Assembly: GCA_017381715.1 (NCBI GenBank)
Contig: JAFOBR010000092.1
Coordinates: 1 to 36,367, forward strand
Length of the DNA: 36,367 nucleotides
Direction: 5' to 3'
Origin: Clostridia bacterium
Lineage (GTDB): Bacteria; Bacillota; Clostridia; Oscillospirales; CAG-382
Position numbers and translations under genes: made by a program. Numbering within the stretch: position 1 is the first letter of the stretch; every line of letters starts with the position of its first letter. Shown in pieces: positions 1 to 36,367 of the stretch. Below the pieces are notes generated by a model. The model saw nothing but the letters and a program-made list of their open reading frames with translations, had not been told where the DNA came from and ran no database searches.

Positions 1-2
1 AT

Positions 3-485
3 TTAAAACTCCTCCTCTGTAAGTATTTCTTTAAGCTTTTGTCTGCTTCGGTGGAGCGCCGTTTTTACCGCGGAAACACTTTTGCCCGTGGCGGCGGATA
101 TTTCCGAAACCGACATATTCTCATAGTAAAAAAGATGTATTACCACGCGCATTTGCTCGGGCAGGGAAGACACGGCATGCCAAACCTCGCTTTTTTCCGT
201 ATCAAACACGGGAGTGTCCTTTTCCGTATCGCTTCTGCGGGTGCGCCAAGGTGATAAAAGCAGGGCTTTTGAGCAGTTTACAGCCACTCGTATAAACCAA
301 GCCTTTTCGTGCTCCTCGCTTTCAAAAACAGGCGCCCGTTTTATAAAGCGTACAAACACTTCCTGGGTTATATCCTCTGCGTCATCTTTGTTTTTTATCC
401 GCACGAAAGCTATGCGGTATACAGTGTCCGCATATTTTTTAAGGGTATTCTCTATGGCAGCATTCGTACGCAATGCCCGTTCCAT
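3..485 (-). CDS. ECF-type RNA polymerase sigma factor (sigma-70 family)
   Basis: A 160-residue protein with the two-domain layout of an extracytoplasmic-function sigma factor. Sigma region 2 lies at about residues 10-50, with the core-binding stretch DDAEDITQEVFVRF. Region 4 is a helix-turn-helix at about residues 107-155, with the segment SVSEISAATGKSVSAVKTAL. I chose the ATG at 485 because AAGGAG sits 8 nt upstream. The frame stays open to 617, but that extension crosses an AT-rich promoter-like region. It should redirect core polymerase to stress- or envelope-responsive promoters. Its usual partner, an anti-sigma factor, would lie beyond the left edge and is not seen. The family is secure; the regulon is unknown. 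Confidence 0.9.
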   Translation of the reverse strand: MERALRTNAAIENTLKKYADTVYRIAFVRIKNKDDAEDITQEVFVRFIKRAPVFESEEHEKAWFIRVAVNCSKALLLSPWRTRRSDTEKDTPVFDTEKSEVWHAVSSLPEQMRVVIHLFYYENMSVSEISAATGKSVSAVKTALHRSRQKLKEILTEEEF

Positions 486-514
486 AAAACCTGCTCCTTT
501 TCGTGGTTTCACAT

Positions 515-546
515 ATAATACTTTGCAAAGAGTAAAAAGGTTACAA
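515..546 (-). promoter_or_regulatory. candidate promoter of the ECF sigma gene
   Basis: On the minus strand TGTAACC (545-539) is followed 19 nt after TGTAAC by TATTAT (520-515). The -35 resembles the AAC-containing boxes read by many ECF sigmas, which commonly drive their own genes. As a sigma-A promoter the spacing would be poor: TTGTAA followed by 20 nt. Autoregulation is therefore inferred and weakly supported. Confidence 0.3.
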
Positions 547-574
547 GGAAAATAAAAATATTTTAAAAAATTGC

Positions 575-606
575 AAAAGGGCAGAATTTTTTTGTTCTGC
601 CCTTTT
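575..606 (-). terminator. intrinsic terminator after the epimerase gene
   Basis: A 12-bp perfect stem (575-586 with 595-606, core GGGCAGAA/TTCTGCCC) and an 8-nt loop. On the minus strand it is followed by GCAATTTTTT. It lies 12 nt past the stop of the epimerase gene and separates it from the sigma factor gene transcribed in the same direction. Confidence 0.8.
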
Positions 607-618
607 AAAAACATCATA

Positions 619-1839
619 TTAAAGCAAGGAAGTAGGTTCGGAATCGTTCTCCAGCCAGGAGAGAATCATTTCGCAGTTCATAAGACATCTGGGATGATGG
701 AAGGGACCTTTCCACATAGAGCCCTTCTGGGTGTGGGAAACGGTGCCATCCTTGTGGAGATAGCCGTACCATTCGCCGTTTTCCTTGTCGGCAAAGTGAC
801 CGAATGCCCAAACGTGGATCTTTTCAAACCAATCCCAGTATTTCTTGTCGCCGGTAAGCTTGTATGCAAGCAGGGTAGCGATAAGCGCTTCGTTGTGTAC
901 CCACCAAAGCTTCATATCCCACTCAAGCTGTTCGCAGGGTCTGCCCTTTACGTCGGTAAAGTAAATAAATCCGCCGTACTGCTCGTCCCAGCCCCATTCA
1001 AGGTGCCAATCAAGGATAGTAAGAGCCTTTTCAAGAAGCTCCTTGTCGCCGGTGTATATTGCCTGATTCATCAAAAACCAGCTGTTTTCCATGGAATGTC
1101 CGGGGTTGATGCATCTGCCTGCGGGATTGTCGATAAATTCGCCGTTAGGGCCAACGCACTCAAGCACGCACTTGAATTCGGGCTTGTAGTGATAATTGAT
1201 GATAGCGTCTACCATTTCCTGAGCAACTGCGGTGTAGTAATCTGCCTTTTCGGGGTCGCAGCGGCGAAGCACCTGAGCAGAGGATACGAGTACCATAGGC
1301 ACTGCGGATGCACGGTCGGAACGAGTTTCCGCATAGGACTTGGGAGTGATCTTGAAAGGATCGCTCTTTGCATCGTGATAAATGCTGAGCATAAGCTCAA
1401 AGCACTCTTCTGCTTTCTTTATAGCTTCCTTGTTGCCGGTAGCAAGACCGTATTCAGCCATAGAGATTACGTAAAAGCTTTCGGAGAACATATAGCGGCG
1501 CTTTCTTAAGGGCTTGCCGTCCTGAGTAACGGTGAAGAACATTCTGCCGTCTGTATCCACGCACTTTTCGTTAAGAAAATCTACGCCTGCTTCCGCATAT
1601 TCTTTCCAGAGAGGGTTTTCGCCGTAACGGTTCTGAAGTGCGGAGAATGTCCACAGACATCTGCCCTGGAACCAAACGGACTTATCGTTGTTGTAGCTCT
1701 TGCCTTCTTTGTCTACGCTGGTAATGTAACCGCCGTTTTCTTTGTCCAGTAGGTCGCTTTCTGTCCAGAAGGGGATACAGTCGTTCATAAGCTGATCGTG
1801 GTAAAACTGACGGTAACTTGCAAAGGTTTCCTTTTTCAT
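619..1839 (-). CDS. N-acylglucosamine 2-epimerase (AGE/RnBP) family protein
   Basis: A 406-residue cytoplasmic protein, the usual length for the AGE family, whose members are (alpha/alpha)6 barrels that epimerise C2 of N-acyl- or plain sugars (GlcNAc/ManNAc, or cellobiose and mannose in relatives). Visible family motifs are NPGHSMENSW (His248), LWWVHNEA (His315) and KGPFHHPR (His381/His382); the two histidines at 248 and 382 match those assigned to catalysis. There is no signal peptide. The start has AGGAG about 9 nt upstream and its own consensus promoter. No sialic-acid genes are nearby, so the sugar cannot be named: ManNAc formation or isomerisation of a neutral sugar are both possible. 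Terminator 575-606 follows. Confidence 0.9.
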   Translation of the reverse strand: MKKETFASYRQFYHDQLMNDCIPFWTESDLLDKENGGYITSVDKEGKSYNNDKSVWFQGRCLWTFSALQNRYGENPLWKEYAEAGVDFLNEKCVDTDGRMFFTVTQDGKPLRKRRYMFSESFYVISMAEYGLATGNKEAIKKAEECFELMLSIYHDAKSDPFKITPKSYAETRSDRASAVPMVLVSSAQVLRRCDPEKADYYTAVAQEMVDAIINYHYKPEFKCVLECVGPNGEFIDNPAGRCINPGHSMENSWFLMNQAIYTGDKELLEKALTILDWHLEWGWDEQYGGFIYFTDVKGRPCEQLEWDMKLWWVHNEALIATLLAYKLTGDKKYWDWFEKIHVWAFGHFADKENGEWYGYLHKDGTVSHTQKGSMWKGPFHHPRCLMNCEMILSWLENDSEPTSLL

Positions 1840-1888
1840 ATCAAATACTCCTGTTTTTTGTTATCGGGGTGAATTTTTTGTTATATAT

Positions 1889-1917
1889 ATTTTAATAAAT
1901 TTATGTATGAATGTCAA
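1889..1917 (-). promoter_or_regulatory. sigma-A promoter of the epimerase gene
   Basis: Read leftwards, TTGACA (1917-1912), a 17-nt spacer, then TAAAAT (1894-1889). The start codon at 1839 is about 50 nt further on. The -35 is one arm of a palindrome shared with the rightward promoter at 1923-1951. Confidence 0.75.
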
Positions 1918-1922
1918 TATAA

Positions 1923-1951
1923 TTGACAAATTAAATTTGCGGTGATATAAT
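1923..1951 (+). promoter_or_regulatory. consensus sigma-A promoter of the LRR lipoprotein-alaS operon
   Basis: TTGACA (1923-1928), a 17-nt spacer and TATAAT (1946-1951): a perfect consensus. It gives a leader of about 40 nt before the ATG at 1999. No other promoter or terminator is visible before 12151, so it probably serves the whole alaS-mtaB block. Confidence 0.85.
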
Positions 1952-1998
1952 ATAAGATGTTATTTTGTGTCAAGCTTTAACTTTAAGGGGAGGAGTAA

Positions 1999-2805
1999 AT
2001 GAAAAAAATAACCGCTGTTTTGATTATCGCCTTGCTGTGCGTTTCGCTGTGCTCCTGCAACAGCAGTCTTGTTACCACTATCAAGGGATATTTGGGTCAG
2101 GAAACCGTAGAAAAGCCTGCGGGGTATATAGAGACCAAAGAAAACGAATTTTACGTTTATGACGTGTTTAAAAAACATATTGAGCTGTTGGAATACAAGG
2201 GCACGGAAAAGGACGTTGTTATTCCCACCGAGCTTGAGGGAAAGCCCGTTACGGTAATAGGCGAATCTTGCTTTTACAGAAATGAGAGTATAGAGACGGT
2301 TATCGTGCCGGAGGGGATAGAGGTCATAGAGACCGCGGCGTTTTACTGCTGCACCTCTTTAAGAAGAGCGTCTCTGCCCGAATCCTGCGTGTCCTTCGGG
2401 GAAAAACTGTTTTCCTGGTGCACTTCGCTTGAGAGTATAAAGCTTCCCTCGGGTATGACATCCGTTCCCGATTACGCTTTTAACAACTGCACGTCGCTTA
2501 GCGAAATTATATGGAACACCACCGTTACCCATATCGGAGTCCGCGCTTTTTCCTGGTGCACCTCTCTTAACACCGTGGTGTTGCCGGAAAACGTGCAAAC
2601 CGTTGCGGATTATGCGTTTTTCAACTGCGGAACTCTGCAATCCGTGATCATTCCGCCAAAGACGGAATACGCACACAACGCTTTTGAAGAATGCGATAAC
2701 GCCACCATTACCGGCGGCACTGTGATGAGCGAAACTTCGGACGTATCCGAAGATTCCTCCGAACCTGAGGAAATTTCACAAGAAGTTTCCCAAACAATTT
2801 CGTAA
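1999..2805 (+). CDS. leucine-rich-repeat (BspA-type) lipoprotein
   Basis: A 268-residue exported protein. The N-terminus is a lipoprotein signal (MKK, hydrophobic core, then LCSC with the lipidated Cys at residue 20). Residues of about 60-225 are tandem BspA-type (LRR_5) repeats of about 23 residues; five carry variants of AF-x-x-CTSL-x-x-x-x-LP. The tail (about 237-268) is a Ser/Glu-rich low-complexity stretch. It is likely anchored on the outer face of the membrane and may bind a surface ligand; the function is unknown. GGGGAGGAG precedes the ATG closely. It is odd as first gene of a housekeeping operon, 28 nt before alaS with no terminator between, and may simply share the promoter. Confidence 0.85.
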   Translation: MKKITAVLIIALLCVSLCSCNSSLVTTIKGYLGQETVEKPAGYIETKENEFYVYDVFKKHIELLEYKGTEKDVVIPTELEGKPVTVIGESCFYRNESIETVIVPEGIEVIETAAFYCCTSLRRASLPESCVSFGEKLFSWCTSLESIKLPSGMTSVPDYAFNNCTSLSEIIWNTTVTHIGVRAFSWCTSLNTVVLPENVQTVADYAFFNCGTLQSVIIPPKTEYAHNAFEECDNATITGGTVMSETSDVSEDSSEPEEISQEVSQTIS

Positions 2806-2833
2806 AAAAGAAACCGAAAGGATTTTAAAAATA

Positions 2834-5470
2834 ATGGAACCTCTGTCACTTAACACTCTCCGTGAGAGATATCTTAAATTCTTTGAATCCAAAGGACATC
2901 TCCGTCTGGATTCCTTTCCCCTTGTGCCTCAGGGCGATAGCTCGCTGCTTCTTATAAACGCAGGTATGGCTCCTCTTAAGCCTTACTTTACCGGCGAGCG
3001 TATTCCTCCCCGCAAGAGAGTTACCACCTGCCAGAAGTGCGTACGTACTCTGGACATTGATAATGTCGGCAAGACCGCACGCCACGGCACCTTCTTTGAA
3101 ATGCTGGGCAACTTCTCCTTTGGCGATTATTTCAAGGAGGAGGCTATTCCCTGGGCTTGGGAATTCCTTACCAAGGATCTGGAAATTCCCGAAGACAGAC
3201 TTTACCCCAGCGTATATCTTGAAGATGACGAAGCTTTGGAAATGTGGGTAAAGATCGGCGTTCCCAGAGAAAGAATAGTAAAGCTGGGCAAGGAAGATAA
3301 CTTCTGGGAAATAGGCGCAGGTCCCTGCGGACCTTGCTCCGAAATATACTTTGACCGCGGTATCGAAAAAGGATGCGGCAAGGAAACCTGCGGCCCCGGC
3401 TGTGATTGCGACAGATTCGTAGAGATCTGGAACATAGTTTTCACTCAGTTTGACGGCGACGGACAGGGCAACTACACCCGTCTCGCAAACCCCAACATAG
3501 ATACAGGTATGGGACTTGAGCGTCTTGCATGCGTGATGCAGGGCGTGGGCAACCTTTTTGAGGTTGATACCATTCGCAACATCATTACCGAAATAAGCCG
3601 TATTTCCGGCAAGGAATACACCGGCTCTTCCGCAGATGACGATGTTTCTATCCGTGTTATCACCGACCATATCCGTACCGCTACCTTCCTTATAAGCGAC
3701 GGCGTTATCCCTTCCAACGAGGGCAGAGGATACATTCTCCGCCGCGTGCTCCGCAGAGCCGCACGTCACGGCAAGCTTTTGGGTATTCAGGGTGCTTTCC
3801 TTTCCGATCTTTGCGATACCGTTATAAGAGAAAGCGGAAAAGCATATCCCGAATTGGAAGAAAAGCGCGGATACATTAAAAAGACTATCGAGATCGAGGA
3901 AGAACGCTTCCGCCAGACTCTTGATGCAGGTCTTAATATACTTGAAAAAATGGTTGCAGATACTCTTGCCGCAAACGGAAGCACCCTTTCCGGCGAAGAT
4001 CTGTTCAAGCTTTATGATACCTTCGGATTCCCCGTAGACCTCACCCGTGAAATCGCTTCGGAAAAGGGCGTGGGTATTGATGAGGATGCGTTCAAGGCTC
4101 TTATGACCGAACAAAAGCGCCGTGCCCGCGAAGCACGTGCCGCTTTGGGCGATAACAGCTGGAGCGATGACGTTATGACGGCTATCGACCGCACTGTCCC
4201 CACCGAATTCGTAGGCTATGATTTCACTTCCGCAGGAAGCGAGATCAAATATATCCTTGCAGACGGCGAAGCGGTAAACTTCCTTTCCGCAGGCAAGGCA
4301 GTACTTGTACTTGATATCACTCCCTTCTATGCAGAAAGCGGCGGACAGGTTGGCGATAAAGGCGTTATCACCACCGAAACCGGTATTTTCGTTGTAGAAG
4401 ACACCAAAAAGACTCACGAAGGACAGTATCTCCATACCGGCTACGTATCCGAAGGAAGTATCGGTCTGGGCAAGTGCGTTGCAAGTGTTGATGAAGAACG
4501 CAGAAACGCTATCGCAAGAAACCACTCCTCCGTTCACCTGCTTCAGGCGGCGCTCCGCAAGGTTCTGGGTACCCACGTTGAGCAGGCAGGCTCTTATGTT
4601 GACGAGCACAGAGCACGCTTTGACTTTACTCATTTCGCCGCTATGACAAGCGAAGAGATTACCGCTGTGGAAACTCTCGTAAACCAAGAGATACTTAAAG
4701 GTGAAGATGTTATCACCGAAGTAAAGACGATTGCCGAAGCAAAAGCGGACGGCGCTATGGCTCTGTTCGGTGAAAAGTACGGCGATACCGTGCGTGTTGT
4801 TAAGATGGGCGATTTTTCCGCAGAGCTTTGCGGCGGTACTCACCTTTGCAATACCGCAAAGGCAGGTCTGTTCCGTATCGTTTCCGAATCCGGTGTTGCT
4901 GCAGGCGTGCGCCGTATCGAAGCCATCACCGGCATGAATGCTCTTAATGCTTTCCGTGAAAGAGATAATACTATCGAAAAGGTTCGCGCTACCATCAAGG
5001 CAAACAGCGTAAACGATATAGTTACCAGAGCAGAAGCCGTTCAGGCAGAAATAAAGAATCTTTCCAAGGAGCTTGAAAAGGCAAACGTAGCAATTTGCTC
5101 CACCAAGGCTTCCGCCGCTTGCGCAGAGGCTGTTCAGGTAGGAAGCGTAAAGCTGGTAAGATGCTGCTTTGAAAACACTCCCGTAGATGCACTTCGTACC
5201 GCTATCGACGGTATCGTAAGCAAGGACGGGGACGCAGTATGCGTATTCTCCTCAGTAAACGACGGCAAGCTCACCTTCGCTTCCGGCGCAGGCAAGAGCG
5301 CAGTAGGCGCAGGCGCCCACGCAGGAATGCTGCTTAAGGCTCTGTCCTCTATAGTAGGAGGCGGCGGTGGCGGCAGACCCGATAGCGCTACCAGCGGCGG
5401 CAAGTTTGTTGAAAAGGTGGGCGAGGCTATGGAAGCCCTTCCCGAAATTCTTTCCGCACAGCTTAAGTAA
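2834..5470 (+). CDS. alaS: alanyl-tRNA synthetase
   Basis: 878 residues, the full bacterial length. It charges tRNA-Ala with alanine in the cytoplasm. The class II catalytic core is N-terminal (RYLKFFESKGH near the start; GMGLERLACVMQG motif 3 near residue 225). The editing domain carries the zinc site His564/His568 (HSSVH) and Cys666/His670 (CGGTH). A C-terminal C-Ala region ends with a glycine-rich GGGGGGRPD stretch typical of AlaRS. The ribosome binding site is modest (GAAAGG, 12 nt upstream). The HIT gene follows after 11 nt. No T-box leader fits in the 28-nt gap upstream, so regulation must come from the lipoprotein promoter. Confidence 0.98.
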   Translation: MEPLSLNTLRERYLKFFESKGHLRLDSFPLVPQGDSSLLLINAGMAPLKPYFTGERIPPRKRVTTCQKCVRTLDIDNVGKTARHGTFFEMLGNFSFGDYFKEEAIPWAWEFLTKDLEIPEDRLYPSVYLEDDEALEMWVKIGVPRERIVKLGKEDNFWEIGAGPCGPCSEIYFDRGIEKGCGKETCGPGCDCDRFVEIWNIVFTQFDGDGQGNYTRLANPNIDTGMGLERLACVMQGVGNLFEVDTIRNIITEISRISGKEYTGSSADDDVSIRVITDHIRTATFLISDGVIPSNEGRGYILRRVLRRAARHGKLLGIQGAFLSDLCDTVIRESGKAYPELEEKRGYIKKTIEIEEERFRQTLDAGLNILEKMVADTLAANGSTLSGEDLFKLYDTFGFPVDLTREIASEKGVGIDEDAFKALMTEQKRRAREARAALGDNSWSDDVMTAIDRTVPTEFVGYDFTSAGSEIKYILADGEAVNFLSAGKAVLVLDITPFYAESGGQVGDKGVITTETGIFVVEDTKKTHEGQYLHTGYVSEGSIGLGKCVASVDEERRNAIARNHSSVHLLQAALRKVLGTHVEQAGSYVDEHRARFDFTHFAAMTSEEITAVETLVNQEILKGEDVITEVKTIAEAKADGAMALFGEKYGDTVRVVKMGDFSAELCGGTHLCNTAKAGLFRIVSESGVAAGVRRIEAITGMNALNAFRERDNTIEKVRATIKANSVNDIVTRAEAVQAEIKNLSKELEKANVAICSTKASAACAEAVQVGSVKLVRCCFENTPVDALRTAIDGIVSKDGDAVCVFSSVNDGKLTFASGAGKSAVGAGAHAGMLLKALSSIVGGGGGGRPDSATSGGKFVEKVGEAMEALPEILSAQLK

Positions 5471-5481
5471 GGAGAAAACCC

Positions 5482-5820
5482 ATGAACTGTATTTTTTGTA
5501 AAATCATAAACGGCGAGATTCCCTCCTCCAAGGTGTATGAGGATGAATATTGTCTGGCGTTTAAGGATCTTAATCCTGCCGCACCGGTACACGTGCTGGT
5601 GGTTCCCAAAACACATATCGAATCTCTTGACTGTGTAAACGGAGAGAATATTGATACAGTTTCAAAGGTGATTTCCGCTATTCCCGCAGTTGCAAAGGAA
5701 GCGGGTATACAAAACGGTTACCGAGTTATTACCAATATCGGTGAGGACGGCGGTCAGACCGTAAAGCATTTGCATTTCCACATTCTGGGTGGCAAAAAGC
5801 TTACCGAAAAATTAAACTGA
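5482..5820 (+). CDS. HIT family (histidine triad) nucleotide hydrolase, HinT-like
   Basis: A 112-residue cytoplasmic protein of standard HinT length. It carries the N-terminal CIFCKIINGEIPS signature, whose Cys pair can bind zinc in relatives, and the histidine triad HLHFHILGG near residues 96-104, where the middle His is the nucleophile. HinT proteins hydrolyse purine nucleoside phosphoramidates and aminoacyl-adenylates. Placement 11 nt after alaS fits a role in clearing aminoacyl-AMP, but that link is inference. RBS AAGGAG lies 8 nt before the ATG. Confidence 0.93.
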   Translation: MNCIFCKIINGEIPSSKVYEDEYCLAFKDLNPAAPVHVLVVPKTHIESLDCVNGENIDTVSKVISAIPAVAKEAGIQNGYRVITNIGEDGGQTVKHLHFHILGGKKLTEKLN

Positions 5821-5841
5821 TATAAAAAGGATGTTTGTATT

Positions 5842-6408
5842 ATGAAGATCAATCCCGAAACCTTTCTTACCTATCCTCTTGACGTTGCGGGACTTCACAG
5901 AGAGCTTCCCGTTTGCAAGGTAAACGATAATCTGTATATCGCCGCATTCGTAATCTTCGGCGATGTTGAGCTCACCGTTGCCTGCGCTTCCGAGCTTATC
6001 AAAAAGCTCCCTCCCCATGATATTCTTATCACAGCAGAATCAAAGGGTATTCCTTTGGTATATGAAATGGCGCGTCAGCTTGGCACAAACAGATATCTTA
6101 TCGCCCGTAAAGCCGCAAAGCTTTATATGAAGGATCCTCACGCTGTTGAGGTTCAGTCTATCACCACCGCCAAGAAGCAGACTCTTTATATAGATAAAGA
6201 AGACGTTGAGTGTATGCGCGGCAAGCGTGTTGTTATCGTTGATGACGTTATCAGCACCGGCGAAAGCCTTTTTGCAGTAGAAAAGCTTGTTAAGCAGGCG
6301 GGGGGCATAGTTGCGGGCAAGATGGCTATTCTTGCGGAAGGCGATGCAGAATACCGCGAGGATATAACCTATCTTCAGCATATTCCTCTTCTATTCCCCG
6401 AAAAATAG
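5842..6408 (+). CDS. phosphoribosyltransferase, adenine/xanthine PRT-like
   Basis: A 188-residue type I phosphoribosyltransferase. The PRPP-binding loop VVIVDDVISTGES lies near residues 130-142, and ITAESKGIPLVYEMA (about 59-73) matches the loop that precedes it in adenine PRTs. These enzymes join a purine base to PRPP to salvage nucleotides. It is longer than typical Apt (about 170 aa), with an N-terminal extension of about 25 residues (YPLDVAGLHRELPVCKV) seen in a clostridial Apt-like group. Base specificity cannot be read from sequence; some Apt-like proteins are regulators. It lies 21 nt after the HIT gene in the same operon. Confidence 0.85.
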   Translation: MKINPETFLTYPLDVAGLHRELPVCKVNDNLYIAAFVIFGDVELTVACASELIKKLPPHDILITAESKGIPLVYEMARQLGTNRYLIARKAAKLYMKDPHAVEVQSITTAKKQTLYIDKEDVECMRGKRVVIVDDVISTGESLFAVEKLVKQAGGIVAGKMAILAEGDAEYREDITYLQHIPLLFPEK

Positions 6409-6426
6409 TTTTCAGGAGCGATACCT

Positions 6427-8349
6427 ATGTTCCGTTTAAGACCGTTGGCTTTATGGATAACCGCTTTCGCTGCGGGAATCCTTTGCGCGGTTTTTACGGA
6501 AGGTGTTGCCAAAATAGCATTATTTGCAGTTATCGGCGTACTTTGCGTAACGTGTTTCGCGGTACGCCGTTTCCCGTACAGAGCTACTGTTTTGCCTTTG
6601 GCGCTGGCTTTAATACTGGGTATGGGGTATCTTGAAATAAGGGGATACGTTGCGGAACGTGCCGTTTCCCAAAGCTACGGCTGTAAAGGTGATATTACCG
6701 GTGATGTTACAGAAACCGACAGCTACGGATTTACCGTATCCGTGTTAACTGTTTCCGATAACCTTTTGCCCAAAGGCGCCAAGGTACGGGTGTATTACGA
6801 TTTTGAAAGGGATATCTGTGCAGGGGATCGGGTGTATTGCACTCTTGAATTTTCCGATCCGGGTGCAGAGGGATATTCCTATGGCACATACGTATCTGCC
6901 ACGGGGGATGTTTTCCGTGTTGACAGCCAAAAAGGCTCCACACCGCTTATTAATTTCAGAAATGCAGTAAACGGTATTATACAAAGGAGATTTTCCTCCG
7001 AATCATCGGGTGTGGCAAAGGCGATGCTGACAGGGGAACGATCAGACGTGGACCCCATATTGTATTCCGCCTACCGTTTTTCCGGCATAGCTCATATTCT
7101 GGTCATATCCGGTTTCCACATGTCGTTAATACTGATGTCTGTGTATTTTATGCTTTATTCCACCAAGGCGGGCAAGCGGTACGCAGGCCTTATCTGTATA
7201 TTTCTTACCCTTGTGTTCGGCTGCTGTGTGGGGTTCACCCCATCCGTTTCCCGTGCGGCGGTAATGTGTATCGCCGTGTTTGCAGGGGGAAGCTTTAATT
7301 ATAAAAACGATAGCTTTACATCGCTTTTCACCGCATTGGGAATACTGTTGCTTTTAAACCCTTATTCCATATTTTCCGTGGGATTACAGCTTTCGTTCTT
7401 GTGTTCTCTGGGAATTATCACCCTTTCTCCCGCTATAGGGGAAGCAGTAACCAAAATCAAAAAGCGTTTTGTACGTTTTACGGTAAAACAGCTTTCCTCC
7501 GTGCTTATATCTGCGGTGGCGGCGCTGTTTTCCTTTCCCGTGGTGTGTTATTCCTTTGGGTCCTTTTCAATAATTTCTCCCGTAACAAATCTGGTTGCCA
7601 TACCCGTTTCCAGTATCGGCACGGTTTTGGGATATTTAAGCTTTGTAATTCCCCCTCTTTCACACCTTGCAGACCTTTGCTTCCGCTTGTTAAATAAAAT
7701 TGCGGTGTTTTTTGCATCCTTTGAATTCGCCGCTGTTTCCACCAAAATAACGGGTATGAAAACAGCTTTGCTTATAGCGGCGGCTTCGGTAATAATTATC
7801 GGTTCCGTGAAATTAAAGCACCGCCTGCGCACCTTTGGAATATGCACCTGCTGTCTGGCTTTGTGCATAGGTATTTCCGCAGGGGCAAACGCTTATATAG
7901 GCAACACACGCACGGCGGTAAAATGCGTTTGGGGCAAGGGGTGTTATCAGTTTATTGCCGCTTCGGGCGGAGAATGTGTTTTTACGGATATGGGCGGTGC
8001 GTACGTTATCACCGACGATGTGTTTGAAACGGGAAACACCAAAATAGATGTTTACATAATGTCTGAATGTGATTCTCACAGTTTGGGGAATCTGTGCAAT
8101 GTGCTTTCAAACGTAAGTATAGACAAAATTTATATAAGTTCACAAAGCCTTGATACGGAAATATACCGGCGTGTTGAACAGCTTGCTTTGCGTTGGAATA
8201 TAGAAACAGAGGTTTTTGAAGAAAATATTACCGTTCCCGCAGGAAAGGCATACGTTACCGCAGGGGATGTTAATTTGGTAGAATACGGTTATGATACCTT
8301 TTTGCCGGAAGGTAAAAACGATATCTTTTATCTTGATGGAAGGAAGTGA
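6427..8349 (+). CDS. ComEC/Rec2 family membrane protein with degenerate C-terminal MBL domain
   Basis: A 640-residue polytopic membrane protein. Two or three N-terminal helices (residues 5-75) are followed by an OB-like extracellular region (about 80-180). The Competence domain core contains the ComEC motif AHILVISGFHMSL at about 222-234 and several further helices to about residue 490. ComEC forms the channel that takes up transforming DNA as a single strand. The C-terminal region (about 495-640) has the position and beta pattern of the metallo-beta-lactamase domain, but the HxDxDH-type metal motif is replaced by SECDSHSLGN (about 544-553), so metal binding should be lost. It may be a channel without nuclease or a diverged relative. 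RBS AGGAG; the next gene overlaps its stop region. Confidence 0.88.
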   Translation: MFRLRPLALWITAFAAGILCAVFTEGVAKIALFAVIGVLCVTCFAVRRFPYRATVLPLALALILGMGYLEIRGYVAERAVSQSYGCKGDITGDVTETDSYGFTVSVLTVSDNLLPKGAKVRVYYDFERDICAGDRVYCTLEFSDPGAEGYSYGTYVSATGDVFRVDSQKGSTPLINFRNAVNGIIQRRFSSESSGVAKAMLTGERSDVDPILYSAYRFSGIAHILVISGFHMSLILMSVYFMLYSTKAGKRYAGLICIFLTLVFGCCVGFTPSVSRAAVMCIAVFAGGSFNYKNDSFTSLFTALGILLLLNPYSIFSVGLQLSFLCSLGIITLSPAIGEAVTKIKKRFVRFTVKQLSSVLISAVAALFSFPVVCYSFGSFSIISPVTNLVAIPVSSIGTVLGYLSFVIPPLSHLADLCFRLLNKIAVFFASFEFAAVSTKITGMKTALLIAAASVIIIGSVKLKHRLRTFGICTCCLALCIGISAGANAYIGNTRTAVKCVWGKGCYQFIAASGGECVFTDMGGAYVITDDVFETGNTKIDVYIMSECDSHSLGNLCNVLSNVSIDKIYISSQSLDTEIYRRVEQLALRWNIETEVFEENITVPAGKAYVTAGDVNLVEYGYDTFLPEGKNDIFYLDGRK

Positions 8350-8354
8350 GGCGT

Positions 8355-9392
8355 ATGGACATAGACGGACTTAAAGCAAAACTAAAGAAAAACGAGTATG
8401 CGGGAGCGTATCTGTTTTACGGCGACGAAGCATATATGAAGGACCATTACGTTTCACAGCTTCGCAAGGTCGTGCTTGAGGGTCCCGTTCCCGAATTCAA
8501 TTATTCGGTATACGAGGCAGAAAAGCTGGATGTGGAAAAAATAGCCGAGGAGGCATATATGCTTCCTCTTATGGCAGATTATAAAATGATAGAAATTCAG
8601 GCGTTTTCCGCGGCTTCTCTTACTGCGGCGGTGTCTTCTTCTCTTGCGGATATTATTTCGGATCTTCCCGAATATTTCATACTCCTTTTCACCGTCCGTT
8701 CAGGAGAGGATGAGGAAAAGGCGATCGAGAAAAAAGAGCCTACTCCTTTTGTTGCCGCAATGAAGGATTACGGCAATATAGTAAAATTCGAATCGGAATC
8801 GGGCAATAAGCTTCTTGCATGGATGAACAGACATTTTACCGCCCTTGGCACTCCCGTAGACAAAACCGTGCTGGAGAATATGGTTACGATATGCGGTAAC
8901 GATATGTATCTTCTGGCAGGAGAGATAAAGAAGCTGTGCTCTTATTGCGGCTCCCGTCCCGCCACCGTGCAGGATGTTGAAAAGGTGTGCTGTGCCAACG
9001 AAAGCTACAAGGTATACGATCTTTCCCGTGCGGTTATTGATGGGGATATGACCAAAGCAGGCAAAATATTTGCCTCCCTCCGCTTTTCCTCCGCAGACCC
9101 TATAATGATACTGGGTGCTTTGGCAAAGACTTTTTCGGATATGCTGCTCACTCTGGAAGGACTCAACTGCGGAAAAAGCTATTCCGCTATTGCATCCGAT
9201 TTAAAGAGTTATGATTTCGTTATAAAAAAATACGCATCCGTTGCGTCCAGAAGAGGCAGAAATTTCCTTGCAAATGCGGTAAGCGTTTGCGCCGCGGCGG
9301 ATAAGCATCTTAAAAATTTCAGGGGCGACCCGTACACTGTGCTGGAAACGGCAATTTATAAAATAGGAGCAGTAAATGCAGGAAAAAATTAA
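8355..9392 (+). CDS. holA: DNA polymerase III delta subunit
   Basis: 345 residues, the normal length for HolA, which opens the beta sliding clamp within the clamp-loader complex. The N-terminal domain has the family signature AYLFYGDEAYMKDHYV (residues 17-32) where Walker A sits in active AAA+ paralogues. A central helical stretch (NMVTICGNDMYLLAGEIKKL) and the C-terminal collar domain follow. I chose ATG 8355 because it aligns with family N-termini and has AAGGAAG/GAGG upstream; an in-frame GTG at 8346 overlaps the comEC stop. The 3' end overlaps the next gene by 17 nt. comEC-holA adjacency is a conserved Firmicutes arrangement. Confidence 0.95.
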   Translation: MDIDGLKAKLKKNEYAGAYLFYGDEAYMKDHYVSQLRKVVLEGPVPEFNYSVYEAEKLDVEKIAEEAYMLPLMADYKMIEIQAFSAASLTAAVSSSLADIISDLPEYFILLFTVRSGEDEEKAIEKKEPTPFVAAMKDYGNIVKFESESGNKLLAWMNRHFTALGTPVDKTVLENMVTICGNDMYLLAGEIKKLCSYCGSRPATVQDVEKVCCANESYKVYDLSRAVIDGDMTKAGKIFASLRFSSADPIMILGALAKTFSDMLLTLEGLNCGKSYSAIASDLKSYDFVIKKYASVASRRGRNFLANAVSVCAAADKHLKNFRGDPYTVLETAIYKIGAVNAGKN

Positions 9393-9954
9393 GCTTTCCT
9401 GCCCCGTAGTGGTAGAGGGCAGATATGATAAACAGCGTGTCCTCTCCGTTGCGGAGGGCACCGTAATACAGCTTGACGGTTTTTCCGTGTTCAACAGCAA
9501 AGAAAAACAAGCCCTTCTCCGCCGTCTGTGCGGAAGCGGAAATATTATTTTGCTTACGGACAGCGATTCCGCAGGAGGCTTTATACGGGCAAAGCTTAAA
9601 GGCTATCTTCCCGCAGAAAAAATAATAAACGTATATGCCCCTAAAATAGAGGGCAAAGAAAAACGCAAAAAAACACCTTCAAAAGAAGGCGTTTTAGGGA
9701 TCGAAGGGCTGGATACGGACGTAATATACCGTCTGCTCAAGCCTTTTGAGGGCGAGATAACAAAAAAAGCTTCACTTACAAAAGCAGATCTTTTCGGGTG
9801 CGGACTTTTGGGTGGAGAGAGCAGCTCCGCCAAACGAAATGCGTTGGCGCGAGCATTGGAGCTCCCCGAAAATATGACCCCGAAAGCATTTCTTGAAGCC
9901 ATAAATCTTGTGTGTACAGAAGCGGAATTCCGCAAAGCATTGGAAAAAATATGA
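9376..9954 (+). CDS. Toprim-domain protein, ribonuclease M5-like
   Basis: A 192-residue protein. The N-terminal Toprim fold shows the catalytic glutamate in VVEGRYDK (Glu14) and the metal pair in LLTDSDSAGG (Asp62/Asp64). This matches RNase M5 (RnmV), which trims 5S rRNA precursors in Firmicutes. A C-terminal domain (about 110-192) matches the DUF4093-type tail of this group. Orthology to RnmV is likely but not proven; 5S maturation is inferred. The gene overlaps holA by 17 nt, and its stop overlaps the mtaB start (ATGA), so the three are translationally coupled. Confidence 0.85.
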   Translation: MQEKIKLSCPVVVEGRYDKQRVLSVAEGTVIQLDGFSVFNSKEKQALLRRLCGSGNIILLTDSDSAGGFIRAKLKGYLPAEKIINVYAPKIEGKEKRKKTPSKEGVLGIEGLDTDVIYRLLKPFEGEITKKASLTKADLFGCGLLGGESSSAKRNALARALELPENMTPKAFLEAINLVCTEAEFRKALEKI

Positions 9955-11198
9955 AAAAAGTAGCTTTTTATACCCTTGGTTGCCGTGTTAACCAATACGA
10001 GACCAACGGATTTGCCGAAGAATATATAAAACAAGGCTGGCAGGTATGCGGTTTTGACGAGGATTGCGATCTTTACGTTATAAACACCTGCGCCGTTACA
10101 GCGGAAAGCGCCCGTAAATCGGGGCAGATGATCCGCCGTGCCGCAAAACGGGGAGATACCGTGGCGGTAGGCTGTTATTCCCAACTGTGTCCGGATAAGA
10201 TTTCGGCTATCCCCGGCGTTATCCGTGTGGGCGGTAACGTAAACAAAAAAGAAGTGGTTATGAACACCCAAACACCCTCTTTCTCTTTTGAGGGGTGCGG
10301 ATACGAAAACTTTTGTCTGGAGGGAAAAACGGATCTCTTTTCCTCCTGCCGTGCATACGTAAAAATCCAGGACGGATGCCCCAATAAATGTACATACTGC
10401 ATTATTCCCACCGCAAGAGGCAATGCCAGATCAAGAGAATTGGTAGACATAATGCAAGAGTGCCGCAATCTTGCCGACGCAGGATATTCGGAAATAGTAC
10501 TTACGGGTATAGAGGTGTCCGCATACGATAAAGCACCCTTGGGCGAGGTTATAAAGCAGGTGTCCGAAATAGAAGGAATAAAGCGTCTGCGCCTTGGATC
10601 TCTTACTCCCACGTGTATAGACAGACCGCTTCTGGAAGCTATGAGAGACAGTAGGGTATTTTGCAACCATTTGCATTTGTCCGTTCAATCGGGTTGCACC
10701 CGCATACTCAATCTTATGCGCAGAAAATACAACAAAGAACAGCTTCAGCAGAGAATAGACCTTATACGTGAAATACTTCCCCAAGCAATGATTTCTGCCG
10801 ATATTATCACGGGTTTTCCCACGGAAACCGATGCGGAAGCGGAGGAAACTCTGCAGTTTTGCGTAAACAACCGTTTTATGCACGTTCATTCATTCCCGTA
10901 TTCGGAGCGTCCCGGAACGGAAGCGGCGGTAATGTCCGGTCAGGTTGATAAAAAAATACGTGCAAAGCGTAACGATAAATTGATTTCCGCTACCAATAAG
11001 GTGAGAGAACAGCTTTTGGCTTTTCGTATAGGAACAAAGCAGTTAATACTCACAGAAAAAAACGTGTGCGGAGTCTGCACAGGACATACAGAGGATTTTA
11101 TAGAATGTTCCTTTGAAGGGGATTTTAAATCAGGGGATTACGTTTTGGTTAACATAATTTCCCAAGAGAACGGAATTTTGAAAGGAGAGGCAATATGA
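9951..11198 (+). CDS. mtaB: tRNA N6-threonylcarbamoyladenosine (t6A37) methylthiotransferase
   Basis: A 415-residue radical-SAM methylthiotransferase. It converts t6A37 of ANN-decoding tRNAs to ms2t6A. The N-terminal MTTase domain starts with YTLGCRVNQYETN, whose CRVNQYE form marks MtaB rather than MiaB. The radical-SAM cluster motif is Cys143, Cys147 and Cys150 (CPNKCTYC). A TRAM-like C-terminal region (about 350-415) follows. The start is ATG 9951, inside the previous stop (ATGA). The RBS is weak, so coupling is expected. The 3' end overlaps the next gene by 4 nt. Confidence 0.95.
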   Translation: MKKVAFYTLGCRVNQYETNGFAEEYIKQGWQVCGFDEDCDLYVINTCAVTAESARKSGQMIRRAAKRGDTVAVGCYSQLCPDKISAIPGVIRVGGNVNKKEVVMNTQTPSFSFEGCGYENFCLEGKTDLFSSCRAYVKIQDGCPNKCTYCIIPTARGNARSRELVDIMQECRNLADAGYSEIVLTGIEVSAYDKAPLGEVIKQVSEIEGIKRLRLGSLTPTCIDRPLLEAMRDSRVFCNHLHLSVQSGCTRILNLMRRKYNKEQLQQRIDLIREILPQAMISADIITGFPTETDAEAEETLQFCVNNRFMHVHSFPYSERPGTEAAVMSGQVDKKIRAKRNDKLISATNKVREQLLAFRIGTKQLILTEKNVCGVCTGHTEDFIECSFEGDFKSGDYVLVNIISQENGILKGEAI

Positions 11199-12151
11199 TA
11201 GCAGTTCCGAATAAAGAACAGATAAAATACACATCCGCAACCATTCAGGATGAACGGGTATATAAAAAGTTAAAATTGTTTTTCGAGCTCCGCCGTGACG
11301 AAGAATCTCCTTTTACGGTGGAGGAAATATTAAACTGCTATTCTGTATGCCGTTTCGGAAAAAGCTTTGCTTCCTGCCCCGGCGATATGATAGTTATTCT
11401 TTCTGCTTTTCCCAACAAAAAAAAGGCGCAGGCAATGCTTAAGGTCAGAAATGGCAGTGGACTGTACGGTTTGTGCTCTCTCGTTTCCGGTTTTGCTCTT
11501 AAAGGGGAAGCGCTTGGTGAAGATTTCGACAAAGAATATTACGTTATAAACCCCAGAAAAGATAAAAAGCTTTTAACATATCTTGCTTTTGAACGTATAA
11601 CTGTAACTGTAGTGGGCGCAGTACTGCGGGAAGGCTATTATATTTGCCGCGGTGATGAGGAGCCCGAAGAGGTTACTGCTTCGGAACAACAGGAAAACTG
11701 CGCAAGAATTCCCGGGACATACTCTTTTGATCAAGGGTATTTGATGGGCGCCAAGGCGGCGTTTGAGGGCAAATGGGAGTCTTGCGGAGACGATGTAGGA
11801 GTGGCATTGGGAATGCTTTCCGCCTTCTTTGATATCCGCTGTGACGGTACTTTCACTTACAGCGGCGCTCAAAAGGGTAACGCCCTTTTCTTGTTTGCCA
11901 TTTCTGCCAGAGGGAAAAATCCCGACCGTCGTGCAAGACCTGCATTTAAGCGCATATCCGACGGTATGAAAAAGGGAATAATAACCGATTGCGTTATGTT
12001 TAACGATGGTGATATTTCTGCTGCAAAATGCAGACTTTCCGGTGAAGCTTATCCCGAACAGCCCGAAAGATTTTTCAGAGAGGATATTTGGTACGTCTTG
12101 GTTGCCTCCAAAGGCCCTATCCGCGGCGGACATTATCTCGGCAGACTTTAA
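11195..12151 (+). CDS. unrecognised protein, last gene of the alaS-mtaB operon
   Basis: A 318-residue soluble protein with no signal peptide or membrane helix. I do not recognise the family. The start overlaps the mtaB stop (ATGA) and has a near-perfect RBS (AAAGGAGAGG, 4 nt upstream), so it is a real translated gene. The sequence suggests two halves: residues 1-155, mixed alpha/beta with GDMIVILSAFPNKKKA, and 180-318, with the glycine-rich GYLMGAKAAFEGKW and ALFLFAISARGKNPD, then a C-terminal IRGGHYLGRL. They are joined by an acidic linker (EEPEEVTASEQQE). The second half faintly recalls PurM/AIR-synthase-like proteins, but no active-site motif is clear. Confidence 0.8.
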   Translation: MIAVPNKEQIKYTSATIQDERVYKKLKLFFELRRDEESPFTVEEILNCYSVCRFGKSFASCPGDMIVILSAFPNKKKAQAMLKVRNGSGLYGLCSLVSGFALKGEALGEDFDKEYYVINPRKDKKLLTYLAFERITVTVVGAVLREGYYICRGDEEPEEVTASEQQENCARIPGTYSFDQGYLMGAKAAFEGKWESCGDDVGVALGMLSAFFDIRCDGTFTYSGAQKGNALFLFAISARGKNPDRRARPAFKRISDGMKKGIITDCVMFNDGDISAAKCRLSGEAYPEQPERFFREDIWYVLVASKGPIRGGHYLGRL

Positions 12152-12170
12152 GAATCTACTCTGTAAAAAA

Positions 12171-12194
12171 ACAGACCGCTTAAAAACGGTCTGT
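12171..12194 (-). terminator. terminator between convergent genes
   Basis: An 8-bp stem (ACAGACCG/CGGTCTGT, 12171-12178 with 12187-12194) and an 8-nt loop. Read leftwards it is followed by seven T, so it ends the AbrB transcript. Rightwards the T tract is poor, so it may only partly stop the mtaB-side operon. Confidence 0.8.
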
Positions 12195-12200
12195 AAAGAT

Positions 12201-12449
12201 TTATTGGCTTTTCAGTTTTTCCATACACTTTTTGCAAACAGGTCTGCCCATCGTGTTCTCAACCTCTGCTTCGCTTTGGCAAAAGATGCATTTTTCCGTG
12301 GGACGGCGAAGAATAATTCTGTCCGCATCCACTTCGTAAACAAGGTTATCGCCGGGATTTATCCCAAACTGCTTGCGTATGCTCTTGGGTATAAGAATTC
12401 TTCCGAATTCGTCTACGGTTTTAATACTTTTTTTATTCTTTTCGTCCAT
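12201..12449 (-). CDS. AbrB/MazE/SpoVT-type DNA-binding regulator with C-terminal zinc ribbon
   Basis: An 82-residue protein. The swapped-hairpin AbrB DNA-binding domain fills residues 8-50 (VDEFGRILIPKSIRKQFGI, then GDNLVYEVDADRIILRR). A short C-terminal CIFC...CKKC pair (about 54-76) should bind zinc, an arrangement frequent in clostridial AbrB relatives. I chose the ATG at 12449 because GGAGGT lies 6 nt upstream; the open frame extends to 12497 but overlaps the promoter. It is probably a dimeric transition-state-type regulator; its targets are unknown. Confidence 0.9.
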   Translation of the reverse strand: MDEKNKKSIKTVDEFGRILIPKSIRKQFGINPGDNLVYEVDADRIILRRPTEKCIFCQSEAEVENTMGRPVCKKCMEKLKSQ

Positions 12450-12468
12450 ACACGTACCTCCTGTCTGC

Positions 12469-12497
12469 ATTTTACCATTTGTTTCGCCAAAAGTCAA
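12469..12497 (-). promoter_or_regulatory. sigma-A promoter of the AbrB gene
   Basis: Read leftwards, TTGACT (12497-12492), a 17-nt spacer, TAAAAT (12474-12469), with the ATG 19 nt further on. The gene is therefore expressed separately from the HAD gene upstream, although both lie on one strand with a 65-nt gap. Confidence 0.75.
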
Positions 12498-12514
12498 CGG
12501 TAACTGCCAAAATA

Positions 12515-13294
12515 TTATGTGTACTGTATAAGGTCTCCGATACCGTCCACAATGATATCCGCACGGTTTTCGTCGGTCACGTCATCAATCTTGGTTTCGC
12601 CGGACAGCACTAAAACAGAGAGAATACCGTGTTTTTTGCCCAAAGCAATGTCGGTATAAAGACGGTCCCCCACAACAGCAATTTTTGAAAAAGGCTTTTC
12701 GCTCTTTTGTGCGATCATATCTGCGGTTTCTCTGTAAGGCTTGCCGAAATAACGGGGCGTTACACCGGTAGAAGCGGTAACTAAAGCGGCAATAGCACCG
12801 CTATCGGGAATAAATCCGTTTTCGGTAGGGCAGTTGAAATCGGGGTGTGTGCAGTAATAGATTGCGCCGTTTCGTATCAGATCGCAGGCTTTCACCAGTT
12901 TATCATAGGTGAGGGTGGTATCAAAGCTGGTTACCACAATATCGCCTTCGGTTCCGTCGGTAAGGTTAATACCGTACTGTAGAAAGGTGTTTTCCAATGC
13001 AGGTGTGCCTACTACGTACACCTTTGCATCGGGATGGTTTTTACAAAGATACATTGCCGTAACGTCTGCGGCGGAGAAAATTTCGCTTTCGTCTGCGTCA
13101 AATCCCATATTGGTAAGGCGGTCAATATATATCTTGTGGTCATTGGAAGCGTTGTTGGTAAAATACATTATCTTTTTACCGCTGTTTTTAATGTGGGAAA
13201 CAAACTCTCTTGCACCGGGAAGCACGTTTTTGCCCAAATATATGGTTCCGTCCATATCCAGTACAAAGAGCTCTATGTTCTTTAATCTTTCCAT
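12515..13294 (-). CDS. HAD-IIA family sugar/nucleotide phosphatase (NagD/YutF-like)
   Basis: A 259-residue HAD phosphatase of subclass IIA. Motif I is LDMDGTIYLGK, with nucleophile Asp13 and acid Asp15. Motif II is YFTNNASND. The substrate-cap region spans about 75-180. The motif III lysine lies in FGKPYRETAD, and motif IV is VVGDRLYTDIALGK. These enzymes dephosphorylate small phosphorylated metabolites such as sugar or glycerol phosphates and nucleotides. ATG 13294 is preferred over an in-frame ATG 12 nt upstream because GGAG stands 7 nt before it; the first ATG forms part of that RBS. It has its own promoter. Confidence 0.92.
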   Translation of the reverse strand: MERLKNIELFVLDMDGTIYLGKNVLPGAREFVSHIKNSGKKIMYFTNNASNDHKIYIDRLTNMGFDADESEIFSAADVTAMYLCKNHPDAKVYVVGTPALENTFLQYGINLTDGTEGDIVVTSFDTTLTYDKLVKACDLIRNGAIYYCTHPDFNCPTENGFIPDSGAIAALVTASTGVTPRYFGKPYRETADMIAQKSEKPFSKIAVVGDRLYTDIALGKKHGILSVLVLSGETKIDDVTDENRADIIVDGIGDLIQYT

Positions 13295-13325
13295 ATTTAA
13301 CTCCATTATTGTTTATCTTTGGCTA

Positions 13326-13354
13326 ATTATATAACTATTCTTAAAAAAAATCAA
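13326..13354 (-). promoter_or_regulatory. sigma-A promoter of the HAD phosphatase gene
   Basis: Read leftwards, TTGATT (13354-13349), 17-nt spacer, TATAAT (13331-13326), about 31 nt before the start codon. The divergent DppA-like gene begins at 13383; I see no equally good promoter for it in the shared 88-nt gap. Confidence 0.7.
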
Positions 13355-13382
13355 CACAAAAAACAAAAAGGCGGTGTCTTAT

Positions 13383-14189
13383 ATGAATAAAAACAAAAGA
13401 TTTTATATTGCAGTAGACCTTGAGGGTGTGGCGTGCACTATCGGAACTCCCGGTCAGGGCTTGGCGCAGGGCAGTGCGGGTCTGGAATACGCCGCTTTGC
13501 AAGGCACGAGAGAGGCAAACGCCGCCGCAAAAGCACTTTTTGATAACGGTGCGGAGGAAGTCTGGGTGTGGGATTGCCACGGAACCGGATATAACCTCAA
13601 ATACGATCTTTTGGATAAACGCTGTAAAATAGTTATGGGTGCGGGAAGCGGAAAGCGTTTTCCCGGCATAGAAGAAGGCTTTGCAGGGGTGCTGTTTATC
13701 GGCTACCACGCATACGATACCATTGATGCGGTGCTTTGCCACGTATATTCCTCTGCCACCTTCCAGCATCAAAAGATAAACGGCGAATTCGTAGGCGAAG
13801 CACAGATCGACGGGGCGGTTGCAGGTAAATACGGTGTGCCCGTTATCTTCGCTTCTTCCGATGATATCTGCATTTCCCAGATGAACGCTTCATTCCCTTG
13901 GGCGGAAACGGTAATAACGAAGCGCTCTCTTGCGTGGAACAGCTGCGTTTCCGATCATCCCGAAACGGTATGCGCAAACATTTACGCAGGCGTTAAAAAA
14001 GCGGCTTATAACCTTGATAAAATGCTTCCCTTTACTTATGATCAAAACTTTGAATACGAAATACGCTATAAACGTATCGAGCCTGCTCAGGGATGCCATT
14101 ACCGCAATCCCGACGGAACACTTTTCGCCCGTCTCGATGCGTATACGCGAGTAGGCGTGCTTAAGGATATAGAAGATATATTCAGATAA
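13383..14189 (+). CDS. M55 family metallopeptidase, D-aminopeptidase DppA-like
   Basis: 268 residues, the normal length for DppA, a decameric zinc D-aminopeptidase that releases N-terminal D-amino acids from peptides of cell-wall origin. The metal ligands of the family are in place: Asp12 and Glu14 (VDLEGVA), His66 (DCHG), His109 (FIGYHA) and Glu139 (FVGEAQIDG). There is no signal peptide, so it is cytoplasmic. I chose ATG 13383 because AAGGCGGTG precedes it by 7 nt; an in-frame GTG at 13374 lies within that RBS. No dpp transporter genes are adjacent, so it stands alone. Confidence 0.92.
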   Translation: MNKNKRFYIAVDLEGVACTIGTPGQGLAQGSAGLEYAALQGTREANAAAKALFDNGAEEVWVWDCHGTGYNLKYDLLDKRCKIVMGAGSGKRFPGIEEGFAGVLFIGYHAYDTIDAVLCHVYSSATFQHQKINGEFVGEAQIDGAVAGKYGVPVIFASSDDICISQMNASFPWAETVITKRSLAWNSCVSDHPETVCANIYAGVKKAAYNLDKMLPFTYDQNFEYEIRYKRIEPAQGCHYRNPDGTLFARLDAYTRVGVLKDIEDIFR

Positions 14190-14194
14190 AACGA

Positions 14195-14221
14195 AAATGC
14201 AGTTCAAAACGAACTGCATTT
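14195..14221. terminator. bidirectional terminator between convergent genes
   Basis: An 11-bp perfect stem (AAATGCAGTTC/GAACTGCATTT, 14195-14205 with 14211-14221) and a 5-nt loop, with a T tract rightwards (TTTTTTTG) and a shorter A/T-rich flank leftwards. It lies between the DppA-like gene and the phospho-sugar mutase gene. Confidence 0.85.
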
Positions 14222-14227
14222 TTTTGT

Positions 14228-15907
14228 TTATATCAGGTTTTCTGCGTCTGCTTTAATTGCTTCTATCACTTTGTCTGCCGCCGTTTCGTTTTCTGCCTGA
14301 GTAAGGATATATACCTTTATCTTTGGCTCGGTGCCGGAGGGGCGGATAAGCACGGTAGTGCCGTTTTCAAGGAGATACGAAAGCATATTCGCCTTGGGGA
14401 GACCGGTATCATCGTACAAGAAATCTGTAACCTTTGCAACTTTGCTGTTTCCGATACTTTCGGGAGGGCAGGCACGTAAGCTTGCCATTTTCTCCTTCAT
14501 AGTGTCCATAGGAACGATACCGCCGATAACACGGTTGATTATAGCTTCCTTGCAGTAGCCGTACTTTTTGTAAAGATCCTGCAGGCGCTGATACAGAGTG
14601 GTTCCGTTGCGCATGTTGTACGCCGCCATTTCCGCAATCAGCATAGAGGCAGCCACAGCGTCTTTATCTCTCACGTAGCCACCGCTTAAGTACCCGTAGC
14701 TTTCCTCGTAACCGAGAATAAAGGTGTATGCTCCGGATGCGGTGAATTCCTTTATCTTTTCGCCGATATACTTGAATCCCGTAAGCACGTTCATGTGGTG
14801 AACGCCCTCGCCTTCGCAGACAAGGTCAAACAGCTTTCCGGAAACTACGGATTTTATAGCGCATGCGTTTTCGGGCAGGGTGCCCTGAGCCTTTTTACTG
14901 TTAATAATATAATCTGCCAAAAGTGCGCCGACCTGATTTCCGGTAAAGGGCACAAACTCGCCTTCGTTGTTTCTTGCAACAATTCCAACTCTGTCCGCAT
15001 CGGGGTCGGTGCCGATAATAAGATGGCAATCTATATTTTCCGCCTTTACCTTTTCAATGGCAATGTTAAAGCACTCTTTGTTTTCGGGGTTAGGGGTGTG
15101 AACGGTAGGGAAGTTACCGTCAGGCACCTCCTGCTCCTTGACCACGATAAGATTTGTAACACCGGAGCGTTCCAGTATCTCGGGAACAAGTCTGTATCCC
15201 GTGCCGTGAATGGGGGTATAGATGATATTAAGCTTATCGCCGTACTCCTTTAAAGCGGTAGGGTCTATACTGCAGTTCTGCACCGCATCGAGAAACGCTT
15301 TGTCGGTTTCTCTTCCTATTATTATAATAGTGCCCTCTTCCACCGCCTTGTCAAAGTCCGCCTGCTCAACAGAAAAGATGTCTGTTTTGGAAACGTAATC
15401 GGACACCACGTTTGCGTGCTCGGGAGGGAGCTGTGCTCCGTCCGCCCAATAAACCTTATATCCGTTGTAAGCGGAGGGGTTGTGGGAGGCAGTAACGTTT
15501 ATACCCGCAATACATCCGTAATGGAGTATGGCAAAGGATAATTCGGGGGTGGGACGCAATGAATCGAAAATATAAGTCTTTATTCCGTGCTTTGCAAGAA
15601 CTCGGGCGGCGGTTTTTGCAAACAGTTCGGAATTATTGCGGCTGTCCCAAGCGATGGCGACGCCTTTGTCGCATCCGTTTTCATCTTCGATAAGTCTTGC
15701 AAGACCTTCTGTAGTCTGGGCAACTGTATACACGTTCATACGGGATATACCTGCTGCCATTACGGCGCGAAGTCCTGCGGTACCGAATTCCATAGGGCAG
15801 GAAAAACGGGCGAGAATCTCGTTTTGGTCGTTTTCAATGGATCTGAGCTCTGCTTTGGTGGCTTCGTCAACCACGGGAGAATTTAACCATTTTTCAAACT
15901 CTGTCAT
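14228..15907 (-). CDS. pgcA: phospho-sugar mutase (alpha-phosphoglucomutase/phosphomannomutase)
   Basis: 559 residues, matching the long Firmicutes PgcA form. It interconverts hexose 1- and 6-phosphates for glycogen, UDP-glucose and cell-wall glycan supply. The four domains carry their markers: phosphoserine loop TASHNP (Ser141), metal loop GTDPDADR (Asp301, 303, 305), sugar-binding GYEESYGYLSGG (about 399-410), and phosphate-binding RPSGTEPKIKVY near residue 525. It is downstream of the TSCPD gene by 27 nt on the same strand, apparently in one transcript, with GAAAGG 11 nt before the ATG. Confidence 0.95.
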   Translation of the reverse strand: MTEFEKWLNSPVVDEATKAELRSIENDQNEILARFSCPMEFGTAGLRAVMAAGISRMNVYTVAQTTEGLARLIEDENGCDKGVAIAWDSRNNSELFAKTAARVLAKHGIKTYIFDSLRPTPELSFAILHYGCIAGINVTASHNPSAYNGYKVYWADGAQLPPEHANVVSDYVSKTDIFSVEQADFDKAVEEGTIIIIGRETDKAFLDAVQNCSIDPTALKEYGDKLNIIYTPIHGTGYRLVPEILERSGVTNLIVVKEQEVPDGNFPTVHTPNPENKECFNIAIEKVKAENIDCHLIIGTDPDADRVGIVARNNEGEFVPFTGNQVGALLADYIINSKKAQGTLPENACAIKSVVSGKLFDLVCEGEGVHHMNVLTGFKYIGEKIKEFTASGAYTFILGYEESYGYLSGGYVRDKDAVAASMLIAEMAAYNMRNGTTLYQRLQDLYKKYGYCKEAIINRVIGGIVPMDTMKEKMASLRACPPESIGNSKVAKVTDFLYDDTGLPKANMLSYLLENGTTVLIRPSGTEPKIKVYILTQAENETAADKVIEAIKADAENLI

Positions 15908-15934
15908 ATCGCATATAACCTTTCGGTATAAATT

Positions 15935-16189
15935 TTACATTTCTGCAAGTGCTTGTTCAAGTGCCTGCGCAAATTGGTCGGGGCAGGAGGTAGATTTAAA
16001 ACCGCAGGTAATACCCTTGCAGTGCTTTATAATATCCTCTGCCTTTCTGCCTTCTGCCAATGCGGCAACGCCTTTAAGGTTTCCGTTGCAGCCTCCCACA
16101 AAAGATACGTTGGTAACGGTGCCGTCCTCTGCAATATCAAAAGTAACACTTCTGGAGCAAACGCCCTTGTTGTTGTATGTCTTTGTCAT
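15935..16189 (-). CDS. TSCPD domain protein (TIGR03905-type)
   Basis: An 84-residue single-domain protein. Two conserved cysteine blocks are visible: GVCSRSVTFDI near the start and, near the end, GITCGFKSTSCPDQFAQAL, which contains the name-giving TSCPD motif. The domain also occurs at the C-terminus of B12-dependent ribonucleotide reductases, where its cysteines may shuttle redox equivalents or bind metal. The function of the stand-alone form is not established. GGAAGG lies about 12 nt before the ATG. It is first gene of a two-gene leftward unit with pgcA. Confidence 0.85.
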   Translation of the reverse strand: MTKTYNNKGVCSRSVTFDIAEDGTVTNVSFVGGCNGNLKGVAALAEGRKAEDIIKHCKGITCGFKSTSCPDQFAQALEQALAEM

Positions 16190-16338
16190 TTTAAAAAATT
16201 CCTTCCTATTATATATATGTGTATACGTGGCTTTTTATTACGCATAATGTCAAATAACATTATAACATACGGGATCACGGTTTGCAAAGAATAAATTTCA
16301 AAATAATCAAAAATTCATATTTTGTTCATAAAAAATTA

Positions 16339-16367
16339 ACAATATTAAATAATAGGGAATTTGTCAA
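16339..16367 (-). promoter_or_regulatory. candidate leftward promoter for the TSCPD-pgcA unit
   Basis: Read leftwards, TTGACA (16367-16362), a 17-nt spacer, then TATTGT (16344-16339), only 4 of 6 matches to the -10. The leader would be about 140 nt. Its -35 pairs as a palindrome with that of the S10 promoter. The rest of 16190-16338 is AT-rich with no gene that I can support. Confidence 0.4.
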
Positions 16368-16373
16368 AAAATA

Positions 16374-16402
16374 TTGACAAAAGGTGGTATATGTGTTATA
16401 CT
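16374..16402 (+). promoter_or_regulatory. sigma-A promoter of the S10-spc-alpha operon
   Basis: TTGACA (16374-16379), 17-nt spacer, TATACT (16397-16402). Transcription should begin near A16408-G16409, giving a leader of about 180 nt before rpsJ. No other promoter of this quality was seen within the 15-kb cluster. Confidence 0.85.
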
Positions 16403-16407
16403 ACGCG

Positions 16408-16560
16408 AGCTTGGTGTGCGATGAAGTGGGAGATTGCTGCCCAAAAGCAGGTAACTCACACAGAGTATGTCGGTTTGATCTGGCGAATTTTCCAACATTT
16501 TTTATGGGTCGGAAATGAAACGCCCGGAACAGTGTTGAGAAAACCTTCAAACACCTCGCT
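16408..16560 (+). promoter_or_regulatory. structured 5' leader of the S10 operon (candidate cis-regulatory RNA)
   Basis: The untranslated leader folds by eye into nested helices. P1 closes the whole element: AGC (16408-16410) with GCT (16558-16560), and GGTGT (16413-16417) with ACACC (16551-16555), separated by a 2x2 internal loop. P2 is a hairpin: GTG and GG at 16426-16430 with CTCAC at 16455-16459, then CTGC (16437-16440) with GCAG (16447-16450). P3 stacks GGTTT (16472-16476) with AAACC (16541-16545), GGCG (16482-16485) with CGCC (16521-16524), and TTTCC (16489-16493) with GGAAA (16511-16515). The likely role is autogenous control of ribosomal protein synthesis. I could not match it to a named leader family. 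Confidence 0.6.
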
Positions 16561-16588
16561 ACATTATATTATATAAAGGAGAAATCCC

Positions 16589-16897
16589 ATGGCAACTCAG
16601 AAAATCAGAATCAGACTCAAGTCCTACGATCACTCTTTGATCGATCAGGCAGCAGAAAAAATCGTTGAAACCGCAAAGCGTTCCGGCGCAGCAGTTTCCG
16701 GTCCTATTCCTCTTCCTACCGAAAAGGAAATCGTAACCATACTCCGTGCAGTTCACAAGTACAAGGATAGCCGTGAACAGTTCGAGTACCGCACCCACAA
16801 GCGTCTTATCGATATCATCAAGCCCTCTGCAAAGGCTGTTGAGGCTCTCACCAACCTCGAACTTCCCGCAGGCGTAGATATCGAAATCAAGCTTTAA
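16589..16897 (+). CDS. rpsJ: 30S ribosomal protein S10
   Basis: 102 residues, full length. S10 sits in the head of the small subunit and also works with NusB (as NusE) in transcription antitermination. Family signature: [12 protein letters not shown] near residues 64-75, with the N-terminal [18 protein letters not shown] lies 7 nt before the ATG. First gene of the S10-spc-alpha cluster, preceded by the structured leader at 16408-16560 and followed by a 67-nt gap with a hairpin, unusually long for this operon. Confidence 0.98.
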
Positions 16898-16908
16898 TCA
16901 GTCAAATA

Positions 16909-16951
16909 AAGGTCATGTTAACCCGCGTCTTGCGAGTTAACCAATAACCTT
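16909..16951 (+). promoter_or_regulatory. rpsJ-rplC intergenic hairpin abutting the rplC ribosome binding site
   Basis: Nested pairing: AAGGT (16909-16913) with ACCTT (16947-16951), GTTAAC (16917-16922) with GTTAAC (16936-16941), and CGC (16924-16926) with GCG (16932-16934) around a GTCTT loop. The outer strand ends directly at AAGGAGG, the rplC ribosome binding site. It is not followed by a T tract, so it is not an intrinsic terminator. It may be an RNA-processing site, a protein-binding site or a translation modulator. Confidence 0.6.
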
Positions 16952-16964
16952 AAGGAGGATAAAA

Positions 16965-17594
16965 ATGAAAAAAGGCATCATCGGCAAGAAAATCGGTATG
17001 ACCCAGATCTTCGATGAGAAGGGTAATGTCATTCCGGTAACTGTTATAGCTGCAGGCCCCTGCACTGTAACACAGAAGAAGACCGCAGAAAACGACGGCT
17101 ACGAAGCAGTTCAGCTCGGCTATGAAGACATCGCTGAGAGAAAGCTTACCAAGCCTGCGAAGGGACACTTCCTCAAAGCAGAAGTTTCCTTCAAAAAGTA
17201 TCTTAAAGAGTTCCGTCTTGATAACGCAGCTTCCATGAACGTAGGCGACGTTGTTACGGCAGATAGCTTTGAGGTTGGCGAAAAGGTTGATATCACCGGC
17301 ATCACCAAGGGTCACGGTTACAGCGGCGTAATCAAGAGATGGGGTCAGTCTCACTTGAGAAACACCCACGGCGGCGGTCCCGTTCACCGTCACATCGGTT
17401 CTGTAGGCGCAAACAGCGATCCTTCCAGAATCTTCAAGAACAAGAAAATGCCCGGTCAGTACGGTAATGAAAAGGTTACCATGCTTAACCTGGAAATCGT
17501 AAAGATCGATTCCGAAAAGAATCTTATCGCGGTTAAGGGCGCGGTTCCCGGTTCCCGCGGTGGCGTTGTGATCATTCGCAACACCGTTAAATAA
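16965..17594 (+). CDS. rplC: 50S ribosomal protein L3
   Basis: 209 residues, full length. L3 is an early assembly protein whose extended loop reaches the peptidyl-transferase centre. The loop signature HGGGPVHRHIGSVGANSD lies near residues 132-149, followed by KKMPGQYG. Start ATG has AAGGAGG 7 nt upstream, next to the intergenic hairpin at 16909-16951. rplD follows after 19 nt. Confidence 0.98.
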   Translation: MKKGIIGKKIGMTQIFDEKGNVIPVTVIAAGPCTVTQKKTAENDGYEAVQLGYEDIAERKLTKPAKGHFLKAEVSFKKYLKEFRLDNAASMNVGDVVTADSFEVGEKVDITGITKGHGYSGVIKRWGQSHLRNTHGGGPVHRHIGSVGANSDPSRIFKNKKMPGQYGNEKVTMLNLEIVKIDSEKNLIAVKGAVPGSRGGVVIIRNTVK

Positions 17595-17613
17595 GTGAAG
17601 GGAGGATAACGTA

Positions 17614-18300
17614 ATGCTTAATGTAAATGTATACAATATGAAGGGCGAAGTTTGCGGCAGCATGGAGCTTTCCGAAAAGATCTTCGGCGCAGAAGTAAAC
17701 TCTTCCGTTCTTCACACCGTTGTTAGAGCATACCTGCTCAACCAGAGACAGGGTACCCAGTCCACCCTTACCAGAGCTGAAGTTTCCGGCGGCGGCAGAA
17801 AACCCTGGCGTCAGAAGGGCACCGGCAGAGCAAGACAGGGTTCTACCCGTTCTCCTCAGTGGATCCACGGCGGTATCGCCCTCGGTCCCAAGCCCCGCAC
17901 CTACAAAGTATCCGTTAACAAGAAGGTAAAGAGAGCTGCATTGTACTCCGCACTGTCTTCCAAGGTTGCAAACGGCGAACTGATTGTCGTAGACAATATC
18001 GCGCTGGAAGCATACAAGACCAAGGAAATGGTTAACATGTTCAACGCGCTCGGCTGCCAGAAAGAAGTTAACAAGAATTATAAGGAAAACGGCGAAAAGA
18101 AGTCTCACAACGTCGTAGTTCCTCAGAAAGCTCTTCTTCTCCTCGAAAACGTAGACGAGAAGGTAGTAAAGAGCTGCAGCAACATTGAGACTGTTAAGAC
18201 CACTCTTGTTAATACTCTCAACGTATATGAGATCCTTAACTGCGAGAAGGTCGTTGCAACCAAGGCTGCAATCGAAAAGCTCGAGGAGGTTTACGCATAA
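17614..18300 (+). CDS. rplD: 50S ribosomal protein L4
   Basis: 228 residues, about 20 longer than the common bacterial length. L4 lines the exit tunnel with its long loop (SGGGRKPWRQKGTGRARQG, about 58-76) and in enterobacteria represses its own S10 operon. The extra length is a lysine/asparagine-rich insertion at about residues 149-170 (QKEVNKNYKENGEKKSH), within the globular domain after FNALGC. GGGAGG precedes the ATG by 8 nt; the stop overlaps the rplW start (TAATG). Confidence 0.97.
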   Translation: MLNVNVYNMKGEVCGSMELSEKIFGAEVNSSVLHTVVRAYLLNQRQGTQSTLTRAEVSGGGRKPWRQKGTGRARQGSTRSPQWIHGGIALGPKPRTYKVSVNKKVKRAALYSALSSKVANGELIVVDNIALEAYKTKEMVNMFNALGCQKEVNKNYKENGEKKSHNVVVPQKALLLLENVDEKVVKSCSNIETVKTTLVNTLNVYEILNCEKVVATKAAIEKLEEVYA

Positions 18301-18599
18301 TGAATAAATCTGCATACGATATCATTATCAAGCCCGTTATCACCGAAGCTTCCAACGAAGACATGCAGAATCGCAAGTACACCTTCAAGGTTGCTACCGA
18401 TGCTAACAAGGTAGAGATAAAGAACGCTGTTGAAAAGATCTTTTCCGGCGTTAAGGTAGAAAAAGTAACCACCATTTCCGTTAAGGGCAAGGAAAAGAGA
18501 ATGGGCTACAACTACGGCAAGACCGCAGCTTGGAAAAAGGCCATCGTTAAGCTTGCTCCCGAATCCAAGACCATCGAATTCTTCGATAGCCTTATGTAA
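18300..18599 (+). CDS. rplW: 50S ribosomal protein L23
   Basis: 99 residues, standard length. L23 lies at the tunnel exit and is the docking point for trigger factor and signal recognition particle. Recognisable segments are [13 protein letters not shown] at the N-terminus and [19 protein letters not shown] toward the C-terminus. It overlaps rplD by one base, so it is translationally coupled; AGGAGG lies within the end of rplD. Confidence 0.97.
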
Positions 18600-18616
18600 T
18601 CGAAAGGAGTTATACA

Positions 18617-19447
18617 ATGGCTGTTAAAACTTATAATCCTACTACTCCGTCGAGAAGACATATGGCTACTCCCTCCTTTGCGGAGATAACCAAGAAGACT
18701 CCCGAGAAATCTCTCGTAGTTACTCTTAAGAGCAAAGCAGGCCGTAACAACTTCGGCCGCGTAACCGTTCGTCACCAGGGCGGCGGCAACAAGAGAAAGT
18801 ACAGAATTATCGACTTCAAGCGTAATTCCACTTCTCCTTGCACCGTAACCGCTATCGAGTACGATCCTAACCGTACCGCATACATCGCACTTCTTTGCGA
18901 TGAACAGGGCAACAAGAGCTACACTATCGCTGCTAACGGCGTTAAGGTAGGCGACGTTCTTTACTCCGGCGCAGACAGCGATATCCGTCCCGGTAACGTT
19001 CTTCCCCTTGCAAACATCCCCGTAGGTACCGTTATTTACAACATCGAACTTTATCCCGGCAGAGGCGCACAGCTGGTTCGTTCCGCTGGTGCAGCTGCAC
19101 AGCTTATGTCCAAGGAAGGCAAGATGGGTCAGGTAAGACTTCCCTCCGGCGAAGTTCGCTACATCCGTCTTGACTGTACCGCTACTATCGGTCAGGTTGG
19201 TAATCTCGAGCACGAGAATATCAAGATCGGTAAAGCAGGTAAGAAGCGCCACATGGGTATCCGTCCCACCGTACGCGGTTCCGTAATGAACCCCGTAGAC
19301 CACCCTCACGGTGCTGGTGAAGGCCGTGCACCTATCGGTCATCCCGGTCCTTTGACTCCTTGGGGCAAGCCTGCTCTTGGTTATAAGACCAGAAACAAGA
19401 AGGCTCGCACCGATAAGTTTATCGTTAAGCGCAGAAACGCTAAGTAA
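18617..19447 (+). CDS. rplB: 50S ribosomal protein L2
   Basis: 276 residues, full length. L2 is needed for subunit association and sits beside the peptidyl-transferase centre. The C-terminal signature [18 protein letters not shown] near residues 229-246 contains the conserved histidine implicated in activity. The N-terminal motif [13 protein letters not shown] is also intact. AAAGGAG precedes the ATG. Confidence 0.98.
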
Positions 19448-19470
19448 TACGGTGAAGGAGGAATAAACAA

Positions 19471-19749
19471 ATGAGCAGAAGCGTTAAAAAAGGCCCTTTT
19501 GTGGAGCCTAAATTATATCAGAGAATTTGCGAAATGAACGAGAAGGGCGAGAAGAGAGTTCTTAAGACTTGGTCCCGTGCTTCCGTAATATTCCCCGAAT
19601 TCGTAGGTCACACCATTGCAGTACATGACGGCAAGAAGCACGTTCCTGTATACGTGGTAGAAGACATGGTTGGACACAGACTCGGTGAGTTTGCTCCCAC
19701 CAGACACTTCAAGGGACACAGCGGTTCCAAGACATCGAACAGCAAATAA
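19471..19749 (+). CDS. rpsS: 30S ribosomal protein S19
   Basis: 92 residues, standard length. S19 forms a head complex with S13 and contacts the A-site tRNA region. The N-terminal signature [14 protein letters not shown] and C-terminal [15 protein letters not shown] are intact. GAAGGAGG precedes the ATG; rplV follows after 18 nt. Confidence 0.98.
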
Positions 19750-19767
19750 GCGGAAGGAGATAATATA

Positions 19768-20118
19768 ATGGAACAGAAGATAGCAAAGGCTTATCTCAAG
19801 CAGCTCCGTATGACTCCCCGCAAGGTCAAGATCGTTCTCGACCTTATCAGAGGCAAAAACGTTGCTGAGGCAGCCGCAATACTCAAATACACCAACAAGA
19901 TCGCTTGCGAACCCGTTCTTAAGCTTCTTAATTCGGCTATCGCAAACGCAGATCACAATTTCGGCATGGATGTTGAAAAGCTCTATGTTTCCGAATGCTT
20001 CGTTACCCCCGGTATCATGAAGCACATGAAGAGAATGAGACCCCGCGCAAAGGGCAGAGGCGACAGAATCCTTAAGCGCACTTCTCATGTAACCATCGCA
20101 CTTGCGGAAAAAAATTAA
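19768..20118 (+). CDS. rplV: 50S ribosomal protein L22
   Basis: 116 residues. L22 spans the exit tunnel with its beta-hairpin, where macrolide-resistance changes occur in other bacteria. Here the hairpin region is [19 protein letters not shown] (about 89-107), of normal length with no insertion. The N-terminal [18 protein letters not shown] motif is conserved. GGAAGGAG precedes the ATG. Confidence 0.98.
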
Positions 20119-20132
20119 GGAGGGTACAGTAA

Positions 20133-20786
20133 ATGGGTCAGAAAGTTAATCCTCACGGTCTCCGTGTTGGTATAATCAAGGACTGGGATTCCCGTTGGTT
20201 CGTTAAAGACGAAGTTTTCGGTGATACTCTTGTTTCCGATTACAAACTCAGAAAGTTCCTCACCGCAAGACTTGCAGGTGCAGGCGTAGCAAAGATAGAA
20301 ATCGAGCGTGACAACGCAAAGGTTCGCGTTATCGTACGCTGTGCAAAGCCCGGTATCGTTATCGGTAAGGGCGGTACAGAAATCGAAAAGCTTCGCAAGG
20401 AAGTAGAAAACTTCGTTGGCAAGCCCGCAGCAGTCAACGTAATCGAGATCAAGCAGCCCGATCTTAACGCACTGCTTGTTGCTCAGAATATCGCAGCACA
20501 GCTCGAAAAGAGAACTTCGTTCCGCCGCGCAATGAAAATGGCTATCGGCAGAACTATGAAGCTTGGTGCAAAGGGTATCAAGGTTGCAGTTTCCGGCCGT
20601 CTCGGCGGTGCAGAAATCGCAAGAACCGAGCATTACCATGAAGGCACTATTCCGCTTCAGACCCTCAGAGCCGATATCGATTACGGCTTCTATGAGGCTA
20701 ATACCACCTACGGTAAGATCGGCATCAAGGTATGGATATACAAGGGTGAAGTTCTTCCCGAGGTAAAGCGTCAGGGAGGTAAATAA
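20133..20786 (+). CDS. rpsC: 30S ribosomal protein S3
   Basis: 217 residues. S3 lies at the mRNA entry channel and contributes helicase activity. The N-terminal KH domain contains the GKGG loop in [19 protein letters not shown] (about 73-91). The C-terminal domain has the [13 protein letters not shown] motif. AAGGAGG precedes the ATG by 10 nt; rplP starts 2 nt after its stop. Confidence 0.98.
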
Positions 20787-20788
20787 TC

Positions 20789-21208
20789 ATGTTAATGCCC
20801 AAAAGAGTTAAATACAGACGTGTTCAGCGCGGCAGACTTACCGGTAAGGCACATCGTGGTAATACCATTACCTACGGTACCTACGGTCTTGTAGCAGCAG
20901 AACCCGCTTGGATCACCAGCAACCAGATCGAAGCAGCCCGTATCGCTATGACTCGTTACATCAAGCGTGGCGGTAAGGTTTGGATAAAGATATTCCCCGA
21001 TAAGCCCATCACCGAGAAGCCTGCTGAAACCCGAATGGGTTCCGGTAAAGGTTCTCCCGAATACTGGGTAGCTGTGGTTAAGCCCGGCAGAGTTATGTTT
21101 GAAATGGACGGCATCACCGAAGAACAGGCACGCGAAGCTATGCGTCTTGCTTCTCACAAGCTTCCTATCAAATGTAAGTTTGCTTCCAAGGCTGACCTTG
21201 AGAAATAG
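20789..21208 (+). CDS. rplP: 50S ribosomal protein L16
   Basis: 139 residues, standard length. L16 organises the A-site and binds near the elbow of A-site tRNA. Signatures are [15 protein letters not shown] at the start, [16 protein letters not shown] in the middle, and [25 protein letters not shown] lies in the end of rpsC, so translation is likely coupled. Confidence 0.98.
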
Positions 21209-21219
21209 GAGGTATTACA

Positions 21220-21420
21220 ATGGAATTAAAAGAGATCAGAGGTAAGTCTCCTGCAGAACTCAACAAGCTTCTGGAGGAGCAGAAGGAAGAACTCTTCAAG
21301 CTGCGCTTCCAGCACTCCATACACCAGCTCGACAACCCCATGAAGCTTGTCGAGACTAAGAAGACCATCGCCAGAGTGCTCACGGTTCTCCGTGAGAAAG
21401 AACTCTCTACGCAGGCGTAA
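21220..21420 (+). CDS. rpmC: 50S ribosomal protein L29
   Basis: 66 residues, a two-helix protein near the tunnel exit. The family signature FKLRFQHSIHQLDNPMKL lies near residues 26-43; the end (REKELSTQA) is typical. AGGAGGT precedes the ATG by 7 nt. The next gene starts 21 nt later. Confidence 0.96.
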   Translation: MELKEIRGKSPAELNKLLEEQKEELFKLRFQHSIHQLDNPMKLVETKKTIARVLTVLREKELSTQA

Positions 21421-21440
21421 GCGGAAAGGAGTAACCGAAA

Positions 21441-21698
21441 ATGGAAGAAAGAGCACTTAGAAAAACAAGAGTTGGTATCGTAGTAAGCGACAAGATGGAA
21501 AAGACCGTTGTTGTTGCAGTACGCGATAACGTTAAGCATCCCCTTTATAAAAAGATTGTTAAGCGTACCGTAAAGTTTAAGGCTCATGATGAGAACAACG
21601 AGTGCGGTATCGGTGACACCGTAGAGATCATGGAAACTCGCCCCCTTTCCAAGGACAAGTATTTCCGTGTAGTAAGAATTGTCGAGAAGGCTAAGTAA
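21441..21698 (+). CDS. rpsQ: 30S ribosomal protein S17
   Basis: 85 residues. S17 is a primary 16S rRNA binder of OB fold. Signatures: [18 protein letters not shown] at residues 9-26 and [20 protein letters not shown] toward the C-terminus. GAAAGGAG precedes the ATG. Position after rpmC is the standard order. Confidence 0.97.
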
Positions 21699-21710
21699 GG
21701 AGGAAACACG

Positions 21711-22079
21711 ATGATACAACAGCAGTCATTTATGAAAGTTGCTGATAATACCGGCGCAAAAGAGCTGATGTGCATCCGAGTTCTTGGCGGTACCGGCAGA
21801 CGTTACGCAGGAATCGGCGACGTTGTGGTTTGCTCGGTTAAGAAGGCAGCTCCCGGCGGAGTAGTTAAGAAGGGTGACGTTGTTACTGCAGTAGTAGTAA
21901 GAACCGTTAAGGGCCAGCGCAGAGCAGATGGTTCCTATATCAGATTTGACGAAAACGCTGCAGTTCTTATCAAGGAAGATAAGAACCCCAGAGGTACTCG
22001 TATCTTTGGCCCGGTTGCAAGAGAGCTTCGTGAGAAGGATTATATGAAGATCCTCTCCCTCGCACCTGAAGTTGTGTAA
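21711..22079 (+). CDS. rplN: 50S ribosomal protein L14
   Basis: 122 residues, the invariant length of the family. L14 forms part of the intersubunit bridge and is the docking site of the silencing factor RsfS. The N-terminal [20 protein letters not shown] and the C-terminal [16 protein letters not shown] are fully conserved. AAGGAGG precedes the ATG. First gene of the spc-type half. Confidence 0.98.
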
Positions 22080-22095
22080 TTGGAGGTAAAGGATA

Positions 22096-22410
22096 ATGAG
22101 TAATGTTCATGTAAAGACCGGTGAAACCGTAATAGTTAATTCCGGTAAATATAAGGGAGTTAAGGGCGAAGTTGTTGCCGTATCTCCCAAGGAAGGCAAA
22201 GTTATCGTTAAGGGTGTTCACACCGTATCCAAGCACGTTAAGCCCCGCAGACAGGGCGAAGCAGGCGGTATCGTGAAGACCGAAGGCGCTATCTATGCTT
22301 GCAAGGTATCTCCTTACTGCAAGGAATGCAAGAAGGGTACCCGCGTTTCCGTTAAAGTTGTTGACGGAAAGAAAATCAGAAGCTGCGCTAAGTGCGGCAA
22401 AGCACTGTAA
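22096..22410 (+). CDS. rplX: 50S ribosomal protein L24 with zinc-ribbon-like cysteines
   Basis: 104 residues. L24 starts 23S folding and sits at the tunnel exit. The N-terminal KOW motif ([22 protein letters not shown]) is clear. The C-terminal half has two cysteine pairs, CKEC and CAKC (about 75-101), a zinc-binding form known from other bacteria. GGAGGT lies about 9 nt before the ATG. Confidence 0.97.
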
Positions 22411-22424
22411 AGGAGGAGGACGCA

Positions 22425-22964
22425 ATGGCAAGACTTAAGGAATTCTATAAGAGCGAAGTTGCTCCTGCTCTTATGACAAAATTTAATTACAGTAGCCCCA
22501 TGCAGATCCCTCGCCTTGAAAAGGTCGTTGTTAACGTAGGTTGCGGCGACGCGAAGGACAACAGCAAGATTATCGATTCTGTTATGGCAGATATCGCTGC
22601 TATCACCGGTCAGAAGCCCGTAGCTACCAAGGCTCGTAAGTCTATTTCTAACTTCAAGCTCCGCGAAGGCTCTCTCAATGGTGTTAAGGTTACTCTTCGT
22701 GCAGAAAAAATGTACGAATTCGTAGATAAGCTTTTCAATCTTTCTCTTCCCCGTGTAAGAGACTTCAAGGGTATCAACCCTAACGCCTTCGACGGCTGCG
22801 GCAACTACTCTCTCGGTCTCAAGGAACAGCTGATCTTCCCCGAAATCGAATACGATAAGGTTGATAAGGTCAGAGGTATGGATATCGTATTTGTAACGAC
22901 CGCCAACACCGACGAAGAAGCAAAAGAGCTTCTCGCACTCCTTGGCGCACCGTTTGCAAGATAA
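22425..22964 (+). CDS. rplE: 50S ribosomal protein L5
   Basis: 179 residues. L5 binds 5S rRNA in the central protuberance. I start at ATG 22425 because AAAGGAGGA lies about 10 nt upstream and the N-terminus [12 protein letters not shown] fits the family; the frame opens earlier inside rplX. Signatures: [16 protein letters not shown] and [14 protein letters not shown]. The C-terminal [14 protein letters not shown] is complete. Confidence 0.97.
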
Positions 22965-22982
22965 TAAGGAGGAACGTGAAAA

Positions 22983-23168
22983 ATGGCAAGAAAATCTATG
23001 ATACTGAAGCAGGCTAAAGCACCCAAGTTCTCTACCAGATACTACAACCGGTGCAAGATCTGCGGAAGACCTCACGCATATCTCCGCAAGTACGGTATAT
23101 GCCGTATCTGTTTCCGTGAACTCGCTTACAAAGGCGAAATTCCCGGCGTAAAGAAAGCAAGTTGGTAA
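22983..23168 (+). CDS. rpsN: 30S ribosomal protein S14, zinc-binding (type Z)
   Basis: 61 residues, the short zinc form. Ligands are Cys24, Cys27, Cys40 and Cys43 (CKIC and CRIC). S14 is a late-assembly protein of the head. Many Firmicutes carry a second, zinc-free S14 elsewhere that is induced by zinc shortage; that cannot be judged here. AAGGAGG precedes the ATG. Confidence 0.98.
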
Positions 23169-23183
23169 AAGGAGGAATAAACA

Positions 23184-23582
23184 ATGCAAATCACTGATGT
23201 AGTAGCAGATATGCTCACCAGAATCCGCAATGCAAACATTGCAAAGCACGATACCGTTGAAATTCCTGCTTCCAATCTGAAGAAGTCTATCGCTCAGATC
23301 CTCCTCGAAGAAGGCTATATCGCCGGCTACGAGTGCAAGGAAGATAACAAGCAGGGTATCATCACCGTTACCCTTAAGTACGGCCCCGGCAAGAAGAGAA
23401 TCATCGAAGGTCTTCGCAGAGTCTCCAAGCCCGGCCTCAGAATTTATGCATCCTGCGAAGATATGCCCAGAGTAAGAAATGGTCTCGGCATCGCTATCGT
23501 GTCCACCAGCAAGGGTATCATGACCGATAAGCGCGCTCGCAAGGAAAACGTTGGCGGCGAAGTTCTCGCCTTCGTATGGTAA
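23184..23582 (+). CDS. rpsH: 30S ribosomal protein S8
   Basis: 132 residues, the usual length. S8 is a primary binder of 16S helix 21 and is the spc-operon repressor in E. coli. The C-terminal signature [20 protein letters not shown] and the final GGEVLAFVW are intact, as is the N-terminal [26 protein letters not shown] precedes the ATG. Confidence 0.98.
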
Positions 23583-23594
23583 GGAGGTAACAAC

Positions 23595-24134
23595 ATGTCA
23601 AGAATAGGCAGAGCTCCCATTACCATTCCCGCAGGTGTAACCGTAGACGTTGCAGAAAACAACGTAGTTACCGTTAAGGGCCCCAAGGGTACCCTTACTC
23701 AGCAGCTCAGACCCGAGATGATCATCGAAGTTGGCGCAGGTGTATTGACCGTTTCCCGTCCTGATGACGAGAAGACCAACAGATCTCTCCACGGCCTCAC
23801 CAGAACTCTTATCAACAACATGGTTGTTGGTGTTACCGAAGGCTACAAGAAGACTCTTGAAATCAACGGCGTTGGTTACAGAGCAGCTATCCAGGGCAAA
23901 CAGCTTGTACTCAATATCGGTTACTCTCACAACGTAGTATTTGATCAGCCCGAAGGAATTGTTTTTGAATGCCCCAACTCCAACACTGTTGTAGTTAACG
24001 GTATCAACAAGCAGCAGGTTGGTCAGCTCGCAGCAGAGATAAGAGCTAAGCGTCCTCCTGAACCTTATCTTGGCAAGGGTATTAAGTACTCTGATGAAAA
24101 GATAAGACGTAAGGTCGGCAAGGCCGCGAAGTAA
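23595..24134 (+). CDS. rplF: 50S ribosomal protein L6
   Basis: 179 residues, two repeated alpha/beta domains. L6 lies at the factor-binding site near the sarcin-ricin loop. The N-terminal SRIGRAPITIPAGV and the C-terminal RPPEPYLGKGIKYSDEKIRR signatures are intact. AAGGAGGT precedes the ATG by 8 nt. Confidence 0.98.
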   Translation: MSRIGRAPITIPAGVTVDVAENNVVTVKGPKGTLTQQLRPEMIIEVGAGVLTVSRPDDEKTNRSLHGLTRTLINNMVVGVTEGYKKTLEINGVGYRAAIQGKQLVLNIGYSHNVVFDQPEGIVFECPNSNTVVVNGINKQQVGQLAAEIRAKRPPEPYLGKGIKYSDEKIRRKVGKAAK

Positions 24135-24154
24135 ACGAAAGGAGAGTGTGAATA

Positions 24155-24514
24155 ATGGTAACCCGTACAGACAGCAATAAGAAGCGTCTGCAAAGACACA
24201 AGAGAGTTAGAGCTAAGATCTTTGGTACTCCCGCAAGACCCCGTCTTTGCGTTTATCGCTCCGAAAATAACATTTACGCTCAGATAATCGATGATACCGT
24301 AGGTAACACCTTGGTATCCGCTTCCAGCACCGAAAAAGAGTTTGGCACTTCCGGCGGCAACAAAGAAGCTGCAAAGAAGGTTGGCGAACTCGTGGCAAAG
24401 AGAGCACTGGAAAAGAACATAACCGAAGTTGTGTTCGACAGAGGCGGCTATCTCTTCCACGGCAGAGTGCTTGAGCTTGCCAACGCGGCACGCGAAGCCG
24501 GTTTGAAGTTTTAG
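24155..24514 (+). CDS. rplR: 50S ribosomal protein L18
   Basis: 119 residues. L18 binds 5S rRNA together with L5. The basic N-terminal tail ([18 protein letters not shown]) is followed by [19 protein letters not shown], and the end matches the family ([21 protein letters not shown] without the first residue). AAAGGAGAG precedes the ATG; rpsE follows after 9 nt. Confidence 0.97.
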
Positions 24515-24523
24515 GAGGATAAG

Positions 24524-25024
24524 ATGGCTAAAAAAGTTGATTTCTCTAACATCGAATTCAAAGAGACCCTTATTAATACCAAGCGCGTAAGCAAAACCGT
24601 AAAGGGCGGTCGTATCGCAAGATTTTCCGCACTGGTTGTTGTAGGCGACGGTCAGGGTCATATCGGCTACGGTATCGGCAAAGCTGCCGAAGTACCCGAT
24701 GCTATAAAGAAAGCACTTGAATCTGCAAAGAAAAACGTTGTAGAGGTTTCTCTCAACGGCACTACCATTCCTCACGAGATTATCGGTGAGTACGGCGCAG
24801 GCAGAGTTCTTCTCAAGCCCGCAGCACCCGGTACCGGTATCATCGCAGGCGGTACGATGCGTGCAGTTCTCGATATCGCAGGTATCCACGATATCCGCGG
24901 TAAATCGCTTCGTTCCAACAATCCGGTGAACGTTGTCAAGGCAACCTTCAATGCTCTTACTTCTCTCAGCACTGTTGAGCAGGTAGCTGCAAAGCGCGGC
25001 ATTCCTGTTGACGCTGTTAAATAA
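24524..25024 (+). CDS. rpsE: 30S ribosomal protein S5
   Basis: 166 residues. S5 lies at the mRNA channel and is important for decoding accuracy; spectinomycin-resistance changes map to its N-terminal loop. The signatures TVKGGRIARFSALVVVGDG and GTGIIAGGTMRAVLDIAG are intact. AGGAGG precedes the ATG by 5 nt. Confidence 0.98.
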   Translation: MAKKVDFSNIEFKETLINTKRVSKTVKGGRIARFSALVVVGDGQGHIGYGIGKAAEVPDAIKKALESAKKNVVEVSLNGTTIPHEIIGEYGAGRVLLKPAAPGTGIIAGGTMRAVLDIAGIHDIRGKSLRSNNPVNVVKATFNALTSLSTVEQVAAKRGIPVDAVK

Positions 25025-25037
25025 GGAGGACACGAAG

Positions 25038-25220
25038 ATGGCAAAAGTAAAGATAACCCTCACCAGAAGCCTCATCGGCCATAAAAAGAACCAGATCCTT
25101 ACCGCAAAATCTCTTGGTCTTAACAAGATCGGCGATTTTAAGGTAGCCGAGAGAAATCCTCTCATCGACGGCAAGATCACCGTGATCTCTCACCTGATCT
25201 CCGTTGAGGATGCTGAGTAA
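25038..25220 (+). CDS. rpmD: 50S ribosomal protein L30
   Basis: 60 residues, the short bacterial form. The family motif [20 protein letters not shown] is followed by [11 protein letters not shown] start at ATG 25038, with AAGGAGG about 9 nt upstream; an earlier open stretch inside rpsE is not used. rplO begins 19 nt after its stop. Confidence 0.97.
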
Positions 25221-25239
25221 TAAAAGGGAGGATACAAAC

Positions 25240-25680
25240 ATGAAGCTTCACGAACTTTCTCCCGCTACCGGCGCAGTTAAAGCCCGCTTCAGAAAAGGCA
25301 GAGGCGCAGGAAGCGGTAACGGTAAGACAGCAGGCAAGGGCCACAAGGGTCAGAACGCCCGTACCGGCGGCGGTGTAAGACCCGGTTTCGAAGGCGGTCA
25401 GCTTCCTATTTACCGTAAACTTCCCAAGAGAGGTTTTAAAAACCATTTCGCAACCAAATACGTTAACGTAAATCTTGAACAACTCAACCAGTTTGAAAAC
25501 GGTACCGTAGTAGACCTCAGCGTACTTCTCGCAGAGGGTGTTGTTAAGAACGAGTTCGATGGACTCAAAGTTCTCGGCAACGGCGAACTTACTAAGGCTC
25601 TTACCGTGAAAGCTGCAGCTTTCTCTGCTTCGGCTAAGGAGAAGATCGAAGCCGCAGGCGGAAAGGCTGAGGTGGAATAA
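25240..25680 (+). CDS. rplO: 50S ribosomal protein L15
   Basis: 146 residues. L15 is a late-assembly protein with a long basic N-terminal extension. Signatures: [19 protein letters not shown] at about 20-38, then [19 protein letters not shown] start at ATG 25240 (RBS GGGAGG). Its stop overlaps the secY start (TAATG). Confidence 0.98.
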
Positions 25681-26990
25681 TGTTAAGTGTATTAAAGAAC
25701 GCTTGGAAGGTAGCTGATATCCGTAAAAAGATTATCTTCACGCTGTTCATCATCCTTCTGTTCCGTCTGGGTAGTGCGGTTCCCGTACCTTTCTTCAGCG
25801 CAGAAGCACTTGATCAGTTGTTTAGCTCTTCCACTATGCAGGGATCCCTTTTCGGCTACTTCAATATGCTGAGCGGTGATGCCTTTGCAAAAGGTAATCT
25901 GTTCGCACTCAGCATTTCCCCTTACATCACCGCATCCATCGTTATTCAGCTTTTGGGCATTGCTTTTCCTAAGCTCGGCGAGCTTTCCAAGAGCGGTCCC
26001 GAAGGACAGAAGAAGATAAACAAGATAACCCGTTATACAACCATCGGTCTGGCAATAATCACTGCAATCGGTTATTATCTTACCATGAAGAGCCTTGGCG
26101 CTCTTACCAATAAGAACTGGTTTGCAGCAGTAGTTATCGTTGCCGCATACACCGCAGGTGCCATGATGGTAATGTGGCTGGGCGAAAAGATCGATGAAAA
26201 TGGAATAGGAAACGGTATATCCATTCTCCTGTTCGTAAACATCGTAGCAAGTTTCCCCGGCATGTTCACCAGAATGTGGGCTATGATCCACTATAACGGA
26301 ACTTGGGATTTCTCCCAGATTCCTTGGATGGTAATCCTTCTCATCCTCATGCTTGCAACCATCGTTTTCGTAGTTGTAATCAACGAGGCAGAAAGAAGAC
26401 TTCCCGTTCAGTATGCTAAGCGTACCGTAGGCAGAAAAGTTTACGGCGGTATGAACACCAATCTTCCTATCAAGGTTATGATGGCAGGCGTACTCCCCGT
26501 AATTTTTGCTCAGGCAATCGTATCCATCCCCGCAACGCTCGCTCAGTTTATTCCTGCTTGGCAGAAGAGTGAATTCTTCAACAACTGGTTTAGCCCCGGC
26601 GTGCTTCCCGGCGGTGCGATTTACGCATTCATCTACTTTGTTCTGATTATTGCATTTGCATACTTCTATATATCCACAATATTTGATCCCGTTGAGGTTG
26701 CTAACAACCTTAAGAAGAACGGCGGCACTATTATGGGCTACCGTCCCGGCGAACCTACTGCGGCATATATCAAGAAGGTACTCGACAGAGTAACCCTTAT
26801 GGGTGCAATTGCATTGGCTATCCTGGTAATCCTTCCCATAATGCTCGCTTGGACCGGCGTACCCGCGTTCACCAACTTTACCCTTGGCGGAACGTCCATC
26901 ATCATCGTTGTAGGTGTTGCTATTGAAACTACCCGCAGCCTTGAAAGCCAGATCACAATGCGTCATTACAAGGGCTTCCTGGAAGAATAA
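25680..26990 (+). CDS. secY: preprotein translocase subunit SecY
   Basis: 436 residues with about ten membrane helices; forms the protein-conducting channel with SecE and SecG. Signatures: FRLGSAVPVPFFS in the first helix, SPYITASIVIQLL in the plug region, NEAERRLPVQYAKR in the fourth cytosolic loop, and the end with TTRSLESQITMRHYKGFL. It overlaps rplO by one base and lies 13 nt before adk, giving the classic secY-adk-map order. Confidence 0.98.
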   Translation: MLSVLKNAWKVADIRKKIIFTLFIILLFRLGSAVPVPFFSAEALDQLFSSSTMQGSLFGYFNMLSGDAFAKGNLFALSISPYITASIVIQLLGIAFPKLGELSKSGPEGQKKINKITRYTTIGLAIITAIGYYLTMKSLGALTNKNWFAAVVIVAAYTAGAMMVMWLGEKIDENGIGNGISILLFVNIVASFPGMFTRMWAMIHYNGTWDFSQIPWMVILLILMLATIVFVVVINEAERRLPVQYAKRTVGRKVYGGMNTNLPIKVMMAGVLPVIFAQAIVSIPATLAQFIPAWQKSEFFNNWFSPGVLPGGAIYAFIYFVLIIAFAYFYISTIFDPVEVANNLKKNGGTIMGYRPGEPTAAYIKKVLDRVTLMGAIALAILVILPIMLAWTGVPAFTNFTLGGTSIIIVVGVAIETTRSLESQITMRHYKGFLEE

Positions 26991-27003
26991 TAGGGAGATT
27001 TAA

Positions 27004-27636
27004 ATGAATATAATATTCTTTGGCCCTCCCGGTGCCGGCAAGGGCACTCAGGCAGAGATTATATGTACCTGCCTTAATATTCCCACTATTTCCACGGGAG
27101 CCGCTTTGAGAGAAGCGGTTAAGAACGAAACTCCTATGGGACTGGCTGCCAAATCCGCTATGGAATCCGGCAGCCTGGTACCCGACGAGGTCGTTATCGG
27201 TATCATCCGTGATCGTCTTGCACAGGATGACTGCAAGAATGGCTACATTCTTGATGGTTTCCCCCGCACTGTAGCTCAGGCAGAAGCTCTTGATGCTATG
27301 GGACAGAAGATCGATACCGTAGTTTCCATCGTTGCATCCGATGAGAAAATTGTTGAACGACTCAGCGGAAGACGTCTCTGCGGCGTTTGCGGTGCATCCT
27401 ACCACTTGGTTTACAATCCTACCAAGGATAACAAAACCTGTGATAAATGCGGTGCAGACCTTATAATCCGTAAGGACGATGCTCCCGAAGTTGTAAAGAG
27501 CCGTTTGGAAACCTACCACGCAGAAACCGAACCGGTTCTCGCGTACTACACCGAAAAGGGACTCGTTAAGAGTATAGAAACCCAGGAAGGCGTAGAGGAA
27601 ACCACTCGTCTCGTAAAGCAAGCGCTTTGCATATGA
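27004..27636 (+). CDS. adk: adenylate kinase with zinc-type lid
   Basis: 210 residues. It catalyses ATP + AMP to 2 ADP. The P-loop GPPGAGKGTQ spans residues 7-16, and FPRTVAQAEAL is the AMP-binding signature. The lid (about 123-160) carries four cysteines, CGVC and CDKC, the zinc-binding form of Gram-positive bacteria. AGGGAG lies 5-7 nt before the ATG. The stop overlaps the map start (ATGA). Confidence 0.97.
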   Translation: MNIIFFGPPGAGKGTQAEIICTCLNIPTISTGAALREAVKNETPMGLAAKSAMESGSLVPDEVVIGIIRDRLAQDDCKNGYILDGFPRTVAQAEALDAMGQKIDTVVSIVASDEKIVERLSGRRLCGVCGASYHLVYNPTKDNKTCDKCGADLIIRKDDAPEVVKSRLETYHAETEPVLAYYTEKGLVKSIETQEGVEETTRLVKQALCI

Positions 27637-28382
27637 TAACTGTAAAGACAAAAGCCGAAATCGCGCGGATGCGCGATGCAGGCAGAATTGCGGCGATCGC
27701 CCGTGCGACGGCAGGCGAATATATCAAAGAGGGTGTAACCACCCGATATATCGACAGTAAAGTCAAAGCCGTTATCCGTTCGCACGGAGCTCACCCTTCT
27801 TTTCTTGGATACGGTGGATTTCCCGCATCGGCGTGTATAAGCGTCAATGAAGAGGTTATCCACGGTATTCCGTCAGACAGAGAATTGAAAAACGGTGATA
27901 TCGTCAAAGTAGACGTCGGTGCCTTTTATAAAGGTTACCACGGGGATTGCGCATGTACCTACGTTGTGGGAAGCACAAGCCCCGAAGCCGAACAGCTTAT
28001 ACAGGTAACCAAGGAAAGCTTTTTCAAGGCTATCGAACTGGCTGTGCCCGGTAACCGTGTCGGCGATATTTCACACGCTGTTGAACAGCACGTAATTCCC
28101 TATGGTTATTCCGTTGTCCGCGATTTTGTGGGACACGGAATCGGAACCGCGCTTCACGAAGATCCCGAAGTACCGAATTTCGGTAAGGCTGGCAGGGGAC
28201 CGCGGCTTTGTGAAGGGATGACTTTGGCAATAGAGCCTATGATAAATATGGGCACTCACTTGGTAAAGACCCTTTCAAACAACTGGACGGTCGTAACAAT
28301 AGACGGCAAGCTTTCGGCTCACTATGAAAACACCATAGCAATTACCGAAAACGGTCCCGTTATACTGACCGACGAGAATTGA
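27633..28382 (+). CDS. map: type I methionine aminopeptidase
   Basis: 249 residues. It removes initiator methionine from nascent chains. The metal ligands of the pita-bread fold are visible: VDVGA (Asp), GDCACT (Asp), VGHGIG (His), AIEPM (Glu) and HYENT (Glu). ATG 27633 overlaps the adk stop by 4 nt and lacks a clear RBS, so translational coupling to adk is likely. An in-frame TTG at 27627 is less convincing. Confidence 0.97.
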   Translation: MITVKTKAEIARMRDAGRIAAIARATAGEYIKEGVTTRYIDSKVKAVIRSHGAHPSFLGYGGFPASACISVNEEVIHGIPSDRELKNGDIVKVDVGAFYKGYHGDCACTYVVGSTSPEAEQLIQVTKESFFKAIELAVPGNRVGDISHAVEQHVIPYGYSVVRDFVGHGIGTALHEDPEVPNFGKAGRGPRLCEGMTLAIEPMINMGTHLVKTLSNNWTVVTIDGKLSAHYENTIAITENGPVILTDEN

Positions 28383-28401
28383 GGTTAAATTCAAAAAAAT
28401 T

Positions 28402-28668
28402 ATGGATAGTCATTTATGCAGTATGGTTGAGTCAGTTGCAGGGCGAGACCGCGGTATGTATGCTTACGTTATAGGCGTGTCCGAAGAAGGATTTGTGCTT
28501 GTGGCGGATGGCAGGCTGCGTAAGGTCGAAACCCCAAAACGTAAAAAGCTTAAACACATACGGTTAATTGCAGATGCGCCGCGGCTCGATGAAGATAAGA
28601 TGACCAACCGCGTGATCCGCGAGATCATCAACGAATACAAAGAGTCGCACGATAACAAGGAGGAATAG
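28402..28668 (+). CDS. KOW-domain RNA-binding protein (L14e-like)
   Basis: An 88-residue basic protein. The first half has the KOW fold pattern ([33 protein letters not shown]), followed by a basic [11 protein letters not shown] segment. A small KOW protein between map and infA is a common Firmicutes arrangement, and it probably binds rRNA or the ribosome; the role is unproven. The RBS is poor: the only GAGG is about 17 nt before the ATG. Its last codons contain the infA ribosome binding site. Confidence 0.88.
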
Positions 28669-28670
28669 TT

Positions 28671-28889
28671 CTGGTAAAAGACGATGTTATTGAATTTGAA
28701 GGCGTAGTTACGGAGTTACTTCCCAACACGGTCTTCAGAGTCAAACTTAACAACGGTCATATGGTTACCGCCCATATATCCGGAAAAATGCGTATGCATT
28801 ATATAAAGATATATCCGGGAGATAAGGTTACGGTTGAAGTTTCGATCTATGACCTTACTCAGGGCAGAATAACCTATCGTTCCAAATAA
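28671..28889 (+). CDS. infA: translation initiation factor IF-1, apparent CTG start
   Basis: 72 codons, exactly the length of IF-1. After the start codon the protein reads [16 protein letters not shown], then ends [15 protein letters not shown]-1 is a one-domain OB-fold protein that binds the 30S A site during initiation. The only codon matching Met1 is CTG at 28671; a perfect AAGGAGG (28657-28663) stands 7 nt before it. Upstream in-frame codons are CAA GGA GGA ATA GTT, none a usual start, and the first internal ATG is at codon 31. The start is therefore non-canonical, unless a base is misread. rpmJ follows after 32 nt. Confidence 0.93.
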
Positions 28890-28921
28890 ACAATGCTAAC
28901 TGATATGGAGGCAGTAATAAT

Positions 28922-29035
28922 ATGAAAGTGAAACCTTCCGTAAAGAAAATATGCGAGAAGTGCAAGATTATCAAGAGAAAAGGTAAAATCATGGTAATCT
29001 GCGAAAATCCCAAGCACAAGCAGAAGCAAGGCTAA
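28922..29035 (+). CDS. rpmJ: 50S ribosomal protein L36, zinc form
   Basis: 37 residues: [20 protein letters not shown], then [17 protein letters not shown]. Zinc ligands are Cys11, Cys14, Cys27 and His32, the zinc-binding version. GGAGG precedes the ATG by 9 nt. It lies between infA and rpsM as in other Firmicutes and is easily missed because of its size. Confidence 0.97.
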
Positions 29036-29050
29036 GAGAGAGGTGTAAAT

Positions 29051-29419
29051 ATGGCTCGTATTTCCGGCGTAGATTTGCCCAACGCAAAGCGTGTAGAGAT
29101 CGGTCTTTGCTATATCTATGGTATAGGCAGAAGCCGCTCCAACGAAATACTCAAGAAGACCGGCATCAACCCCGATACCCGTGTAAAGGATCTTACCGAG
29201 GACGATGTTGCAAAGCTTCGTGAGGTTATCGAAAACGATTACATTGTAGAAGGCGATCTCAGAAGAGATGTAGCACTCAATATCAAGAGAATGGTCGAGA
29301 TCGACTGCTATCGCGGTCAGCGTCACAGAAAGGGTCTCCCCGTAAGAGGTCAGAGAACCAAGACCAACGCGAGAACCAGAAAAGGTCCCGCAAAGACCAT
29401 CGCAAACAAGAAGAAGTAA
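29051..29419 (+). CDS. rpsM: 30S ribosomal protein S13
   Basis: 122 residues. S13 forms bridges to the large subunit and contacts P-site tRNA through its C-terminal tail. The N-terminal [19 protein letters not shown] and the basic tail [18 protein letters not shown] are characteristic. GAGAGAGGTG precedes the ATG. First gene of the alpha part. Confidence 0.98.
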
Positions 29420-29438
29420 TAGGAGGACAAACGGTAAA

Positions 29439-29837
29439 ATGGCTAAGCAGCAGAGAAAAGTTGTTACCAAGAAGCGCCGCGAGCGCAAAAATATTGAACG
29501 CGGTGCTGCTCATATCAGCTCCAGCTTCAACAACACTATAGTAACTATTTCCGATACCAACGGAAACGCAATTTCTTGGGCTTCCGCGGGCGAACTCGGT
29601 TACAGAGGTTCCCGTAAGTCCACTCCTTTCGCAGCTCAGATGGCAGCAGAAACCGCAGCTAAGGCAGCAATGGAGCACGGTCTTAAGACTGTAGAAGTAT
29701 TTGTCAAGGGTCCCGGTCAGGGCAGAGAAGCAGCAATCCGCGCGCTTCAGGTTGCAGGGCTTGAGATCACTATGATTAAAGATGTAACGCCGATTCCTCA
29801 CAACGGTTGCAGACCGCCCAAGAGAAGACGCGTTTAA
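29439..29837 (+). CDS. rpsK: 30S ribosomal protein S11
   Basis: 132 residues. S11 forms part of the platform near the E site. Signatures: [20 protein letters not shown] and the C-terminal [16 protein letters not shown]. The Asn-Gly in HNGC is the site converted to isoaspartate in some bacteria. AGGAGG lies 13 nt before the ATG. Confidence 0.98.
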
Positions 29838-29853
29838 TTACGGAGGAAATGTA

Positions 29854-30486
29854 ATGGCAAGATATACTGGTCCCGCTTGCAGATTGTGCCGCAGAGAAGG
29901 CACCAAACTCTTCCTTAAAGGCGAGAGATGCTTTTCCGATAAGTGTGCAGTAGCCCGCAGAGGTCAGGCACCCGGACAGCACGGCGCAGCCGGCGGAAGA
30001 AAGAGAACCAAGGAATACGGTCTTCAGCTCCGTGAGAAGCAGAAGGCAAAGAGGTACTACGGTATCCTGGAGAAGCAGTTTAAGACCTATTTCGTAAAGG
30101 CAGATAAGAAGCCCGGTCAGACCGGTGAAAACCTGCTCACCACCATCGAAAGAAGGTTGGACAATGTCGTATACCGCATGGGTATGGCAGAAAGCCGCCG
30201 CGAAGCACGTCAGCTCGTAATTCACGGCCACTTCAGAGTAAACGGCAAGAAGGTAGATATTCCTTCCGTTATTCTTAAGAAGGGCGATGTTATCACCCTC
30301 AGAGAAGCAAGCCGCAAGTCTGAAAAGATTAAAATGCTTATCGAGAATATCTCCGCAAGGCAGGTACCCGCTTGGATCGATATGGATAAAGAAAACATCC
30401 AGGCAACAATCTCCGAACTGCCCACTCGTGCAGACGTAGATTTCCCCATCGAAGAGCATCTCATCGTCGAGTTGTACTCCAAATAA
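29854..30486 (+). CDS. rpsD: 30S ribosomal protein S4, zinc-finger form
   Basis: 210 residues. S4 nucleates 30S assembly and affects decoding. Zinc ligands Cys9, Cys12, Cys26 and Cys31 are present. The S4 RNA-binding domain at about 96-160 contains [20 protein letters not shown]. Presence inside the alpha operon differs from Bacillus subtilis, where rpsD is elsewhere, and is typical of Clostridia. GGAGG precedes the ATG. Confidence 0.98.
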
Positions 30487-30501
30487 GGCTTGATATAAGC
30501 C
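30487..30501 (+). other. small hairpin directly after rpsD
   Basis: GGCTT (30487-30491) and AAGCC (30497-30501) pair around GATAT, starting at the first base after the rpsD stop, in a 42-nt gap before rpoA. Five base pairs and no T tract: too weak for a terminator; it may be a processing or decay-pausing site. Confidence 0.35.
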
Positions 30502-30528
30502 CGACCAACCTATGAGGAGGTTTATAAA

Positions 30529-31476
30529 ATGATAGAAATCGAAAGACCGAACATCGCAACTGTAGAGATCAGCGAAGATGGCAAACACGGCACTTTTGTT
30601 ATCGAACCCCTTGAACGCGGTTACGGAATTACTCTTGGTAATTCCCTTCGCAGAGTACTGCTCAGTTCACTCCCCGGTGTTGCTACCACCAGCATAAAGA
30701 TCGACGGCGTTCTGCACGAGATCTCCACCGTTCCCGGAGTAAAAGAAGACGTTACGGAAATCGTACTCAATGTTAAGGGTATCGTTGCAAAGCTTTACAG
30801 CCAGAGCCCCAAGACTGTTGTTATTAACGCCCACGGCGGAAACGTAACCGCAGGTGACATTCAGTGTGATTCCGATATCGAGATTCTCAATCCCGAACAT
30901 CATATCGCAACCGTAGAAGACGGTTCTCCCTTCTATATGGAGCTTACCTTTGATCACGGCAGAGGATATGTTTCTTCGGAAAAGAACAAGCAGCTCGGTG
31001 CACCTATCATCGGTGTTATCTATACCGATTCAATCTACACACCCGTATACAACGTAAACTATACGGTGTCCAATACTCGCGTCGGCAACATAACCGACTT
31101 CGACAAACTGACTCTTGAAGTGACCACCAACGGTACCATTAACGCGAAAGAAGCTGTTTCTCTCGCTGCAAAGATACTCAGTGAGCACCTCAATCTGTTC
31201 ATAGATCTCTCTGCAGAAGCAAAGAATGCCGAGATCATGGTAGACAGAGAAGAAACTGTAATGACAAAGATTCTTGATATGTCTATCGAAGAGCTTGATA
31301 TGTCCGTCAGATCCTTTAACTGCCTTAAACGTGCAGGTATCGATACTGTGGGCGATCTTACCAACAGAACCGAGGAGGATATGATCAAAGTTCGTAACCT
31401 CGGTAAGAAGTCGCTTGAGGAAGTAATCCAGAAGCTTCAGTCGCTCGGACTGTCGCTCAAGCGTTCCGACGACTAA
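30529..31476 (+). CDS. rpoA: DNA-directed RNA polymerase alpha subunit
   Basis: 315 residues. The N-terminal domain (1-230) drives core assembly: it has [20 protein letters not shown] near residues 25-44 and the [16 protein letters not shown] stretch. The C-terminal domain (about 245-315) binds UP-element DNA and activators; it shows [20 protein letters not shown] and [22 protein letters not shown] precedes the ATG by 9 nt. Confidence 0.98.
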
Positions 31477-31506
31477 GCATAATAATTCATAAGGAGGCTA
31501 CTCAAA

Positions 31507-31890
31507 ATGCCCGGCACAAGAAAACTTGGCAGACCGACAGCACACAGAATGGCAATGCTCAAGGGCATGGTTACCTTTCTGCTTGAAAAAGGTCAGATCG
31601 AAACAACTGTAACCCGCGCAAAAGAAGTAAGTGCGCTCACCGATAAAATGATCACTCTCGGCAAGACCAACAACCTTGCAAACAAGAGACGTGCAATCGC
31701 ATTCCTCAAGAAGGAAGGCGTAGTAAAGAAGCTGTTTGACGAGATTTCTCCCGCATACAGCGAAGTTAACGGCGGCTACACCAGAGTACTTAAGGTTGGC
31801 CCCAGACGTGGCGACGGCGCAGAAATGGCTATCGTTTCTCTCACCAAGGCTAAGGAGATCTACGCTCCCGCTAAGGAAGAAAAGAAGTAA
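31507..31890 (+). CDS. rplQ: 50S ribosomal protein L17
   Basis: 127 residues. L17 lies by the tunnel exit. The N-terminal LGRPTAHRMAMLKGMVTFLL and the C-terminal YTRVLKVGPRRGDGAEMAIV are characteristic. AAGGAGG precedes the ATG by 10 nt. It is the last gene of the S10-spc-alpha cluster and is followed by a strong terminator. Confidence 0.98.
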   Translation: MPGTRKLGRPTAHRMAMLKGMVTFLLEKGQIETTVTRAKEVSALTDKMITLGKTNNLANKRRAIAFLKKEGVVKKLFDEISPAYSEVNGGYTRVLKVGPRRGDGAEMAIVSLTKAKEIYAPAKEEKK

Positions 31891-31901
31891 TAACTTCAAT
31901 T

Positions 31902-31940
31902 ACCCCAAGAAGCCGCAAGGCTTCTTGGGGTGTTTTTTTT
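31902..31940 (+). terminator. strong intrinsic terminator of the S10-spc-alpha operon
   Basis: A 13-bp perfect stem (ACCCCAAGAAGCC with GGCTTCTTGGGGT, 31902-31914 and 31919-31931) around a GCAA tetraloop, followed by GTTTTTTTT. It starts 12 nt after the rplQ stop. Confidence 0.95.
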
Positions 31941-31971
31941 GTGGCGGCAGTGTTAATATTTTTCACTTTGC

Positions 31972-32000
31972 TTGACAATATTCGGTATTCAATGTATAAT
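31972..32000 (+). promoter_or_regulatory. consensus sigma-A promoter of the small membrane protein gene
   Basis: TTGACA (31972-31977), 17-nt spacer, TATAAT (31995-32000). It stands 30 nt past the operon terminator and about 33 nt before the ATG at 32033. Its perfect match is striking for a gene that looks frameshifted. Confidence 0.85.
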
Positions 32001-32032
32001 CATGTTAACACAGAAGAAAGAAGGGTGTGTTT

Positions 32033-32232
32033 ATGCGAGAAAAACTCAATAAATTCTTATCCCGTAATGACGTAAAGGCGTGTCTTTTGCTGTTGCCGCT
32101 CGTCTTGTTCTTCGGCGCCTTTTTTATATACTTTTTGTATACCGATGGAAAAGATGTGTTTAACAGTAAGGTATACGGCATCGCATTCCCATCGGCGCGG
32201 TTGTTGTTATGGTGATCTACTTTTTGACGTGA
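32033..32232 (+). pseudogene. small two-helix membrane protein, possibly frameshifted
   Basis: The ATG frame encodes 60 residues: a charged N-terminus, one clear membrane helix (about 18-38, LLLLPLVLFFGAFFIYFLY), then a loop, and ends at 32215 with the non-hydrophobic FPSARLLLW. The -1 frame over the same bases reads IPIGAVVVMVIYFLT and stops at 32232, a good second membrane helix. Joining the frames between 32170 and 32190 would give a protein of about 66 residues with two helices. A 1-nt loss, real or from sequencing, is the simplest reading. I do not recognise the family. AAGGGTG precedes the ATG, with a consensus promoter. Confidence 0.5.
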
Positions 32233-32295
32233 AAAATATTATCAGACAAGGTTAACAAAAATATTTAGAAAGTCTATATACAGAAGGAATATGAT

Positions 32296-32721
32296 ATGGC
32301 GTTGATTAAAAAAGTCTTAAGATATTCAGGGTTGTTTTTATCAAGTATAATTCTTTTGACAGGAATTCTCTATTTAACTGTTTGGGGTTGCTCAGTTTTG
32401 GGTGTTTTTAATGAACATATTTTCTGCTGTCTCTTGGGCGTGTTATTTTCTGTAATTGTTATGTTTTTCGAAAACAAATTGGTCCCCGGATTCAAATTAA
32501 CAAAAACAATATATTTACTTTCCACAGTATTCGTTCCAACTGTTATTTATAACGTAGTTTACATTATATTCCGGTATTCAAATAACGCCGGAAGTTTGCT
32601 TGATAAGAATCTCAGTGAAGTATCATTCTATCTTATATTCATGAGTTACGCGCTGGCTGTTGCATCGGCAATTGTTGCGTTGATTAAGCTTACACTGTTT
32701 TTGATAAAGAATCGTAATTAG
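32296..32721 (+). CDS. small four-helix membrane protein, unrecognised
   Basis: A 141-residue hydrophobic protein with about four membrane helices (about 10-33, 43-58, 69-92 and 112-137) and short charged loops. No enzymatic motif is visible and I do not recognise the family. AGAAGGA stands 7 nt before the ATG. Its bases are more AT-rich than the neighbouring housekeeping genes. It is followed by its own terminator. It may belong with the small membrane gene just upstream as an envelope pair, but the context gives no role. Confidence 0.75.
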   Translation: MALIKKVLRYSGLFLSSIILLTGILYLTVWGCSVLGVFNEHIFCCLLGVLFSVIVMFFENKLVPGFKLTKTIYLLSTVFVPTVIYNVVYIIFRYSNNAGSLLDKNLSEVSFYLIFMSYALAVASAIVALIKLTLFLIKNRN

Positions 32722-32774
32722 TGTAGTAATCATTAAGTTAAACCAGAATATATTGGCAACAAACTTTTTACGCA

Positions 32775-32801
32775 AAAACAGCCGATATTCCCGGCTGTTT
32801 T
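32775..32801 (+). terminator. intrinsic terminator after the four-helix protein gene
   Basis: A 10-bp stem (AAAACAGCCG/CGGCTGTTTT, 32775-32784 with 32792-32801) and a 7-nt loop; the T run continues to 32803. It lies 54 nt after the stop codon and 20 nt before the next promoter. Confidence 0.85.
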
Positions 32802-32820
32802 TTGCTCTTTTCAACGATAC

Positions 32821-32849
32821 TTGCAAAACGTGTCGATATATGGTATAAT
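32821..32849 (+). promoter_or_regulatory. sigma-A promoter of the ADP-ribosylglycohydrolase lipoprotein gene
   Basis: TTGCAA (32821-32826), 17-nt spacer, TATAAT (32844-32849), 24 nt before the ATG at 32874. It likely also serves the lipoprotein gene at 34861, which lies 19 nt after the first gene. Confidence 0.8.
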
Positions 32850-32873
32850 TTAGAGTATGAAAGGAGCAAGATT

Positions 32874-34841
32874 ATGAAAAAATTACTTGCGCTTACACTT
32901 TTAATTATAATTTGTATTTTTGCTGTCGCTTGCGGCGATGGGGAAGACACATCCGATATTTCTGTAGATACATTTGATCCCACCGTAAAGGGCATATATT
33001 CCGACGAACAGCTTTACGATAAAGTCCTTGGCGGATGGGCAGGTCAGATGGCAGGCGTTGTTTACGGCGCAGACGTGGAATTTTATTACCGCGGTCAGAT
33101 AATGCCCGAGAATGCTGTGGCGGATTTTTCCACCCTTAATATCAATAACGCCTTTTGGCAGGACGATGTGTACGTGGAAATGACCTTTTTAAAGGTTATG
33201 GAGCAAAACGGATTTGATTGCAGTATAGACCTTTTGGGCGAAGCGTTTGCAAAAAGCGAATATCCTCTTGACCACGCCAATAAGCAGGCGAGGGAAAATC
33301 TGCAAAACGGAATTTCGCCTTTAGAGAGCGGACATTATAATAACAACCTGCATTGCGACGATATAGACTGGCAGATAGAATCCGATTTTATCGGACTTAT
33401 TTGCGGCGGCGACGTACAAAAAGCCGCAGACCGCGCTTATGAAATAGGACATATGATCTGCTATGGCGACGGTGTATACGGCGGTGTTTTTGTTGCGGCG
33501 CTTAATGCGGCGGCATTCATAGCAGATGACGTGAACCAAGCTGTTGATATGGCTCTTTCCGTTATACCCGACGGCACCGAATTTAAAACCGTAATGAATC
33601 AGGTGGTTTCCCGTTACGAAAAAGGCAAAACTTGGGAAGAATGCTGGGAATATATCGAAGAGCTTTGGGGAAATGACGACCGTTGCGTGGTATTTTCTAA
33701 ATACGATTCCAATATAGACGCAAAGCTTAACGCCGCGTACGTGCTTATGGGAATACTTTATGGGGAAGGGGATTTTGAAAAATCTATTACCATAGCCCTT
33801 CGCTGCGGTCAGGATAACGATTGCAACGCATCCACCGTGGGCGGTTTCCTCGGTGCTATGTACGGTTATGAAGCCATACCCGAAAAATATAAAAACGGAC
33901 TTAACAAAAGCGGTACTAATTTTTCTTATACCGAATATGATCTTGAAGGAGCCGTAAACGCAACGGTTACCCTGCTTAAAAACCGTCTTCCTTCTCCCCG
34001 TGAAGGATACTGGGAAATAGTTGGGGGAGAAACCGCTTCTGTTCCTACAGAGCAGTGGCCCGAAGCGCCTACTGTTGTGTTTACCGCAACCGCAGAAAAG
34101 AATAAGGTTAAATTAAACGTAAACGCATTTTCCGTTCCCGGAATTGCAAGCACGGTAATAGATTTCGGCAACGGCTTTACCACCCACGAAAATGTGGCAG
34201 GCTACAAATATTCCGCCCCCGGTGAATACACAATAACCTGCACGGTTACGGATATCAAGGGTAACGTGACAGCGGCTTCCCAGACAGTTACCGTTACCGA
34301 GATAGAGGATGTTATTTTAGGCAATATCGGCGAATACAGAAATATCGCATCCTTTATGGTGCCTATATGCAGTGTTACCGCACCTACCGGCACCGGGAAT
34401 ATGGATATATTTATTATAAACAACGGTGCGGCAGGGGTGAGCCTTACCACCCAGTACGACACATACAACGGCTATCTGAACACCCATAAGGACTACGTGG
34501 GATATCTGTTTGACGGAACCTACAAGGTTGATTCGGTTATCTTTACCGAAGGTATGAACTTTGATAACGGCGGTTGGTTTGCCAACGGGGACGTTAAGGT
34601 TCAAGCCCTTGTAAACGGTACTTGGACAGATGTGAGCAAATTGAAGGTTTCTCCCAAATATCCCTCAGGCAACATGCAGGGCGATTTTGGTCCTCATTTC
34701 GAAGAATACACATTTAAATTTACTGCAATTGAATGTGAAGGAATCCGCATTATAGGTACTGCAGGCGGCGCAGCAGGCTTTATCTCTGTTTCCGAGCTTG
34801 CGGTAATGGGCAACGAAATAATTGTTTACGAAATCGATTGA
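32874..34841 (+). CDS. exported lipoprotein with ADP-ribosylglycohydrolase, PKD and C-terminal beta-sandwich domains
   Basis: 655 residues from ATG 32874 (GAAAGGAG 7 nt upstream). Residues 1-21 form a lipoprotein signal (MKKLLALTLLIIICIFAVAC). Residues about 42-370 match the ADP-ribosylglycohydrolase (ARH/DraG) fold: GGWAGQMAGVVYG, the first acidic pair Asp97-Asp98 (QDDVYVEM), and GQDNDCNASTVGGFLGAMYG, with Asp314 and Asp316 in the position of the family's DxDT. Residues of about 395-476 form a PKD-like domain (FGNGFT, then YSAPGEYTITCTVTD). The rest (about 480-655) looks like an F5/8-type carbohydrate-binding beta-sandwich. Intracellular ARH enzymes remove ADP-ribose; an exported one with PKD and sandwich domains more likely acts on glycans or glycosides. 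The substrate is unknown. Confidence 0.85.
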   Translation: MKKLLALTLLIIICIFAVACGDGEDTSDISVDTFDPTVKGIYSDEQLYDKVLGGWAGQMAGVVYGADVEFYYRGQIMPENAVADFSTLNINNAFWQDDVYVEMTFLKVMEQNGFDCSIDLLGEAFAKSEYPLDHANKQARENLQNGISPLESGHYNNNLHCDDIDWQIESDFIGLICGGDVQKAADRAYEIGHMICYGDGVYGGVFVAALNAAAFIADDVNQAVDMALSVIPDGTEFKTVMNQVVSRYEKGKTWEECWEYIEELWGNDDRCVVFSKYDSNIDAKLNAAYVLMGILYGEGDFEKSITIALRCGQDNDCNASTVGGFLGAMYGYEAIPEKYKNGLNKSGTNFSYTEYDLEGAVNATVTLLKNRLPSPREGYWEIVGGETASVPTEQWPEAPTVVFTATAEKNKVKLNVNAFSVPGIASTVIDFGNGFTTHENVAGYKYSAPGEYTITCTVTDIKGNVTAASQTVTVTEIEDVILGNIGEYRNIASFMVPICSVTAPTGTGNMDIFIINNGAAGVSLTTQYDTYNGYLNTHKDYVGYLFDGTYKVDSVIFTEGMNFDNGGWFANGDVKVQALVNGTWTDVSKLKVSPKYPSGNMQGDFGPHFEEYTFKFTAIECEGIRIIGTAGGAAGFISVSELAVMGNEIIVYEID

Positions 34842-34860
34842 ATAAAGGAGGAATAACAAA

Positions 34861-35634
34861 ATGAAGCTTAAAAAGCTAACCTTTATCCTTTTGATATTGG
34901 TTTTTGCTCTTGGGGTATCCTGCTTTGGCGGTTGTTCTCCCGCCACCGAAACGGACGCACGGGCCGTTACAACGGAATTTTTAGACCTTCTTATCAAAAA
35001 AGATTATTCCGCCGCATACGAATATTTCAGCAGTGTGGACAAAGAATCATTTTACGAGTTTTGCGGCCGTATGAGCGCAGAGCTTGAAGGGGTAGAAGAG
35101 TTTTCGTTAAAGCAGACAAAATGGTCCCGTACCACCCAAAACGGCGTATCCTACTATTCTTATACTTTCGAAATGTTAACGGATAAGGATAAAAGCTACG
35201 TGGTGGAAACGGTGTATCTGGCGGAGGACGATTCCTTTTATACATTTAATATAACAGGTCAGACCGCCCTGTCTTCTACAGAGATAATGCCTTTTAAGCT
35301 TATAACTACCACCTTGTCTTTGGCATCAATCGGATTTTGTGTCTGGATGGTAATAGACTGCGCAAGACGCAGAGTGCGTAAAAAAGCGCTGTGGATAATC
35401 CTTATCCTTTGCGGATTTGCCTTTACCGTTACATTCGGTTATAATTTCGGCATTAATTTTTCATTAATGCTGGCTTTGCCCTTGTGGCAGGTAACATCAG
35501 ACAGTCTGTGTACCTCCATAAAAGCATCCGTACCTCTGGGTGCAATAATTTATTGTATACTGCGTAAAAAGATAACGGTGCCCACGTTGTTCCACGAAGC
35601 ACAGTTTACGGATATAACAGAAAATATCGAGTAA
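34861..35634 (+). CDS. lipoprotein-like membrane protein, unrecognised
   Basis: 257 residues. The N-terminal signal (MKLKKLTFILLILVFALG) is followed by SCFGGCSP, giving two possible lipidated cysteines, neither with an ideal lipobox. Residues of about 35-140 form an extracellular domain with helices (DARAVTTEFLDLLIKKDYSAAYEYF) then strands, resembling DUF3887/NTF2-like folds of small clostridial lipoproteins. Two or three membrane helices follow (about 147-170, 176-202 and perhaps 216-237), then a cytoplasmic tail. The RBS AAAGGAGG is 9 nt upstream. It lies 19 nt after the glycohydrolase gene, probably in the same transcript. The function is unknown. Confidence 0.75.
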   Translation: MKLKKLTFILLILVFALGVSCFGGCSPATETDARAVTTEFLDLLIKKDYSAAYEYFSSVDKESFYEFCGRMSAELEGVEEFSLKQTKWSRTTQNGVSYYSYTFEMLTDKDKSYVVETVYLAEDDSFYTFNITGQTALSSTEIMPFKLITTTLSLASIGFCVWMVIDCARRRVRKKALWIILILCGFAFTVTFGYNFGINFSLMLALPLWQVTSDSLCTSIKASVPLGAIIYCILRKKITVPTLFHEAQFTDITENIE

Positions 35635-35640
35635 AATTCA

Positions 35641-35666
35641 ACCCCCGAAGCAAACGCTTCGGGGGT
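35641..35666. terminator. terminator between convergent genes
   Basis: An 11-bp GC-rich perfect stem (ACCCCCGAAGC/GCTTCGGGGGT, 35641-35651 with 35656-35666) and an AAAC loop, 6 nt after the lipoprotein stop. The T tracts on both sides are short (ATTT rightwards, TGAATTTTA leftwards), so it may serve both directions with modest strength. From there to 35753 I see no gene. Confidence 0.75.
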
Positions 35667-35753
35667 ATTTGAGTTATGCGAGGTTTAACGTTGTGAAGTA
35701 TTATTTTCTGTTTTCGGTACGAAACTTGTTTCGCCGGATATATAATCGGATAT

Positions 35754-36367
35754 TTAATCGGCGTCTACGGTATGGTAACTCACAAGCAGGCTCTCTATGC
35801 CGATCACCTCTGTGCCTTCGGGTACGATTATACATTTGATCTTGTTTGCGCTGTGGTAGAAATAATCAAATGCTTGAAGCCGTAACGCTACCGCTTCGTC
35901 GCTGCTGGCGGGTACGGTGTTAACAACCTCAACAGCCGCATCGTATGCGTCTTGAGAAGTGTAGCCCGCATTTTTGAGAATATCGGATATTCTGTTATAT
36001 TCCGCTTCGTTTATCAGGGGTTCAAGGACGTATATGCCATCCTGCTCGTGAGGATCGTAGAAGGAAATGAATCTTTTTACATCTCTGTCATCGGTTTCGA
36101 TTTCTTTTAAGGTATTTTTGATTTTGTTAAAACCTTCTTCTGTTATCAGTACCGGCACGTTAAGGGTGGCAAGGGTGTTTAAATCCTGCATCTCCACCTT
36201 GGTGACCTTGTCGCCATCGGGAGAGAACTCGGGGATTACCACGGTTACTTGGGTTTCAGCAGAGTAATCAATAATAATATCGGTTACGAAAGAATACGAA
36301 GCCGAGGTAGACTTTGACGTAGAACCTTGTGCCCACTTACTGAATGTGTAACCAGGCATCACAGATG
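35754..36367 (-). CDS. C-terminal part of a secreted or surface protein, cut by the window edge
   Basis: At least 204 codons, still open at the right edge, so the start lies outside. The first visible residues, MPGYTFSKWAQGSTSKST, resemble the end of an InlB-type (Listeria-Bacteroides, PGYTF-x-x-W) repeat. That implies a larger surface protein and not a start at the GTG or ATG at 36357-36362. The remainder (about residues 25-203) is an unrecognised alpha/beta region with many Asp and Thr residues and no membrane helix; it ends LLVSYHTVDAD. No RBS is visible within the window. Confidence 0.65.
   Translation of the reverse strand, partial: SVMPGYTFSKWAQGSTSKSTSASYSFVTDIIIDYSAETQVTVVIPEFSPDGDKVTKVEMQDLNTLATLNVPVLITEEGFNKIKNTLKEIETDDRDVKRFISFYDPHEQDGIYVLEPLINEAEYNRISDILKNAGYTSQDAYDAAVEVVNTVPASSDEAVALRLQAFDYFYHSANKIKCIIVPEGTEVIGIESLLVSYHTVDAD

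Follow-up and report, generated by a model that had tools for sequence, protein, structure and literature searches.

A structured, probably autoregulatory leader RNA of the S10 operon in a Clostridia bacterium lies below the database cut-off of a known Firmicutes leader family and appears to extend beyond its model

The Firmicutes S10 ribosomal protein leader was first reported by Yao et al. in 2007, as cited in PMC7247131, and numerous Clostridia examples were described by Eckert and Weinberg (PMC7247131); it is catalogued in Rfam as RF03136, the S10-Clostridia ribosomal protein leader. The S10 operon of Escherichia coli is regulated by ribosomal protein L4, which binds the leader of the operon (PMC10931766). 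Another rpsJ motif, RLC-47-1, is confined to three genera of the Peptostreptococcaceae (PMC11109978).

We analyzed a window of 36,367 nucleotides (contig JAFOBR010000092.1) from a Clostridia bacterium, in which the S10-spc-alpha ribosomal-protein cluster spans rpsJ (16589) to rplQ, with genes named from their translations. A promoter upstream of rpsJ puts the predicted transcript start at about 16408, giving a leader of about 181 nt, in agreement with the original prediction of a leader of about 180 nt beginning at the first transcribed bases. Most ribosomal proteins are encoded in the transcription unit that begins with this leader; its features, all on the plus strand, are as follows.

16374 to 16402, plus strand: promoter TTGACA-17 nt-TATACT, with 11 of 12 consensus matches
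16408 to 16588, plus strand: leader RNA of the S10 (rpsJ) operon, about 181 nt
16408 to 16560, plus strand: candidate closing helix P1, pairing 16408-16417 to 16551-16560, with weak support
16417 to 16426, plus strand: conserved core strand UGCGAUGAAG, almost without variation across the family
16426 to 16461, plus strand: helix P2, the first Rfam hairpin, with 9 of 11 pairs changed on both sides among 33 leaders
16463 to 16468, plus strand: GAGUAU linker between P2 and P3, invariant in 33 sequences
16469 to 16484, plus strand: helix P3, the second Rfam hairpin (16469-16473 with 16480-16484)
16488 to 16543, plus strand: helix P4, formed by UUUUCCAACA and UGUUGAGAAAA, outside the Rfam model
16498 to 16503, plus strand: U6 tract inside P4
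16506 to 16525, plus strand: apical helix P5 (GGG 16506-16508 with CCC 16523-16525)
16517 to 16535, plus strand: conserved 3' module GAAACGCCCGGAACAGUGU, carried by P4 and absent from RF03136
16575 to 16581, plus strand: rpsJ ribosome binding site AAAGGAG
16589 to 16897, plus strand: rpsJ, which encodes ribosomal protein S10 and opens the S10-spc-alpha cluster

RF03136 matches the leader at 16413-16486 on the plus strand with 31.8 bits and an E value of 7.7e-5 in the 371 nt searched. The match lies in sense orientation upstream of rpsJ and the S10 operon, as expected for the family, and it is the only RF03136 match in a scan of the whole genome from which the window comes. The score falls just below the curated cut-off of 35.1 bits, so that a default Rfam scan misses the leader: at gathering thresholds there was no match in it, and RF03136 appears only at E-value thresholds. 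The whole genus fails to reach the cut-off. Elsewhere the model is found in 52 of 60 relatives, 42 of them above the cut-off, and in 243 of 295 genomes of the order; the Bacillus subtilis and Lactococcus lactis controls score above the cut-off, and in every relative compared the site lies 92 to 404 nt upstream of rpsJ. The window leader has the two-hairpin core of the family, sharing with RF03136 the position upstream of rpsJ, the UGCGAUGAAG core, hairpins P2 and P3, and the GAG linker between them, and differing in its lower score and in the P4 helix and 3' module that it adds beyond the 81 positions of the model.

These differences, the sub-threshold score and the parts outside the model, are what could speak for a new element unrelated to RF03136. 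We regard this as very improbable, as it is contradicted by an E value of that size at the expected place and by an unbroken series of relatives above the cut-off (e.g., G010) that align with the window leader end to end. Such relatives reach 42 to 48 bits, and a cut-off is a database threshold rather than a biological feature; membership is therefore taken as established by homology. By homology and synteny, we assign the leader to the catalogued S10 leader family as a below-cut-off member. The original prediction had called it possibly undescribed, knew of no established Clostridia element of this shape, and had proposed an Rfam search; that search finds an existing model, which already accounts for 16413-16486, and the family had been reported (PMC7247131). 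The assignment settles the question of novelty for the element and shows that the Rfam cut-off misses whole genera. A full-length model, R2, locates the leader at 16406-16561, with the window sequence itself in its training set. RLC-47-1 resembles the window leader in lying in the 5' untranslated region of rpsJ in Clostridia, a likeness drawn from its description only (PMC11109978).

We judge the leader to be functional from the covariation of P2, P3, and P4 among relatives, not from closure by P1. Across 33 leaders of the window's family, P2 to P5 are jointly paired in 97.3% of cells, with a covariation score of 0.350 versus 0.170 in shuffled alignments (none of 500 reached the observed value) and at most 0.10 when the pairing is slid. 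The compensatory changes anticipated for the inner helices are thus present: P2 and P3 covary strongly in these 33 leaders, and P4 is supported across 39 genera. P5 is inaccessible to the covariation test because its sequence is nearly invariant.

The closing helix fares differently. The pairing proposed in the original prediction, AGC..GGTGT (16408-16410 and 16413-16417) with ACACC..GCT (16551-16555 and 16558-16560), has the right coordinates and is part of the minimum free energy fold of 16400-16575. It encloses three helices, P2 (16426-16461), P3 (16469-16484), and P4 (16488-16543), and the junction is four-way, not three-way as described. Closure had also been thought unlikely by chance, which holds for the full 10 pairs observed (2.9% of dinucleotide shuffles) but not for closure by at least 5 pairs (23%), and the overall stability is unremarkable, with a folding energy z of -1.4 and 18 of 200 shuffles equally stable. 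This modest z and the frequency with which shuffles close too are the arguments for a fold that arose by chance in untranslated sequence, a reading that we consider next to impossible given the strong covariation and the nearly invariant blocks in the 33 leaders. The computed probability of P1 is 0.9 for the leader alone and drops to 0.02 once 45 nt from the start of rpsJ are appended. Tested genus by genus, P1 reaches significance in the window's genus alone (8/500); one sister genus gives a borderline result, and there a compensatory exchange from GCUCGG/CCGGGC to GCUUGG/CCAAGC is seen. A universal P1 was rejected, as matched strands did not pair significantly better than mismatched ones across 11 genera (p 0.15), and P1, the least supported part of the original prediction, has clear support only in the window's genus. 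We note that other families of the order (G038, G042, G044, and G048; L135, L146, and L168) carry a local 5' hairpin directly before AUGCGAUGAAG, at a site where the window's family starts transcription instead.

P4 was evaluated by pairing the 5' strand, which immediately follows P3, with the 3' strand, which immediately follows the module, the two being taken from the same genus or from different genera. Own-genus strands pair at -11.2 kcal/mol versus -8.6 kcal/mol for other-genus strands (39 genera; 0 of 10,000 permutations as good, p 1e-4), and the helix is formed by differing sequences, such as CUCUAUA/UAUAGAA in Clostridium sardiniense and GCGGUC/GACCGC in genus g13. On these sequence comparisons we take P4 to be a real helix. 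It ends, in nearly all Clostridia leaders examined, in the module GAAACRCCCGG...GUGU or a close variant; in the window ACRCCCGG...GUGU occupies 16520-16535. Counting variants, 68 of 81 leaders have ACRCCCGG downstream of P3, compared with 1.9% in shuffles. The Rfam model leaves the 3' half of the leader, P4 together with the module, unexplained, and the full element appears to be larger than that model.

The S10 leaders of Bacilli (Bacillus inaquosorum, Paenibacillus, and Lysinibacillus) have the same core, P2, and P3, as well as the ACACCCGG motif, and RF03136 matches in several Bacilli. They differ in being compact, with P3 adjoining the Shine-Dalgarno sequence, and in the location of the motif: the ACRCCCGG 8-mer is inside P2 in 24/24 Bacilli leaders and in none downstream, whereas in Clostridia it is downstream in 27/31 and inside P2 in 0/31. 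Motif variants (ACGC and CCAGG) are found in both the Bacilli and the Clostridia positions. The likeliest reading is of one functional module that occupies two lineage-dependent positions and would dock on the core, although the 8-mer may have arisen independently in Bacilli and Clostridia. We infer that the UGCGAUGAAG core and the ACGCCCGG part of the module would form one composite binding site. In its full form, the proposal of a two-part RNA, with a P2/P3 core and a docking ACRCCCGG...GUGU module that moved between lineages, residing in P2 in Bacilli and in P4 in Clostridia (up to about 300 nt away), is evenly poised; Rfam would then describe the first part only, and the window would represent the compact Clostridia form. 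The extended architecture is a concrete reason to rebuild the RF03136 model. It also suggests which two RNA parts must meet to bind the regulator, and the question of the ligand thereby becomes testable in B. subtilis. Bacilli rpsJ leaders (L184, L163, L151, and others) also have a conserved GCCAUGG beside ACACCCGG inside P2, which is absent from the Clostridia leaders read.

It is highly probable that this known Firmicutes S10 leader is cis-acting and serves autogenous repression of the S10-spc-alpha cluster, in which an excess ribosomal protein of the cluster would bind the leader of its own mRNA and lower expression of the cluster. This reading is preferred because of the position of the leader, its family, and the precedent of L4 in E. 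coli, whose S10 leader resembles that of the window in preceding the same operon and in autogenous control (PMC10931766). The view of the leader as structured and probably autoregulatory is thus upheld for the structure, by covariation, family, and position, and the autoregulation retains its 'probably'. The predicted ligand is most likely L4 (uL4), a choice to which we give just short of an even chance, since L4 is encoded by the third gene of the operon and is the regulator of the S10 operon in E. coli. Comparison of the leader with 23S and 16S rRNA, for which other genomes of the order were used because the window's genome has no assembled 23S gene, gave no sequence mimicry above shuffles, and nothing from this comparison therefore favors L4 over another protein of the cluster. 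The Bacilli module was also compared with helix H35, which it resembled no more than shuffles did, and a high rRNA score for C. sardiniense in a permissive gapped run was discarded because the target included rRNA flanks.

Two routes can be considered by which binding would be converted into repression. Excess L4 or another protein could attenuate transcription at the U tract (16498-16503), in the manner of L4 in E. coli, a possibility that we regard as tentative. The U6 is invariant in the 33 leaders, termination contributes to regulation by the E. coli S10 leader (PMC10931766), and relatives with long leaders have stable terminator-like hairpins that end at the counterpart of this U tract, upstream of the module (-14.9 kcal/mol in G044 and -15.0 kcal/mol in G058; also in G007 and others); in those long leaders, hairpin and U tract together suggest premature termination. 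In the window, however, the U tract lies inside the conserved P4 helix, and no intrinsic terminator was found, as no stable GC-rich hairpin directly precedes the tract, which counts against attenuation. Control could instead be exerted at translation initiation, with the strand after P4 either joining P1/P4 or pairing with the Shine-Dalgarno region, and this too is conceivable rather than probable. Most relatives have a strand with complementarity to the Shine-Dalgarno region, and in sister genera this strand suggests control of translation. Across 26 genera, the post-P4 strand forms better pairing with the Shine-Dalgarno region of its own genome than with those of other genera (p 5e-4), although the permutation test controls only in part, since the leader and the Shine-Dalgarno flanks of one genome are alike in composition. 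The P3 helix of Bacilli stops a few nucleotides short of the Shine-Dalgarno sequence. Against this, anti-Shine-Dalgarno pairing amounts to a weak -4.0 kcal/mol in the window's genus. The window's genus therefore has a U tract lacking a preceding hairpin together with this weak pairing, and neither output signal is strong.

A second structured element is located between rpsJ and rplC. The hairpin GGUCAHGUYNN...NNRACCAAUAAC, at 16908-16952, lies directly 5' of the rplC ribosome binding site, and its stem covaries (0.359 versus 0.151 in shuffles, 0/500; 40 sequences). Rfam has no match for it. Among 117 genomes of the order, a model of the hairpin, R1, detects it in 97, in single copy in all but one, and just after rpsJ wherever coordinates were compared. 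Only two matches were obtained in 249 genomes across the phylum, both in the window's order, to which the hairpin is confined among the genomes sampled. It is apparently uncatalogued, and is possibly an undescribed intercistronic element with a role in regulation or processing.
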